Source: Thermostichus lividus PCC 6715 | GTDB lineage: Bacteria; Cyanobacteriota; Cyanobacteriia; Thermosynechococcales; Thermosynechococcaceae | Assembly: GCF_002754935.1 (NCBI RefSeq) | Contig: NZ_CP018092.1 | Span: 868,001 to 932,000, forward strand | Length of the DNA: 64,000 nt | Reading direction: 5' to 3' | Part shown: piece by piece, positions 1 to 64,000 of the stretch | How positions within the stretch are numbered: position 1 is the first letter of the stretch | How the letters are laid out: every line of letters starts with the position of its first letter | Program-made: the position numbers and the translations under genes | The notes under the pieces: generated by a model | The model's database searches: none | Seen by the model: only the letters and a program-made list of their open reading frames with translations | Told to the model about the DNA's origin: nothing

Positions 1-486
1 CTGGATCAGTGTTGCTTGGGGGGCTTTTGGTCGCGCCAGAGCTACGAGCAGGAATTGAACCGGCCACAGCATACGGTGCTGGTCGTGGCTACGCTGGATC
101 AGGTGTGGGGCTGTGGGGTGAGTTGGGGGATTGGCGATGAGCTACATATTGTGCTTCTGATGGTGCATCCTCAGTGTCGCCGTCAAGGATTTGGGGGATT
201 ACTGCTGTGTCGCCTACTGCAATTGGCACATCAGCGGGGCGATCGCCAGTGGGCTACCCTTGAAGTCCGTGCCAGCAATCAATCCGCCCTGCGACTATAT
301 CAGCAGTTTGAGTTTGAAGTGGTGGGTCGCCGTCCCCGCTATTACGAGCACCCTGAAGAAGATGCCTTGATCCTGTGGCGCAACCACCTCAATACCCCCG
401 CAGTCGGTGTCATCCTCGAGAGCCAACGACAGGCATGGCAAAACAGAGTCAGTAGCCATGGCTGGGTCTTAGTCGATCTCAGCTAG
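1..486 (+). CDS. rimI: ribosomal protein S18 alanine N-acetyltransferase, C-terminal part
   Basis: A GNAT-fold acetyltransferase whose reading frame is open from base 1, so the true start lies upstream of the window. The acetyl-CoA pyrophosphate loop is visible as RRQGFGG, preceded by the VHP beta-strand typical of the family. The later NQSALRLYQQFEFEVVGRR segment followed by a RYY motif is characteristic of RimI, which acetylates the N-terminal alanine of ribosomal protein S18 in the cytoplasm. The C-terminal tail of about 30 residues after the domain is not recognisable. It is followed by nadC after 67 bases on the same strand. RimI rather than another GNAT is inferred from the RYY region. 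Confidence 0.8.
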   Translation: MDQCCLGGFWSRQSYEQELNRPQHTVLVVATLDQVWGCGVSWGIGDELHIVLLMVHPQCRRQGFGGLLLCRLLQLAHQRGDRQWATLEVRASNQSALRLYQQFEFEVVGRRPRYYEHPEEDALILWRNHLNTPAVGVILESQRQAWQNRVSSHGWVLVDLS

Positions 487-553
487 CCTTGGGGGCAATG
501 GCCGTGACAGAATTTAGAGAACAACCTGCTCTGAAGCTCAGTGCTCTCTCACG

Positions 554-1423
554 ATGCCTACTGCCGCCTACCTACCCCCTTGGTGTGTTCTTGATCCGCT
601 CCTCGACCAGTGGCTACAGGAGGATCTGGGGCGGGGCGATCGCACCACTCAAGCCTTAGACCTAACCCATCAGTGGGGCACTGCCCACATTCGTCTGAAC
701 AGGGCAGGAGTGATTGCCGGATTGCCACTGGTAGAGCGGGTATTTCAGCGCTTAAGCCCCAACATTACGTTTAGCTATGAACAACCGGAGGGAGCTGTGT
801 GTGAGCAGCCCACTGTTGTTGCTCGCCTGAGTGCCCCCCTGCCTACAATTTTGTTAGGAGAGCGACTGGCGCTCAACTGCCTAATGCGCCTGAGTGGGGT
901 GGCCACCCTCACCCATGCCTACGCGCAGCAGATTGCTGATTTGCCGACCAAGTTAGTCGATACCCGCAAAACCACCCCTGGCCTGCGGATCCTTGAAAAA
1001 TATGCCGTGGCCGTGGGCGGTGGGGTCAACCATCGCTATGGCTTGGATGATGCAATCCTGATTAAGGACAACCACATTGTTGCCGCAGGCGGTCTCACTG
1101 CCGCCGTGGAGCAGGTTCGGCAACGCAGCCCCTTTCCCCTCGCCATTGAGGTGGAAACGGAAACCCTTGAGCAAGTGCACGAGGCGATCGCCCTCAAGGT
1201 CGATGTGATCATGCTCGACAACATGCCGATTCCGCAAATGGCAGTAGCGGTGGCTCATATTCGCGCCGCTGCCCCATTTATTAAAATTGAAGCCTCTGGC
1301 AACATTACCCGTGATACCTTGCGCGAGGTTGCCTTGACCGGGGTGGACTACATTTCCACCAGTGCCACCATTACTCAAGCACCATGGCTGGATTTCAGTT
1401 TGACGCTTTCAGGCCATCAATGA
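554..1423 (+). CDS. nadC: nicotinate-nucleotide pyrophosphorylase (quinolinate phosphoribosyltransferase)
   Basis: Converts quinolinate and PRPP to nicotinate mononucleotide in de novo NAD synthesis. The 289-residue length is normal for the family. Visible signatures are LVDTRKTTPGLR around residue 135, GGGVNHRYGLDDAILIKDNH around 153-173 (PRPP and quinolinate binding), the EVE strand, and the C-terminal EASGNIT and GVDYIS segments of the TIM-barrel-like domain. The ATG at 554 is used because the N-terminal helix (DQWLQEDLGRGDRTT) is complete. The next gene starts about 30 bases downstream on the same strand. Confidence 0.95.
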   Translation: MPTAAYLPPWCVLDPLLDQWLQEDLGRGDRTTQALDLTHQWGTAHIRLNRAGVIAGLPLVERVFQRLSPNITFSYEQPEGAVCEQPTVVARLSAPLPTILLGERLALNCLMRLSGVATLTHAYAQQIADLPTKLVDTRKTTPGLRILEKYAVAVGGGVNHRYGLDDAILIKDNHIVAAGGLTAAVEQVRQRSPFPLAIEVETETLEQVHEAIALKVDVIMLDNMPIPQMAVAVAHIRAAAPFIKIEASGNITRDTLREVALTGVDYISTSATITQAPWLDFSLTLSGHQ

Positions 1424-1454
1424 CTACGCTGTACCGTTGTTGGGAGGTAACCGT

Positions 1455-3104
1455 TTGTTGAAATCGATCTCTTACCCTTGGCGATCGCTGGCCTTACTGC
1501 GGCGCTGGGATGCCGTTGTTTGGCTGATTGCTGCCCTCATTGCCGTTCCGATTTTAGTGGTGCTCAGCCAAGTGTTTGTGAATACGGGCGATACGTGGCA
1601 GCACCTTGCGGAGACCGTGCTGGCAGACTATCTACTCAATTCTCTCTGGCTGATGCTCGGTGTGGGGGCAGGCGTGATCATCATCGGTGTGAGTACGGCG
1701 TGGCTGGTCACCAACTGCCAGTTTTGGGGGGCACGCTGGTGGCAATGGCTGCTGCTGACCCCCTTGGCAGCACCGGCTTACGTTCTGGCCTATACCTACA
1801 CCCAGTTTTTCTCCTTTGAAGGAGTGTTTCAGTCGTTTTTGCGCCAGATCACGGGCTGGGAGTACGGCGACTATTGGTTTCCAAATATTCGTTCCCTTGG
1901 TGGGGCGATCGCTATGCTGATTTTGGTGCTGTATCCCTATGTTTTTTTGCTGGCGCGGGTGGCGTTTCTCGAGCAGGCCACCTGTAGTTTAGAAGCCAGC
2001 CGCTCCCTCGGGTGCAACCCTTGGCGCAGTTTTTGGACTGTGGCGCTGCCCCTAGCGCGTCCGGCCATTGCAGCGGGCACCAGCTTGGCGCTGATGGAGA
2101 CCCTCAATGATTTTGGCACCGTCCAGTACTTTGGGGTAGATACCTTTACCACGGGTATTTATCGGACATGGTTTGGCATGGGGGAACCCACTACGGCGGC
2201 TCAGTTGGCCTCTGTCTTAGTGGTCATTGTCTTTGCCCTACTGGTGCTGGAAAAGTGGTCACGGGGGAAAGCACGCTACTACAATCGCGGTGGCGATCGC
2301 CCCATTCCCTACAAATTACGGGGATGGCGAGCGGTAGGGGCATGGTTCGTTTGCGCACTGCCGGTCTTTTTTGGGCTGCTCTTACCGGCAGGACTACTGC
2401 TGTACTTGGCGATCGCCTACCAAAAGGTACACCTCAGCGATGAATTTTGGCGGCACGCTAGCCACAGCCTAGTACTTGCTACCCTTGCGGCATTGCTGGC
2501 GGTAATCTTGGCGCTGCTGTTGGCCTATAGCCACCGCTTAGTGCCAACGGTGATCGTGCGCTGGGGCATCCAAGTGGCCGGCATGGGGTATGCCATTCCG
2601 GGGACAGTGATTGCCGTGGGTATTCTCATCCCTCTAGGCTGGCTAGATAACCGCATTAATGACCTCACCAGTCACTTTTGGGGAACAGAGGTGGGTCTCA
2701 TTCTGAGTGGCACGATCGCCGCACTGATTTACGCTTACCTCGTGCGGTTTTTGGCAGTCTCCCTCAGTAGCGTTGAGGCCAGTCTGGTTAAAATTCGCCC
2801 ATCCCTTGACGAGGTTGCCCGTACCCTAGGGCGATCGCCCTTTAATATTCTGCGCACCGTGCACTTGCCCTTAATGGCGCCCGGCCTCTTTACGGCAGGC
2901 ATGATGGTCTTTGTAGATGTCATGAAGGAATTACCCGCCACCTTAGTTATCCGACCCTTTAACTTTGATACTCTAGCAATACAGGTTTACCGGTTTGCCT
3001 CCGATGACCGCCTGCCCGAAGCCGCCATGAGTGCCCTTGCCCTAGTGGTGGTGGGTCTAATTCCCGTGGTCTGGTTGGGGCGGCAAACCCGCTGGGTGGA
3101 GTGA
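1455..3104 (+). CDS. two-domain ABC transporter permease, ferric iron (FbpB/FutB) type
   Basis: A polytopic inner-membrane permease of about 549 residues with two fused permease domains. Each carries an EAA loop that contacts the ATPase: EASRSLGCNPWRSFW (about residue 180) and EVARTLGRSPFNILR (about residue 455). The fused two-domain, 11-12 TM layout is typical of ferric iron importers such as FbpB/FutB; thiamine or other substrates cannot be excluded. I chose the TTG at 1455 because GGGAGGT at 1442-1448 gives 6-base spacing; an in-frame TTG at 1437 would place the ribosome site inside the gene. No ATPase or binding protein gene adjoins it here. Confidence 0.85.
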   Translation: MLKSISYPWRSLALLRRWDAVVWLIAALIAVPILVVLSQVFVNTGDTWQHLAETVLADYLLNSLWLMLGVGAGVIIIGVSTAWLVTNCQFWGARWWQWLLLTPLAAPAYVLAYTYTQFFSFEGVFQSFLRQITGWEYGDYWFPNIRSLGGAIAMLILVLYPYVFLLARVAFLEQATCSLEASRSLGCNPWRSFWTVALPLARPAIAAGTSLALMETLNDFGTVQYFGVDTFTTGIYRTWFGMGEPTTAAQLASVLVVIVFALLVLEKWSRGKARYYNRGGDRPIPYKLRGWRAVGAWFVCALPVFFGLLLPAGLLLYLAIAYQKVHLSDEFWRHASHSLVLATLAALLAVILALLLAYSHRLVPTVIVRWGIQVAGMGYAIPGTVIAVGILIPLGWLDNRINDLTSHFWGTEVGLILSGTIAALIYAYLVRFLAVSLSSVEASLVKIRPSLDEVARTLGRSPFNILRTVHLPLMAPGLFTAGMMVFVDVMKELPATLVIRPFNFDTLAIQVYRFASDDRLPEAAMSALALVVVGLIPVVWLGRQTRWVE

Positions 3105-3178
3105 CCGCCTCGCAGCAGCCGCCTAGACAAATTCCTTAACAATTCGTTACATTATAAATAGCGAACACAGGGTGTGCT

Positions 3179-3760
3179 ATGTACTTGAAATTTAGGGCCA
3201 GTCAATCCGTTAGCCTCAGCGTCGATACACCGACTGGTCAGTTGCAGCACTACCTGCGCCAGCCGCAGCGACTGGTGTATGCCCTAACGGATCCAACACG
3301 GGTGGAGTTCTTAGGGGGCGATCGCTTCCGCTTAAAAATGCGCCCCCTCAATTTTTTGATGGTCAGCTTGCAGCCAACGGTAGATTTGGCAGTTCAGGCC
3401 ACCAGTGAGGGGTGTTTACAACTTCGCTCCTTAGGCTGCGACATTCGCGGTGTGGACTACATCAACCGCCGCTTTCACCTAGAACTTAAGGGTTACCTCC
3501 GTCCCCAAGCCACTGCCACCGGCACCGATTTAATTGGGGTGGCAGATCTTGAAGTGGGGGTGGATATTCCCTCGCCACTAGACTTTACCCCACGACCTAT
3601 CCTTGAAGCCACAGGCAACAGCCTCTTAAAAAGTGTGTTATTGACCATTAAGCAGCGACTCATGCAACACTTGGTTGCTGACTATCAGCGATGGCTCACA
3701 GAAGTGGAGGTCAACCACACCGAGGATTGGCTGGTTTCGGTTCCTGCCAGTTCGGTATAA
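3179..3760 (+). CDS. DUF1997 family protein
   Basis: A 193-residue soluble protein matching the DUF1997 family of cyanobacteria and plastids, of unknown function. It shows the typical start MYLKFRASQSVSL, a central LKMRPLNFLMVSLQPTVDL strand region and a C-terminal ILEATGNSLL followed by a basic helix (IKQRLMQHLVADYQRWL). There is no signal peptide or membrane segment. The stop TAA lies inside the first unit of a short tandem repeat (3753-3784). Promoter-like AT-rich sequence (ACATTATAAATAG) lies about 25 bases upstream. Confidence 0.8.
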   Translation: MYLKFRASQSVSLSVDTPTGQLQHYLRQPQRLVYALTDPTRVEFLGGDRFRLKMRPLNFLMVSLQPTVDLAVQATSEGCLQLRSLGCDIRGVDYINRRFHLELKGYLRPQATATGTDLIGVADLEVGVDIPSPLDFTPRPILEATGNSLLKSVLLTIKQRLMQHLVADYQRWLTEVEVNHTEDWLVSVPASSV

Positions 3761-3784
3761 GTATCGGTATAAGTCGGTATAAGT
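3753..3784. repeat. triple tandem repeat CGGTATAAGT overlapping a stop codon
   Basis: Three copies of CGGTATAAGT (units of 12, 10 and 10 bases) run across the 3' end of the DUF1997 gene. The first copy contains the stop codon TAA. Loss or gain of a unit would not extend the protein, since each copy carries a TAA in one frame. Confidence 0.9.
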
Positions 3785-3843
3785 AATTGTTGAGTAGCAG
3801 TCTGGTTCTCGATATATTGCTTAAATCACACAGGTATCTCTGC

Positions 3844-3869
3844 TCCCCAGTCGTTCCCCCTTGCGGGGC
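3844..3869 (-). repeat. 26-bp dispersed repeat, copy 1
   Basis: An exact 26-bp match to 23632-23657, containing CCCCAGTCGTTCCCCC followed by TTGCGGGGC. In the second copy the segment lies inside an IS605-type right-end region on the minus strand, so this copy is probably a fragment of the same element type. Confidence 0.85.
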
Positions 3870-3889
3870 GGTTCAGTTATAGGAGTGAT

Positions 3890-4318
3890 GTGGGCGGGCT
3901 AAAACCCCTCCGCTTTAGCGAGGGGATACAGCCAACTCAGGGGGCTTTAGCCCTCTCTATGTGTTAAACTAGAGACGTGGAAAGTAGGCGTATCAACTAC
4001 GCGAAGAAACATCCTAGTACGGAGAAATCCCGGCAAGTAAGTCACTACCGCTTTGGCGGCAAGCCTAAACCACTGCAAGCAATGGCAGGATGTTGAGCGT
4101 ATCGAATTGGCTAGTGTTGAAAAGCGCGAAACCACGAACCGAAACATAAACGTAGTCCCAATAGCAGAAATGCTTGAGGTGAGTAGGGGGTCTTTGACTG
4201 CCCCCACCCGCATTAAGTTGTGGGTGACAGCTCAAGGGAAAAGCGAAGCAACGCGGCTTCAGCCCGTTGCGTAGCATCCTTTGGGAATCCCCTCTCTTTC
4301 AAGGAGGGGAGAAGTCAA
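3890..4318 (+). mobile_element. decayed IS200/IS605-type mini-element (left end to right end, no transposase)
   Basis: The left part has two hairpins (CCCCTC/GAGGGG at 3905-3925, then GGGCTTTAGCCC near 3941-3953), followed by TGTGTTAAACTAGAG, the arrangement that precedes tnpB in such elements. The right part, 4280-4318, is AATCCCCTCTCTTTCAAGG then GGGGAGAAGTCAA, the usual right-end hairpin finishing in TCAA. Between them no TnpB domain is recognisable; short open frames exist in several phases without family features. The same left/right layout recurs at 21637-21855 and 56036-56300. It could alternatively be a structured RNA gene derived from such an element. It fills the whole gap between DUF1997 and the GNAT gene. 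Confidence 0.55.
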
Positions 4319-4386
4319 GCCCTAACCTACCGTAAGGTTTTCCTGCGCTGCATTTTGACAGTAGCGATCGCCCGTGAGGGGCTGAC

Positions 4387-4866
4387 TCAACAGTAACTTC
4401 CGCTCCCCCAAACGGTGGTGTCCTCACCAATGACGACGAATCCGCAGCGGCGATAAAGCTGCCGCGCCGCGTTATTCTTTGCCAAAACGTGAAGGTACAA
4501 CGAGGAGTAAGGGGATGCCGCCAAACTGGCAGTAACAGTGCTCAAGAGTTTGCGGCCAATGCCTTGGCGGCGGTAGTCAGGATGCACCGCCAAGTTAGAG
4601 AGGTAGGGCTGGGGATGACCATTGATCGGGCGTAGGTCAAGCTCAACACTCCCGACGCACAGCGGCTGGGGCGTGGTGGTAATGGCTAACCAGCAACGAT
4701 AGTGAGGGCTAGCACTCCGCCAGCGATCGCGCAGGTCATGCTCTATACCCAGTTGGACAAAACTCCGCCAAAGCGCCTGCCAGCCATTCCCGGGGTGAAA
4801 ACTAAAGGCAACCAGCAGAGCCACACTCGGTATATCTGCCGCAGCAGCGAGCCGAATTTCTATCAT
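4387..4866 (-). CDS. GNAT family N-acetyltransferase
   Basis: A single-domain acetyltransferase of 159 residues, substrate unknown. The acetyl-CoA loop RRQGIGRKLL follows an LAVHPDYR strand, and the C-terminal NNAARQLYRRCGF helix-strand is typical of GNATs. I start at the ATG at 4866 (MIEIRLAAAADIP), which is the natural beginning of the domain; upstream in-frame codons overlap the TPR gene in another phase. Only two bases separate it from the stop of the upstream TPR gene, so the two are probably co-transcribed and translationally coupled. Confidence 0.8.
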   Translation of the reverse strand: MIEIRLAAAADIPSVALLVAFSFHPGNGWQALWRSFVQLGIEHDLRDRWRSASPHYRCWLAITTTPQPLCVGSVELDLRPINGHPQPYLSNLAVHPDYRRQGIGRKLLSTVTASLAASPYSSLYLHVLAKNNAARQLYRRCGFVVIGEDTTVWGSGSYC

Positions 4867-4868
4867 TC

Positions 4869-5807
4869 TTAGGGCTGAGGAAGGGCAGATTGCTCTGGTT
4901 GTAATTGGCTCAGCAGTGCCCGTAGGGGCGGCTTGGCCAGTAGGGCTTGGGTATCGGCAACAAGGCGATCGCCCCACAGATTCTCGCGCTGAAAATCAAC
5001 AGTGCCGTAGCGACTATCGAGGCGCAGGGCTTCCTCCGCCAGCTTGAGCGCCTCTGCTTCATTCCCTAGTTTCAGCAGGGCTGTCGCTAAGGCTAGTTTC
5101 GGCTCACTGGCCTTCGGGTCAATCTCCGCCGCCTGCTCCCAATTTTTAGCTGCCTGCCGGATATTCCCCTGCTCATAGAGCACCAAACCAATATTGGTGT
5201 AGGCAGGCCAAAACCGTTTATCGTTACGCAGCGAACGCCGATATTGAGCAATGGCACGATCCGTCTGTCCCAGCTTGAGGTAGGCATTCCCCAAATTAAA
5301 CCACTCTTCAGTGGCATCGGGTTTTAGGGCTAGCCCCTGCTCAATCACCCGAATAGAGGCTGCATACTGCCCTTGCCGAAAATAGGCTGACCCCAGATTA
5401 AAATACACCCCCGGATTTTGATCATTGAGTTTAAGGGAGCGCTCAAGGGCAACCACTGCCTCTTGCGGCTCATCAACGGTGAGGTAAAGTCCTCCCAGTA
5501 ACGCCCAAATTTCGTGGGCTTGGGGTGCCAACTGCACCGCGAGTTTGGCACGAATGAGCGCCTCTTGAAACTGCTGAAACTGGGCAAGCTGTAGGGCTTC
5601 TTGAGCCACAATGAAGCCATTTTGCTCCATTTCTTTGGGATTCAGCTCAAGGGTTCGCGGCAAAACTACCTGCGCGGTTGCCACACCGCTACTCATGACC
5701 AGAATACCCAGACCAAGGGCAAGACGAGCAACCACCCTAAGCAGGGCAGACGTTTTCGGGTTATTGAGCACAGCAGGTTCCTCTTTGGTTTGCCACAGGC
5801 TGTCCAC
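4869..5807 (-). CDS. tetratricopeptide-repeat protein with signal peptide
   Basis: A protein of up to 312 residues. An N-terminal hydrophobic stretch (VVARLALGLGILVMSSGVATA, residues about 25-45, ending in an Ala-rich cleavage-like site) suggests export. It is followed by about six TPR units with classic spacing (for example NPGVYFNLGSAYFRQGQY and TEEWFNLGNAYLKLGQT). Such proteins scaffold complexes; partner unknown. The start may be internal (VLNNP at residue 13) because the first codons are not diagnostic. It is followed immediately by the GNAT gene. Confidence 0.8.
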   Translation of the reverse strand: MDSLWQTKEEPAVLNNPKTSALLRVVARLALGLGILVMSSGVATAQVVLPRTLELNPKEMEQNGFIVAQEALQLAQFQQFQEALIRAKLAVQLAPQAHEIWALLGGLYLTVDEPQEAVVALERSLKLNDQNPGVYFNLGSAYFRQGQYAASIRVIEQGLALKPDATEEWFNLGNAYLKLGQTDRAIAQYRRSLRNDKRFWPAYTNIGLVLYEQGNIRQAAKNWEQAAEIDPKASEPKLALATALLKLGNEAEALKLAEEALRLDSRYGTVDFQRENLWGDRLVADTQALLAKPPLRALLSQLQPEQSALPQP

Positions 5808-5886
5808 TTGTCAGTATTCTATACTGTTGCTTCGAAATCAGCGTATCCCGCAGACATCAATACCGTTTGCCCTCATCGGCAGTGGC

Positions 5887-6669
5887 TCAGAGATTACGGC
5901 GGGAAAAAATCCATGTGGCGATCGCCAACAGCGCCACCGTATAGATAACGCCATAGAAGGCACTGGCAACCAGATCCCCCAAGGGCGGGATCATGCCATA
6001 GACAGCGGTATTCTTAAAATCTAATCGTGACAAATCTGGGAAGATAAGATACAGAAACCGCATGAGTTGCCGCACTGCCTCACTCTCCATTTTTTGGCTG
6101 AGAATCACCAGATTTTGGCTAAAGTGTCCCATAAAGTAGAGGGCAATGGTCAGGAGTGTGGCAATCAGTGAACTGGTGAAGCTGCCAAAAAGTAATGCTG
6201 CCGCTGTCAGCAGTGAGAGTTGTAGGGCAATATAGAGCGAGGTCAAACTCAGTGCCCCTACAGGGTAGGCAAACTGATTAATACTCATAATGCCAAAGAG
6301 AATGAGGGTCATCAGTGCCACAAGGACAAAGAGAACCGCCGAGAGTCCTAAATGCTTGCCAATAATAAACTCAGCACGACTAATGGGCTTGGCCAGCATG
6401 ACGAGGATGGTGCGTTTTTCTAGTTCTTTGTTCAGCAGGCTGCCCCCCACAAAGGCCGCAATCATTAAACCAAACAGCGAAATCCCAGCCATTCCCACAT
6501 CGAGGCTGATCTTATCTTGAGTACCTGCGGAAACCTGACCCAGAATGACGACCGCTAAGGCAAGCCCTAGGGCAAACACCGCAGTGACGTAAAGAATACG
6601 CTCACGGAAGATTTCGTTAAAAACGTTACGGGAGACTGTCCACAGACGACTCAGTGCCAACTCCATCAT
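5887..6669 (-). CDS. ABC-2 type transporter permease
   Basis: A 260-residue membrane protein with six predicted hydrophobic segments. It has a short cytoplasmic N-terminus (RLWTVSRNVFNEIFRERILY), a first TM, and the conserved loop LLNKELEKRTILVMLAKPIS that contacts the ATPase in NosY/ABC-2 permeases. The substrate is unknown. No ATPase lies alongside; the gene stands in a minus-strand run between the zinc-ribbon protein and the TPR gene. Confidence 0.85.
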   Translation of the reverse strand: MMELALSRLWTVSRNVFNEIFRERILYVTAVFALGLALAVVILGQVSAGTQDKISLDVGMAGISLFGLMIAAFVGGSLLNKELEKRTILVMLAKPISRAEFIIGKHLGLSAVLFVLVALMTLILFGIMSINQFAYPVGALSLTSLYIALQLSLLTAAALLFGSFTSSLIATLLTIALYFMGHFSQNLVILSQKMESEAVRQLMRFLYLIFPDLSRLDFKNTAVYGMIPPLGDLVASAFYGVIYTVALLAIATWIFSRRNL

Positions 6670-6749
6670 AGGTGCCTAGTCAACTTGGGAAACGTTTCCG
6701 GCCATGGGTGCCATACCAAGGCCGCCAAGACCTGTGCTCCCATTGTAGG

Positions 6750-7307
6750 CTACTGGGGGAGGCGGCGAAGGTAAGGTAGGTTTTTGAGGCGGCGATCGCT
6801 GGAGTACTCAAACCCAAAATCAGCATACTCAGCCGTATTCACCAAACGACGAAAGGCAGAGAGCCCAATGCAACGCTTGCCATTGAGGGTACTCACCTTT
6901 GAGTAGGGGTTGTCTAGCTGACCGCCTAACAGCTCGAAGGCTTCTTCCGGGGTCAGCCATTCTTGGCGGGGGTCGCCGGTGGGAATTTGGGTTTCTAGAC
7001 GTTGCAGCTTGTTAGCCAAACGCTCTACAAAACTTTGGCGGGGTTGTTGTCGCTGGCGACGGACGCGATCGCCTAATCCTTGCCAAAACAGGCGTACTTG
7101 CAAGATCAGGTATTGGAAAAACCGGCGTATTAAACGTCCGAGTTGCGCCAACAGTAACACCAGTCCTGTTTTGGTTTGTGCTGTTGAGGCGGAAGACGTT
7201 CCTCGCTCCACAACCACGCAACTCCAGCCACAGACGCTACACACTTGGCGTCCAGTAGAAAGGGGCGACCCTAAGCGAGCCGAACAACGGGGACAGGTTT
7301 CCAACAT
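6750..7307 (-). CDS. conserved cyanobacterial protein with N-terminal zinc ribbon
   Basis: A protein of 185 residues that I do not recognise beyond its zinc ribbon. The first 30 residues carry two CxxC knuckles (CPRC at about residue 5 and CSVC at about 23). A basic middle follows with a hydrophobic stretch (LVLLLAQLGRLIRRFFQYL), then a C-terminal globular part containing EWLTPEEAFELLGGQ and a terminal SSDRRLKNLPYLRRLPQ. The last part resembles proteins that bind nucleic acid or other proteins, but no function can be assigned. Confidence 0.7.
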   Translation of the reverse strand: MLETCPRCSARLGSPLSTGRQVCSVCGWSCVVVERGTSSASTAQTKTGLVLLLAQLGRLIRRFFQYLILQVRLFWQGLGDRVRRQRQQPRQSFVERLANKLQRLETQIPTGDPRQEWLTPEEAFELLGGQLDNPYSKVSTLNGKRCIGLSAFRRLVNTAEYADFGFEYSSDRRLKNLPYLRRLPQ

Positions 7308-7440
7308 GGATAGCGTTCATCAAGTGATACAGATCAGCTTACCCAAACGGGAGAACCCCACGCTAAGTGACTCAAAAATCTACCCCGATCGCCACGCAAC
7401 CGAGGTAGAACATGTAGCACTAATCTAAGCCGAACTGCGC

Positions 7441-9696
7441 CTAGAAGCGTTCATGGAAGGTGCGGTTAATAACATCCAACTGTTGTTCACGGGTGAGTTT
7501 GATAAAGTTCACCGCGTAGCCCGAAACCCGAATCGTGAGTTGCGGGTAGAGTTCAGGATGATCCATCGCATCGAGTAACATCTCGCGGTTGAGGACGTTG
7601 ACATTGATGTGGAACCCTTGATCGTGGATGTAACCATCCAACATATTGGCAAGGTTGGCAATTTGATCCTCGCGAGTTTTGCCAAGGGCGCTGGGCACAA
7701 TAGAAAACGTATTCGAGATGCCATCTTGGGCATGGATGTACGGCAGTTTGGCCACCGATGCTAACGAGGCGATCGCCCCTTTGGTATCGCGACCGTGCAT
7801 AGGGTTGGCTCCCGGCGCAAAGGGTTCACCGGCTTTGCGGCCATCGGGGGTGCTGCCGGTTTTCTTGCCATAGACAACGTTGGAGGTAATGGTTAGCACC
7901 GATTGCGTCGGCACAGCATCACGGTAGGTCTTATGCTTGCGGATCTCATTCATGAAGGTTTCCACCAGCCATACGGCCAAGCTATCGACGCGGTCATCGT
8001 TGTTCCCGTACTTAGGAAAGTCACCCTTGATCGCATAATCCACCGCCAATCCTTCGGCATTGCGGATGATCGTCACCTCAGCGTATTTAATGGCCGAGAG
8101 GGCATCCGCCACCACCGATAGCCCCGCCACACCACAGGCCATGGTACGAAATACATCGCGATCGTGGAGCGCCATCTCGAGCCGTTCGTAGCAGTACTTA
8201 TCGTGCATGTAGTGGATGACGTTGAGGGTGTTGACATACACTTTGGCCAACCACGCCATCATTTGTTCCAAGCGCGGCAGCACATCCTCCCACCGGAGGG
8301 TGTCACCGGTAATCGGGGCAAACATGGGAGCCACCTGCATCCCTGATTGTTCATCACGGCCACCGTTGATGGCGTAGAGTAGGGCTTTTGCTAGGTTGAC
8401 CCGCGCGCCAAAGAACTGCATTTGTTTGCCCACCCGCATTGCTGAGACACAGCAGGCAATGGCATAGTCATCTCCCCAGTAGGGACGCATCAGGTCGTCG
8501 TTTTCATACTGGATGGAACTGGTGTCGATGGACACCTGAGCACAGAATTGTTTGAATGCCTGCGGCAAGTGCTCTGACCACAACACCGTTAAGTTTGGCT
8601 CAGGCGCTGGCCCCAGAGTATAGAGCGTATTGAGGATCCGAAAACTAGTCTTGGTGACCAGCGGACGGCCATCTAAGCCAATCCCACCGATAGATTCTGT
8701 AACCCATGTTGGATCGCCGGAGAATAGCTCGTTGTATTCGGGAGTTCGCAGGAACCGCACCATCCGCAGTTTCATCACAAAGTGATCGAGCCACTCCTGA
8801 ATGTCCGCTTCGCTGGCGGTACCGAGGCGCAGATCCCGCTCGAAGTAAATATCTAAAAACGTGGAGACCCGTCCCAAGGACATGGCAGCGCCGTTTTGCT
8901 CTTTGACTGCAGCCAAGTACCCAAAGTAGAGCCATTGAACGGCTTCTTTGCCGGTGCTGGCAGGCTTGGTAATATCAATACCATAGCTGGCGGCCATCTC
9001 TTTGAGTTCTTTGAGAGCCTTAATCTGCTCTGAGAGTTCTTCGCGTAGGCGAATGGTCGCTTCGTCAATTGTGTCCAGTTCTAGGGAGGCTTGCTGCGCC
9101 TGTTTGTCGGCAATTAGGCGATCCACCCCGTAGAGTGCCACCCGACGATAGTCACCAATAATGCGTCCCCGACCGTAGGCATCTGGCAGGCCTGTAATAA
9201 TGCCGGACTTACGACAGCGGCGCATTTCTGGAGTGTAGGCATCAAAAACGCCGTCGTTATGGGTTTTGCGGTACTTGGTGAAGATCTCTTTGGTACGAGG
9301 ATCTAGCTCGTAGCCATAGGCGTTGAGAGAGGTTTCGACAACACGAATACCGCCAAAGGGCATGATGGCGCGTTTGAGGGGTTTATCGGTTTGCAGACCC
9401 ACAATCTGTTCTAGATCGCGGTCAATGTAGCCGGGGGCATGGGCGGTAATACTGGAAGGAACGCTGGTATCGACATCGAGCACACCTTTTTCCCGCTCTA
9501 GAGCCATCAGGTCACGCACTTTTGCCCATAACTGTTGGGTGCGATCGCTGGCCTGGGCTAAAAATGCCGCATCTCCTAGGTAGGGCGTATAGTTGCGCTG
9601 AATAAAATCGCGTACATCCACCCGCGTGACCCAATCGCCACCCGTAAAGCCATGCCATGCAACCTCAGGGAGGTCAGTGTAGCGTGTACAGTTCAT
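7441..9696 (-). CDS. pflB: formate acetyltransferase (pyruvate formate-lyase)
   Basis: Cleaves pyruvate with CoA to acetyl-CoA and formate under anaerobic conditions through a glycyl radical. The 751 residues match the family length. The catalytic cysteine pair is in [18 protein letters not shown] (about residue 415), and the glycyl radical loop RVSGYAV places the radical glycine at about residue 726. No activating enzyme (pflA) lies next to it in this window, although the protein needs one. The gene has its own long upstream region (9697-10234) with phased AT-rich repeats, suggesting dedicated regulation. PFL is found in few cyanobacteria, so it implies dark fermentation capacity. Confidence 0.97.
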
Positions 9697-9746
9697 AATT
9701 TACAATCCTCAGTAATGCAACAAATCAGCGTCATTTGCGATCGCTA

Positions 9747-9776
9747 TTTTTAATGGTTTTTAATGCTTTTTAATGC
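9747..9776 (-). promoter_or_regulatory. three 10-bp phased direct repeats upstream of pflB
   Basis: Three contiguous repeats read TTTTTAATGG, TTTTTAATGC, TTTTTAATGC. They lie 50-80 bases upstream of the pflB start. The exact 10-bp period puts every T-tract on the same face of the helix, as in intrinsically curved DNA or a stacked regulator site. Confidence 0.8.
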
Positions 9777-9894
9777 AAAAGGCACTCTTGAATGATGCCA
9801 ATCAAGCTGAGCTTTGAGATGGGAAGAAATTGTGCTCCCAAAACGTATTCAAGAAACGGATGATTAGACGGTTTAGACAACTGAAATGGAGTTT

Positions 9895-9905
9895 AGTACG
9901 GTACT
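9895..9905. promoter_or_regulatory. inverted repeat AGTAC-G-GTACT upstream of pflB
   Basis: A perfect 11-base inverted repeat about 200 bases upstream of pflB. It may be an operator half-site pair. It does not match the NtcA (GTA-N8-TAC) or FNR consensus. Confidence 0.35.
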
Positions 9906-10024
9906 CCCACACCACTACTACTATTATAACTCCAGTCTTTGGTCATCGGTTTTTGTATCCTGAACTACCAAGGGTTAACGCTATCTCTTGAGAAGATCGG
10001 TGTTGCTCAATGTGACTATGAATT

Positions 10025-10107
10025 CCCTCATCCCCAACCGTTCTCCCTAGGGAGAAGGGAGCTAGGATTCTTGTTCCCTCTCTTTTGGGAGAGGGCTAGG
10101 GTGAGGG
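10025..10107. repeat. cloverleaf-like palindromic repeat of the cyanobacterial REP/MITE type
   Basis: An outer stem (CCCTCATCCCCAACC with GGCTAGGGTGAGGG) encloses two inner hairpins: TTCTCCCTAGGGAGAA (10041-10056) and CCCTCTCTTTTGGGAGAGGG (10075-10094). The same sequence type is common between genes in filamentous cyanobacteria, to my knowledge. Here it lies between the divergent pflB promoter region and the 3' end of vipp1. Confidence 0.75.
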
Positions 10108-10234
10108 CGGCAAAAGACTCAAACCCGAAAGTCATACGTCTATTCAGCAACGCCAAAAAATTAGCGCGAACAGCAGCGACCAATCACCGTTTGTTCGCGA
10201 GCTTGGGTGGTATGAAGTTGCCCCTAGCACTGAT

Positions 10235-11053
10235 TCATTTGAGAAGCTCACGCAGATATGCTATGTCATCCTCCCCGGAACTGGGTGAGGCATCTTGTAT
10301 ATCAGTGATCGCAGGAGGGGTGGACGCTCTTGGACTGGTATCAGTAACCGCTTGTGGTAGCGTGCCTGCTGGCGAGGTATCTGGTAATAAGCCAAGTTGT
10401 TTTTTCATTTCTAGCAGCTCAAATTGCACCTCATCGCTACCCGCACTGCTTTCAAGGGCTTGAAATTTGCTTTCCAGCGTATCCCCACTCAACTCGGCAA
10501 TGGCTTGGGAGCGAGCTTCCATCTGCAGAACTTTATCTTCCATGCGATCAAATACAGCCATGGCATTGGAGGTGCTTACCTTACTGACCGCCTGATGGAT
10601 TTGCTCTGAGGCTTTGGCGGCCCGAGCCCGCGCTTTGAGCATTTCTTTTTTGGTTTTGGCCTCCGCCAGTTTGCTCTCTAGAGCCGTCAAATTATCCTTA
10701 AGCGTTTTGACCTGTGCCCCCATTTGATCCACTTGGGTTTTTAAGGCAGCGGCGGTATCTGTAGCGGTCTTTTTGCGGCTGAGGGCTTCCATGGCAAGGG
10801 CTTCATCCCCTTTGCTGAGGGCAAGTCGTGCCCGATCTTCCCATTGCCGAGCCTGTTGCAGGTTTTGGGTATATTGTTGTTCAAGGCGTTTTTGCGCGGC
10901 GATCGCCTGAGCTACGGCTTGGCGCAGTTTAACCAAATCTTCATTCATGTCAATGATGGTTTGCTCCAGAATTTTTTCTGGATCCTCAGCAGCACTGACA
11001 AGGGCATTGAGGTTAGAGCGCACGGCCATGCCGACCCGTTCGAGTAAACCCAT
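10235..11053 (-). CDS. vipp1: vesicle-inducing protein in plastids (PspA/IM30 family)
   Basis: An ESCRT-III-like membrane-remodelling protein needed for thylakoid maintenance; it forms oligomeric rings and rods on membranes. The start MGLLERVGMAVRSNLNALV at 11053 is the family's amphipathic helix 0/1; further upstream codons are not conserved. Long coiled-coil helices occupy residues about 25-210. After that the sequence has a linker rich in Ser/Pro/Thr and a C-terminal helix (GEDDIAYLRELLK). That extra tail separates VIPP1 from bacterial PspA. 272 residues. Confidence 0.92.
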   Translation of the reverse strand: MGLLERVGMAVRSNLNALVSAAEDPEKILEQTIIDMNEDLVKLRQAVAQAIAAQKRLEQQYTQNLQQARQWEDRARLALSKGDEALAMEALSRKKTATDTAAALKTQVDQMGAQVKTLKDNLTALESKLAEAKTKKEMLKARARAAKASEQIHQAVSKVSTSNAMAVFDRMEDKVLQMEARSQAIAELSGDTLESKFQALESSAGSDEVQFELLEMKKQLGLLPDTSPAGTLPQAVTDTSPRASTPPAITDIQDASPSSGEDDIAYLRELLK

Positions 11054-11120
11054 GCTTCGCCTCACTAAGTAACTCGTTGACTCTACTGTAGCGCACCAAC
11101 TCCAAATTACCAAAAAAACG

Positions 11121-11159
11121 CCGTAAAGCCCCTGCCTTCAGGCATGGGGAGTATGTCAA
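11121..11159 (+). mobile_element. solo IS605-type right end beside fabI
   Basis: AAAGCCCCTGCCTTCAGGC followed by ATGGGGAGTATGTCAA forms the typical right-end hairpin ending in TCAA. No left end or transposase is seen nearby. Read on the minus strand its TTGACA supplies the TGA stop codon of fabI (11156-11158). Confidence 0.65.
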
Positions 11160-11935
11160 ATGCCCATAATGCAATAGCCCGAATCCACGTAAAGAATCTG
11201 TCCGGTAATGCCGCTCGCTAAGTCACTGGCCAAAAAGGCAGCGGCATTGCCCACTTCGGTTTGGGTGACCGTGCGACGCAGAGGGGCTGTTGCCTCAACA
11301 TGGTGAATCATGTCAAGGATGCCACCGACGGCGGAAGAGGCAAGGGTGCGAATAGGCCCTGCCGAAATACCGTTTACCCGTACCCCCTGAGCGCCCAATT
11401 CCGCAGCAAGGTAACGCACATTCATTTCCAAGGCGGCCTTGGCAATACCCATGACATTATAGTTAGGCACAACCCGTACCCCTCCCAAGTAGGTGAGGGT
11501 AACAATCGCCCCACCGCTTGTCATTAGGGGCTTAGCAGCACGACTGAGGGCAATGAGGGAATAGGCACTAATATCAAGGGCAAGGTTAAACCCCTCCACA
11601 GACACCGCAGAAAAATCCCCACTCAGATCCTCTTTTTGGGCAAAGGCGAGGCAGTGAATCAAAATATCCAGCCCTCCCCATGCGGCTGCAAGTGATTCAA
11701 ACGCATCTGTGATCTGCTGGGGCTGCTGCACATCGAGGGGCAATACAAGCTTTGGACTCAGGGGGGCAGTCAGTTCTTCAACCTTTTGTTTAAGCTTGCC
11801 GCGCTCATCAGGCAGGTACGTTACAGCCAGTTCAGCACCAGCGGCATGGAGTTGCTGGGCAATGCCCCACGCAATGGAGCGATTATTCGCAATCCCCGTG
11901 ACAAGAGCGCGTTTTCCCGACAGGTCTAGGAGCAT
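11156..11935 (-). CDS. fabI: enoyl-[acyl-carrier-protein] reductase (NADH)
   Basis: Catalyses the last reduction of each fatty acid elongation cycle. The 259-residue SDR-type protein has the FabI N-terminus (GIANNRSIAWGIAQQL), the catalytic Tyr and Lys in YNVMGIAKAALE, and the C-terminus YVDSGYCIMGI close to the family ending. The TGA stop lies inside the inverted right end of an IS605-type relic, so the element abuts the natural end of the gene. The next gene upstream on this strand is the aminopeptidase about 2.7 kb of coding away, with the opposite end facing. Confidence 0.95.
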   Translation of the reverse strand: MLLDLSGKRALVTGIANNRSIAWGIAQQLHAAGAELAVTYLPDERGKLKQKVEELTAPLSPKLVLPLDVQQPQQITDAFESLAAAWGGLDILIHCLAFAQKEDLSGDFSAVSVEGFNLALDISAYSLIALSRAAKPLMTSGGAIVTLTYLGGVRVVPNYNVMGIAKAALEMNVRYLAAELGAQGVRVNGISAGPIRTLASSAVGGILDMIHHVEATAPLRRTVTQTEVGNAAAFLASDLASGITGQILYVDSGYCIMGI

Positions 11936-12023
11936 GGTGTACGGCCTTCATTGATGATCCAAGACTTGATCGTAGCAGAGGGAGGGATGCCCACCCTAGT
12001 ATTCTCCGCAAGCGTAAATGGGG

Positions 12024-14606
12024 CTAATTTGCTGCTGCGTCGGCATGGGTAGCCTTCGTTTTGGCTTCTAGATGCTCCAAGCGACTTTTGAGGGTTTGGT
12101 TTTCCTTTTGCAGGTCGCTGAGGGTCGTTTCGAGGGTTTTTAAGCGCTCATCTGTACCAAGGGCGTTTTTCAGCTTGGCAATGCTCTCATCCACCAGTCG
12201 CTTGATGCGGCCATCGCTGGTGCGATCGCCCACAGCCTGCAAAATCGCCAATACGCGGGGATGATCAATTTGACTGAGGGCTTGGACAACCGCCACTTGG
12301 GTCAAGAAAAAGGTTTCATGGCTCAACTGCTCTAAACGCTCGAGGATCTGGCGCAGCTGGGGATGATGGCGATCGCCCATGGCACCCAGCGTGCGAATAG
12401 CGGCAAGGCGCAGTGGTTGAGGTACCGTGGCTGCTGTATAGCTGAGTACCAGTTCCACGGCCTCTGGTAACTCTTTGAGGTACCCTACACCGGCGATCGC
12501 CCCACAGCGCACCACTTCATTCCACCCTTGGCGAGTGTCTAGGGCACTGCGCAACCGCTTGAGAACTTTTTCGGGGCTGGGTTTGGGTTGGGGCTTAGCC
12601 GCAGCAATCATCCCGATGCCTTTGAGGGCAGCGGCTTCCACACGGTAGCTCGGATCACCGTGCTTGGCAATGGCTTTGAGATGGTTGTAGGCGGCCGCAC
12701 TCTTAAAACTGGCGATCGCCTCAACGGCAGCGTTGCGCACCTGAGGTTGGGGGTCTTCAAGGGCACAGCAGAGCGCCTCTAAGCTTTGATCGAGGCGGAT
12801 GGTTCCCAAGACGCTGGCAATTTCCTGCCGGACTCCCCAGAACGGCTCTTCCTTTAGTGCTGTTGCCAAGGCGTTGACCACCTCCAGATTGCCTTTTTTG
12901 CCCAGAGCGATCGCGGCGTGAATCCGCCCTAGTACGTCTGGATCGTGGCGCAACTGAGCCATTAATTCTGGGAGGGGGTACTCTAGGGTCACGGTTTTGA
13001 GGGTGTGGTTGCCGGCATCAAAACTCACAAAGCTGGGCTGCTGCGGCAGGGGTAGGTAAAAGGTGTGCTCAGGTTCATAGACCCGCAGGGTGAGCGTTTG
13101 CAGCGATACGTTGCCCCCCGCCTCAACGGTGCCGATCGCCACCGGAATGCGCAGATCAAAGAGATTTCGCTCTAGGGGACTCACTCCCTCCGTGACCTGT
13201 TGCTGCTTGATGGTTAAGACCGCTAAGCGATCGGTACTCTCCCAGCGATAGCTCACATGGAAGTCGGGATGACCACCGCGAAACACGTACTGGTCAAATA
13301 GGGGGAGCAGGTTCCGTCCAGTGGCGGTTTCAATGGCACGCAGCAGATCCACCGTTTCCACGGTTTGGTGGGCATAGGTTTTCACAAAGGTCTGGATAGC
13401 TTTCCAGAACAGGTCATCCCCTAGCGCTTGGCGGATCATGTGATAGACACACGCGCCTTTTTCGTAGAGGTGGCGATCGTACAGTTCAATGGCTTCGCGG
13501 TAGATATGGGTAACAATGGGACGGCGGTAGCGATCGCTATCTTCACTGAGGTAGTTGCGCAACTCTCCGAGGCGATAGTAGGCGGCAAAATCAGCCCCGT
13601 ATTCCTCCTCAAACCAGAGCACTTCGGCATAGGAGGCCATCCCCTCCTTTAGCCAAGCGTGAGACCAGTGCTTAATCACCACTAAATCGCCAAACCACTG
13701 ATGCGCTAACTCGTGCGCTACCAAACTTTCAGTGCGGAAATCGTCTTGCGCCGCGCGCTCGTCCAACAAACAGCGATCGGTGAGCAGGGTGGTGGAGGTA
13801 TTTTCCATCCCTCCAAAGATAAAATCCGCCACACAGACTTGGGCATACTTGGGATAGGGATAGGGATAGTCATAGATGCGACTAAAAAAGTCAATCATCT
13901 GGGGGGTTTTGCCTAGGCTGCGGCGGGCATCATCAGCGCGCTCTTTGGCCACATAATAGGTGACGGGTTTACCCTGCCACTGATCGTCGAAAACAGCAAA
14001 GTCCCCGACGGCCAAGGTCATCAGGTAGGTGGGGTGAACTTGGGGTTGGTACCAGTGGAAAACCTGCCAATCGCCCTCTGGGTAGCTGGCGCGTAGTTCC
14101 CCATTGGAAATGGCCTGTAGGGCGTGGGGCACCCGCACCCGCACTTCGGAGGTGGCCAACTGGCCGGGGTAGTCAAAACAGGGAAACCAATAGCGGGAGT
14201 CTTCGTCTTCCCCTTGCGTCCATGCTTGCGGCGGGGTCGTGTCCACAAAATAAAGGCCACGCTGGGGGCGATCGAGATGGTACTCAATCGTCAGCAGTAG
14301 GCTTTGATCGGGGCTGAGGGGAAAATTCGGCTCTAGGGCAAGGTCGAGGTGTTCGCCATCGTAGGTGAAGGGGTGGATCTGGTGCTGGAGGGTCACCCCC
14401 TGAATGCGTTGGCCAACAGCATTGAGGCGCAGGTGCCGGACGTGGGGGTGCAGGGGGCGCAGGTGTAGGTGGCAGTGTCCCCAACACTGATGCTGTGCCA
14501 GATCAAGGGTCAAATCCAGAAAAATATGCTCAACCCGAACGGGGCGATCGGGGCTGTAGTGGGGACGAGCACCGCTGAGGACAAAGGGGTTGGATGAGAC
14601 AGCCAT
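12024..14606 (-). CDS. M1 family zinc aminopeptidase with C-terminal HEAT repeats
   Basis: A large soluble metallopeptidase of about 860 residues. The M1 catalytic elements are present: GGMENTS (exopeptidase motif), then HELAHQWFGD with the third zinc ligand in WLKEGMASYAE, 18 residues on. After the catalytic half, residues about 540-800 form HEAT-like helical repeats (for example LGRIHAAIALGKKGNLEVV and QPQVRNAAVEAIASF). The protein ends in a coiled coil (LSDLQKENQTLKSRLEHLEAK). I start at the ATG at 14606 (MAVSSNPF); the upstream extension reads through an unlikely composition. Such HEAT-fused M1 enzymes are common in cyanobacteria; the substrate is unknown. Confidence 0.88.
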   Translation of the reverse strand: MAVSSNPFVLSGARPHYSPDRPVRVEHIFLDLTLDLAQHQCWGHCHLHLRPLHPHVRHLRLNAVGQRIQGVTLQHQIHPFTYDGEHLDLALEPNFPLSPDQSLLLTIEYHLDRPQRGLYFVDTTPPQAWTQGEDEDSRYWFPCFDYPGQLATSEVRVRVPHALQAISNGELRASYPEGDWQVFHWYQPQVHPTYLMTLAVGDFAVFDDQWQGKPVTYYVAKERADDARRSLGKTPQMIDFFSRIYDYPYPYPKYAQVCVADFIFGGMENTSTTLLTDRCLLDERAAQDDFRTESLVAHELAHQWFGDLVVIKHWSHAWLKEGMASYAEVLWFEEEYGADFAAYYRLGELRNYLSEDSDRYRRPIVTHIYREAIELYDRHLYEKGACVYHMIRQALGDDLFWKAIQTFVKTYAHQTVETVDLLRAIETATGRNLLPLFDQYVFRGGHPDFHVSYRWESTDRLAVLTIKQQQVTEGVSPLERNLFDLRIPVAIGTVEAGGNVSLQTLTLRVYEPEHTFYLPLPQQPSFVSFDAGNHTLKTVTLEYPLPELMAQLRHDPDVLGRIHAAIALGKKGNLEVVNALATALKEEPFWGVRQEIASVLGTIRLDQSLEALCCALEDPQPQVRNAAVEAIASFKSAAAYNHLKAIAKHGDPSYRVEAAALKGIGMIAAAKPQPKPSPEKVLKRLRSALDTRQGWNEVVRCGAIAGVGYLKELPEAVELVLSYTAATVPQPLRLAAIRTLGAMGDRHHPQLRQILERLEQLSHETFFLTQVAVVQALSQIDHPRVLAILQAVGDRTSDGRIKRLVDESIAKLKNALGTDERLKTLETTLSDLQKENQTLKSRLEHLEAKTKATHADAAAN

Positions 14607-14694
14607 GGAGCGAAGGTAGCCAACCAGCAAACAGTTCTCAGTGTATCCCATCCACAGGATCGAGCCATAACTGCACTCTCCGCCAACCCTTGCC

Positions 14695-15675
14695 TCACCC
14701 GCCCTGAGCCGCAAGATGAACGGTGCCCAGCAGCCCCACCTCTGGGTTGGTAATGACGGCAACAAATAACTGCTCCATCAATGGCCGGAATCGCCCCTTA
14801 TCTAGAAAATGAGTTAAGAACGTGCCATCGGTCATCTTCGGTAAAATTTTTGCCGCAATTCCGCCAGCAATAAAAATCCCCCCCAAGGGGAGGCTTTTGA
14901 GGGCAAGATTTCCCGCCTCAGCGCCGTAGGCCGCCACAAACATCGTCAAGGCTTGAGCACACAGGGGATCCCCCGCCATGCCAAACTGACTAATAACCGC
15001 CGCCCGATCCATGGTGGCCATCGCTGTTTGTACCGCTGCGGTTTCTGGGGCAAATTCAATACTTTTGAGGTAGTCGTAGATATTCACTAACCCCGGACCT
15101 GAGACCACCCGCTCGACCGAGACCCGCTCGTAGTGTTGCCACAGGTAGCGCAATAGGCCAATTTCTAGTTCATTCCGGGGAGGAAAGTCGGTGTGCCCCC
15201 CCTCAATGGGTAACACCTGATAGCGATCGCCCTGCCAGAGCATGAGGGCTTCTCCTAAACCGGTGCCTGCCCCCAATAAGGCAATGGGCGCCTGCGATCG
15301 CCGCGGTCGCTCCTGCAATACCACAATGTCGCTCGGGGGCAACACCAACGAGCCATAGGCCACGGCGGCAAAATCATTCAGGAGAGTGACACAGGGAATA
15401 TTGAGAGCATCCTGTAACTCGTGGGCGCTTACCCGCCAGCCTAAATTTGTAACTTGCGCGGTTTGATCAATGACTGGCCCGGGGATGCCGAGGCACGCCC
15501 GCTGTGGCACCACGGAGCCTTGGCTGAGAAAGTCCTGTAACAACTGGGTTAAATTGGCAAAGTCGCGGCTAGCATACGTCGCGCTGCGCAGTAAGTGCCA
15601 ATCACTACCAACAACTTCCCACAACTGCACAAGGGTCTTTGTGCCACCAACATCAGCGCCGAGGATAATGCTCAT
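14695..15675 (-). CDS. glk: glucokinase
   Basis: Phosphorylates glucose with ATP at the entry of glycolysis. The 326-residue protein has the phosphate-1 loop at its N-terminus (GADVGGTKTLVQLWE), an LLNDFAAVAYG segment with the catalytic Asp, the GAGTGLGEA phosphate-2 region and GGIFIAGGIAAKI near the end. It is the last gene of the tight minus-strand run ffh-budA-hpnA-purC-glk, starting 15 bases after purC stops. Confidence 0.93.
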   Translation of the reverse strand: MSIILGADVGGTKTLVQLWEVVGSDWHLLRSATYASRDFANLTQLLQDFLSQGSVVPQRACLGIPGPVIDQTAQVTNLGWRVSAHELQDALNIPCVTLLNDFAAVAYGSLVLPPSDIVVLQERPRRSQAPIALLGAGTGLGEALMLWQGDRYQVLPIEGGHTDFPPRNELEIGLLRYLWQHYERVSVERVVSGPGLVNIYDYLKSIEFAPETAAVQTAMATMDRAAVISQFGMAGDPLCAQALTMFVAAYGAEAGNLALKSLPLGGIFIAGGIAAKILPKMTDGTFLTHFLDKGRFRPLMEQLFVAVITNPEVGLLGTVHLAAQGG

Positions 15676-15690
15676 GTTGCGTCTCCATCG

Positions 15691-16419
15691 TTAGGGTTGG
15701 GAATGGGCGAGCACCCGCTGCATAACGAGGGCGTAGGCCTCTTCAATCGCACCTAGATCTTGGCGGAAGCGATCCTTATCTAGAATCCGTTTTTGCGGAT
15801 CCGCCTCCTCTTGATTCCACAGGCGACAACTGTCGGGGCTAATTTCATCAGCAAGAAGAATCGTGCCATCGCGGCGGCCAAACTCCAGCTTAAAGTCCAC
15901 TAGGGTAATGCCACAGTCTTGGAAAAAGCCCTGCAGATGGTGATTGACCCCTAAGGCCATCTCAATGAGGGTGTCTTCCTCAGCAGGGGTGACAAGGTTA
16001 AGGAGCCGCAGGCGATCGCGCGTCAGCAGCGGATCGCCAAGGGCATCGTCCTTGAGGTAAAACTCCACTAGGGGTGGGGTTAGCTCTAGGCCAAGGGGTA
16101 GCCCCGTCTGACGGCACAGGCTGCCGGCGGCACGATTGCGCACAACCACTTCTAGGGGAATAATTTCAACGCGGCGCACCTGCATCTGTTGTGGTGCCAC
16201 TTGGGCAATGAAGTGGTTGGGGATACCCTGAGCCGCCAAATACTGGAACAGATGACTGGCGATCGCGCAGTTCATCACGCCTTTATTTTGAATGGAACCC
16301 CGCTTTTGGGCATTAAAGGCGGTGGCATCATCCTTAAATTCCGCCAAGAGAATGTCAGGATCAGGTGTTGCATAGATTTTCTTGGCTTTCCCTTCGTAGA
16401 GCAGGGGATGATCACTCAT
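15691..16419 (-). CDS. purC: phosphoribosylaminoimidazole-succinocarboxamide synthase
   Basis: Joins CAIR and aspartate with ATP in purine synthesis. The start MSDHPLLYEGKAKKIYAT at 16419 is the standard PurC beginning; the frame is open upstream but overlaps hpnA. Family motifs include FKDDATAFNAQKRG, EVVVRNRAAGSLCR, TLVDFKLEFGR and DEISPDSCRLW. 242 residues. It lies 10 bases after hpnA. Confidence 0.96.
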   Translation of the reverse strand: MSDHPLLYEGKAKKIYATPDPDILLAEFKDDATAFNAQKRGSIQNKGVMNCAIASHLFQYLAAQGIPNHFIAQVAPQQMQVRRVEIIPLEVVVRNRAAGSLCRQTGLPLGLELTPPLVEFYLKDDALGDPLLTRDRLRLLNLVTPAEEDTLIEMALGVNHHLQGFFQDCGITLVDFKLEFGRRDGTILLADEISPDSCRLWNQEEADPQKRILDKDRFRQDLGAIEEAYALVMQRVLAHSQP

Positions 16420-16429
16420 GGCAAAGTCC

Positions 16430-17413
16430 TCAATGGCAATACCCCCGGTCACGGTACCATGCAACTGCCTCGGCCAATGCCTGATCAATCGGTGTTTGGG
16501 GCAGTCCCAATTCCTGTACCGCTTTAGTGGCATCGTAGAACATCGTTTGCTGAGCCATCCGCACGCCATCCACCGGAATGCGAGGGGGGGTGCCAAGCGC
16601 GCCCAAGACCACTTCATCGATCCAGGCGATCGCCAAGGGCAGCCACACTGGAATTGCACCACGGGGTGGGGGTAGCCCCGTCAGCGCTGCTAAGCGGTTG
16701 AGAATTTCGCCAAGGGTCAGATTCTGATGTCCCAGAATGTAGCGATCGCCCGTTCTGCCTTTTTCCAGCGCCAAGACATGACCGATCGCCACATCCCGCA
16801 CATGAATCAGGTTCAAACCTGTTTCCACGTAAAAGGGCATCTGCCGTCGCAAAAAGCGCAGAATCATGTCTCCGGTGGGCGTGGGCTTGGCATCCCAGGC
16901 TCCAATGGGGGTGCTTGGGTTGACAATTACAATATCTTGGCCTGTCGCCACTGCCTTGTGGGCGGCCTGCTCTGCCCAATACTTCGAGCGTTTGTACTCA
17001 CTAATTAACTTGTCTGGGGGGCTTTGGTAGCGCTCGGTCGCCGGTTTACCACTGGGATCCACGCCAATGGCAGCCACAGAACTGGTATAAACGGTGCGCT
17101 CGACCCCTGCCTGTTGGGCAGCCGCCAGTACGCGCTGGGTTCCCACCACATTCACTTGGTAGAGGCGATCGCGCTCCCGCCGCCAGAGGCTGTAGTGAGC
17201 CGCCACATGGAAGAGTGCTTGACAGCCCTGCATCAGGGGTACCAAATCGCTGTGAACGAGATCCCCTTGCACCACTTCCACCCCTAACGTTCTTAAGTGG
17301 GGGGCACGATCAGGCTGCCGCACTAAGGCTCGCACCCGGTAGCCCTTTTCCATGAGGACTGTGGCAACGTGGGTTCCCACAAAGCCACTCGCACCAGTGA
17401 CAAACACCTGCAT
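16430..17413 (-). CDS. hpnA: NAD-dependent epimerase/dehydratase, hopanoid-associated HpnA type
   Basis: An extended SDR of 327 residues with the Rossmann motif GASGFVGTHVA at the N-terminus and the YxxxK catalytic pair in YKRSKYWAE. The segments VYTSSVAAIGV, NPSTPIGAWDAKPTPTG and YILGHQNLTLGEIL are typical of HpnA, implicated in hopanoid side-chain sugar chemistry. No other hopanoid gene is in this window. I take the ATG at 17413; a TTG two codons upstream is possible. It sits 8 bases after the acetolactate decarboxylase. Confidence 0.85.
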   Translation of the reverse strand: MQVFVTGASGFVGTHVATVLMEKGYRVRALVRQPDRAPHLRTLGVEVVQGDLVHSDLVPLMQGCQALFHVAAHYSLWRRERDRLYQVNVVGTQRVLAAAQQAGVERTVYTSSVAAIGVDPSGKPATERYQSPPDKLISEYKRSKYWAEQAAHKAVATGQDIVIVNPSTPIGAWDAKPTPTGDMILRFLRRQMPFYVETGLNLIHVRDVAIGHVLALEKGRTGDRYILGHQNLTLGEILNRLAALTGLPPPRGAIPVWLPLAIAWIDEVVLGALGTPPRIPVDGVRMAQQTMFYDATKAVQELGLPQTPIDQALAEAVAWYRDRGYCH

Positions 17414-17421
17414 AGGCAAAG

Positions 17422-18261
17422 CTAACGATCCTGCTCTGCGGCTTCTAATTCGTGGCGGGTATCCTTCGTTAGATCCACACCGCGAAAGGCATCTGTATCC
17501 GGCAAGGCAATCTGGGTATAGGGGGTTTCATCAAAGGCAATCGTTATGTTCCCAGTCAGACAATCCAGTAGGTGCCCTCCACAGGAGCGATCGTGGCTGA
17601 GGAAATGAAAATGAAAGCCGGGGATATTCACCATTTGCATGTACAGCGGCACCCAAAAGCCAACGAGGGTACCTTGAATCTGTTCAAACCGACAAATTTG
17701 CGCCTGTGCTGCCGCATCAATCAGCCGAGTTGCCGCCGTTTGGCGGCTGACGGTGCGGGTTTTAATCAGAGGAAAAGTGCCCTCAATGCGAATGGCATAA
17801 AACAGGTTATCGGAGGGCAGCAGGGATTTGAGGTGAGCTTGTAAACCGTCGTAGTTCAGGGCGTCATGGCAAACATGGAGCACGTCTTGGTTCCAGACAG
17901 TCACGGTGGCAAAGGGAGTTTTTACTGTTTCTGGCACCATGGCAACTGTGCCATCACTGCGCAACTGATAGACTTCTCCCTCCAGCACCACCATTTCCCC
18001 ATCGAGGTCATCGAAGGTGCCTAGGCCAAAATTTCCCCGCTGCTTGAGTTCGCCAATGGTTAGATCACCGCGATACACCCCTTCTACCAACGCGCTAATC
18101 GTAGAGGTTTGAAACAGGGTTTCCTCCCCCACGTTGAGGTATTGGCTGAGCGCCTGCTCTAAAATTTGACTCAGGCTTTGACCACTGACGCGGCGGTGTT
18201 GCTCTAGGGCATCCTTCAGATGGGGAGCGATCGCACACAGAAGGACGTGGGTTTCTGCCAT
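17422..18261 (-). CDS. budA: alpha-acetolactate decarboxylase with extra N-terminal domain
   Basis: Decarboxylates acetolactate to acetoin. The catalytic domain starts at about residue 50 (LFQTSTISALVEGVYRGDLT) and has the expected LKQRGNFGLGTFDDLDGEM and IEGTFPLIKTRTV segments. The zinc site is FHFHFLSHDRSCGGHLLD, which supplies three histidines. The first 45 residues are an addition to the usual family: LKDALEQHRRVSGQSLSQI then LEQALSQYLNV reads like a ribbon-helix-helix or small helical domain. The gene lies 2 bases after ffh and 8 before hpnA. Together with pflB it points to fermentation. The domain call is secure; the N-terminal role is unknown. Confidence 0.9.
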   Translation of the reverse strand: MAETHVLLCAIAPHLKDALEQHRRVSGQSLSQILEQALSQYLNVGEETLFQTSTISALVEGVYRGDLTIGELKQRGNFGLGTFDDLDGEMVVLEGEVYQLRSDGTVAMVPETVKTPFATVTVWNQDVLHVCHDALNYDGLQAHLKSLLPSDNLFYAIRIEGTFPLIKTRTVSRQTAATRLIDAAAQAQICRFEQIQGTLVGFWVPLYMQMVNIPGFHFHFLSHDRSCGGHLLDCLTGNITIAFDETPYTQIALPDTDAFRGVDLTKDTRHELEAAEQDR

Positions 18262-18263
18262 GG

Positions 18264-19685
18264 TTAGAGCACTCCAAAACCCTTACGTTTTTTCTGCTTT
18301 TTAGGCTTTTTCGCTGCTTGAGCGCGCCCGCCCCGTCCAGCCAGAGGATTCATGCCCGGCATCATGGGCATCCCCGGCATCCCAAACTGGCCTTGCCCCA
18401 TCTGCTGCATGAGGGAGCGCATCCGCTGGAAGTCACTCACCAGTTTGCTGACATCCGCCACCTGATAACCGGATCCCTTGGCCACCCGTTGACGGCGACT
18501 GGGGGATCCCGCGAGTAGCTCTGGATTGCGGCGCTCTTCGCGGGTCATGGAGTTAATCATGGCTTCTGCCCGCTTCAGTTGCACCTCTCCCTGCTGTAGC
18601 TGCTCACTCGAGACTTTGTTCATTCCCGGAATCAGTTTCATGATCCCCGCCAAGGATCCCATATTCCTGAGGAGCCGCATTTGCTTGAGAAAGTCATCAA
18701 AGTCAAACTGAGCTTCGAGGATTTTGCGGGACATTTTTTCGGCATCCGCCAAGTCCACTTCCTCTTGGGCTTTTTCCACCAAGGTGAGCACATCCCCCAT
18801 CCCCAGAATTCGCGAGGCGAGGCGATCGGGATAAAAGGGCTGGAGGGCTTCGACTTTTTCGCCCACGCCAATAAACTTGATGGGTTGGCCGGACACCTGC
18901 CGCACCGATAGGGCTGCACCACCGCGAGTATCACCATCCAGCTTGGTGAGAATAGCACCGGTAATTCCCACCTGTTCATGGAAAGCACGGGTAAGGTTCG
19001 CTGCCTCCTGACCGGTCATGGCATCCACGACTAGGAGGGTTTCGTGGGGCTGTACGGCGTCTTTAATGGCGGCTAGCTCTGCCATCATTTCGGTATCAAT
19101 TTGCAGCCGACCTGCGGTATCAATAATAACGGTATCTACCCCCAAGGCCTTGGCGTGGGCAACCCCGCGCTGGGCTATTTCCACGGGATTAGCCTCGGTG
19201 CCTAGCTCAAAAACCGGTACATCAATTTGCTTTCCGAGGGTCACTAACTGGTCAATGGCAGCAGGACGATAGACATCGGTGGCCACCAGCAGGGCGCGGC
19301 GATTCTCTTTGCGCAAATGGAGGGCAAGCTTTGCGGCGGCGGTGGTTTTGCCAGTGCCCTGTAAGCCAGCCATCAAGATAATAGTAGGACTGGGGTCGGC
19401 CTGGGCAAGGGGACTGTAGGACTCCCCCATAATTTCTACGAGGGCATCGTAAACAATTTTGATAAACTGCTGATCCGGACGTACCCCAGCAATGACCTCT
19501 GCCCCGATCGCCCGCTGCCGGACGGTCTCGATAAAGTCTTTGGCCACTTGCAGGTTGACATCTGCCTCTAGCAGAGCGCGCCGAACTTCTCGCAACGCTT
19601 CTTGAATATTGGTTTCGGTAATTTTGTCTTGGCCGCGGAGGGTTTTCCAAGCAGATTCAAGGCGTTCGGCAAGCGCGTCAAACAT
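18264..19685 (-). CDS. ffh: signal recognition particle protein Ffh (SRP54)
   Basis: The GTPase that binds signal sequences with 4.5S RNA and targets nascent proteins to the membrane. 473 residues. N domain then G domain: GLQGTGKTTAAAKLA (P-loop), DTAGRLQID, TKLDGDTRGGAA. The M domain is methionine-rich (MRSLMQQMGQGQFGMPGM) and ends in a lysine-rich tail. It heads the run ffh-budA-hpnA-purC-glk. Confidence 0.97.
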   Translation of the reverse strand: MFDALAERLESAWKTLRGQDKITETNIQEALREVRRALLEADVNLQVAKDFIETVRQRAIGAEVIAGVRPDQQFIKIVYDALVEIMGESYSPLAQADPSPTIILMAGLQGTGKTTAAAKLALHLRKENRRALLVATDVYRPAAIDQLVTLGKQIDVPVFELGTEANPVEIAQRGVAHAKALGVDTVIIDTAGRLQIDTEMMAELAAIKDAVQPHETLLVVDAMTGQEAANLTRAFHEQVGITGAILTKLDGDTRGGAALSVRQVSGQPIKFIGVGEKVEALQPFYPDRLASRILGMGDVLTLVEKAQEEVDLADAEKMSRKILEAQFDFDDFLKQMRLLRNMGSLAGIMKLIPGMNKVSSEQLQQGEVQLKRAEAMINSMTREERRNPELLAGSPSRRQRVAKGSGYQVADVSKLVSDFQRMRSLMQQMGQGQFGMPGMPMMPGMNPLAGRGGRAQAAKKPKKQKKRKGFGVL

Positions 19686-19737
19686 GAGATCGCAGATTGA
19701 AACAGAACAGTGGAGTTAACACGTGCAACGCGTTAAC

Positions 19738-19830
19738 CTAGATGAGTTTGACGGTGCGCAGGGCATAGAATAAGCCTACGGCCAACGCAATAGCACCGGC
19801 AATAACAACGCCATACACGATAACACCCAT
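19738..19830 (-). CDS. petL: 30-residue membrane peptide, PetL-like (cytochrome b6f subunit)
   Basis: A short gene, ATG at 19830, with a good ribosome site (AGGAG, 7 bases before the start). The product is one hydrophobic helix (VVIAGAIALAVGLFYAL) ending in RTVKLI. The ending and length fit cyanobacterial PetL, which closes with a similar K(S/T)(I/V)KLI sequence, as far as I remember it. PetL is a peripheral single-helix subunit that stabilises cytochrome b6f. Other small photosynthetic peptides (PsbX, PsbY, Ycf12) fit less well. Function remains an inference from short similarity. Confidence 0.6.
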   Translation of the reverse strand: MGVIVYGVVIAGAIALAVGLFYALRTVKLI

Positions 19831-19873
19831 AGTGGTTTCTCCTCTGTGGTTTTAGGGTTTGTGTTGGGGGAAC

Positions 19874-20173
19874 CTAGGCAGTGCCGACAAAACTGATGTC
19901 GCTAAACCGTTTTTGGGCTTCGGCAACTGGACGGTTTTTACCTTCCTCCTGCCAGTAGTTAATGATCTCCGTGGCACGATTTAACAGCTCAATGCGCTCA
20001 GTTTCCGAAATCCACGATTTACTTTCCAGTTCAGCCTTCAGGAGTTCCCAAGCATCGGTGCGCGGCCAGAAAAAATAGGAGGTGAGGGGGCTAGTGCCTT
20101 TTCCTACCACCTGATCGACAGCGATCGCCACATCTTTTTCCAACCAAAGCACTCTAAGGGTGAAGCGGGACAA
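19874..20173 (-). CDS. psrp3: 30S ribosomal protein PSRP-3 (Ycf65)
   Basis: A 99-residue plastid/cyanobacterial ribosomal protein. The hallmark region [20 protein letters not shown] is followed by [21 protein letters not shown], the conserved core of Ycf65. It associates with the small ribosomal subunit. It stands alone, divergent from the HAD phosphatase gene, with about 100 bases between the two starts. Confidence 0.92.
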
Positions 20174-20274
20174 GTGGAACCTCCCAAGCGAGTTTTGAAT
20201 ATAGAGCGTCTTCTATAATAGCGAATTAGTTCAACGTCTCACAAGTTGTCTTGAAGCGTGTCGGGAGCCTTCGC

Positions 20275-21054
20275 GTGTCTAGCCCACGAGCCTGTACCTT
20301 TTTTGATATTGATGGGGTGATCCGTGATGTCAGCCGTTCCTATCGCCGTGCCCTTGCGGATACGGTGGAATATTTTACCCACGGTGCCTACCGCCCGACT
20401 CAAAAAGAGATTGACGATCTCAAGGCCGAAGGCTGCTGGAATAATGATTGGGATGGTGCTCAGGAACTGATTTACCGTTATTTTGAGCAACACGGACATC
20501 AGCGTCACCAGGTTGCCCTCGACTACGATACCCTCGTAACATTTTTTGAAGATCGCTATACGGGGCAAAACTGGTCTGGCTATATCCAAGATGAACCGCT
20601 GTTGGTGGATTTAGACTATTTCCAAGCCTTCAGTACGGCGGCGATCGCCTGGGGGTTCGTCAGTGGTGCCACCCGCGACTCAGCAGAGTATGTCCTCAAG
20701 CAGCGCTTGCAATTGCATCATCCCCTCCTGATTGCTATGGAGGATGCCCCGGGCAAACCCAACCCGCAAGGGCTGATCTGCGCCTATCGTCAAGCTATCC
20801 CTGACGGAGATGTTCCTGTCTTTTATGTGGGCGACACCGTGGCAGATATGCAAACCGTGGTTAATGCTCGCCACGCCGTGCCTAGCCGTTGGTATGGCTT
20901 GGGGGTGATTCCGCCCCACGTCCAGCCAGCAGATCGGCCGCACTATGGCGATCGCCTCCGAGCCGCAGGGGCTACAGCGGTCTTTGAGTCAACCCGTGAC
21001 ATTACCCCCGCAGTCTTGGATGCTGTCTTAGGGGAATCGGCTGGCCACGACTAA
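20275..21054 (+). CDS. HAD-family hydrolase (TIGR01548-like)
   Basis: A haloacid dehalogenase-type phosphatase of about 259 residues. Motif I is [11 protein letters not shown] near the N-terminus, motif II is VSGATRDSA, and motif IV is [11 protein letters not shown]. The closest remembered family is the cyanobacterial/archaeal HAD subfamily IA group TIGR01548, sometimes linked to histidine synthesis by fusion; substrate unknown. I prefer the GTG at 20275 because GGGAG lies 7 bases upstream; an in-frame TTG at 20251 lacks a site. The 3' end overlaps the convergent rnhA by 53 bases. Confidence 0.8.
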
Positions 21055-21490
21055 AGCTACGGGCGATCGCATCACAGCGTTCATTCCCCACGTTACCACT
21101 GTGACCGCGGACGTGATGCCATGTCACCGCAGGATCGTTGAGGGCATCTAAGGCTTGCCACAGGTCTTGATTTAAGACAGGCTTGTTGGCTGCGGTTTTC
21201 CACCCCCGTCGCTTCCAATTATGAATCCATTGAGTAATGCCCTTGAGCACGTACTCGCTGTCGGTGTAAAGGGCGATCTCCCCCCTAGGGCTGATCTGCC
21301 GCCACAACTTCAGGGCTTCAATGGCCGCTTGTAGTTCCATCCGATTATTGGTGGTTTGCGGATCCCCACCGCCCACTTCGTGAACTGCATCATCCTCAAA
21401 ATACATCACCACTGCCCAGCCGCCTGGCCCTGGATTGCCCTCACAAGCGCCATCGGTATAAATAGCTGTCAATGCTCCACCTCCTATCAT
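21002..21490 (-). CDS. rnhA: ribonuclease HI
   Basis: Degrades the RNA strand of RNA-DNA hybrids. About 162 residues. All four catalytic carboxylates are visible: Asp in [12 protein letters not shown], Glu in NRMELQA, Asp in LYTDSEYV and Asp in NERCDAIAR. The start is the ATG at 21490 with the frame beginning [12 protein letters not shown]. The gene overlaps the convergent HAD gene at its 3' end. Only 8 bases upstream of its start lies the stop of the broken mgtC. Confidence 0.95.
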
Positions 21491-21636
21491 TAGAACAACT
21501 AGATCAGCCGCTCCTCCACAGACCACCGCGTTGCCCATACCCCCGGCTCCAGACTGAGGCGATTCATGAGTACTTCCACCGCCATATCGCGACGTTCATG
21601 GCAAACGAGTTCTAGTCGAATGATCACATCGGGTAG

Positions 21637-21855
21637 GGCTGGAAGCCCCGTACTTCAGTGCGGGGAGGAAAGCTTCTTTAGCAACTTCAGTTGCCTTGGG
21701 TTATAATTGTAGTGCGGACACCAGAAACGGTTGTTCAAGGCACTGGTAACGGTCGATTGGGGGTGCTGTAAACCACCCCAGAGGCTCGCGGTTGGCTTGC
21801 TAACTGCAGGGCTACTAAAAGCTCCCTGCTTTAGCTGGGAGTAGTTTACTTGCTG
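21637..21855 (+). mobile_element. IS605-type mini-element inside mgtC
   Basis: Left-end hairpins: CCCCGTACT-TC-AGTGCGGGG (21646-21665) and GCAACT-TC-AGTTGC (21681-21694), followed by a promoter-like GGGTTATAATTGTAG. The right side has a hairpin CTCCCTGCTTTAGCTGGGAG then TAGTTTAC, an eroded form of the TCAA right end. The GCAACT/AGTTGC stem is identical in the element at 56036-56300. No transposase is encoded. Confidence 0.65.
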
Positions 21856-21973
21856 TGGTTTATCTGCTGGATGCTGGCTCCACAGCGATCGCACTTGGAG
21901 GTCGCCACTAATACTGGTTAACAAAATCGTGCGAATGAGACTTTCCTCCTCCAGTCGAGCTATGACTTCACAC

Positions 21974-22064
21974 GGAACTGTGTAGGGGCGTCTTGACAGC
22001 GCCTTTATGAGTCCGTTTATGGACTGCGTAAGAATCCCCCACCTTTAGGTGGTGGGAGTGTCAA
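21974..22064 (+). mobile_element. 91-bp right-end/omega-RNA-like element, copy 1
   Basis: Begins GGAACTGTGTAGGGGCG and ends with the hairpin AATCCCCCACCTTTAGG then TGGTGGGAGTGTCAA. It matches 56036-56126 (opposite strand) at 89 of 91 positions. Predicted stems: GGCGT (21987-21991) with GCGCC (21999-22003), AGTCC (22010-22014) with GGACT (22021-22025), then the terminal hairpin. It interrupts mgtC and ends at TCAA 22061-22064. Confidence 0.8.
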
Positions 22065-22444
22065 ACCGTGGCCACTAGCCCGTGAATGACATAGCCCCCA
22101 CCGGCAAGAATACCCAAAGCCGCCGCACACCAAAGGGTTGCTGCTGTATTGAGGCCACGGATGGTTAACCCCTGCTGTAGGATCACCCCACCCCCCAAAA
22201 AACCAATTCCAGACACCACTTGAGCGGCAACGCGCGTTGGGCTAGTCTCCCCCGGAATCATCAGTGAAAACATGACAAAGATAGCCGCCCCCATCGACAC
22301 CAAGGTATTGGTGACTAGCCCTGCCATCCGGTGCCGCCACTGCCGTTCAAAACCTAGGACAGCCCCAAAGAACGCCGCCGCAATCAGCCGCGTCATAAAA
22401 TCTGACCAAGCCATTCCTAGAGTCTCAAGCCTGCTATCCTATGA

Positions 22445-22515
22445 CCCACGAGGGTTGAATTTGGTAAAGAAAGACAGAAAAAAGTAGCCAAACTGCGAGG
22501 GCTTGGCTACAAATA
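22445..22515. repeat. dispersed intergenic repeat, copy A (terminator-like on the minus strand)
   Basis: Contains a 39-bp core (22460-22498) identical to 41265-41303, starting TTTGGTAAAGAAAGACAG and ending GTAGCCAAACTGCGA. Read on the minus strand it is a perfect hairpin GTAGCCAA...TTGGCTAC followed by six Ts, the form of a Rho-independent terminator. Conservation extends past the T-tract. Confidence 0.8.
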
Positions 22516-22613
22516 CAAAAAATATACTAATACAATAAACAATTATGTATAAGCATCCTAAAATCTCTCCCCAGCACTGTCAAGTTATTACTCACTCAGT
22601 TGCCCAGCCGCCA

Positions 22614-22721
22614 TTACCCTAAACTCAACTCACCGCGATTTTCCCCCGTGTAAAAATCAATCATTTGCTGGGCATCTTGGGCAAGCCGTGCCCCTTGGAT
22701 TAAGAAGATGTTGCGATACAT
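22614..22721 (-). CDS. possible small protein of 35 residues
   Basis: An ATG-initiated frame on the minus strand encoding MYRNIFLIQGARLAQDAQQ followed by MIDFYTGENRGELSLG. I do not recognise it. Composition is protein-like, and a terminator-like hairpin follows about 100 bases after the stop, which fits a minus-strand transcript here. The ribosome site is weak. It could also be the end of a decayed longer gene, since the frame is open upstream into the psaL start. Confidence 0.25.
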   Translation of the reverse strand: MYRNIFLIQGARLAQDAQQMIDFYTGENRGELSLG

Positions 22722-22841
22722 GAACTTTCTTGAAGAGATAGCCTTTGCCTCTCCCGCGATCGCCCATGCTTCCCTAGAATAACCACTTAGGTCTGTGCCT
22801 TGTGCAATCAGACATGACGGAATGCTAGGGAAATAAAAATC

Positions 22842-23309
22842 ATGGCAGACGAACTGGTTAAGCCGTACAATGGCGATCCCTTTGCGGGGCATTTATCCAC
22901 GCCAATCTCTGACTCTGGCCTTGTGAAGACATTTATCAGTAACTTGCCCGCCTATCGTCAAGGCTTATCCCCCATTTTGCGGGGTCTTGAGGTTGGGATG
23001 GCGCACGGTTATTTTTTGATTGGCCCTTGGGTGAAGCTAGGCCCGCTGCGGGACTCGGATGTTGCCAACTTGGGCGGTCTGATTTCCGGTATTACCTTAA
23101 TTCTATTGGCGACCGCTTGCTTAGCTGCCTATGGACTGGTTAGCTTCCAAAAAGCGAGTAGTAGTGGCGATGCCCTGAAGACTGGTGAAGGCTGGAGTCA
23201 GTTTACCGCTGGCTTCTTTGTAGGTGCCATGGGTGGTGCCTTTGTGGCCTTCTTTTTACTAGAAAACTTTGCCGTTGTTGATGGCATTATGAAGGGCCTC
23301 TTTAACTAA
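22842..23309 (+). CDS. psaL: photosystem I reaction centre subunit XI
   Basis: The subunit that holds PSI trimers together. 155 residues, nearly the Thermosynechococcus elongatus sequence: [11 protein letters not shown] at the start, [39 protein letters not shown], then two further membrane helices and [15 protein letters not shown] at the end. Substitutions are scattered (for example [14 protein letters not shown]), which argues for a related species. psaI follows 56 bases downstream, as in T. elongatus. Confidence 0.98.
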
Positions 23310-23365
23310 AACGAATGGCTTACCCATTTGATTGACTTGTTGACCCTCAAGGAGAACCGCTGATT

Positions 23366-23488
23366 ATGATGGGATCTTACGCTGCGTCCTTTTTGCCTTG
23401 GATTTTTATTCCCGTTGTCTGCTGGCTCATGCCGGTTGTTGTGATGGGCTTACTCTTTCTTTACATTGAAGGAGATGCCCAAGCTTAG
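23366..23488 (+). CDS. psaI: photosystem I reaction centre subunit VIII
   Basis: A single-helix PSI subunit of 40 residues beginning [20 protein letters not shown] and ending LYIEGDAQA, almost identical to the T. elongatus protein but two residues longer at the end. It interacts with PsaL. A ribosome site (AAGGAG, 23349-23354) precedes the start. Short enough to be missed by automatic calling. Confidence 0.95.
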
Positions 23489-23526
23489 CGGCAATCTAGC
23501 CTTACACGCAGAATAGCCAAAGACTG

Positions 23527-23690
23527 GTTAGTTGACATACTCCCCGCAGCTAAAGCTGGGGAAGTCTTGTTACTGGTTCTACGACAGCACTTACGTCCTT
23601 GGGTTGCCCCGCAAACGCAGAGGTGCGTGTTTCCCCAGTCGTTCCCCCTTGCGGGGCAGTTCCCTTTTTCACAAAGGTACTGCCATTCCA
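23527..23690 (-). mobile_element. IS605-type right-end relic
   Basis: On the minus strand the segment ends with CTTCCCCAGCTTTAGC then TGCGGGGAGTATGTCAAC, a right-end hairpin with TCAA. Its inner part has the 26-bp repeat also found at 3844-3869 and a CCCCGC-rich stem. No TnpB frame is visible. It fills the gap between psaI and the PBP2 gene. Confidence 0.55.
23632..23657 (-). repeat. 26-bp dispersed repeat, copy 2
   Basis: Exact match of 26 bases to 3844-3869. It lies within the right-end relic at 23527-23690 and can fold CCCCGCAAGGGGG on the minus strand. Confidence 0.85.
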
Positions 23691-23695
23691 TGTTT

Positions 23696-25465
23696 CTAGC
23701 GATCGCGCGTCTTCATGTAGGCTTGAATGACCTTGAGAACCATAGGCCCACAGATGGAGCCACCGCCGCCACCGGAGTTTTCAGCAAAAGCAACAACGAC
23801 AATTTCTGGATTATCAGCGGGTGCATAGCCGCCAAACCACGTGTGGTGAGGTCGCGGTGGGTCTTCGCCAGTGCCACTCTTGCCAGCGATCGCCACGTCA
23901 GGAACATTTAAGGCACTGCCGGTTCCATTGGTCACCACCTGCCGCAACCCTTGACGCACAACCCTGACCGTTGAGGGTTTTAAGTTCAAGGACTGGCGCC
24001 AGCGATCGGGGTTATCAGAGCGAATTAAATGGGGACGAACTTTATAGCCACCGTTGGCAGGCACCGCAAACATCACTGCTGCCTGTAGAGGACTCACTTG
24101 CAATGCGCCTTGGCCAATGGACACAATTAACGAATCGCCATCGTACCACCCCTCGCCAAAGGTCTCCTTTTTCCACTGGGGATCTGGCACAAACCCCGCC
24201 GCCTCCCCAGGCAGATCAATCCCCGTTTTTGACCCCATGCCGAAACGGCGCGCCCACTCCACTAATGTTTCAGGGCCGATCCGTCGCCCCACTTGCCCAA
24301 AAAAAGTATTACTACTCCATGCCAATGCGCCAGCAAACCCTTGGGGGCCAAAACCAGCCCGGTTCCAGTCGTGAAAGGCAAACCCACCCGTGTAGAGGGC
24401 AGGATAGGTCATCAGCACAGTATCGGGGCTAAACTTACCGGACTCTAACCCCGCTACTGCTGTCACCACCTTAAAGGTGCTTGCGGGAGGAAACCCTTGG
24501 AGGGCACGATTGACAAACGGAAATTGCCGTCGTTGTAATTCATCCCACTGAGCTTGGGTCATGCGCCGCGCAAACCAGTTGGGATCAAAGGCTGGATAGC
24601 TGGCCAAGGCCAGAATGGCACCATCCCGAGGATCCATCGCCACGATCGCCCCGTTTCTATTGCCTAGAGCGGCTTCCGCTGCTTTTTGCAAATCCAGATC
24701 AACTGAAAGGACGATGTCATTGCCCGGGCGGGCGACCTTTTGACCAAGGATGCGAATCACCCTACCTTGACCATCCACTTCAACCTGTTGCCCACCCCAG
24801 GTTCCCCGTAGTGTTGTTTCGTAGGTGGCTTCCACCCCCATTTTTCCTATAACATCCCCAAGGCGATACCCTTGACCACGGCGGGCTGCCAATTCTTCTT
24901 CATTTAGCTCGCCAATATAGCCAAGGATATGTGCGCCAATTTCCCCGTGGGGATAAAACCGCAAGGCCTCCCGATCCACTTCAACCCCGCTCAGAAAGTT
25001 GCGATGTTCTTCAAGGGCGACAATTTGAGCTTGGCTAATGCCTTGGGCAATACGAATGAGCGACGGTGAATTCACGCCCGCTTGCTCGACCCGCTGCTGA
25101 ATTTCTGCTGGCGGAATTTTGAGAATTTTGGCGAGTAACGCGACGGTTTGCGGCCATTCTGGTTTTTTGGCTGCCAGTGGCCATAGGAAGACGGAGTAGG
25201 AGAAGGTATTCCCTGCTAAAATCCGCCCTTTACGATCCAAAATTTTGCCCCGCTCCGGTGGTTTGGGAATCAGGCGAATGCGGTTTTCATCTGCCATTTG
25301 GCGATTGCGATCGCCCTCAACCAACTGTAAATAACCAAGGCGAGCACCAATGCCACCAAAGAGGAACGCGCTCATCACACATAACAGGACGAGAACCCGT
25401 CCTTGCTTACCCACCGCGCGATCGTAGGCTTGATAAGTCGCAGCTCGCGTTTTCAGCATGGCCAT
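23696..25465 (-). CDS. mrdA: penicillin-binding protein 2 (transpeptidase)
   Basis: A class B PBP that cross-links peptidoglycan during elongation. A single N-terminal TM (VLVLLCVMSAFLFGGIGARL) anchors the protein; a dimerisation domain follows (ENRIRLIPKPPERGKILDRK). The transpeptidase domain has the active serine in ASTFK (about residue 330), SSN in AWSSNTFFG and the KSGTGED triad. The start is ATG 25465 or 25459 (MAMLKTRAA). About 589 residues. It stands alone between two relic-rich gaps. Confidence 0.93.
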   Translation of the reverse strand: MAMLKTRAATYQAYDRAVGKQGRVLVLLCVMSAFLFGGIGARLGYLQLVEGDRNRQMADENRIRLIPKPPERGKILDRKGRILAGNTFSYSVFLWPLAAKKPEWPQTVALLAKILKIPPAEIQQRVEQAGVNSPSLIRIAQGISQAQIVALEEHRNFLSGVEVDREALRFYPHGEIGAHILGYIGELNEEELAARRGQGYRLGDVIGKMGVEATYETTLRGTWGGQQVEVDGQGRVIRILGQKVARPGNDIVLSVDLDLQKAAEAALGNRNGAIVAMDPRDGAILALASYPAFDPNWFARRMTQAQWDELQRRQFPFVNRALQGFPPASTFKVVTAVAGLESGKFSPDTVLMTYPALYTGGFAFHDWNRAGFGPQGFAGALAWSSNTFFGQVGRRIGPETLVEWARRFGMGSKTGIDLPGEAAGFVPDPQWKKETFGEGWYDGDSLIVSIGQGALQVSPLQAAVMFAVPANGGYKVRPHLIRSDNPDRWRQSLNLKPSTVRVVRQGLRQVVTNGTGSALNVPDVAIAGKSGTGEDPPRPHHTWFGGYAPADNPEIVVVAFAENSGGGGGSICGPMVLKVIQAYMKTRDR

Positions 25466-25551
25466 AGGCAGTGAGGATGATGTTGGTGAACCACAACACT
25501 GCCACTCTACCAAGAATTACGCAATAGTGCGCCTAACGTTGACGGTAGCAG

Positions 25552-26520
25552 CTAGCGTTCGGAACGCACCGTGGCAAAAATTTCGGCTAGAATTTCGGAG
25601 GCTCCCTGTTCTCTTAAGGTCAAGGCCAAGGACGCGCCCAGTACTTCAGCAGTGCTCGGATCGCCAGTGATCGTATCTTTTACAAGCCGTTGCCCATCCA
25701 GGCTAGCGACTAACCCCGTTAGGCGGAGTTGCCCTTGCTCAATCACCGTATGTACGCCAATGGGGACTTGGCAACCGCCTTCTAGTTGCCGCAAAAAGGC
25801 ACGTTCGGCGAGGCAGCGGGCAGCGGTTTCAGGGTCTTCAAGGGTTTTAATGAGGCTCAGGATCTCCGGGTCGTTGCTGCGGCACTCAATGCCAAGCGCG
25901 CCTTGGCCAACAGCGTATAGGGATACACTGGCGGGCAGAACTTGACTGATGCGATCGCCAAAGCCAAGGCGACGTAACCCCGCCACCGCCAAAATCAGGC
26001 CATCGTACTCTCCCGCATCCAACTTGGCCAGACGGGTATTCAGGTTGCCCCGCACATCCTTAAAGGACAGGTGAGGATAGTGGTGGCGCAGTTGAGCGAG
26101 CCGCCGTAGGGATGAGGTGCCAATGATCGTACCTGCGGGTAGAGTTTCGAGGGTGTACCCCAGCCATTTTGCCCCCAACACTAGGGCATCAGCAGGGTCT
26201 TCCCGCCGGGTAATTGCGCCCAGCATCAGCCCGTCTGGCAGGTGGGTGGGCAAATCCTTGAGGGAGTGCACCGCCAAATCAGTCTCTTGCCGCAGCATCG
26301 ACAGTTCGAGTTCTTTGGTAAACAGACCCTTATCCCCAATTTTGGCCAAGGCCACGTCCAGAATATTATCTCCCTGGGTAGTCATGGTCACCACTTCAAA
26401 GGAGCGATCGCCATGGCGGGCTTGCAGTTGTGTCTGTACCCATTCTGTTTGCACAAGGGCCAGTTGACTTTTGCGTGAGCCAATGCGGATAGGTCGCTGG
26501 GTTGAGGGGGTGGCAGTCAT
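25552..26520 (-). CDS. hemC: porphobilinogen deaminase (hydroxymethylbilane synthase)
   Basis: Polymerises four porphobilinogens to hydroxymethylbilane for haem and chlorophyll. 322 residues, with [19 protein letters not shown] at the start, [32 protein letters not shown] and the cofactor-binding cysteine in [10 protein letters not shown] (about residue 250). The ATG overlaps the stop of a short upstream frame (ATGA at 26520-26517). Confidence 0.97.
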
Positions 26521-26603
26521 AGGGTCAGTTCAAGGGTCGAAGGGGTGTGAAGCACCAAGCCATTATAGGTCGCACGGATCCCAGCGAGCAAGGCATCGAA
26601 CAT
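26517..26603 (-). CDS. possible 28-residue peptide coupled to hemC
   Basis: A short frame [16 protein letters not shown]... ending ...STLELTL, whose TGA stop overlaps the hemC ATG (ATGA). Overlap of that kind is typical of translational coupling. The ribosome site is too close to the ATG to be convincing. It may be the remaining C-terminus of a decayed gene. I recognise no family. Confidence 0.25.
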
Positions 26604-26841
26604 TCCCCTGCAGCAGAACTGAGGCACACTATCCCCTTGCAAACCTTTAATAGCGTCAGCGGAACATCAGAGTCGCCTAGCGTGACGCATAAGGGATGTT
26701 GTCTTTTGTTTATTCTCTGCAACCAAAGGATTAAGAGTTACAACAAGCCGTTCAAGAGAATTTGCTCTGTCTGTTATGGTCGCAATAGAAGACTTCAATC
26801 TTGTTACTCATTTTTTACTCATTTTGAGTCCAGTACTGCCT

Positions 26842-27168
26842 ATGGATAGCCCCTCGTCGTTGCTGAAATACTCTTACAAATCAGCCTTGGCATGGTGCCA
26901 AGAGAACGGCTGGACCGATTTGTTTGTCGAGCAGTACCAGTACTGGGCCTTTCCGCCGGGTGGGGTGATGCCCTTGCCGCTGCCCTCTCAGGCGCTACAC
27001 CTTATTGAATTGCCCACAGTTACATCGCCACAGCAGCGATGTTTGCAGACGCTGTCCTTGGCGATCGCCCTTGTCGCCACAGGGATGAGTTGCTGGTTTC
27101 AGTCCCTGATGCCCTTATTAGTGGGTTTTAGTGCCTGCGCTCTTTTAATTGCTGCCCAAGATGCCTAA
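26842..27168 (+). CDS. conserved cyanobacterial hypothetical protein with C-terminal membrane segments
   Basis: 108 residues from ATG 26842. The N-terminal half (LKYSYKSALAWCQENGWTDL then FVEQYQYWAFPPGGVMP) is a motif I associate with a small cyanobacterial family of unknown function. The C-terminal half has two hydrophobic stretches (LAIALVATGMSCWF and LLVGFSACALLIAA). The 3' end overlaps the convergent ATPase gene by 24 bases. The 26530-26841 gap upstream holds a repeated ACTCATTTT motif and no gene I can support apart from the small frame at 26517-26603. Confidence 0.65.
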   Translation: MDSPSSLLKYSYKSALAWCQENGWTDLFVEQYQYWAFPPGGVMPLPLPSQALHLIELPTVTSPQQRCLQTLSLAIALVATGMSCWFQSLMPLLVGFSACALLIAAQDA

Positions 27169-27876
27169 ATCCTCATTTGTTGCCAAGGATTGTTGCTGAT
27201 AAATGAGGGGCATCATCGCTGCAGGAGCGCCTTGGCCAATAATTTTGCCATTATCCAGCACAATGGCTCCATCCGCTTGGGCTAACTCATTTAATCGGTG
27301 GGTGACCCACAGGGCAGTGATGCCTTGGCAGTTCACCAGTTGGCGGACATAGTCCAAGAGTTCCTGCTGGCTCTCAGGATCAAGTAAGGCAGTGGGTTCA
27401 TCCAACAAAAGGACACGGCACTGGCGAGCGATCGCCCCAGCAATGGCCACCCGTTGCTTTTGACCGCCACTGAGGGCATAGATAGGGCGGCGCTCTAGCC
27501 CTTGCAGGTTCACCGCTTGCAAGGCCGCACTGACCCGCTGTCGCACCTCCCAGTAGGTCAACGATTCACCATTCAAGCTAAAGGCAATATCGGCACCAAC
27601 GCTGGGCATTACCAATTGATGATCCGGATTTTGAAACACAAAGCCAAAGGGCTGCGCAATGTAGCACTCGCCGGATTCGGGGGGCAACAGCCCGGCCAAC
27701 AAACGAATTAATGTGGACTTGCCGCTGCCATTGCGACCTAGCAGCATCCACAGTTGCCCTTGGGGAATCGTCAGCGACACGCGATTCAGCAGTAATGTCT
27801 CCGGTGACCAACCAAACGAAACGTCTTTGAGGGCGATCGCCGGGGGTGGCGACACACTATTTTGGACAATTGCCAT
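27145..27876 (-). CDS. ABC transporter ATP-binding protein, ECF/CbiO type
   Basis: A 243-residue ATPase with Walker A GRNGSGKST, Q-loop VFQNPDHQLVMPSV, signature LSGGQKQRVAIAGA, Walker B VLLLDEPTALLDPE and H-loop THRLNEL. The FQNPDHQ Q-loop is typical of energy-coupling-factor ATPases (cobalt, nickel, vitamins). No S or T component adjoins, so the substrate is open. I take ATG 27876 (MAIVQNS). It is divergent from the sucrose-phosphate synthase gene, 73 bases start to start. Confidence 0.85.
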   Translation of the reverse strand: MAIVQNSVSPPPAIALKDVSFGWSPETLLLNRVSLTIPQGQLWMLLGRNGSGKSTLIRLLAGLLPPESGECYIAQPFGFVFQNPDHQLVMPSVGADIAFSLNGESLTYWEVRQRVSAALQAVNLQGLERRPIYALSGGQKQRVAIAGAIARQCRVLLLDEPTALLDPESQQELLDYVRQLVNCQGITALWVTHRLNELAQADGAIVLDNGKIIGQGAPAAMMPLIYQQQSLATNEDLGILGSN

Positions 27877-27949
27877 GATATTTGGTAAGGTGAGGGGGGA
27901 ACGGTTATCCCCAACTGGGTGAGCAACTAACCACACAAGGGGAGGAGCT

Positions 27950-30094
27950 ATGCAACAGGGATTATACATTGTCCTCATCAGCATTCATGGGTTAATCCGC
28001 GGCGATCGCCTTGAACTAGGGCGTGATGCTGATACTGGCGGTCAAACCCGCTATGTTGTCGAACTGGCCAGACAGTTAGCAGCCCATCCCCGCGTGGCGC
28101 AAGTAGATTTAGTCACCCGCTTGATCAACGACCCCAAAGTCAGTGCCGACTACGCCCAGCCCATTGAACCCATTGCGGATCGCGCCCGTATTGTGCGCCT
28201 ACCCTGTGGACCACGGCGTTACCTACGCAAAGAAGTGCTCTGGCCGTACCTCGATGTCTTTGCAGACGAGCTACTACGCCATCTACGCCAAAGTGGCCGG
28301 ATGCCCGACGTTATCCATAGTCATTATGCAGATGCTGGTTATGTTGGCTGCCGGGTGGCGGGCTGGCTAGGCGTGCCGTTGGTTCACACAGGGCACTCCT
28401 TGGGGCGAGTGAAGCGGCAACGGCTGCTGGATCAAGGCAGTAAACCCGACGTTATCGAAGAGCAGTTTCACTTCACCACCCGCATCGAAGCGGAAGAGCA
28501 AACCCTTGCCAGTGCCTCCCTGATTATTGCCAGTACCCACCAAGAGGTCGAAGAGCAGTACAGCCTTTACGACCATTACAATCCTGAGCGCATGATGGTG
28601 ATTCCGCCGGGCTTGGATACCGAACGCTTTTATCCGGCGGCAGTGAGTTCCGATCTGCCGATACTAAAAGAATTACGCCGCTTTTTAGTAGAGCCGGAAA
28701 AACCCTTTATTTTCTGCCTATCTCGGCCAGTTCCCCGCAAAAATGTTGCCGCTTTGGTGAAGGTGTATGGTACAGACCCGATGCTACAAGAGCGTGCCAA
28801 CCTCGTGCTGGTATTGGGCAACCGCACTGACATCAGCAAGATGGAGGCCAGCCCTCGGCAGGTCTTCACGGAACTCTTTTCCTTAGTGGATCGCTACGAT
28901 CTCTACGGTAAGGTCGCCTACCCTAAAACCCATACCAGTGATGAGGTACCGGATCTCTACCGTTTAGCCGCACAACAGCGGGGGGTGTTTATCAATCCGG
29001 CGTTGACGGAACCCTTTGGCCTCACCCTCATTGAAGCCTCAGCCTGTGGGCTACCCATTTTGGCCACCGCCGATGGTGGTCCTAAGGAAATTATCCGCAA
29101 CTGTCAGAATGGCTTGCTCTTTGATGCCTTAGATCCGGAGGCAATCCGTACCGCCTTGCACCAAGCCTTCGCTAGCGATACTCAGTGGCAGGAATGGTCA
29201 AACAATGGCCTCAAGGGGGTACAGCAGCACTACTCGTGGCACAGTCATGTGGAGGCGTACCTGAAAGCAATTAGCCAACTTGCAGAGAAATCCGTCCTGC
29301 CGGCCTTGAGTGTACAACGCCAACCTGCGCCCTACCGCCGCAATGCAACCCCCACCAACCGTAACCGCCTGCTCACGCTTGAACGGTTACTTGTGAGTGA
29401 TATTGACAATACCCTCATTGGCGATCGCAGCGCCCTTGAGCGCTTGCTTGAAGTCCTACAGCACCGCCTTGAACTGGGGTTTGGGGTTGCTACAGGTCGC
29501 CACTTAGAAATCACCCTTGATGTCTTAAACGAATGGGGAGTTCCCCTGCCCGACGTGCTCATTACCTCCGTTGGCAGTGAAATTCACTACGGCCCACACC
29601 TAGTACCCGATACAAGCTGGAGTCAGCACATTAGCTATCGCTGGGAACCACAGCGGGTGCGGGACATACTGGCCAATGTGCCTGGGTTAACTTTACAACC
29701 CAAGGACAATCAACGCTCCCACAAAATTAGCTATACGGTGGATATAGAGGTTTTGCCCTCCATTACCCCTGTGTTGCGGCTCCTACGGCAGCAAAAACTC
29801 CACTGTCGCTCCATTTTTTCCCACAATCAGTTTTTAGATATTTTGCCCCTGCGAGCCTCCAAAGGGGATGCCCTCCGCTACCTTGCCCTGAAGTGGGGAT
29901 ACCCGCTGCAAAAATTGCTCGTGGCCGGCGACTCGGGGAACGATGAGCAAATGCTAACCGGCAATACCCTAGCGGTGGTGGTTGGGAATCATAGCCCAGA
30001 ACTCGACAAACTGCGGGACGTTCCTCAGATCTACTTTGCCGAGGGGCACTATGCCCAAGGCATTTTGGAAGCGATTGACTACTATGGCTTCTAG
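27950..30094 (+). CDS. spsA: sucrose-phosphate synthase with C-terminal phosphatase domain
   Basis: Makes sucrose 6-phosphate from UDP-glucose and fructose 6-phosphate. 714 residues. Residues 1-460 are a GT4 domain: SIHGLIRGDRLELGRDADTG at the start, GHSLGRVKR, and PALTEPFGLTLIEASACGLP for sugar-nucleotide binding. Residues about 480-714 form a HAD phosphatase-like domain with SDIDNTLIGD (motif I) and VAGDSGNDEQML (motif IV), so its catalytic residues look intact. Sucrose is an osmoprotectant and thermoprotectant in cyanobacteria. The gene is divergent from the ECF-type ATPase. Confidence 0.95.
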   Translation: MQQGLYIVLISIHGLIRGDRLELGRDADTGGQTRYVVELARQLAAHPRVAQVDLVTRLINDPKVSADYAQPIEPIADRARIVRLPCGPRRYLRKEVLWPYLDVFADELLRHLRQSGRMPDVIHSHYADAGYVGCRVAGWLGVPLVHTGHSLGRVKRQRLLDQGSKPDVIEEQFHFTTRIEAEEQTLASASLIIASTHQEVEEQYSLYDHYNPERMMVIPPGLDTERFYPAAVSSDLPILKELRRFLVEPEKPFIFCLSRPVPRKNVAALVKVYGTDPMLQERANLVLVLGNRTDISKMEASPRQVFTELFSLVDRYDLYGKVAYPKTHTSDEVPDLYRLAAQQRGVFINPALTEPFGLTLIEASACGLPILATADGGPKEIIRNCQNGLLFDALDPEAIRTALHQAFASDTQWQEWSNNGLKGVQQHYSWHSHVEAYLKAISQLAEKSVLPALSVQRQPAPYRRNATPTNRNRLLTLERLLVSDIDNTLIGDRSALERLLEVLQHRLELGFGVATGRHLEITLDVLNEWGVPLPDVLITSVGSEIHYGPHLVPDTSWSQHISYRWEPQRVRDILANVPGLTLQPKDNQRSHKISYTVDIEVLPSITPVLRLLRQQKLHCRSIFSHNQFLDILPLRASKGDALRYLALKWGYPLQKLLVAGDSGNDEQMLTGNTLAVVVGNHSPELDKLRDVPQIYFAEGHYAQGILEAIDYYGF

Positions 30095-30111
30095 GGGGTT
30101 GGGGAAGGCAC

Positions 30112-30558
30112 TCAACGGTAGGGAACATCTGTGTCTTGGAATGAGTGCGCTGGGTCTAAGCCCATTAAAATAACCGTGTCAATGACATGGATGATACCGT
30201 TGTCAGCCTGAATGTCAGCAGCAAGAACCGTTGCATTTTTCACTTCAAGGGGGGTCTCGCCATGAATGGGAATGGTTGAGCCTTCAAGGGAGGTGACCAC
30301 CCCCATCTTTTTTAGCTCCGCAGCAGTGTAGGCACCCGCAAGGACGTGGTACTTCAGGATGCGGGCAAGCTGGGGTGGGTTTTGCACTAAGGAGGTGATG
30401 GTGCCATCCGGTAGCTTAGCAAAGGCATCATCGTTGGGGGCAAACACGGTAAATGGGCCGGCAGATTGCAGGGCATCGACTAAATTAGCCACTTTGACCG
30501 CAGTAACAAGGGTAGAGAACCCTGGTGTATTGACCGCAATATCCACAATGGTCGCCAT
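30112..30558 (-). CDS. fasciclin (FAS1) domain protein
   Basis: A single FAS1 domain of 148 residues without a signal peptide. Both conserved boxes are visible: [17 protein letters not shown] (H1) and [16 protein letters not shown] with [13 protein letters not shown] (H2). FAS1 domains mediate adhesion or protein binding; the cyanobacterial form is widespread and its role is unknown. It ends 17 bases from the convergent sucrose-phosphate synthase gene. Confidence 0.9.
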
Positions 30559-30653
30559 AGATGCCTGCCCTGAATTTCGCTAGAATTAGCATACTGAACC
30601 GCTGCGGCAGAAGCTAGGCCTTTGGCCGCTGCCGAAGATAGGGAATTTTAATC

Positions 30654-32024
30654 ATGGCAATCGCGTCTGTTAATCCCACCACGGGGGAAGTGGTTAAAAC
30701 CTTTTGTCCCCTGAGTGAAGCAGAACTACAGGCCTGTTTGAAGCGAGCAGCCACTGCCTTTGAAAGCTATCGTCAGACAACCTTTCAACAGCGATCGCAC
30801 TGGCTGTTAGCGGCAGCCGCTCTTTTAGAGCAGCAATGCCAATCCTTGGCACAGTTAATGACCCTTGAAATGGGCAAACCCATTACGGAAGCCATCGCAG
30901 AGGTGGAAAAGTGTGCGTGGGTCTGTCGGTATTACGCAGAGCAGGCAGAGGCATTTTTAGCACCGGAGATAGTGGCTACAGACGCTACCTACAGCGCTAT
31001 ACACTATCAGCCTCTTGGCATTATTTTGGCGGTGATGCCTTGGAATTTCCCCTTTTGGCAGGTGTTTCGCTTTGCGGCACCAGCGCTAATGGCAGGCAAT
31101 GTGGCACTGCTCAAACACGCCTCCAATGTACCCCAGTGTGCCCTGGCGATCGCCGACCTGTTTGCCGCCGCAGGGATTCCAGTGGGAGCCTTTCAAACCC
31201 TCCTCATTCCTGCGGGTCGTGTTGCCGCTTTGCTGGCGGATCGGCGCATTCGGGCGGCCACCCTCACGGGTAGTGAACCTGCCGGCATCAGTTTGGCCGT
31301 GGCCGCATCCCAGCACATTAAGAAAACCGTCTTGGAGTTAGGGGGCAGCGATCCGTTTATTGTGCTCCCCAGCGCGGATCTACCCCGGGCGATCGCCACC
31401 GCTGTTAAGGCACGGATGATCAATAATGGCCAGTCCTGTATTGCCGCCAAACGGTTCATTGTCCATACCGCCGTTTATGATGCTTTTGTGGCAGGCCTAC
31501 AAGCAGCATTTGACGCATGGCGGATAGGGGATCCGGTTGACCCTGCCACGCAACTGGGGCCCTTGGCCACGGCCACGATCCGCGAGGAACTGCGCACCCA
31601 AGTGGAACTGGCGCTAGCTCATGGTGCCAAGCTGATTTATCAGGGAGAGTTGCCCCCCCACTGTCAGCAGGGGTATTTTTATCCTCCAACCCTCTTGGCG
31701 GAGATTAGCCGCGACAATCCGGTATTTGTGCAGGAGTTTTTTGGGCCGGTTGCGCTCCTATTTCGAGTTAGCTCTCTAGACGCGGCCATCGAACTGGCCA
31801 ATGCCACCCCCTTTGGTTTGGGAGCCAGTGCTTGGACAGCAGACGCCAGCGAAGGCGATCGCCTGATTCGAGATCTAGAGGCAGGAGCCGTCTTTATCAA
31901 CGGCATGGTCAAGTCTGACCCCCGCTTACCCTTTGGCGGCACCAAGCGATCGGGCTATGGCCGAGAACTGGGACGGGCGGGGATTCTCGAGTTTGTGAAT
32001 ATTAAAACCGTATGCCGCTATTAA
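30654..32024 (+). CDS. NAD(P)-dependent aldehyde dehydrogenase, succinate-semialdehyde type
   Basis: A 456-residue ALDH. The catalytic cysteine is in NNGQSCIAAKRFIV, the general base glutamate in VLELGGSDPFIVL, and the cofactor loop in LTGSEPAG. The sequence IASVNPTTGEVVKTF at the start and KSDPRLPFGGTKRSGYGREL at the end resemble cyanobacterial succinate-semialdehyde dehydrogenases, which close the TCA cycle via the 2-oxoglutarate decarboxylase bypass. Substrate by similarity only. Its stop overlaps the convergent GH57 gene by 4 bases. Confidence 0.88.
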   Translation: MAIASVNPTTGEVVKTFCPLSEAELQACLKRAATAFESYRQTTFQQRSHWLLAAAALLEQQCQSLAQLMTLEMGKPITEAIAEVEKCAWVCRYYAEQAEAFLAPEIVATDATYSAIHYQPLGIILAVMPWNFPFWQVFRFAAPALMAGNVALLKHASNVPQCALAIADLFAAAGIPVGAFQTLLIPAGRVAALLADRRIRAATLTGSEPAGISLAVAASQHIKKTVLELGGSDPFIVLPSADLPRAIATAVKARMINNGQSCIAAKRFIVHTAVYDAFVAGLQAAFDAWRIGDPVDPATQLGPLATATIREELRTQVELALAHGAKLIYQGELPPHCQQGYFYPPTLLAEISRDNPVFVQEFFGPVALLFRVSSLDAAIELANATPFGLGASAWTADASEGDRLIRDLEAGAVFINGMVKSDPRLPFGGTKRSGYGRELGRAGILEFVNIKTVCRY

Positions 32025-33610
32025 AGAGGGCGATAAACCCGGTAATTGATTTGGGGAAAGATATTATCAATCGCCTCGACTTTTTCGAGCCAGCCCGCAT
32101 CAATTTTTTGAGCCTTGATATCGTCGTAGAGCTTATGGAAGCGGGTGAGGTGACTGCGGGTGCGGCGAACCGCATAGGGCACCATTGTCCCAGTGCGCAT
32201 GATAAACGCCCAGTCCGAGGATTGCGCTAGCAGCAACTCACGAGCCGCTTGGTTGAGGGCACGCCAACTGAGTTCATCCCACGGCTCCCCTTTCGCCAGT
32301 TCAATCATTCGCTCTGCTGCTTTGTGCAGGTGGGGATAAATCCACGCATTGGTGTCATTTAACCAGTACTCATGGAAGCCTTTATACCCCCAACTCGATT
32401 GGGAGGGGCGACACACCTGCTGGGTGGGGTGGGCGCGTAGGTAGTCTGCTAGATGGGTCATGGCAAAGGTATCTTGGTCAAACCACACTTTGCGGAACAG
32501 AAAGTCTAAAAACCACGGGCCTTCGTACCACCAGTGTCCGTAAAGCTCGGCATCGTAGGGAGAGACAACGATGGGTGGCCGTTGCATCAGGTGATGTAGA
32601 TAACGAATTTGGTTTTCGCGGTTAAACATAAAATTAGCCGCGTGCTCTGCAGCTTTTTCCCGCGCCCAGTAGGGATCGTAGAGTTGCTTGTCCCCTAACC
32701 CCAAGCCACGGCCAGTGATTTTGTGGTACTTAATGCCGGTATTTTTGCGCTGGCCATTGGGCATAATGTAGGGCTTAATGTACTCGTACTCCGCCTCCCA
32801 GCCCAAATCTTTGTAGAATTCACGATACTCTGCTGCCCCTGGGTAACCCACCTCCGAAGACCACACCTGCTGCGATGACTCGTGATCGCGGCCAAAGGCA
32901 GCTACCCCTGTTTCGGTAAAAATAGGCGCGTAGGTGCCAAACCGAGGGCGGGGGCGACCGTAGAGAATCCCATGCCCATCGGTAATAAAATAGCGCAGCC
33001 CCGCATCTGCTAGCATCCGCTCTAAGCCTTCGTAGTAAGCACACTCCGGCAACCAAATGCCCTTGGGCGGACGGCCAAACGTTTGCTCGTAGTGTTCGCA
33101 GGCCACTTGTAACTGCGCCCACACCGCTTGGGGGTACATTTTCATCAGCGGCAAGTAGCCGTGGGTGGCACCACAGGTAATAATTTCAAGGTTATTGGAG
33201 TCTTGAAATTGCTTGAACGCCGTAACCAGATCGCGATCGTAGCGTTCCCACGTTTGACGCACGCGGTTAAACTCTTGGGCGTAGTGCTCCGCCAGATAGC
33301 GAATGTGACCATTAAAGGTATTCCGTTCAACTTCTAGCTCGGCTAACTCTTCTAGCTGGGCAAGGTGTTGATCGTAGCGCTCTTGCAGGAGCGGATCCCG
33401 CAGCATTGAAATGAGGGGCGGGGTCATGCTCATGGTGATTTTGAAATCTACGCCATCCCGCTTGAGACCTTCAAACATCCACAGGAGGGGAACGTAGGTT
33501 TCGGTAATGGCTTCAAAGAGCCATTCTTCTTCTAGAACGTAGTCGCTCTCTGGGTGACGAACAAAGGGGAGGTGAGCGTGCAAAACCAGTGCTAAATAAC
33601 CAATTGCCAT
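32021..33610 (-). CDS. glycoside hydrolase family 57, 1,4-alpha-glucan branching enzyme type
   Basis: 529 residues with the GH57 N-terminal motif LVLHAHLPFVRHPE. The nucleophile region is GIWLPECAYYEGLE (Glu about residue 200), and the acid/base aspartate is in VVSPYDAELYGHWWYEGPW. The size and the C-terminal helical domain fit the branching enzymes of thermophiles; amylopullulanase-type GH57 are larger. It would shape glycogen. I take ATG 33610 (MAIGYLALVL); upstream codons are not conserved. Confidence 0.88.
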   Translation of the reverse strand: MAIGYLALVLHAHLPFVRHPESDYVLEEEWLFEAITETYVPLLWMFEGLKRDGVDFKITMSMTPPLISMLRDPLLQERYDQHLAQLEELAELEVERNTFNGHIRYLAEHYAQEFNRVRQTWERYDRDLVTAFKQFQDSNNLEIITCGATHGYLPLMKMYPQAVWAQLQVACEHYEQTFGRPPKGIWLPECAYYEGLERMLADAGLRYFITDGHGILYGRPRPRFGTYAPIFTETGVAAFGRDHESSQQVWSSEVGYPGAAEYREFYKDLGWEAEYEYIKPYIMPNGQRKNTGIKYHKITGRGLGLGDKQLYDPYWAREKAAEHAANFMFNRENQIRYLHHLMQRPPIVVSPYDAELYGHWWYEGPWFLDFLFRKVWFDQDTFAMTHLADYLRAHPTQQVCRPSQSSWGYKGFHEYWLNDTNAWIYPHLHKAAERMIELAKGEPWDELSWRALNQAARELLLAQSSDWAFIMRTGTMVPYAVRRTRSHLTRFHKLYDDIKAQKIDAGWLEKVEAIDNIFPQINYRVYRPL

Positions 33611-33733
33611 AGAAAGTTTGCCTACCAATACGCTGGGGGATAACCGCAGGAGATCAAGGGGATCGTTGAAGTTTCCACCATCTTAGGTCAAATGGCTCGC
33701 GCTGCAACGGGAAATTTTTAGGATTTTACAGCC

Positions 33734-35677
33734 TTAATGAGCTGGGCGAAACTCCCACGCCTGATTACTCTTAAGTTCGAGAATATAAGTGTGGTATTGA
33801 ATTAAGCTTTCGCGGTGGCCAACACTAATGTAATTATGGGCGATCCGTTGAATATGCGCATAAACGCGCTGCTCATTGTCAAGGTCAAGGGCGCTAGTGG
33901 CCTCGTCCAAAATGGCATAGGGACGCTTGTTGAGTAGCAAACGGGCGATCGCCAACCGCTGTTGCTCTCCAAGAGACAGCACGTCATCCCAAGCTAGCTC
34001 CACATCAAACCCGCCCACACGATCCGGTAAGTGTTCTAAATTCACCTGCGCAAGTGCATAGAGTAACCCATCATCGCTAGTATCGCGATCGCCCCCCGGA
34101 TAGAGTAACTGGGTTCGTAGGGTTCCCAAAACCATATAGGGTCGCTGGGGCAAAAAGAGAACGTCACTGATGGGGGGTCGGATAATGCGGCCACTACCAC
34201 TTTGCCATAGACCAGCGATCGCCCGCAGCATTGAACTTTTACCGACCCCACTGGGCCCCATAATCACGACACTTTCGCCGCTATCTAAGGCAAACGTTAC
34301 GTCTTGTACCAACTGCCGTGCCAAATTGGGGGTTGCGATGGTGACCTTCTCTAGGGCAAAGCGCGGCTGCTCCACCAGCTCAATTTGCGATTCACCAAGC
34401 GACACTGGTGTGACTAGGGCATCATTAAACTCCGCTAAGCGCTCGATACCCGCGATAAAGCCACTCAAGTTTGCAAATTGGTTCACAATAATCGAGAGGG
34501 AGCCTAAAACTTGGGAAAACGCAAAACTAGCCTGACTAATGGCACCAAAGTCGATTTCGCCAGCAAAATAGCGCGGTGCCACAACCGCAGCGGGAACAAT
34601 AATCACAAAGTAATTGTAGGCAGTTGTAAAGAAGTCAAGGTTTCGCTGCCAGCCAATGAGCAGATTAAAGTTACGGAGCACTTCAATGAACCGTTGACGC
34701 ACCTGTAGCGATTCTTGGGCTTCGCCGCGGTAAAAGGCGATGGACTCAGCGTTATCGCGCACATGTACCAAGCCATAGCGGAAATCAGCTTCACGGCGCA
34801 GTTGGTTAAAATTGAGGCGAATTAAGCGTTGGCCGATGAGAATCGTCACAACCGTACCGACCACCGCATAACCAATCAGGGTTAGGGTCAGGGTCTGGGA
34901 GATACTCCAGAGAATGCCACTAAAGGCAACTAAGTCAATAATATCGCTGAGGATAATCAACAAAAACTGCAAAGAGGTTTGGGTAAAGGAGCGAATATCT
35001 TCGGTGATCCGTTGGTCAGGGTTATCAATGTCACTGGCATTTTCAATGGCATAGTAGGAGCGGTTTTGAAAATAGCGATCCAAGAAGTGGCGTGTCAGCC
35101 AATCCCGCCAGCATAGCCCCAAGTACTCGCGCACATAGCGGTAAATCACGACAATGGGGGTGCCCACGACAAACACCCCAGCATACACGCCAAGAAACCG
35201 CCAGTAGGTATCCGCATTTTTTTCCGCCAGTGCCGTCTGGAAGAATCGCCCCACAAAGCTGATAATGACGTTGAGGCCACTCACGGACAGCGACAGCATT
35301 AGCAATAGCCCTAATAGGGTCCACGCTTGCCAGCGGGGGAGGAGGTCGCGGCGTAAGAGCACAAACACCCCAAGGGGCACGATAACCGTGGCAAGGATGA
35401 GGCTACGGCTGAAGGGATCAGACCAAAGTGAGCGGATGAGATCCATTAAGCCGCCAGCAATTTGCCCCATTAGTTCCGGGGCAAGGGCATTGAGACCAAA
35501 GGTCACAGCCGCCGTTAGGGCAAAGAGACACCCAAACATCAGCGCAATCACTAAAAAGAGCAGCAGAATAAAGATGCCGCTGCTGCCGCGGCGATCGCGC
35601 GGGAAGAAATAGGGCTGGGCAATAGTAATAAATTGCCCCCAAACGCGGGCATCAAAACGATGGCTAGGTTGAGACAC
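33734..35677 (-). CDS. ABC transporter, fused permease and ATPase, SbmA/BacA/YddA-like
   Basis: 647 residues. The permease half has an N-terminal motif (FDARVWGQFITIAQPYFFP) and about six TMs. The ATPase half carries Walker A GPSGVGKSSML, signature LSLGEQQRLAIARLL and Walker B PYAILDEATSALD. The QxxF-like region DNAESIAFYRGE in the permease half is typical of the ABCD/SbmA-like family, which includes peptide, acyl and vitamin transporters. Substrate unknown. It is divergent from the acyltransferase gene. Confidence 0.88.
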   Translation of the reverse strand: MSQPSHRFDARVWGQFITIAQPYFFPRDRRGSSGIFILLLFLVIALMFGCLFALTAAVTFGLNALAPELMGQIAGGLMDLIRSLWSDPFSRSLILATVIVPLGVFVLLRRDLLPRWQAWTLLGLLLMLSLSVSGLNVIISFVGRFFQTALAEKNADTYWRFLGVYAGVFVVGTPIVVIYRYVREYLGLCWRDWLTRHFLDRYFQNRSYYAIENASDIDNPDQRITEDIRSFTQTSLQFLLIILSDIIDLVAFSGILWSISQTLTLTLIGYAVVGTVVTILIGQRLIRLNFNQLRREADFRYGLVHVRDNAESIAFYRGEAQESLQVRQRFIEVLRNFNLLIGWQRNLDFFTTAYNYFVIIVPAAVVAPRYFAGEIDFGAISQASFAFSQVLGSLSIIVNQFANLSGFIAGIERLAEFNDALVTPVSLGESQIELVEQPRFALEKVTIATPNLARQLVQDVTFALDSGESVVIMGPSGVGKSSMLRAIAGLWQSGSGRIIRPPISDVLFLPQRPYMVLGTLRTQLLYPGGDRDTSDDGLLYALAQVNLEHLPDRVGGFDVELAWDDVLSLGEQQRLAIARLLLNKRPYAILDEATSALDLDNEQRVYAHIQRIAHNYISVGHRESLIQYHTYILELKSNQAWEFRPAH

Positions 35678-35747
35678 TGGACAGTACCGAAGCGTTAATA
35701 GGCTACAGGCCTACTATTGTAGTGGGGGTGGCTACGGAGACGAATGC

Positions 35748-36410
35748 ATGGCGGAACAAAACACGTCGCAAACAACCTCTAGAATTGTGCCGTGGCTATA
35801 CTGGGGACTCTGGCCATTTCACCGCCTCCTATTGTGGTTCTATTTTGCCAAGATTACGATTGTTGGCCGCGAACAATTGCCCAAGGATGGCGGCTTTGTG
35901 TTGGCACCCAAGCACTATAGCCGTTGGGATCCGGTGATTCTGGCGTTGGTGTGGTTCCGTCCGCTGCGGTTTATGACCAATGCCATTGAGTTTAGGGGGG
36001 TGCAGGGATGGTTTATTCGTCGTTTAGGGGCGTTTTCCATTAACCTCAATCGCCCCCAAGCCAGTAGCCTGCGCCATGCCCTCGAGATTCTCAAAACCGG
36101 ACAGCCCTTAGTTCTGTTTCCAGAGGGCGGGATCGAGCGGGAATTACCAGTACGTCCACTCAAACCTGGGCTGGCTCGACTGGTACTGCAAGCACAAGGC
36201 GATCGCCCTATTCCCATTTTCCCGGTTGGTATTGTTTATACTCCCTGCCCTCAATTTCGCTGTCGGGTCAGCGTTTATATTGCACCGCCGCTATGGGTAG
36301 AGCGCAACGGTTGCGATCGCCAACCCCTTAAACAGCGGGCACAACAGCTCACTGAGGAACTGCACAAGGCACTACTGGATGCAGTCACTCAGGCAGCACA
36401 GGTTGATTGA
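35748..36410 (+). CDS. 1-acylglycerol-3-phosphate acyltransferase-like (PlsC family)
   Basis: 220 residues. HYSRWDP is the acyltransferase HX4D motif and FPEGGIER the second conserved box. One membrane-associated helix lies near the N-terminus (WLYWGLWPFHRLLLWFYF). The product would acylate lysophosphatidate or a related lipid. The TGA stop (36408-36410) falls in TTGACA, the inverted right end of the tnpB relic that follows, so the last residues may come from the junction. Confidence 0.85.
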   Translation: MAEQNTSQTTSRIVPWLYWGLWPFHRLLLWFYFAKITIVGREQLPKDGGFVLAPKHYSRWDPVILALVWFRPLRFMTNAIEFRGVQGWFIRRLGAFSINLNRPQASSLRHALEILKTGQPLVLFPEGGIERELPVRPLKPGLARLVLQAQGDRPIPIFPVGIVYTPCPQFRCRVSVYIAPPLWVERNGCDRQPLKQRAQQLTEELHKALLDAVTQAAQVD

Positions 36411-36680
36411 CATCCCCCTCTGCCTTCGCTGCGCTCAGGAAGGGGATTCCATCGTCGCCGATGAAGGTTCCTGCGTCAACGAGGTGACGTGCTCAACCGC
36501 TGTCTCCAGAAGATGAGTAGCGGCCTCCTCTCCACCGGCGTAAGGTCCTGTGTGCCCCACAGTCCGTCAACCTAGCTCCACAATGCTGATAGCTGCGTTG
36601 GGGTCTCTGTCCAGCACAGTTCCGCACTGGCACAAATGGCGAACGGGCAGCTCAAGGGGGCCAAGATTGGCGATCGCCCC
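36406..36680 (-). mobile_element. 3' relic of an IS605-family tnpB with its right end
   Basis: On the minus strand the second half of the TnpB zinc ribbon is readable: RHLCQCGTVLDRDPNAA, followed by ISIVELG and a TGA stop. The same frame then continues RTVGHTGPYAGGEEAATH and runs to a TGA at 36435-36437; the TVGHTG region is typical of cyanobacterial TnpB C-termini. So an in-frame stop has entered the gene. The right end follows with GAATCCCCTTCC then AGGGGGATGTCAA. The catalytic part upstream is absent; the sequence meets the tRNA-Gly region. This locus fixes the orientation of the other right ends in the window. Confidence 0.75.
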
Positions 36681-36715
36681 ATCGCTATGGTAGGTTAATA
36701 GTCTGTGCATAATGT

Positions 36716-36786
36716 GCGGGCATAGTTTAATGGTAAAACCTTAGCCTTCCAAGCTAATGTTGTCGGTTCGATTCCGTCTGCCCGCT
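36716..36786 (+). tRNA. trnG: tRNA-Gly (anticodon TCC)
   Basis: A full cloverleaf: acceptor GCGGGCA with TGCCCGC, D-arm around ATAGTTTAATGGTAAAAC, anticodon stem TTAGC/GCTAA with loop CTTCCAA, and T-loop GGTTCGATTCC. The anticodon is TCC. The 3' end lies one base from the stop codon of the convergent FHA-ABC gene. CCA is not encoded. Confidence 0.93.
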
Positions 36787-39700
36787 TCAATGGCCAAAGT
36801 CACGGCGTTTCTGGCAGAAGGGCAGAGCAACAAGCATCGCCAAAATTAAAATTGCCTGATTACGCCAGTGCTGGCGAACATCAACGCTAAACATATAGCC
36901 TTGATCGCGCTGGAAGCGGCTAATGATACCTTGAGCCTCATTAATGGCACGACTACGTTGGCGATTCCATGCCGAGTACTTCAGCTCCCACTCATCCATC
37001 GCCTCCTGATAGGCTTGCAGCCGCCTCATATAGTCCTGTAGTTCTAGTGGATCACTGGGCGGATCTCCGGGAGATTCGGGACGCGGTGGGGCGGGTTCAT
37101 CCACCTCAGGCACGTACTTGGCGCGAATACCCGGAAAGTTACAGGTTTTAAAGAGACCGGGGCCATAGCAAAGGCAAAAATCCCGCTGCATGGCTTCTGT
37201 CATTTTTTCCCGCTCGTCTTCCGGTTCCAACCAGCAGGGATCGTTGGCTATGTCATCTCCCATACCGGTTAACTTGACCATTGCCTCAAACGGCCACTTA
37301 ATCACTGTGAGATGGTTAATTATCTGGCCAGGTAAGCCAAAGGACGCTACCGGCTGGATGCCACCACTAAAAATAATTTGCGGCACCAAAAACATCAACA
37401 CGAGTAGAGGCACAATATTTTGGCTAGGCGCAAGCGCAGAGACTAATAGCCCCATAGCCATCCCCCCAAAAATTGCTAGGGCAAGGGTAATGTACATGGC
37501 AACGGTCGTTGACCAGTCGCCCGGTAAAATCACGGCCAGCTTTGTCACCAATAGATAAGTGGCAGCTTGGTAAAGGGCAAGGCCGAGGGCGATCGCCACC
37601 TTCGAGGCAATATAGGGCAAAACTCGCAGTCCAATCATGCGCTCGCGGCGGTACACCTCCACTTCCTTGACCAGCTCCCGCATGGTCGTCATTGCCCCAA
37701 TCATCACCGCAATCAAACTAGTGACAAAGATCATCGTCAGGGCTTGGCCAGCGTTCCCAGTGTCCGGATTGAAAAGATTGCGCTGCCACGAGACAAAACT
37801 AAGGCTACCCAACAGGGGTGCAATCAACAGCGTCAGCAGCAGGTTACTGCGATCCTGCCCCAAAATCGTCAGGTTGCGCTGCGTCAAAATCCAAAACTGC
37901 TGCCATGCCGAAATTTTTGACTTGGGCTCCTTAGATCGGCGTTGGCTGCTACGGGGGCGACGTTGGGAGTCATCAGTGGTGTGAGCGAGCACCTGCTGCC
38001 GCCCGACCACGTATTCTTGGTAGAGGCGCGATCGCCGGTAAGCTTGCTCCAGTTCCTCGGAACTGGGGGCATTGGGGTTTTTCTCCTTGTCAAGAGCGCG
38101 ATAAATCCCAGAAAAATCTTCCAGCTTAATGCCACTGAAGCGATCGCCAAAGGTCGCCCGAAAATAGGGCAGTAACTGATCCGGTGGCCCAAAATAGGCA
38201 AGCCGTCCCCCTCCGCCATATACACCACCAGATCGCACTCACGAATATTTTGGGTAGCATGGGTAATAATTAAAATCGTACGGCCTTGATCCGCCAACTG
38301 CCGCAACAAAAACATCATGTCTGCTTCCGTACCCGGATCCAAGCCAGAGGTGGCTTCATCTAGGAAAAAGAGACTGGGTTGGGTCAGCAGTTCCGCCCCA
38401 ATACACACCCGGCGCTGCTGCCCTCCACTTAAGCGGTTAATGGGAACATTCCGACGATGGCTTAAGCCTAGCTCTGCTAAGACCGCCGTAACCCGTTGTG
38501 CCCGTTCGGCTGCGGTCGTGTCTGGAGGCATCCGTAACCGCGCTGCATAGTCTAGGGCTTGGGCAATCGTTAGCTCTTCGTGGATAATATTCCGCTGTGG
38601 CACATACCCCAGTTGGGCTTGGAAGGCTTGATAGTTGCGGTAAAAATTTGTACCATTCACCATCACCGTGCCACTGGTGGCAGGGCGCAGACCGTTGAGC
38701 GCATCCAAGAGAGTGGATTTACCACTGCCGCTTGGGCCTAAGATAGCCACAAACTCCTTAGGCAGAATCGACAGCGAAATATCGTGGAGAATTTTAGTGC
38801 CCTTGCCCACCACCTTACTCAGGTTCACTGCATCTAGGCGCATGTGACCCGACTCAGCATACTGGGTCAGGGTTTCATCAACATTTAAGACTAGGCGATC
38901 GCTACCAATGCGGATACTGTCGCCGACCCGCAGTAAAATTGGCTCCTCCACCTCCCGACCATTGACAAACGTGCCGTTACTAGAACCTAAGTCTGTAAGG
39001 ATAAAGTCACTATGGCGGCGCTCAATCTTAGCGTGGTGGCGAGACACCGTCGGATGCTCAATCACCAGATCATTACTGGGATCTCGACCAATCGTAAAGG
39101 TGGTATAACCTAGCAGCGAAATCGTCTTGACAGGCACCGTTGCAGTTGCATCAGCCTCTGGAATAGCGAGTACCGTCGCTGTGCCCGTCAAGCGCAGCTC
39201 AGTTGCCGGACTAAACACCACCGCATGCCGCTGCGTATCAATGCGATCCGGTAACTCCTGCCCCAAAAAGCTAAGACTGACATACTCTGTTAAGGCGTAG
39301 CTGTCGCCATTGCCCAACCACACATTCATTGCAGGGTTCGGATCACTCAGATCGACCACCTGCAAGTGATTGTCCACCCTCTTTAGCCGCAGATGGCAGG
39401 GCAGTACCTCTGGCACATCCACCACCACATCACAGGCTGGATGGGTGCCCAGCAAACTCGTGACCTCCGATAACCCCCAGCGTTGCCGCCACGTCTTGGT
39501 GTGTACCTCAATGACAGGCACTTCTACATCTTGGCTGATTTCCGTGGCTCGGGGTTGATACTCTTGATACTGCCACACGAGGCGAAACCGCAGCGCCGAG
39601 TTGCCAAGGGTAATTAAATCTGCGTCCTCAAGGGGAATTGGTGTATGAGGTACCAAGGGTTGGCCATTGAGCTGCGTGCCCGCTTTACTTTCAAGGTCAA

Positions 39701-39875
39701 CAATGTGTACCTGGCCATCATGCCATTCAAAGCGAGCATGGTAGCGCGAAACCGCCACATCGTTAAGGACAATGGTGTTATCTGGGGCACGGCCAATGGT
39801 GAGGCCGGTGGCAGGCAACTGGAAACCGTGCTCACTCACCGACTTGACCAGTTCTAACCAAGCGGTTTGAGTCAT
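36787..39875 (-). pseudogene. FHA-domain ABCG-type transporter with one frameshift
   Basis: One gene in two frames. From ATG 39875: FHA domain 1 (IGRAPDNTIVL, SRYHARF), a degenerate FHA-like region, FHA domain 2 (IGRDPSNDLVIEHPTVSRHH, LGSSNGTFVNG). An ABC ATPase follows (GPSGSGKSTLLDALNG, LSGGQQRRVCIGAELL, LFFLDEATSGLDPG). At CDLVVYMAEG the frame is lost in a G-run (C5 at plus 38207-38211); adding one G restores the sequence to GGRLAYFGPPDQLLPYF. The second frame encodes a linker, then an ABC-2 membrane domain with about six TMs and a C-terminal proline-rich insertion. FHA domains bind phosphothreonine, so the exporter is probably tied to Ser/Thr kinases. Homopolymer assembly error is the simplest explanation. 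Confidence 0.85.
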
Positions 39876-39955
39876 GACCTTGGTACAAAAAAGGTTCAAT
39901 GCCAGTCAGTGTACTGGATTATGGAAGGGATTACAAAACGTAACGGGTTGGGGGG

Positions 39956-40009
39956 ATTGAGATGAATTTCCGTAAAAGGTGAGGGAATTGAGGTGAATTT
40001 CCGTAAAAG
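39956..40009. repeat. direct repeat pair, 31-base period
   Basis: Two 23-base copies, ATTGAGATGAATTTCCGTAA... and ATTGAGGTGAATTTCCGTAA..., at 39956-39978 and 39987-40009, differ at one position. They lie about 80-130 bases upstream of the FHA-ABC gene and 250 bases upstream of the plus-strand gene at 40255. They could be a regulator site or the target of a deletion. Confidence 0.75.
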
Positions 40010-40254
40010 CACGCAACCAATAGGCCAGCATATCACCTACAGTAAATCCTAAGACCTACATCCTGTTCTCTTGTACCTTTGGAACAACCCCGTTGTTCGT
40101 AACGTCCTCTAGCAGCAACCCCGATTTTGACCAAAATACTTGATGAATAATGCCGGACGGTACTTTACCGGTTTTGCGTAAACTGCAGGAGCCGTGTTAC
40201 GCTAGTTTACAAAAGTTTACAAGCTGTGTTTCTAACGATTGCGCGAGGTTCGCT

Positions 40255-40926
40255 ATGTCGCTCACCCCAATGACCCGTTACTATATTCGGCGCCTCCTTG
40301 CCGAGCGTGCTGAATTGCTTGGCTTGAACGTCAGTGCTACCGATACTGACAGTCAAGGCTTTGCCGATCAATTGGCGCGGCTAGAATCTCTGGCAACCAC
40401 TAAGTTAGCAGAAATTGATCTGATTGTTCGCATGCACCAAACCCTGAGCCGAAATGGCCAAACCTACAACAGTTATCTGGCCAACCTTGAAAACAAACTC
40501 TTTGCCCTCATGGGCTTAGTGCCCAAAAATGATGATGAGGTAACAGAGATAACGCTACCGTTGCAGGAGATGGTCTCTGATGCCGATAGCCATGCTGCCA
40601 CCAAAGCCTTAACGTTGGCAGAGGTACTCGATCAATTTAACAAAGTAGGGGATGTAGCGCAAAAATATTTGGGCAAAATGATTGTTGCTAACTATTGGCG
40701 GGGGACTCGTCCCTACAGTAGCTGGTTTGCTGACTTTAGTATTAACAATGAGGGTCACGTTCTGTGCCAGTCTTATCAATCCACCCGCGACATCTACTTA
40801 ACGCAAGAACAGCTAGAACATCTAGAAGGGTGGCTAGCGGCCTTCATCAATCAATGCCAACGTATCCTGCCGCAATTCACCAAACAGCTACAGAAGTCTG
40901 GTGTTCCTGTAACAGTTATGGCGTAG
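40255..40926 (+). CDS. conserved hypothetical protein
   Basis: 223 residues from ATG 40255; an in-frame start at 40150 is possible but the extra residues look unnatural. The protein is soluble and largely helical at the N-terminus (YIRRLLAERAELLGL, LANLENKLFALMGLVP), with a beta-rich C-terminal half (WFADFSINNEGHVLCQS) and a WLAAFINQCQRILP helix. I recognise no family. The 40010-40254 upstream stretch holds no gene. Confidence 0.6.
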   Translation: MSLTPMTRYYIRRLLAERAELLGLNVSATDTDSQGFADQLARLESLATTKLAEIDLIVRMHQTLSRNGQTYNSYLANLENKLFALMGLVPKNDDEVTEITLPLQEMVSDADSHAATKALTLAEVLDQFNKVGDVAQKYLGKMIVANYWRGTRPYSSWFADFSINNEGHVLCQSYQSTRDIYLTQEQLEHLEGWLAAFINQCQRILPQFTKQLQKSGVPVTVMA

Positions 40927-41032
40927 GTTTCCTATAAACTCTTGACGAATGCGTCTAACCGGCTGGAAAATCACGACTTGGTCATCTGTACAATACCTCT
41001 AATCATTCACACTGACTGTAAGGGAGCCAAGC

Positions 41033-41239
41033 ATGACGATATGGGTAAGTGAACAAATTGACCCATCGGGTCTGCTCTACGCCTGTATCGCTTGCTGTGA
41101 TGAGGCTCAAGCCCAAGAGTGTGTACAGTCATTTGAAAAAAATCTCACACCGGCGCAAAAGGCAGCGGGTTGGCAGGTTCGGTTACGTACGGTCACCTCT
41201 TGGGAAGATGTGCCCAGCACAGCTCTGAAGCTTGGCTAA
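41033..41239 (+). CDS. small conserved hypothetical protein
   Basis: 68 residues: MTIWVSEQIDPSGLLYACIA followed by CCDEAQAQECVQSFE and an HPAQ-like amphipathic helix. A ribosome site (AAGGGAG) lies 8 bases before the ATG. The content is acidic with four cysteines in the first half. Function unknown. A possible promoter (TACAAT near 40990) precedes it. Confidence 0.6.
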   Translation: MTIWVSEQIDPSGLLYACIACCDEAQAQECVQSFEKNLTPAQKAAGWQVRLRTVTSWEDVPSTALKLG

Positions 41240-41249
41240 GTTAGCATCA

Positions 41250-41320
41250 GCCACGGGTGCTGAGTTTGGTAAAGAAAGACAGAAAAAAGTAGCCAAACTG
41301 CGATGATTTGGTTACAAATG
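41250..41320. repeat. dispersed intergenic repeat, copy B (likely tmk terminator)
   Basis: Shares an identical 39-bp core (41265-41303) with copy A at 22460-22498 and weaker flanking similarity (CCACG-GTGA on the left, TTGGTTACAAATGCAA on the right). On the minus strand it follows the tmk stop as CCAAA...TTTGG, CTAC, then six Ts, so it can terminate tmk transcription. Confidence 0.8.
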
Positions 41321-41372
41321 CAACAAATAATTATGAATTAATTATCGATCAGCATTTTCAAGCACTTGAGTG

Positions 41373-42068
41373 CTAGTCATACCACTGCCGTAGATGCTGA
41401 TCCACACAGGTTTGAATGGCCTGACGGATCACCTCTGGAGGGGCATCTGCCTGAATTCGTTGCCAGCGATCGCCCCCAGCGGCAGCTTGGGCAGCAAATC
41501 CTGCTTGCACCCGCTCATGAAACGCAAGTGCTGTTTGCTCAAAGCGATCGCTCCTCCCCCGCTGGCGACTGCGCTCTAGACCCACTTGCGGGGGGACATC
41601 AAGCCACAACACCAGATCCGGCACCACTCCAGCAGTGGCAATGCGGTTGACCTGATCAATTAAGGCTAAATCTAAACCGCGACCATAGCCTTGATAAGCC
41701 ACGGTTGAGGCGGTAAAGCGATCGCACAAAACAATTCCGCCTTGGGCTAACTGGGGTTGAATGCAGGTGGCCACATGCTGGGCGCGATCGGCGGCGTACA
41801 GCAGTAATTCACTAAGGGGGGCAATCTCCATTGTGGTGTGCAACAGCAGGTGGCGCAGATCTTGCCCAAGGGCAGTTCCTCCGGGTTCGCGGGTAACCAC
41901 CAGCGGCGGGTCAATGCCACGACTACGGAGTTTTGCCAGCCATCCACTGGCCTGCAACCATTGGGCAATCTCTTGGAGTTGGGTTGTTTTGCCGGCTCCT
42001 TCACCCCCTTCCAGCACAATAAACGATCCCCGAGCGGGCACCGCGATCACCTTAGACACAGATTGCAT
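41373..42068 (-). CDS. tmk: thymidylate kinase
   Basis: Phosphorylates dTMP to dTDP. 231 residues. P-loop FIVLEGGEGAGKTTQLQEI at the N-terminus, VVTREPGGTALGQ (dTMP-binding DRE-type region), and LCDRFTASTVAYQGYGRGL. A GRSDRFEQ lid segment follows. Stands alone and ends before repeat copy B. Confidence 0.95.
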   Translation of the reverse strand: MQSVSKVIAVPARGSFIVLEGGEGAGKTTQLQEIAQWLQASGWLAKLRSRGIDPPLVVTREPGGTALGQDLRHLLLHTTMEIAPLSELLLYAADRAQHVATCIQPQLAQGGIVLCDRFTASTVAYQGYGRGLDLALIDQVNRIATAGVVPDLVLWLDVPPQVGLERSRQRGRSDRFEQTALAFHERVQAGFAAQAAAGGDRWQRIQADAPPEVIRQAIQTCVDQHLRQWYD

Positions 42069-42275
42069 GAATCAGGATGACATTGAGTAAAGTTTTGGTA
42101 TAATCGCGGCATCCTGTCTTAGCATCTCCAGTCCTCCTTGGGGTGTTAGCAGCAGTCATAGTGATCAGTAAACCCCAATTTCTAGTGATGGCTGAGGGTT
42201 GGCTCGTCAAGTTGGGCATACACCCATTACACTGGAACCACTGTTTGCGAATAAACGGCTTACCACTGTACGATT

Positions 42276-42625
42276 ATGGCTCGATATGCTCGTGTTGTCA
42301 CTATTGCACTGCCCCGAGCACGGCTGAAGGAACAGTTAGTGCAAACATTACAGTCCTGCGAGCTGACGGTGATGCACGTCGGTGAGGATTATGTTGTTGC
42401 CCGAGAAACTGACCTCGATGATGTCTCTATGTCGCAACTGGTCACGGTGGAAGTGCTGATTGATAACGCAACCGCCCAGTCAGACGTGACTACGTTTGAC
42501 TTGGTGCTCAAAAATAAAGAGTTAACCCTCAAAAAAGACAACCATTGTTTTGCTTGGTTTGATCGCATCAGCCGTGCCATTGCCGAAAACGAAAATTGGG
42601 AGTTGTTGAATAACGTGGCAACAAT

Positions 42626-42629
<4 letters not shown>
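42276..42629 (+). CDS. conserved cyanobacterial hypothetical protein
   Basis: 117 residues. MARYARVVTIALPRARLKEQ begins the protein; the middle has SCELTVMHVGEDYVVARE and the end HCFAWFDRISRAIAENENWE. No signal or membrane segment. Unknown function. A possible -10 box TATAAT lies near 42099, giving a leader of roughly 170 bases. It overlaps the following FAD oxidoreductase gene by 4 bases. Confidence 0.65.
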
Positions 42630-44321
<1,692 letters not shown>

Positions 44322-44350
44322 CTAGGCTATAGTATAGCGACTCTCTACCT

Positions 44351-45073
44351 ATGGTTTCCGATTTTCAACTCCGTAACCTCGATGTTCTGAAGCGGTTTAA
44401 TCGGTCGTTTCCAGATTTTTACGAGCAGTTTGTAGGTCGAGATGTGCAACTGCAAAACCTCAAGCTGGGGTTTCAAATCCATAAAACGAATCAGGCTGTT
44501 ATCTATATTGTCCCAGAGGGCGATCGCTCGGTTCTCCACTTTGCCCACCGTAATCACTCCTACCTCCTCAGTGATCTGTTTGGGGTGATGGCGGCCTACA
44601 AGTTAACGATTCATAATGTCTCTCTTTATGGCCATGTACGGCCACCGATGCTGGTATTCGTAAAATTGGTGCTGTCAGATCAGGGTCGCCCTTTGTCCAA
44701 AAAGCGCAGTGAAAGTGTACGCCGTGCGTTGCAGCAAACCCTTAGCGGTGAGTTTGCCGTCGAAGAAATGCTGGCGGTGGAGTTTAACCTCGGGGAAGGA
44801 CTCAGCCAAATCAACACTAGTTTTTACGTGGATCAAGTGTTTCATCTGCCAGCGCTGTTGATCGAGTCCACCAACCATCCTGCTCTGCTCTATAAAGTAA
44901 TGCATGCTATTTGGCAAGAAGAACTGTTGGTGGTAAATGTTAACTTTATGCTCTGGCAAGGGCGGGTGCGGCTGCTGTTGTACCTCCTTGGCCCCAATGG
45001 CAACCTCATTCCAGACTATTTGGGGTCACGGATCGCCACTAAAATCAAAGAGCATTTAACAGGGAATGGGTAA
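44351..45073 (+). CDS. conserved cyanobacterial protein, ACT-domain-like
   Basis: 240 residues. The C-terminal part (FHLPALLIESTNHPALLYKV with EELLVVNVNFMLWQGRVRLL) has the beta-alpha-beta pattern of ACT domains, as at the end of GlnD. The N-terminal half (HRNHSYLLSDLFGVMAAYKL) resembles a second such domain. Likely a sensor of small molecules, but ligand and partner are unknown. It is divergent from the GNAT gene; the 3' side carries a hairpin (CCCCG/CGGGG, 45084-45106). Confidence 0.6.
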   Translation: MVSDFQLRNLDVLKRFNRSFPDFYEQFVGRDVQLQNLKLGFQIHKTNQAVIYIVPEGDRSVLHFAHRNHSYLLSDLFGVMAAYKLTIHNVSLYGHVRPPMLVFVKLVLSDQGRPLSKKRSESVRRALQQTLSGEFAVEEMLAVEFNLGEGLSQINTSFYVDQVFHLPALLIESTNHPALLYKVMHAIWQEELLVVNVNFMLWQGRVRLLLYLLGPNGNLIPDYLGSRIATKIKEHLTGNG

Positions 45074-45183
45074 TGTAAACTTCCCCGCCCTTGAGAGGGA
45101 CGGGGTTTCGCAACATCGGCGGGAAGCCCCCCACTGTATGTGTGAATTGTGCTTACTCAACGAAGATGAGTGTCGGGAGTCGT

Positions 45184-46281
45184 TCACCTTTGCTCAATAG
45201 GCGGCTCTTCAGGTTGCTCAGCCTCAGACGCTCCCTCAAGCTGCTGCTTTGCCTGTTGCCACAGGGCGTCTAGCTCCGCCAAACTATAATCCTCAAGGGG
45301 GCGGTCAATCGCTGCTTCAATTAGTTCTAGGCGCTGAATAAAACGTTGATAGGTCTGTTGCAGGGCTTGCACGGGGTCGAGCTGGCACCAACGGGCAAGG
45401 TTAATCACACTAAATAGTAAATCCCCCAGTTCAGCGGCCTGCTGGCTGGGTTCGCCCTTCAGCAGTGCTTCTTGAAATTCTGCTAGCTCTTCATAGAATT
45501 TTTCCCACGCGCCACTAATGGTCGGCCAGTCCAAGCCAGATCGGCTGGCACGCTCACCAATTTTGATGCCTGCGATCAGGGGAGGAAGAGTACGGGCATA
45601 GCGGTGCAGTTTTTGACTGAGGGGTAAAGAGGCCTCCTCGCCTTTTTCGCTAGCTTTAATGTGCTCCCATTGATCTCGTACGTCTTCGGCAGTGGTGAGT
45701 TCCACGGTGCCAAACACGTGGGGATGACGGCGGATCAGTTTCTCGGTAATGCGCTGGGCTACGTCAGCTATGGTGAATTGATCTGCTTCGGCGGCGAGTT
45801 GGCTTTGTAGCACCACCTGTAGCAACAGATCCCCTAATTCTTCAGCAATGGCCGCTGGCTGCTCCTGTTGTAGGGCATGCACTACTTCGTAGGCTTCCTC
45901 AAGAATGTAGGGAATTAAACTGGTGGGGGTTTGCTGCAAGTCCCACGGACAGCCAGTTTCTGGATGGCGGAGTTGCCGTACCACTGCGATGAGTTGGTTC
46001 AGCTGAGCAAGAGCCGGTGGTAACGGCGGCGGAAGGTAGAGTTGGAGGGGACACTCTGCGCTGGTGAGGTTGCTGAGGTCGCCAAGGGATAGGGCGATCG
46101 CCTGCTGCTGGGCATCAATCAGGCTGACGGTTGTTGTAGTAGGCCAATGGGACTGAAGCTGTTCACTTAAACGGTGGGCGATCGCCAGCGTCGGAATCTG
46201 GGTCACTAGCCCCCCTTCGGGCAGCACGGAGCCTTCTGCCAGTGCAGTTGCCGCAGTTAAAACGGTTAAGGGAGTCGCCAT
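45184..46281 (-). CDS. mazG: nucleoside triphosphate pyrophosphohydrolase MazG with N-terminal domain
   Basis: Hydrolyses NTPs to NMP and PPi, clearing aberrant nucleotides. About 365 residues. Two MazG helical repeats are present: LRHPETGCPWDLQQTPTSL and EELGDLLLQVVLQS in the first, KFYEELAEFQEALL and ELGDLLFSVINLA in the second. The first 110 residues (TVLTAATALAEGSV, LPEGGLVTQIPTLA) are an N-terminal addition common in cyanobacteria and some Firmicutes, resembling a methylase-like domain remnant. ATG 46281 (MATPLTVL) is the likely start. Confidence 0.9.
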   Translation of the reverse strand: MATPLTVLTAATALAEGSVLPEGGLVTQIPTLAIAHRLSEQLQSHWPTTTTVSLIDAQQQAIALSLGDLSNLTSAECPLQLYLPPPLPPALAQLNQLIAVVRQLRHPETGCPWDLQQTPTSLIPYILEEAYEVVHALQQEQPAAIAEELGDLLLQVVLQSQLAAEADQFTIADVAQRITEKLIRRHPHVFGTVELTTAEDVRDQWEHIKASEKGEEASLPLSQKLHRYARTLPPLIAGIKIGERASRSGLDWPTISGAWEKFYEELAEFQEALLKGEPSQQAAELGDLLFSVINLARWCQLDPVQALQQTYQRFIQRLELIEAAIDRPLEDYSLAELDALWQQAKQQLEGASEAEQPEEPPIEQR

Positions 46282-46471
46282 GGCGGACTGATCCTTGATT
46301 GCTGCCCAATTCACCACTACTGTGCAACCCCATTCCTGCTTGTCTCCCTATTTTACGTCGATTCAGGCGATTTGCAGAGTTACAGGTACGCCCAAGCTAA
46401 CCCTCAATTGAGCAGTGGCTCAACAGCCAGTTATGCTAAATGTAACGAAAGATTGCAAACGTAGGGTCATC

Positions 46472-47372
46472 ATGGCGGACTTTTTGTTACGAGCAACAGC
46501 AGCAGCCGAAGGCATTCGGGCAGTAGGGGTGATTACCACCCAGCTTACCGATGACGCTCGGCAGCGACACCAACTGTCCTACGTGGCCACCGCTGCCCTT
46601 GGCCGCACCATGGCAGCAGGCCTCATTTTAGCCTCTAGTTTTCAAGCAGCCCCAAGCCCGGGTTAACCTCCGCATCAAGGGCAATGGTCCATTGGGAATT
46701 ATTTTTGCAGACGCTGGCAGTGATGGTACCGTGCGTGGCTACGTCCAACAGCCCCAAGTGGAGTTACCGCCCAATTCCCAAGGCAAATTAGATGTGGGTG
46801 CCGCCGTGGGAGGGCAGGGGTACCTCTACGTGATTCATGATCTGGGCTACGGCTATCCTTACTCCAGTACCGTCGAACTGGTTTCTGGGGAAATTGCCGA
46901 GGATATCACCTATTACCTTGCCACCTCAGAGCAAACCCCTTCAGCACTAATGCTTGGAGTGTTTGTTGGCGAAGAGGGGGTCACTGCTGCGGGTGGCTTA
47001 ATGCTGCAAGTCTTACCCAAAGCAGCCAATGATGAGCATCTCATTGCCACCCTTGAGCAGCGGGTTGCCAATTTACGAGGATTTACACCGCTGTTACAGG
47101 CCGGTCGCACCTTGCCAGATATTTTTCAGGAATTATTGGGGGATATGGAGCTACAGATTCTACCCCAACGGCAAATGGTACGCTTTCACTGTGGCTGTTC
47201 CCAAGAACGGATGTTAGCGGCACTCAAGCTCTTGGGGGAAGCAGAATTAAAGGATATTCTAGCCACAGAGGCAAAGGCTGAAGCAACGTGTCAGTTCTGT
47301 AATGCTGTTTACTGGGCGGATCAGCCTATGCTGGAGCAGTTAATTGCCGAGCTAGCAACTGCCTCGGTTTAA
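46472..47372 (+). pseudogene. hslO: Hsp33 redox chaperone with one frameshift
   Basis: A redox-activated holdase. The N-terminal part from ATG 46472 ([34 protein letters not shown]) loses its frame near 46650-46659 and meets a stop at TAA 46664. The other frame carries [20 protein letters not shown] and the rest of the protein. Removing one C from the run CCCC at 46650-46653 joins them. The four zinc cysteines are intact in FHCGCSQERM and CQFCNAVYW. A single homopolymer base in otherwise undamaged sequence suggests sequencing error or a very recent mutation. Confidence 0.88.
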
Positions 47373-47394
47373 TCCGCTGCTGAGGAGGCTGCCC

Positions 47395-48771
47395 ATGTCT
47401 AGTGCTGTGACTGCTGCTCGTCCCCCGTTGCACTTTTTACCGCAACGGTTTAGTTATCCAGTGTGGTGGGGGTGCTCGCGGCTGTTACCGCTGTACTTAC
47501 GTTACGGCCTAGGCTTTCGCAAGATAGAGGGGGTCAATGTTGAGACCCTGGCACGTACCTATCAGCAATTTCAAGCCGGTCAACTGCGGTTGTTGCTGGC
47601 GTTTCGCCATCCCAGTACCGATGATCCCTTGGTCATGGGCTACCTGATGTGGCACCTATTGCCCCGTACCGCCAGACAAATCGGGATTCCCTTAAAATCG
47701 CCCACCAACGGCTATTTTCTCTACGATCGCGGGATTCCCCTGTGGGCGGGAGAGGCGGTAGGATGGCTCTTTTCGCGCCTAGGGGGCAGTTCCATTATCC
47801 GCGGCAAGCTGGATACCCAAGCGTTGCGGGCAGCGCGGGAGTTGTTACTGGAGGGGCGATTTCCCTTGGCAGCAGCACCGGAGGGAGCCACAAATGAGCA
47901 CAATGAATTGGTGGCACCCTTAGAACCCGGGGTGGCTCAACTGGGGTTTTGGTGCTTAGAGGATTTAGCCAAAGCCGGGCGATCGCTCCCTGTGGTGATT
48001 TTGCCCATTGGCATTCAATACACCCTAGCTAGCCCCTCATGGGCACGGATTGCGCACCTCATGGATCAGCTAGAGCAGCGACTGGGGTGTGGCACCACTG
48101 CAAGCGGTACGGACGTAGAACTGCTGTACCGTCGCTTATTTAACGTGGCAATGCACTTGTTAGATTGCTTAGAAGAGTTTTATGCCAAGTCCTATCGGCA
48201 GCAGTTTCCCCCGCTGCCAGCCTTTGAGAATGCCAATGCCGAGCTGGCGGCGCGATTGCAGCGGCTGTTGCACAGTGTCCTTGTGGTTGCAGAAGACTAC
48301 TTTGGCCTCAAGCCCAGCGAGGATTTTATGGATCGCTGTCGGCGCATTGAGTACGCCGCGTGGGAGCGAATGTTTCGCGGAGACTTAGATCAGCTTTCTA
48401 CCGTAGAGCGCTGTCTGGCAGACTGGCTGGCAGAAGAAGCGAATGTGCGGCTCCGGCATATGCGTTTAGCGGAGCGGTTTACCTCAGTGACCGGCAGCTA
48501 TGTGCGCGAGCAACCCAGTATTGATCGCTTTGCTGAGGTGGTGCTCATCCTCTGGCGCACCTTTGATTGGCTCGAAGGAAAGCACTCGAATGTCAATGGG
48601 CTAGTAGGGCCGCGGCAGGTGCGCTTAAGTGTCGGTGAACCAATTGATTTGGAGCATTACTGGCCCCTCTATCGCCGCGATCGCCGGGGGGCGCGGCAAG
48701 CCCTTAACGACGTCACCACTGCTATTCGAGCGCAGTTTGAAGCCCTTATTGTGCCCACAACGAACGGATAA
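47395..48771 (+). CDS. acyltransferase of the PlsC/LPLAT type, conserved in cyanobacteria
   Basis: 458 residues. The HPSTDDP box (HX4D) is at about residue 75, followed by GIPLWAGEAVGWLFSRLGG and AAPEGATNEHNE as the glutamate-containing box. The C-terminal half (about 200 residues) is helical and not part of the acyltransferase domain. A glycerolipid acyl transfer role is inferred. It follows hslO by 22 bases. Confidence 0.75.
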   Translation: MSSAVTAARPPLHFLPQRFSYPVWWGCSRLLPLYLRYGLGFRKIEGVNVETLARTYQQFQAGQLRLLLAFRHPSTDDPLVMGYLMWHLLPRTARQIGIPLKSPTNGYFLYDRGIPLWAGEAVGWLFSRLGGSSIIRGKLDTQALRAARELLLEGRFPLAAAPEGATNEHNELVAPLEPGVAQLGFWCLEDLAKAGRSLPVVILPIGIQYTLASPSWARIAHLMDQLEQRLGCGTTASGTDVELLYRRLFNVAMHLLDCLEEFYAKSYRQQFPPLPAFENANAELAARLQRLLHSVLVVAEDYFGLKPSEDFMDRCRRIEYAAWERMFRGDLDQLSTVERCLADWLAEEANVRLRHMRLAERFTSVTGSYVREQPSIDRFAEVVLILWRTFDWLEGKHSNVNGLVGPRQVRLSVGEPIDLEHYWPLYRRDRRGARQALNDVTTAIRAQFEALIVPTTNG

Positions 48772-48855
48772 CCAACCACCATCTGTGCTGAGGGTTCTGC
48801 CATTCCTCCGCTAAGATGTATAGCAGGGAGCAGCAATGCTTGTTACCCTAAGTAG

Positions 48856-48871
48856 GAGCAATTCATTGCTC
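48856..48871. promoter_or_regulatory. perfect inverted repeat in the infC leader
   Basis: GAGCAAT-TC-ATTGCTC, 14 of 16 bases paired, about 40 bases upstream of the infC start. It may be a leader hairpin or an operator. Confidence 0.5.
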
Positions 48872-48912
48872 TTGTATATTTGCTCATTGATTGTATTACG
48901 ACACAGGTACCA

Positions 48913-49443
48913 GTGGCTCTCACCAAAAAAACACAGCAAGATCAACCCATGATTAATGAGCGCATTCGTTTTCCACGGGTGCGAGTTGTTGATAGCGACG
49001 GCTCTCAATTGGGCATTATGACCTCTCAAGAGGCGATGGCGATCGCCCGCGAAAAAGAACTTGACCTCGTTCTTGTCAGCGATAAGGCCGATCCGCCGGT
49101 GTGTAAAATCATTGATTACGGTAAGTTTCGTTTTGAGCAAGAAAAGAAAGCGCGTGAAGCCCGCAAAAAGCAACACACCTCTGATGTTAAGGAGGTGAAG
49201 ATGCGCTACAAAATTGAAGAACACGATTACAATGTTTGCATTAACCGCGCGGAGCGCTTCATCAAAGCAGGAGATAAGGTAAAAGCAACAGTCACCTTCC
49301 GGGGACGGGAAATTCAGCACTCTCACCTTGCAGAAGACCTGCTCAAGCGGATGGCCAATGATTTACAAGCCATAGCCGAGGTGCAGCAACCTCCAAAACA
49401 AGAAGGCCGCAATATGATTATGTTTTTGGCACCGAAACGCTGA
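48913..49443 (+). CDS. infC: translation initiation factor IF-3
   Basis: Binds the 30S subunit and checks the start codon. 176 residues from GTG 48913 ([20 protein letters not shown]); earlier in-frame codons are not conserved. IF-3 signatures: [37 protein letters not shown], and the C-terminal [10 protein letters not shown]. The non-ATG start fits the known habit of infC genes, which regulate themselves through start-codon checking. An inverted repeat lies in the leader. Confidence 0.95.
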
Positions 49444-49457
49444 TTTTGCTAGTCGCA

Positions 49458-50207
49458 ATGGTTAAGTTTCGCCCCGATCGCTCGTTGCAACTACCGGTGG
49501 CACCTGTGTCCTCCCACGGGGGTCTCTGGTTAATTGCTGCCGCTGTTGCCACAGTGATCCTCTGGCAGGTACCGCTGGGGAACTACCTTCTCTATCCGTT
49601 TACAATTTTAGCCACATGGTTTCATGAAATGGGGCACGGCCTCACCGCTATCCTGCTGGGGGGCTACTTCCGTGAATTAGTCATTTTCCCCAATGGTTCA
49701 GGGTTTGCCCACTATGGTGGCGAGGTGTTGTTGGGGCGGTTGGGGCATGGGTTGGTGGCGATCGGCGGGCCACTGGGGCCAGCCATTGCTGGTAGTGTGT
49801 TGATTTTGTCATCGCGATCGCCGCATGCAACTAGCCTTTGCCTCCAAGCCTTAGGCATTATTATCATGGTTTCAACCCTTTTGTGGGTGCGCTCCCTGTT
49901 TGGCATTCTCGTGATGCCCCTCATTGGGTTAGGGGTACTATTGATTGCCTATCGGGGAAGCCGCTGGCTGAAGGACTTTAGTATTCAATTTTTGGGGGTG
50001 CAAGCCTGTATTAGTACCTTTCAGCAGGTGGGCTACCTCTTCACCTACAGTGTTCCCAGTGGTCACCTCTCCGACACGGGTTTACTGCAAAAGTATCTGT
50101 TTTTGCCCTATTGGCTGTGGGGTGCGGCAATTTCGTTCTTGACAGTGGCGCTGCTGGTATGGAGCCTGAAAACCGCCTATAGCTCTCCCCCCTCGCTGCC
50201 TCAGTAA
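49458..50207 (+). CDS. M50B-type membrane metallopeptidase
   Basis: 249 residues with about six TMs. The zinc motif HEMGHG follows the first TM pair (TWFHEMGHGLTAILLGGYF), and GHGLVAIGGPLGPA is the typical second conserved stretch of M50 proteins. It belongs to the cyanobacterial M50B group with no assigned substrate. The 3' end overlaps the convergent mnmD by 7 bases; it starts 15 bases after infC, probably in the same transcript. Confidence 0.82.
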   Translation: MVKFRPDRSLQLPVAPVSSHGGLWLIAAAVATVILWQVPLGNYLLYPFTILATWFHEMGHGLTAILLGGYFRELVIFPNGSGFAHYGGEVLLGRLGHGLVAIGGPLGPAIAGSVLILSSRSPHATSLCLQALGIIIMVSTLLWVRSLFGILVMPLIGLGVLLIAYRGSRWLKDFSIQFLGVQACISTFQQVGYLFTYSVPSGHLSDTGLLQKYLFLPYWLWGAAISFLTVALLVWSLKTAYSSPPSLPQ

Positions 50208-51085
50208 ATTCCCCAGCGTCGTCGCCATTGGCTGGTGGACTCCCGCCCTGAGGTCTGCTGCTCGGCATACCGCCGTGCCTGAATCTGCTGCGGCGTATCT
50301 ATAAGGCAGGGGTCACGATAGGGAATGCCGGCGCGGGTTTGCAGGTGCTCCTGTTCCATCGCAGACAGGGGAATCAAGCCTGAAGACTGCCAGCGGGCAA
50401 TGGTGCCCTGAGACCACTCATGAGGGGCGTGGGGGGCACGCAAGGGCAGGGTGCCAATGTGCAAACCGGCCGCTAACAGTGCAGATCGCACCGCTGCTGC
50501 GCGGGAGTAGGTGGCCAGATACCCATCGGGCGCCAGACACCGCGCCACAACCCGCAAAAACTCGACGCTCCACAATTGGGGACACCGCTGCGGCGAAAAG
50601 GGGTCAAGGAAAATTGCATCGGCCTGAAAGCCGCTAGCTGCAAGGTCTTGAATGGTTTGGCGGGCATCGCCTAGGCACAGTTGCGCCTGACAGTTCGCTG
50701 TGGTGTAGCGGTGGTGGTGCGCCAAGGCACGTAGAACCTCGAGGACGGACTCCGGCCAGGGTGGCATGATGGCGATCGCCGCCACCGGAACCGTTGCATC
50801 CAGTTCCAGACCAACCACTGTAATATGGCAATGGGGATGCCGCTGCCAGATCACATCGAGGGCGGCGGCGGTATTGTAGCCAAGGCCATAGCAAATATCC
50901 AAGAGGGTGACATGGGAGCGTTGGCTTTTTTCTTCTAGCGCAGTAGCGATCGCAAACTTTTCTAGAGCTTCCTGCTGCGCACCCGTGCGGCTATGAAAGC
51001 TCTCACCAAATTCTGCTGAGAAGAAGGTGGTCGAGCCATCAGCGGTAGGTTGAGGCAGCCATACACCCATGGGACGCTCCGACAT
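50201..51085 (-). CDS. mnmD: tRNA 5-methylaminomethyl-2-thiouridine methyltransferase (MnmD type)
   Basis: A SAM-dependent methyltransferase of 294 residues. LLDICYGLGYNTAAALDVIW is the SAM loop, DAIFLDPFSPQRCPQLWS the catalytic segment conserved in the DUF752/MnmC methylase domain. No FAD oxidase domain is fused, as is usual in cyanobacteria. It completes mnm5s2U34 in tRNA. Confidence 0.88.
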   Translation of the reverse strand: MSERPMGVWLPQPTADGSTTFFSAEFGESFHSRTGAQQEALEKFAIATALEEKSQRSHVTLLDICYGLGYNTAAALDVIWQRHPHCHITVVGLELDATVPVAAIAIMPPWPESVLEVLRALAHHHRYTTANCQAQLCLGDARQTIQDLAASGFQADAIFLDPFSPQRCPQLWSVEFLRVVARCLAPDGYLATYSRAAAVRSALLAAGLHIGTLPLRAPHAPHEWSQGTIARWQSSGLIPLSAMEQEHLQTRAGIPYRDPCLIDTPQQIQARRYAEQQTSGRESTSQWRRRWGIY

Positions 51086-51143
51086 TCACAAATACAAATT
51101 GGGCAACACGCAACCCTAGCGAATAGACGATGCCTCGTGGTAG

Positions 51144-51938
51144 CTATGACCCCTTTTTGTTTTTGCCAGTGGAACGGCTCTTACCGCTCCCTTTCTTGCT
51201 TTTCGAACTTGAACCAGCAAAGCCTTTCGACTCGGCCTCCGTTGGTGAGGGAGCCGGTTCCGGTGCCGGCGCAGCAGCAGCCATGGCTTGGGTTTGTGCT
51301 GCTACCTCCTGCGCAAGATTAGTCTCCTGCTTTTCGATACCTTCCCCCAAAACAAAGCGTTGGAATCGCCGTACTTGGATATTTTCCCCTAGTTCAGCGA
51401 TTTTTTCCTTCACTAGCTCTTCAACGGTCTTAGACTGATCGCGAATAAAGGGCTGATTCAGCAAACACAACTCTTTCAGCGTTTTTTCTAGCTTGCCGGC
51501 AACAATTTTTTCCTTGACCTCCGGTGGCTTACCTTGCAGGGCATCAGAGCCAAGAGCAATTTGGCGTTCCTTTTCCTTATAGTCAGCCGGAATATCATCG
51601 ATAGAGACAAATTCCACGTTTGGACACGCAGCAATTTGCTTGGCAATATCTTGAACCAGTGCCTTGAATTTTTCGTTGCGGGCAACAAAGTCGGTCTCGC
51701 AGTTGACCTCGACCAGAACCCCAATGCGACCGCCGGTGTGGATGTAGCTATCCACCAGTCCTTCACTGGTGACACGGCCTGCCTTTTTACCGGCTGAGGC
51801 TAAGCCCTTTTGCCGTAGCCAAGCAATGGCCGCTTCCATGTCGCCGTTAGACTCTTGCAGCGCTTTTTTGCAGTCCATCATGCCGGCACCGGTCTTGTCG
51901 CGCAGTTCTTTGACTAATTTGGCTGAAATCTCTGCCAT
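51144..51938 (-). CDS. tsf: elongation factor Ts
   Basis: Recharges EF-Tu with GTP. 264 residues: [20 protein letters not shown] at the start and [13 protein letters not shown] in the core. The C-terminus carries an additional low-complexity tail ([18 protein letters not shown], then Ser/Lys/Gly repeats), not present in most homologues. It lies 17 bases after rpsB, the standard rpsB-tsf operon. Confidence 0.96.
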
Positions 51939-51955
51939 GGTGTGTTCCTCAACGA

Positions 51956-52732
51956 TTAAGCGTCAGATTCATCGGGAATATCAAGGGATTCAGCATCGCC
52001 ATCTGCACTTTCATCCTCTTCAGGAAGATCGAGTTCTGGCTCATCCAACTGGCCATGGCGACCTTCGTAGATCGCATCGGCCAGCTTGCCCACAATCAGC
52101 TTAATGGAACGAATGGCATCATCGTTAGCCGGAATGGGAATATCCACTTGATTGGGGTCACAGTTGGTATCTAATAGCGCCACAATGGGAATGCCTAACT
52201 TTTGACACTCAGCTACGGCATTGTACTCTCGTTTGACATCAACGATGATGGCCACATCGGGCAAGCGACGCATTTGCTTAATACCACCAAGGTACTTTTG
52301 CAGTCGCGATAGCTCTCGCCGCAGTGTCGAGGCTTCTTGCTTGGGACGCAGATCAATGAGGCCACTTTCTTCCATGCTTTCTAGTTCTTTGAGGCGATCC
52401 ACGCGGGTTTTAATCGTATTCCAGTTGGTGAGCATTCCCCCCAACCAGCGTTGGTTCACATAGTAGCTGCCGCAACGCAACGCCTCTTGATGGATGATGC
52501 CCGCTGCTTGCCGCTTTGTGCCAATAAACAAGAAGCGTTTGCCTTTTTCGGAGGCCTCACGGATGTAGTGATAGGCTTCATCCACCAGTTGAGCCGTTTG
52601 CACAAGGTCAATGATGTGCACCCCATTGCGAACGGTAAAAATGTAGGGTGCCATGCGGGGGTTCCAACGCCGCGCTTGGTGGCCAAAGTGAACCCCTGCC
52701 TCGAGCATCTGGGCAAGGCTTAAAACAGACAT
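51956..52732 (-). CDS. rpsB: 30S ribosomal protein S2
   Basis: 258 residues, beginning [19 protein letters not shown] with [12 protein letters not shown] and [16 protein letters not shown]. The acidic C-terminal tail ([20 protein letters not shown]) is longer than in E. coli. First gene of rpsB-tsf. The leader upstream can form alternative hairpins. Confidence 0.97.
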
Positions 52733-52760
52733 TCAGTTGTACTCCTATGGGTTAAGCGAC

Positions 52761-52801
52761 CATCCGCCATCATCCGGTGAGGACACCCAAGGGGACGGAT
52801 G
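52761..52801 (-). promoter_or_regulatory. rpsB leader with alternative stems
   Basis: On the minus strand CATCCG (52801-52796) can pair with either of two CGGATG sequences (52776-52771 and 52766-52761), mutually exclusive. It ends about 30 bases before the rpsB start, so it may serve autoregulation by S2. Confidence 0.45.
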
Positions 52802-52964
52802 TGTAAAATTCACAGACTTTCTATCATAGCAAGTTTAGTCTCTCTTTTTTGAGGCGCATTTTTGTGCCGCAGCAGAAACCAGAGCATCTTAGCTTCAGAC
52901 TCCCATAGCAATTTCCAGCATCCCTCGATATGATGGAGGCAATGCCGTTACTTAACATTTAGTA

Positions 52965-54335
52965 ATGTTGGTACAACCTTCGCAACCTCAACGCTGGTTC
53001 CAGTGGTTACAAAAAACACTGCTGTTTGGTCAAGACCCCAGTGGTGAATTGTTTGCCATTTTGTTGGTCTATTTTGTGCAAGGGGTTTTGGGGTTGGCAC
53101 GGCTAGCCATCAGTTTTTTCTTTAAGGATGAATTGGGTCTCTCTCCGGCTGAAGTGGCGGCGTTGATGGGGGTGGCGGCACTACCGTGGGTGATCAAGCC
53201 GGTATTTGGCTTGGTCTCCGATAGTTGGCCCCTCTTTGGCTTTCGGCGCCGCTCTTACCTAGTCCTTTCGGGGCTATTGGGATGCGGGGCATGGCTGAGC
53301 TTGGGAACTTGGGTGCAAACGGCGTGGCAAGCGACCCTAGCGATTCTGGTTGCCTCCATTGCCATTGCCCTTAGTGATGTCATTGTTGACTCCTTAGTGG
53401 TGGAGCGGGCGCGTCAGGAGTCAGCCACTGAAACAGGAACGCTGCAATCCCTAAGCTGGGCAGCCACGGCCTTGGGGGGAATCCTCACGGCTTACTTCAG
53501 TGGTCAACTGCTGCAATGGGTGAGTACGCGCACGGTGTTTTTGCTCACGGCCACCTTTCCCCTACTGGTTTCAGCGGTGGCAGGGGCGATCGCTGAAGAT
53601 CGCATCAGGGTTGCTCCAGACCTGCGGCAAACATGGCAGCACATTGGTCGCGTGCGCACGGCAATGATGCAAAAGACCATTTGGCTGCCGGTCGCTTTTC
53701 TCTTTCTTTGGCAGGCTACACCGGGGTCAGAATCAGCGTTTTTCTTTTTCACCACCAATGCGCTAGGGTTTGAGCCAGAATTTCTGGGACGGGTGCGCCT
53801 TGTCACCAGTGTGGCATCGCTACTGGGAGTATGGCTCTTTCAGCGCTACCTTAAAACTTTACCCATTCGTACAATCTTTTTCTGGAGTACCATTCTCTCA
53901 GCCGTGCTGGGTTTATCGAGTTTAATTCTGGTGACCCATCTCAATCGCCAATGGGGCATTAGTGATGAGTGGTTTAGCTTGGGGGATAGCCTTGTTCTGG
54001 CGGTGATGGGTCAAATTGCTTTCATGCCAGTGTTAGTGTTAGCCGCACGCCTGTGCCCCCCAGGGATTGAAGCCACTCTGTTTGCGCTACTGATGTCCAT
54101 TAGTAATCTTGCTAATTTGGTCTCCCATGAACTGGGGGCGCTTCTGACCCATTGGTTGGGGATTACAGAGCATAATTTTGACCGATTGTGGTTGCTGGTG
54201 CTAATAACCAACGTGAGTACGCTGCTGCCCTTGCCCCTGCTCGGTTGGCTACCCCAGCAGATTAAGCCCCCCACCTCTAGCGCCACCAAGGCGACTGTCT
54301 CTGTTGATGTTGAATTGGAGCCAAGTGTCTCATGA
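52965..54335 (+). CDS. folate/biopterin transporter (FBT/BT1 family)
   Basis: A 12-TM major-facilitator-like carrier of 456 residues. Family motifs: GLARLAISFFFKDELGLSPA near the N-terminus, PWVIKPVFGLVSDSWPLFGF and DVIVDSLVVERARQES. Homologues in Synechocystis and plant plastids move folates. It overlaps the following carotenoid oxygenase by 4 bases (ATGA), so the two are coupled. Confidence 0.9.
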   Translation: MLVQPSQPQRWFQWLQKTLLFGQDPSGELFAILLVYFVQGVLGLARLAISFFFKDELGLSPAEVAALMGVAALPWVIKPVFGLVSDSWPLFGFRRRSYLVLSGLLGCGAWLSLGTWVQTAWQATLAILVASIAIALSDVIVDSLVVERARQESATETGTLQSLSWAATALGGILTAYFSGQLLQWVSTRTVFLLTATFPLLVSAVAGAIAEDRIRVAPDLRQTWQHIGRVRTAMMQKTIWLPVAFLFLWQATPGSESAFFFFTTNALGFEPEFLGRVRLVTSVASLLGVWLFQRYLKTLPIRTIFFWSTILSAVLGLSSLILVTHLNRQWGISDEWFSLGDSLVLAVMGQIAFMPVLVLAARLCPPGIEATLFALLMSISNLANLVSHELGALLTHWLGITEHNFDRLWLLVLITNVSTLLPLPLLGWLPQQIKPPTSSATKATVSVDVELEPSVS

Positions 54336-55813
54336 CTGGATTATTGACCGGCGATCGCCCCTATAGCATGGCCGACTGGCGGGGCGGTACTCAGTCTCTC
54401 ACTGAAGAATACGACTATTGGATTGATGAAGTGGAGGGCACTGTTCCCAAGGATCTCAACGGTACCCTCTACCGTAATGGCCCTGGCTTACTGGAGCGGG
54501 GTGGGGTCTCCCTTGCCCATCCCTTTGATGGTGATGGCATGATCTGCGCCTTTCACTTTGAACAGGGGCGGGTGCACTTTCGCAATCGCTACGTGCGCAC
54601 AGCCGGGTTTCTAGAAGAAGAAAAAGCCGATCGCCTTCTCTATCGCGGTGTCTTTGGCACCCAAAAGCCCGGGGGCTGGCTGGCGAATTTTTTAGACACT
54701 CGCATTAAAAATATTGCCAATACCCACATCATTTATTGGGGGGGCAAGTTACTGGCTTTGTGGGAAGCAGGTCTTCCCCATCGTCTGGATCCGGCCACCC
54801 TAGAGACCCTAGGGTTAGACAATCTAGACGGCCTCTTAGGCGAACACGATGCCTTTGCAGCGCATCCCCGCTTTGACCCCCAAACGCAACGGCTTGTTAA
54901 CTTTGCACTCAAGCCCGGACTCAATACCCGCATTCACCTCTACGAATTTGCTGCCACGGGAGAGTGTGTCTCGCAGCCCGTCTTCCAGATTCCTGGGTTT
55001 GCCTTTATTCACGACATTGCGCTCACCCCACACTACGCCATTGTGTTTCAAAACCCGGTGCGGCTCAACCCCTTACCTTACCTATTGGGATTGCGCGGAG
55101 CAGCGCAGTGTATTCAATTTAATGCCAACGAGCCCACGCGCATCTGGCTTTTGCCAAGAGCGGGGGGGGCACCGCAACAGTTCACAATGCCAGCCTGCTT
55201 TGTCTTTCATCATGCCAATGCCTATGAAGCTGGCGACGAGATTCACATCGAGTCCATTGCCTACAGCCACTTCCCCACCCTCGACCCGGGCACAGATTTT
55301 CGTGAGGTGAATTTTGCATCTCTCCCCGCCAGTTTGCTGTGGCACATCACCATCCATCGACCCACGGACAAGGTAATCTCAACCATAGTGGACGATCGCC
55401 CCTGCGAATTTCCAGTGGTGCATCCAGCTAAGGTGGGGCAGCCCTACCGCTACACCTACCTAGCGGCTGGTCATGATCCTAAGATCAATGCCCCTTTGCA
55501 GGCACTTTGGCGGCGCGATCGCCACAGCGGTGAGCAGCAGTTTTGGTCAGCAGCACCCCAAGGATTTGTCGGCGAACCCATTTTTGTCCCCCGGGGTCTC
55601 GATCAGGGGAGTTTTCTCTGGCACGGCTCCCAAGACGAAGACGATGGCTGGGTGTTACAGGTCATGTACGATGCCAGTTCCCACACGTCCCAATTACTGA
55701 TTTTTGATGCTGCGGCCATCCATGGCGGCCCCATTGCCCGTCTGCACCTAAAGCACCATATCCCCTATGGGTTGCACGGCTCATTTACAACTTACAGCGG
55801 TTTGCATAACTAA
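54332..55813 (+). CDS. carotenoid cleavage oxygenase
   Basis: 493 residues, seven-bladed propeller family. Iron-binding histidines are expected in HIIYWGG, FIHDIAL and FHHANAYE, and in the last blade near LHGSFTTY; HPFDGDGMI and GLLERGG are typical. Cyanobacterial members cleave apocarotenals to retinal or similar products. Coupled with the folate/biopterin transporter. The 55814-56035 stretch behind it holds a few open frames of no recognised family. Confidence 0.9.
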   Translation: MTGLLTGDRPYSMADWRGGTQSLTEEYDYWIDEVEGTVPKDLNGTLYRNGPGLLERGGVSLAHPFDGDGMICAFHFEQGRVHFRNRYVRTAGFLEEEKADRLLYRGVFGTQKPGGWLANFLDTRIKNIANTHIIYWGGKLLALWEAGLPHRLDPATLETLGLDNLDGLLGEHDAFAAHPRFDPQTQRLVNFALKPGLNTRIHLYEFAATGECVSQPVFQIPGFAFIHDIALTPHYAIVFQNPVRLNPLPYLLGLRGAAQCIQFNANEPTRIWLLPRAGGAPQQFTMPACFVFHHANAYEAGDEIHIESIAYSHFPTLDPGTDFREVNFASLPASLLWHITIHRPTDKVISTIVDDRPCEFPVVHPAKVGQPYRYTYLAAGHDPKINAPLQALWRRDRHSGEQQFWSAAPQGFVGEPIFVPRGLDQGSFLWHGSQDEDDGWVLQVMYDASSHTSQLLIFDAAAIHGGPIARLHLKHHIPYGLHGSFTTYSGLHN

Positions 55814-56035
55814 CTGGCACAGCAGCAGCAGTGAGCAAAGTCATTCTTCAACGTCTCAGAAATTGTTTCTGCAAGAATTGTCCCATATCGTTGCGGAAAC
55901 CGCTGTATTACAACTGTCTTTATGGGCCATCTCTTCCAGAGTTGTGGCGATCCGAAATTCGCTGTGACTCTCTACCCTCTCTAGATAGCCTCAGCCACGC
56001 GCACAACGTAGGGCTATGGCAGGCGTTGCGTTGGA

Positions 56036-56300
56036 TTGACACTCCCACCACCTAAAGGTGGGGGATTCTTACGCAGTCCATAAACGAACTCATAAAGGCG
56101 TTGTCAAGACGCCCCTACACAGTTCCTAGAGGCAAAGCCCCAAGGTTCTGCTTACTTGTAACAACTGTCGCCGATTGGGTTTTTCACCAAGGATGGCGAC
56201 CAAGTATAGTTTAACACAGAGCAACTAAAGTTGCTTTAGGGCTTTTCCACCCCGTACTAAAGTACGGAGCTACCAAGCTAACCCTCTGTGTTGTCTTTCT
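56036..56300 (-). mobile_element. IS605-type mini-element with 91-bp right-end copy 2
   Basis: Minus-strand element. The left end has perfect hairpins CCGTACT-TT-AGTACGG (56252-56267) and GCAACT-TT-AGTTGC (56221-56234), then GTGTTAAACTATACTTG. The right end at 56036-56126 matches 21974-22064 at 89 of 91 positions and ends at TCAA (56039-56036). About 95 bases of interior show no TnpB. The region 55814-56343 (530 bases) holds nothing else I can support. Confidence 0.75.
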
Positions 56301-56343
56301 CAACGTGGTGAAAAGGATCCCTCAACTAAACCCCTCAAAGAAT

Positions 56344-57477
56344 TTAACTCTCGCCAAAAACCTGTACAGTGCCGGACGGCATCAGCACTAACCGTAGCAA
56401 GATGGGCTGATTGCTGCCAAAGGGACTAGCCAAGGGGCTTTCCCGTAGGGGAATGGGGGTGCGATCAATAAAGCGTACCGCAGCGCCGTTCAGGGGTAAT
56501 GCCTGGGCAAGGGTGCCGTCAGGATTCAGAACCAGCCGATACTCTAGAGATGTGTCTAAACTAGTGGGGGCTGCCAGCGATCTTGAAAATACGTTTTTAC
56601 TTCCCGCAGGGTTGTGGCTGACACAGAACTACTGGCGGGCGGCGCAATTGGTGCGGCGCTAATGCCTGCAGAGACGCGACTTTGGGGAGACTCGACCACC
56701 ACATTATTTTGATCCGGATTTTGATCCGGCACGGGAGCGGGTTCAACAGCAGCGATAGGTGGGGAGGGAGCACTGCCGGTGGGGGCATCTCCGGTGGCGG
56801 CGGTAGGGGAACTAGCTCGGTGGTACTGGGGGGGTGGCCGGGGGAGCCTCTGGTGTGGTTGGCAGGGGAGCAAGTTCAGGATTCAGGGTTGGTTCCGGCA
56901 AGGGCAGCGGTGTTGTTAACGATGGCAAGCTGGCCTGATCTGTGGGAATAGGCGCTTGACTGAGGGGCATCGGTGAGCGCAGCAACCACTGTTGGCTGAG
57001 GGTGAAGACAGCTAAAACCCCTACGGCAATGGCAGTGCTCTTAAGCCAAATGGGAATTTGTGCCAGTTTGGCTTGGGAGGTGGCCACCAGCTCTGGTAAG
57101 GGTTGCATGGCGGCTGACCAGTCATCTAAGACGGTGGCTAAGTCGTACAGCTCGGTCAGTTTGAGAGCTACAACCTCGTGCTCTGGCCAATGGAGTTCGT
57201 GCTCCAAGAGAGATCGCGATCGCAGGGAAATGTTATCTTCCCTAACGGTAACTGGTGTGACTCGGCGACTCAGCAGCGCATCAATGTAGGTATTGACGGC
57301 GGTTTTTAAGCGATAAAGCTGGCGATCGTTGCCTGTCACAGTGAGTTGTTGACCGAGGTGGAGGGTAAAGTGCAGCGATCGCACGGGGGCACGGGGCAAG
57401 GTTTGGCTCAGGGGCAAAAATTCAGCGGCGACCTCAAGCTCGCAAGTGGGCTGGTGATAGCTTAGCGTCGTACTCAT
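56344..57477 (-). pseudogene. DUF4335 family protein with two compensating frameshifts
   Basis: From ATG 57477 (MSTTLSYHQPTCELEVAAEF) a globular domain, a TM (LKSTAIAVGVLAVFTLSQ) and a proline-rich linker follow. The frame is lost in a run of seven Gs (plus 56828-56834), where one base fewer gives SSPTAATGDAPTGSAP. It is regained at five Gs (56566-56570), where one base more gives YRLVLNPDGTLAQALPLNG. The conserved C-terminal domain ends FIDRTPIPLRES... up to TAA 56344. The DUF4335 assignment rests on this C-terminal part and on the DUF3038 neighbour. Function unknown. Both indels are in homopolymers. Confidence 0.8.
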
Positions 57478-58103
57478 CAGGCATCTGAGTGGGGAAACAG
57501 GGTGGGTAGATCGGCGGTGGGTTGTGGGGTGGGTTCTGGCTCCAGTAGCTCTAGAGGTGGCTCTTCTGGTGGGGCAGTTCGCTCTAGTAGCGCCATCCAA
57601 AGGCGGCGCGATCCTTGGGGCGTACTGTAAAACAGCAGATCAACCAGTAAGTCTAAGCCTAACTGCGTCAGCTCTTCGCCATTGAGGCTGGGACTAGCCA
57701 TTCGTTCTGCATACAAACTGGTAAAACGATCCAGATAATCCCCTAGCAGGGGATCATGGTATGGAGGGTGCTGCTGTTCCACCTGCTGTTGCCAATGCTC
57801 GACCGCTGTGCGAATGGTTTGCTGATGGCGCTGAGCTAAGCGGCTGCAGACAAGAGCAAGAGCACGGGCTTCATCAATATCCAGCTTGCGACGACCACTA
57901 CGACCCCGCCGCAAGGGGCTGGATTGGCGTAGTCGCCATAGCCCAACCCGATCCGGTAGGTACGCTTCAAACCCCATGGCTCCCGCCAAGGCCAAAACCT
58001 CACCTGAGCCAATATGAGCCAGTGCCTCAAGGCTGAGGAGAATCAGGTCAATCTGCGCTTTGATCGGCAGTGAGGTGGCCAGCATAGGGTAGGAATGGGT
58101 CAA
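57477..58103 (-). CDS. DUF3038 family protein
   Basis: 208 residues, of a family found beside DUF4335 in cyanobacteria. Recognisable stretches: LILLSLEALAHIGSGEVLAL, GLWRLRQSSPLRRGRSG and LGLDLLVDLLFYSTPQGSRR. Its stop and the next start share one base (TGATG), so translation is coupled. Unknown function. Confidence 0.85.
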   Translation of the reverse strand: MTHSYPMLATSLPIKAQIDLILLSLEALAHIGSGEVLALAGAMGFEAYLPDRVGLWRLRQSSPLRRGRSGRRKLDIDEARALALVCSRLAQRHQQTIRTAVEHWQQQVEQQHPPYHDPLLGDYLDRFTSLYAERMASPSLNGEELTQLGLDLLVDLLFYSTPQGSRRLWMALLERTAPPEEPPLELLEPEPTPQPTADLPTLFPHSDA

Positions 58104-58303
58104 ACAACCGGGAGGCCCAGCATGGCTCGTAGCGTTAAGGCCACAAACGCCAACAGGCCGACCATTAGCCCCACCAAGGCGATCGCGCTGGCGGGGCGCT
58201 TAAAGAGAGGCACCAGTGGTTCAACGACATTCCAGACCACCCCGAGCAACACTGTGACAAAGTAGCGTTGATACCGTAGAACGTTTTCCCAAAAGCCATC
58301 CAT
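58100..58303 (-). CDS. DUF751 (Ycf33-like) small membrane protein
   Basis: 67 residues with two hydrophobic segments (YFVTVLLGVVWNVVEPLVPL and ALVGLMVGLLAFVALTL). It fits the DUF751/Ycf33 family of cyanobacteria and algal plastids, with unknown function. It overlaps the DUF3038 gene by 4 bases (ATGA). Confidence 0.82.
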   Translation of the reverse strand: MDGFWENVLRYQRYFVTVLLGVVWNVVEPLVPLFKRPASAIALVGLMVGLLAFVALTLRAMLGLPVV

Positions 58304-58335
58304 GATTGGTTTCCTTGGAAATTGCCACCATGATA

Positions 58336-58863
58336 CTACTTTGGCAGCATCGATTGTGGTGCATCTAAGTATTGAATGGTGAGGGGATCGCCCACCCTGA
58401 GTCCCAGTTCATCCGCCCGTCCTGCCGCCAGTTCCAAGACATAATCAACGGGTACCCCAGACTCGTAGGTCGGACACTCTTGGGTTTGGCAGGGGGGAGC
58501 ATCGGCAACAATGGCCACCACTTGGCCGGATCGAATAAAGATTAAGTCTAAGGCAATTAAACAGTTCTTCATCCAAAAACTGGCCACTTGGGGCGGTGAC
58601 ACCGGAAAGAGCATGCCGCGATTGGCAGCTAATTGCGATCGAAACATCAACCCCAGTTGCTGCTGTGCTGGGGTACGCGCTACCTCCAACTCAATCCAAG
58701 TGTCATGAATGTTGACCTTGGCGGTAATTGGTAGGTATTGCGGTACCCCCCTACTGATCCCTGGGGGGCGATCGCCTTGACTGAGGGCTTGGCAGCCGAG
58801 CAATAGACTGATGCTGATGAGTAGCACCCCCAAAAAACGGATGTTACCCTTCCCGTAAAACAT
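58336..58863 (-). CDS. DUF192 lipoprotein
   Basis: 175 residues. An N-terminal signal with lipobox LLLGC (cysteine about residue 24) indicates a lipoprotein. The DUF192 core is visible: LEVARTPAQQQLGLMFRSQL, GMLFPVSPPQVASFWMKNC, ALDLIFI and VDYVLELAAGRADELGL. DUF192 proteins are small beta domains of unclear function. The start overlaps the end of nblR by 20 bases. Confidence 0.88.
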   Translation of the reverse strand: MFYGKGNIRFLGVLLISISLLLGCQALSQGDRPPGISRGVPQYLPITAKVNIHDTWIELEVARTPAQQQLGLMFRSQLAANRGMLFPVSPPQVASFWMKNCLIALDLIFIRSGQVVAIVADAPPCQTQECPTYESGVPVDYVLELAAGRADELGLRVGDPLTIQYLDAPQSMLPK

Positions 58864-59533
58864 AGCCCACTCCCCGTACAGTGTGAATCAACCGTTTCTC
58901 CCCCTCCGGTTCAATTTTTAAGCGCAAATAGCGCACATAGACTTCAATGACGTTAGACTCCCCTAAAAAGTCGTAGCCCCAAACATTTTCAAGAATCTGT
59001 TCACGGCTGAGAACGTCCCGGGGGTGCTCCATTAAAAATTTTAGGAGTTCATACTCCTTCATCGTCAGGTCAATAGTGCGGCCATTGCGCTCTGCACGGC
59101 GGGTGAGCAAGTCAAGGGACAAATTATCAAACCGTAGGACTTCCCCGTGCGCAACGGGAGGCTTAAGGTAGAGCTGGATCATCTGCAGAAATGGCTTGGG
59201 GGTGTAGGGCAGTAACAAGTAATCGTCTGCGCCTGACTCTAGGACTGCGATGCGATCCTCGAGGCGATCGCTTTCCATGAGCACCACAATCGGAAGGCTC
59301 ATACCTGCTTCCCGTAGCCGTTGGCACAGTTCTAGGTTGCTCAGACGCCCGATATAGCGATCCATCACAATCAGCGCAGGCTGCCACTCTTCACAGGCTA
59401 GATGACAGTCCTTCTCTGAGGTAGCAATGACTGGGTCATAGCCCGCAGCCTGTAAGTCTTGGCCTAGCCGTTGCGATAAATTATTGTCCGTGCAAACAAG
59501 CAGTAGGCGAGATGGCGGTGCAAAAGACTCCAT
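58844..59533 (-). CDS. nblR: OmpR-family response regulator, NblR type
   Basis: 229 residues. Receiver domain with phospho-acceptor in LIVMDRYIGRLSN (Asp about residue 57) but with only one acidic residue in the N-terminal pocket (LVCTDNN), where typical receivers have two, as in the atypical NblR. The C-terminal winged helix has LTMKEYELLKFLMEHPRDV and SNVIEVYVRYLRLKIEPEGE. NblR controls phycobilisome breakdown in stress. Identity rests on overall similarity; RpaA/RpaB are excluded by the receiver motif. Confidence 0.8.
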   Translation of the reverse strand: MESFAPPSRLLLVCTDNNLSQRLGQDLQAAGYDPVIATSEKDCHLACEEWQPALIVMDRYIGRLSNLELCQRLREAGMSLPIVVLMESDRLEDRIAVLESGADDYLLLPYTPKPFLQMIQLYLKPPVAHGEVLRFDNLSLDLLTRRAERNGRTIDLTMKEYELLKFLMEHPRDVLSREQILENVWGYDFLGESNVIEVYVRYLRLKIEPEGEKRLIHTVRGVGYVLREG

Positions 59534-59598
59534 CGATAGTATCCTTGGTGTGCAGTTCTTCTTCTAGCTTATGCGCTGTGAGAAAATGATTTGTGAGG

Positions 59599-59673
59599 TG
59601 CGCCCGTAGCTCAGTGGAATAGAGCAATCGCCTTCTAAGCGATTGGTCGTTGGTTCGAGTCCAACCGGGCGTG
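59599..59673 (+). tRNA. trnR: tRNA-Arg (anticodon TCT)
   Basis: Acceptor GCGCCCG with CGGGCGT, D-arm TAGCTCAGTGGAATAGAGCA, anticodon stem ATCGC/GCGAT with loop CTTCTAA (anticodon TCT), T-arm GTTGGTTCGAGTCCAAC. The first pair is G-U in this reading. The 3' side borders a transposase relic. Confidence 0.9.
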
Positions 59674-59689
59674 TTGTAGCCTATGGGTA

Positions 59690-59860
59690 CTGGACTGGCT
59701 AGCACCACTGCCAGTATCTGCTCGGCAGTTCTGTCAACTACACCGTCACAAACTTGGCTGACGATCTCGAAGGCATCAGCCATAGCCCCATCAACCGCTA
59801 TGTGCGTGGGGAGACGGATAAGCGGCATTCAACTTTGTTGTATCTCAGATGCCGTAAGGC
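59690..59860 (+). pseudogene. transposase relic between two tRNA genes
   Basis: The frame contains QYLLGSSVNYTVTNLADDL then EGISHSPINRYVRGE, which resembles the N-terminus of cyanobacterial IS transposases (NYT...ISHD.INRYLRGE). Only about 55 residues remain, without catalytic DDE residues and without an initiation codon that makes sense. The family name is not certain. Confidence 0.5.
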
Positions 59861-59872
59861 GTTGAGCGGTTA

Positions 59873-59959
59873 CGGAGAGGGGGGGATTCGAACCCCCGTT
59901 AGGTGTGACCCTAAACTTGATTTCGAGTCAAGCGCATTCAACCACTCTGCCACCTCTCC
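59873..59959 (-). tRNA. trnS: tRNA-Ser (anticodon CGA)
   Basis: A class II tRNA with long variable arm: acceptor GGAGAGG with CCTCTCC, anticodon stem CTTGA/TCAAG with loop CTCGAAA (CGA), variable arm TTTAGGGTCACACCTAA, T-arm GGGGGTTCGAATCCCCC. 87 bases, discriminator G. Confidence 0.93.
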
Positions 59960-60011
59960 AGTAGCACGGTTTTTCATCATAGCAAAGGCGATCGCCCCTC
60001 GCAAAGATACG

Positions 60012-61334
60012 CTAGGCCGAGAGCGTAGGCAGCGACGACGGATGAAGCAGCAACTCTGCGGTAGAGCGTTTTTCAACCATTTCTGGGGTAATGGTGCATT
60101 CTCGCAGATCCTTGCGGGAGGGTAACTCGTACATCACATCTAGCATGATTTCTTCGACAATGGCACGGAGGGCACGCGCACCCGTTTTGCGGCGGTAAGC
60201 TTCTTTGGCGATCGCCTCAACCGCAGCCGGTTCAAAGCGCAACTCAACGCTATCCATGCGCATTAACTTCTGATACTGCTTGAGGAGAGCATTTTGAGGT
60301 TGCGTGAGAATTTCTGCGAGGGCTTCGACGTTCAACGGCTCTAGCACCCCAAGTACCGGAATGCGACCAATAAACTCTGGAATCATGCCATACTTCACCA
60401 AGTCCTGCGGCTCAAGGTGTTGCAGCAAGTCGGCGGCGCGTTTTTCCTTGGGTAGGGGTTCACCATCGCGAACAAAGCCCATGGCCTTCTTGCCAATTCG
60501 TAGCTCAATGGTCTTCTCAAGACCCACAAAGGCTCCCCCACAGATAAAGAGAATGTTCGTAGTATCGATTTGAATACAGTCTTGGTAGGGGTGCTTGCGC
60601 CCACCTTGGGGTGGCACGTTGGCAATGGTTCCTTCCAGCATTTTCAGCAGGGCTTGCTGCACCCCTTCCCCAGAAACATCTCGGGTAATCGAAGGATTTT
60701 CGCTTTTGCGGGCGATTTTATCAATTTCGTCAATGTAAATAATGCCGCGCTGCGCTTCTTCCACATCGAGGTTAGCGGTTTGTAACAGCCGTAGCAGAAT
60801 GTTTTCCACATCTTCCCCCACATAGCCCGCTTCAGTAAGGGTCGTGGCATCGGCAACGGCAAAGGGCACATCCAACATTTTGGCAAGGGTTTGCGCCAAC
60901 AGGGTTTTACCGCTGCCAGTTGGCCCAATCAAGAGGATATTGGATTTTTGCAGCTCAACGCTATCATCCCCCTGCTGCTCAGTATCAAGCAAGCTCAGGC
61001 GCTTGTAATGGTTATAGACTGCAACCGAGAGGATTTTTTTGGCTTCGTGCTGACCCACCACATAGTTATCAAGGTATTCCTTAATTTCGCGAGGTTTAGG
61101 CACTTGTCCTAAAGGGCGAGGACGCGGCTGACTGCGGGGCGATCGCGGCGTGGTGGGTTCGCGCCGCGGGGGGGTGGGGTTGGGAACTGTGGTTAATTCC
61201 TCATCCAAAATTTCATTGCACAATTCAACGCACTCATCGCAGATATAGACCCCAGGGCCAGCGATGAGTTTACGCACCTGTTCCTGTGACTTGCCACAAA
61301 AGGAGCACTTGAGGTGGGTATCATATTTGGCCAT
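60012..61334 (-). CDS. clpX: ATP-dependent Clp protease ATP-binding subunit ClpX
   Basis: 440 residues. An N-terminal zinc-binding domain ([19 protein letters not shown]) is followed by AAA+: [18 protein letters not shown] (Walker A), [14 protein letters not shown] (Walker B), [11 protein letters not shown] (sensor) and [16 protein letters not shown]. It unfolds substrates for ClpP. Middle gene in the clpP-clpX-tig cluster, 41 bases after clpP. Confidence 0.97.
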
Positions 61335-61375
61335 AGGGAACCTCTAGGGTTGCAGGCTAGCAAAGTGGGAGAGAT

Positions 61376-62047
61376 TTAATGGCTAGGCAGAGTTTGCCGT
61401 GTCACGACCTGATCGATAAGGCCGTAGGCTTTGGCTTCCTCGGCAGACATAAAGAAGTCGCGCTCAGTATCTGCCTCAATGCGCTCGATGGGTTGGCCGG
61501 TGTGGAGCGCTAAAAGTTCATTGAGCTTGCGCTTATGGTAGAGAATTTCGCGGGCTTGAATCTCAATATCAACCGCTTGCCCTTGGGCACCGCCAAGGGG
61601 CTGGTGAATCATAATGCGGGCGTGGGGTAGAGCCATCCGCTTGCCCGGGGTGCCTCCCGACAGTAGAAATGCCCCCATGCTGGCCGCCAACCCAAAGCAC
61701 AATGTGCACACATCCGGGCGAACGTGCTTCATGGTATCGTAAATCGCCATCCCTGCCGTCACAGAGCCTCCGGGCGAGTTGATATAAAGATAAATATCCT
61801 TTTCTGGGTCTTCAGCATCGAGGAAGAGCAGTTGCGCCACGATCGCATCGGCAACGGCATCATCAATACCACGGCGATCGCCGGATCCCCCGCCCAGAAA
61901 AATAATCCGCTCTCGCAACAGGCGGGAGTAAATATCAAACGCTCGCTCCCCTCGGCCTGACTGCTCAACCACCATGGGCACGATATTGGCATGGGTAGCA
62001 GGCAAGTTTAGCTCTGGCGAGCGGCGATTGTAGTGAGAATGCAGCAT
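61376..62047 (-). CDS. clpP: ATP-dependent Clp protease proteolytic subunit
   Basis: 223 residues from ATG 62047 ([14 protein letters not shown]). Catalytic Ser in [14 protein letters not shown], His in [15 protein letters not shown] and Asp in [12 protein letters not shown]. The leading [20 protein letters not shown] is the usual N-terminal loop. It degrades unfolded proteins with ClpX. Confidence 0.97.
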
Positions 62048-62130
62048 AGTGGCGTTTAATGACCGGTTACTACAGTATTCTAGCCATCTGCCCGATAGCA
62101 TGGGCATGAAACTATTTTTATTATGGCGAA

Positions 62131-63594
62131 CTATTCGATCCCTAGAGGGGGTGTGGCCTTTTTCCCCGACCGTTTTTTGGCCTTGGCCGGAGCAGGCTCA
62201 GCCGCTTCAGCCGTGGCATGTTCTGCGTCTGGCTCAGGTGGTGTTGGCGCCGCTAGGGGTTGAAACTGATTGTGTTCGAGCAGCCATGCAAGGGTTTGGG
62301 ACTTGGTGAGTTCGGTGCTGGCAATATCCCGCAAAGCCTCCCGCTGTTTAGGGCTGGTGTTGCCAAGGGCAGCCATATACTCCTTAACCCGCTCGGCAAT
62401 CGCTTCCTCCGTTGGTACAATCCCCTCCGCTTTGGCGATCGCCCGCAGCAAAAGATTTGCCTTGACGTTTCGTGCCGCCGCTGGCTTCGCCTCCACCAGC
62501 ATTTTGTCGTAGAGGTCGCGGGTGAGGACTTTAGACAGATCCAAGCCTTGAGATTGCAAGCGGTAAAGGGATTCTTTGACCTCATGTTCTGCTTCCCTAT
62601 CGACCAAGGTGGCAGGCACTGGCACCTCATTGGCAGCGATCAGCGCATCGATGAGGGCGTTCTCCTTCGCAGTTTTATCCTCCTTTTGGGCGCGCTCCTG
62701 ATAGGTAGTCTCTAAGTGTGAGCGCAGTTCCGCCATGGTGCTAAATTCGCTGTGCTCTGTTGCAAAGGCATCATCGAGGGGGGGCAACTCTGGGGCTTTG
62801 ATTTCCAGTAACTCAATCTCGGCGATGGCTGTAGTTGGCTCCTCTGCTGCCCCCTCAGTCTCCTGGGGTAGGGTAACGGTAACCGTTTTCGTCTCGGCGA
62901 TCGCCATCCCCACAACAGCAGCGGGGATTTCTCGGAGCACAAAGGGCTGTTGTTCATCGAGGGTGAGGGGCAACTCAGCGGCGGAAAGGGTGTCGATAAT
63001 CTCCCCTGTTTTGGCATCCTTGGTCTCTAGTTTGATGGTGACATCATCCCCCCACTGTGCAGGCCGATCCTCAACGGGGATAAGGGTGGCGTGCTCGCGC
63101 TGGTGTCGCTGCAAAACCTCGTCCACCATGGCTGGGTCGTACGTAACCGGCGAATACTCAATGGTCAACCCTTGGTAACTGCTGACGCTCACCTCAGGGG
63201 TCACGTCAAAGGTGACACTAAACCGGAAGGGCTGTTGGGGGTCAAACTGCTCCAGTACCTCAGCGACATCCCCCTCCAGCTTGAGGTTGCCGAGGTAGGG
63301 AATATTCTGTTGCTTAACGGCTTCTTTAACGGTGTCTTCAATGAGCTTTTCCATAGCAGCGTAACGCAACCGCTGCGCACCAATCTGTTTTAACAGGAGT
63401 TGTTTAGGGGCTTTACCTTTGCGAAATCCCGGCAGTTGGGTGTTGCGCACAAGGTCGTTGAGAACTTGGTTATAGACCTGTTGGGAGCGATCGGCGGTGA
63501 CCTCAATGGTGGCAGCAAGCTGGCTGTTGGGACGAGCTTCTGTAGTAATCGAAATCAATTCAGTCGCGTTAGTCAAGGCAATTCCCCTTCGCAA
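62131..63594 (-). CDS. tig: trigger factor
   Basis: A ribosome-bound chaperone, about 481-487 residues. The ribosome-binding signature [12 protein letters not shown] is at about residue 57, followed by a FKBP-like domain ([20 protein letters not shown]) and a helical C-terminal domain ([20 protein letters not shown] tail). The start is uncertain between TTG 63594 and TTG 63576; the latter has a GGGG site 8 bases before. Upstream of clpP on this strand, as is common. Confidence 0.93.
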
Positions 63595-63851
63595 ATTTCA
63601 AATTTAGTGTGCAGCAGTAACATCCAGTGGCGATCGCACAAATGATTATCGTATCGTACGCGCTGGCCGCTGTCGTGCTAGTTCCTCTGGTGCGAGGCAA
63701 CGTAGCAATCATTGTTGCCCATAGCTGCCCCTAAAATATCAAGGTTTGATAACGCTGGCGGCACTTCAGATAGTTTTTCATTATACGATAAAAGGTTGTG
63801 CATAGCGCATTGCTATGCCCGCCTCTGCCGTTTTACATCGCCATTATTTTT

Positions 63852-64000
63852 ATGAGTTCTACACTGCGATTCCTCATGTGCCCTCCCACCTATTACGAGG
63901 TGGACTATGTCATTAACCCATGGATGGAAGGAAATATTCACAAGTCTTCTCAAGAGCGGGCACAGGTGCAGTGGCAGCAACTCTACGACATTCTTCAGGC
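63852..64000 (+). CDS. amidinotransferase / arginine dihydrolase-like protein, N-terminal part
   Basis: Runs off the end of the window. From ATG 63852 the frame reads MSSTLRFLMCPPTYYEVDYV then INPWMEGNIHKSSQERAQVQ, the start typical of cyanobacterial amidinotransferase-fold enzymes (AgrE/ArgZ or related). About 49 residues are visible; the catalytic residues lie outside. The 63595-63851 gap upstream holds an AT-rich stretch (TTTTTCATTATACGATAAAA) and no gene. Confidence 0.7.
   Translation, partial: MSSTLRFLMCPPTYYEVDYVINPWMEGNIHKSSQERAQVQWQQLYDILQ

Follow-up and report, generated by a model that had tools for sequence, protein, structure and literature searches.

The window, by which we mean the whole 64-kb stretch of Thermostichus lividus PCC 6715 DNA that was analysed, contains an inverted repeat with arms of 94 nt at positions 21974-22067 and 56033-56126, which are 97% complementary and lie 33,965 nt apart according to a repeat search. 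Within these arms, a 91-bp unit at 21974-22064 and the reverse complement of 56036-56126 are identical at 89 of 91 positions, as an earlier sequence-only reading of the window had stated, and the two differences are exactly those it named, G or A at 21999 and C or T at 22013.

The two copies differ in kind. The copy at 56036-56126 ends a 252-bp MITE, while that at 21974-22064 is a solo unit without a left end. The MITE was aligned with 13 other MITE copies of the genome; all of them have both palindromic ends and no transposase, and the left flank of the window MITE is ACAC at 56288-56291. A TATACT sequence, read by eye, lies 5' of its 5' hairpin. The promoter scan gave two matches in this MITE, both opposite to the proposed RNA strand, and at stem 1 of its 91-bp unit the RNA strand has a terminator-like match. 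No promoter match was found in the scan at the solo itself; a promoter-like TATAAT match at 21678-21707 (+) lies in a neighbouring MITE and is oriented toward the solo.

The solo lies in a broken mgtC gene. This gene is intact in the nearest relative compared (G010), relative to which the mgtC of the window is shorter by 93 bp (31 codons), and the 91-bp unit occupies the gap. Another IS605-like MITE within mgtC, at approximately 21640-21850, adjoins the solo, and a second copy of that MITE was seen upstream of L018. An 84-nt repeat is also present in the window (22441-22524 and 41246-41329, 86% identical), and a similar stretch, recognised by eye, precedes the rimP-like gene of the T. lividus genome on the other strand (L289). 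The Rfam scan of the window returned three tRNAs only, the unit matching no family, and at the MITE copy the one match was far under the threshold (11.5 vs. 37.8 bits). A search of the plasmid collection with the unit gave no match. The coordinates of the features are collected in Table 1.

Table 1. Features of the two copies of the 91-bp unit and of related sequences in the window; RNA parts are those of the proposed omega-RNA, and A2 is the alignment of 51 right ends described in the text.
Feature	Position	Strand	Remarks
Putative omega-RNA-like unit of the second family	4174..4318	+	model hit G000:C1:872174-872318, E 4.9e-5
ACAC, target/TAM-like	21970..21973	+	directly 5' of the solo; flank ACAC/GGAAC
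Solo 91-bp unit, type A	21974..22064	+	right end and proposed omega-RNA scaffold; L002 and L003 have the same 91 bp
GTAG	21982..21985	+	one base before stem 1; in 49/51 A2 rows
Stem 1	21987..22003	+	21987-21990 with 22000-22003; 93.6% of cells paired (51 sequences)
Stem-1 loop TTGACA, 5' half of possible pseudoknot	21993..21998	+	would pair with 22059-22064
Enlarged stem 2	22005..22031	+	22005-22014 with 22021-22031; 89.9% of cells paired
GAAT	22032..22035	+	in 44/51 A2 rows
Terminal right-end hairpin, TTTA loop	22036..22056	+	in the MFE fold of 4/4 TCAA-strand sequences folded
Terminal TGTCAA, 3' half of possible pseudoknot	22059..22064	+	complementary to the stem-1 loop
5' part of broken mgtC	22061..22414	-	PF02308, E 2.6e-32; orthologue comparison
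Would-be guide, 16-nt flank in mgtC	22065..22080	+	presumed by analogy with ISDra2 (accessible part of PMC8612924)
Would-be guide of the MITE copy, 16-nt flank	56020..56035	-	presumed by the same analogy
Right end/proposed omega-RNA unit, type A	56036..56126	-	terminal part of the MITE
252-bp MITE	56036..56287	-	left end, TATACT, 5' hairpin, omega-RNA unit, right end

The element family in the genome

The T. lividus PCC 6715 genome (one contig, 2,659,739 bases) contains 20 copies of the 91-bp unit, with E values from 1.7e-43 to 3.2e-18 in the DNA similarity search, and the repeat in the window is therefore far beyond chance. The copies comprise two full-length elements (L016 and L019), 14 MITEs without tnpB (each of about 252 bp, or 256 when ACAC, the target, is included), three solos and a truncated copy (L020). 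Both full-length elements carry a divergent tnpA and a tnpB. Their tnpB genes are intact, with frames of 418 aa without stops, and extend 55 nt into the 91-bp unit. The TnpB of L016 (also numbered L056) matched NCBIfam guided_TnpB (E 5.6e-51) and Pfam OrfB_IS605 (E 7.8e-18) and has a Cas12f1-like TNB domain. TnpA is a Y1 transposase (Pfam Y1_Tnp, E 1.4e-33; NCBIfam IS200/IS605 transposase, E 4.8e-38), whose gene is uninterrupted in only one of the two full-length elements. Two elements with intact tnpB are therefore closed by a right end like that of the repeat, in agreement with the assignment of the repeat to a right end in the sequence-only reading. The same reading had noted that no tnpB is attached, which is true locally at both window copies but not of the two full-length elements elsewhere in the genome.

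Among the best 40 of 52 left-end candidates, 17 were long matches, 16 of them paired with a right end and one (L113) without. Of the 17 copies, 16 have ACAC and one, L012, has ACAT as the tetranucleotide 5' of the left end. Because the bases before ACAC vary, we regard it as the insertion target; by analogy with ISDra2, it is likely also the TAM of TnpB. The GTAG tag listed in Table 1 also precedes the left-end hairpin, where its base-pairing code with ACAC presumably fits the IS608 rule. Under the same rule, we take GAAT to be the right guide tetranucleotide for TnpA, and the terminal TGTCAA is presumably the TnpA cleavage end. On the 3' side of TCAA, the would-be guide position, the 20 copies have 20 different flanks.

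The copies linked to tnpB are of type B. Units of type A have a stop in the tnpB frame, and the base that makes the stop keeps its pair as U-G; the direction of change at this base is one that we infer. Four copies (L003, L010, L015 and L017) mix parts of subtypes A and B, which suggests exchange between copies. Genome G051 also has MITEs (L325, L326 and L328) that share the 5' hairpin and carry a unit resembling type A.

Proposed RNA structure, strand and occurrence

For the structural analysis, at least 532 TnpB relatives were available, of which 80 were kept and 79 examined (L168 was left out). The right end was recognised by a regular expression in 51 of these and not in 28; ten odd right ends were dropped and L134 and L197 left out, which left 39 relatives. 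Together with nine haplotypes of the T. lividus genome (19 copies, L020 excluded) and L021-L023 (L024 excluded), they form alignment A2 of 51 right ends, the selection of which is biased toward canonical right ends.

RNAalifold returned no structure for A2, and named structures were therefore counted instead. In the structure composed of stem 1, the enlarged stem 2 and the base of the terminal hairpin (17 pairs), 91.9% of 841 cells were paired, compared with 43.1-54.1% when the partners were slid by 1-3 columns, and 76 cells showed double changes against a shuffled mean of 21.6. In stem 2, six of the ten pairs have changed on both sides. Lengthening stem 1 at the expense of stem 2 gave a covariation score below that of the extended stem 2.

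Both stems proposed in the sequence-only reading, GGCGT/GCGCC and AGTCC/GGACT, are able to form on the strand ending in TCAA. It had described the two differences between the window copies as structure-preserving, and each does keep a standard or G-U pair on that strand. The pair at 22013 (A2 columns 44-54) is conserved, being formed in 45 of 51 sequences, but the pair at 21999 (columns 22-30, a terminal pair) is formed in only 22 of 51 and is G-A in all five type-B haplotypes of the T. lividus genome. As so few sequences keep this pair, the change at 21999 is no evidence, and the argument from two copies is therefore weaker than it first appeared.

Covariation, by which the same reading had proposed to judge the structure, was assessed on the 51 right ends against a tree-based null model that preserves the substitutions on each branch (60 simulations; custom code in the manner of R-scape, not R-scape itself). 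Four of the 17 pairs were significant, all of them in stem 2 (36-65, E 0.0009; 38-63, E 0.0009; 39-62, E 0.008; 42-58, E 0.023), and the other 13 were not. When all column pairs were ranked, the leading ones that the named structure does not include were 77-88 (E 0.017), which falls in the terminal hairpin, and 28-98 (E 0.15). The latter pointed to a pseudoknot between the stem-1 loop TTGACA and the terminal TGTCAA. Counted as six pairs in the 51 sequences, it has 90.2% of cells paired, compared with at most 47.4% when slid, and 31 double-change cells; it was found after the fact, and its best pair, 28-98, has the E value of 0.15 given above. All six pairs are present in type A, while type B, including the copies linked to tnpB, keeps only TTG/CAA, the three core pairs. 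The genome also has a second TnpB family, in whose sequence a loop TTGACT faces a terminal AGTCAA.

Five columns of the 17 pairs vary within the haplotypes of T. lividus; the four that fall in stems 1 and 2 retain pairing, and the fifth, in the terminal hairpin of L009, loses it. L008 carries a further hairpin-breaking change. Part of the conservation can be coding, as stems 1 and 2 overlap codons in the rows linked to tnpB.

On the TCAA strand, the 17 pairs include 71 G-U and 11 A-C cells (14 vs. 1 in stem 1 and 56 vs. 4 in stem 2), with the base of the terminal hairpin, of which three pairs were counted, going against this polarity (1 vs. 6). Restricted to the T. lividus haplotypes, stems 1 and 2 contain 12 G-U and no A-C cells, and none of their four varying paired columns breaks pairing. 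The wobbles in stems 1 and 2 favour the TCAA strand as the RNA strand, the polarity that the sequence-only reading had proposed. Minimum free energy folding gave unusual values (z from -2.7 to -3.3) whichever strand was folded, so that folding energy gives no polarity.

A covariance model (R1) was built from A2 and applied with a cut-off of E 0.01, the best 150 of 1067 candidates being scored in the T. lividus genome. At least 75 right ends are present there: the 20 of the family studied, 48 of the second TnpB family and seven more. Eight of the 48 lie at eight tnpB genes, and 40 have no tnpB match there; the genome encodes roughly eleven full-length TnpB nucleases. The 34 copies of the second family that were read are nearly identical, have 34 different 14-nt flanks and share a common sequence leftward for at least 418 nt at the sampled offsets, with 27 to 34 copies agreeing. 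The MITE around the second-family unit of the window reaches left to 3879 at least. Among 145 genomes of the class, 39 have a model match at E 1e-4, and in 30 of these the number of matches does not exceed five, up to 29 candidates having been scored in each genome.

The model also matched, in eight genomes of the same genus, a leader located just 5' of a gene that we take to be rimP-like (E 5e-9 to 5e-4; L214, L215, L216, L222, L229, L217, L218 and L223); L285 is the same leader without a hit. It follows a TATACT box, and its stem-1 loop, TGGCA or TGACA, can pair with a terminal TGTCA in most cases, not in L218. The leader is present in nine of 11 genomes of the genus and absent before the same gene in the T. 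lividus genome and in G010. It is perhaps a vertically kept omega-RNA, which may have been domesticated, or a look-alike. A second locus in the same genus gave weak matches (E about 1e-3 to 8e-3) ending in GGAATGTCAAGAAGGTCTCAC (L224, L225, L234, L226, L219 and L227).

Solo units and the proposed function

The three solos of the T. lividus genome (L001, which is the window copy at 21974-22064, L002 and L010) lack the left end and start exactly at GGAAC, and all three have ACAC directly 5' of them. A pattern search of this genome for ACAC followed immediately by GGAACTGTGTAGGGG gave exactly three matches, all of them solos, while TCAA followed by GGAACTGTGTAGGGG gave nine matches at two mismatches, in other copies. 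In G097, which belongs to another genus, 29 model hits were read, and one of them, L307, is a solo with the same flank, so that the ACAC/GGAAC boundary is common to three own solos and one foreign solo. The elements in G097 often have internal deletions, and another of the hits, L306, has an unbroken TnpB match over residues 1-410 (78.6%). In a midpoint-rooted FastTree phylogeny of the 91 nt, the topology of which was read without support values, L001 and L002 group with type A, L010 with type B and L307 with the G097 sequences. A single origin of the solos was not seen on this topology, and their scattered positions together with the shared boundary make more than one origin likely.

These results suggest that the solos are a site-specific product, probably made by TnpA. 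The most likely route is faulty excision, in which the left target ACAC would be joined to the position after an internal TCAA. Cleavage on the left at ACAC and on the right at the TCAA just before GGAAC would yield ACAC/GGAAC...TCAA. The mechanism is drawn from four cases, and the window solo has additionally lost the 93 bp of mgtC. Reverse transcription of a processed omega-RNA was set aside as a source of solos because no parental guide follows the units, and inspection by eye found no direct repeat at the solo junctions that would point to repeat-mediated deletion. In the empty-site comparison for L002 and L010, one flank only aligned in the relatives tried, and L087, a paralogue of the right flank of L002, has no ACAC 5' of it. 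In L315 and L324, the right-end unit joins an inverted left end at its GTGT, as would result from insertion of a further copy at ACAC on the opposite strand.

The solos could also be mobile in their own right, with GTAG and stem 1 serving as a surrogate left end and a 91-nt circle inserting into ACAC targets. The ACAC/GGAAC boundary in all four solos found would fit such insertion, GTAG stands before stem 1 as it does before the left-end hairpin, and the accessible part of PMC3119063 offers the mobility of a 52-bp terminal-only element of Haloquadratum as possible. However, GTAG occurs in 49 of 51 right ends and may therefore serve RNA or coding reasons, the solos do not form one lineage on the FastTree topology (read without support values), and the 93 bp missing from mgtC at the window solo are more simply explained by one excision or deletion event. 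We consider autonomous mobility of the solos doubtful and prefer faulty excision.

Taken together, the 91-bp unit is, with high probability, the right end and the omega-RNA (reRNA) scaffold of an IS200/IS605 TnpA/TnpB family, in which guides would act in trans and solos most likely arise by faulty excision. The omega-RNA-like identity put forward in the sequence-only reading is supported by the IS200/IS605 right end and the covarying, larger stem 2, beside which a terminal pseudoknot is possible. Each transcribed copy would give an omega-RNA whose guide is the downstream flank of that copy. TnpB acting in trans may then cut sites without the element (ACAC plus that flank), which would help the copy to return.

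A function at the DNA level only, in which the unit is a single-stranded end for TnpA and the extra stems are coding fossils of tnpB without a role in RNA, appears unlikely. A Y1 transposase needs the terminal hairpin, GAAT and TCAA. MITEs moreover spread without their own tnpB, G-T pairs are possible in single-stranded DNA too, and the terminal hairpin has no wobble polarity, all of which would agree with a DNA end. A DNA end does not account for the covariation of stem 2 or for the stem-1 loop staying complementary to the terminus, neither of which is known to be a TnpA site, nor for the stop-making base of type A, which keeps its pair as U-G if the presumed direction of change is right. As to the solos, ordinary random deletion of the left parts of MITEs, for which the frequent internal deletions of G097 elements might speak, is highly improbable in view of the same boundary and ACAC flank in four cases from two genera, because, by simple arithmetic, chance would place ACAC at the edge of such a deletion in about one of 256 cases.

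A broader and more speculative extension of the omega-RNA reading, which we put forward tentatively, is that the right ends together act as a guide array, CRISPR-like but dispersed. In this view, some 58 tnpB-less omega-RNA copies (18 of the family studied and about 40 of the second) would guide the roughly eleven TnpBs in trans, and the 91-bp solos, made repeatedly by TnpA precisely at the edge of the scaffold, would be the barest free-standing guide-RNA genes. Should transcripts of the copies without tnpB be made and loaded, non-autonomous elements would come with guides of their own and rely on a borrowed transposase and a borrowed nuclease. In that case, one nuclease gene would protect non-coding copies by the dozen, a point relevant to the retention of tnpB and to the spread of MITEs. 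The recurrent ACAC/GGAAC solos may offer a natural minimal omega-RNA scaffold and a testable TnpA side reaction, and a repeat that looks like junk may belong to a set of dozens of guide-RNA copies scattered over the genome.

Comparison with known systems

In searches of the open-access literature, neither IS605 MITEs without tnpB as sources of omega-RNA nor right-end solos with a fixed boundary appeared among the titles and abstract openings listed. Omega-RNAs without an adjacent nuclease gene have reportedly been described for IscB.

The closest likeness is to ISDra2. As described in the accessible parts of PMC8612924 and PMC10097598, the ISDra2 reRNA derives from the right end of the element and the 3' end of tnpB, and its last ~16 nt are the downstream flank. 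The T. lividus family resembles it in the right-end origin, the overlap with the 3' end of tnpB and the flank as the would-be last ~16 nt. In ISDra2 the omega-RNA contains a pseudoknot and a UUUA tetraloop and can do without the part 5' of stem 1 (PMC10097598, accessible part); the possible T. lividus pseudoknot between stem-1 loop and pre-guide terminus would have the same topology, and the hairpin with a UUUA loop is alike in both. Unlike ISDra2, most T. lividus copies are without tnpB, the solo scaffold is 91 nt compared with 116 nt (PMC8612924, PMC10097598, accessible parts), and the target is ACAC and not TTGAT, as given for ISDra2 in the accessible text.

The PATEs of Haloquadratum walsbyi are similar in that they are transposase-free, have IS605 palindromes, show core deletions and include very short, terminal-only copies; for those of 52 bp, mobility is offered as possible (PMC3119063, accessible part). 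In Haloquadratum the core deletions are flanked by direct repeats of the palindromes, and guide RNA is not discussed for PATEs in the accessible part of the same source, while the short form of T. lividus has a constant start point next to ACAC and retains the predicted omega-RNA fold. A further likeness is to the GTAG-tagged REPs and RAYTs, for which a tyrosine transposase is proposed as the mover and GTAG stands at one end of the palindrome; REPs are 20-40 bp long and have no TnpB guide RNA (PMC3733652, accessible part). The TnpB omega-RNA right end is known in kind, and the variant part, for which we found no description, appears from the sequences to be the many omega-RNA-bearing MITEs and the recurrent solos with a fixed boundary.
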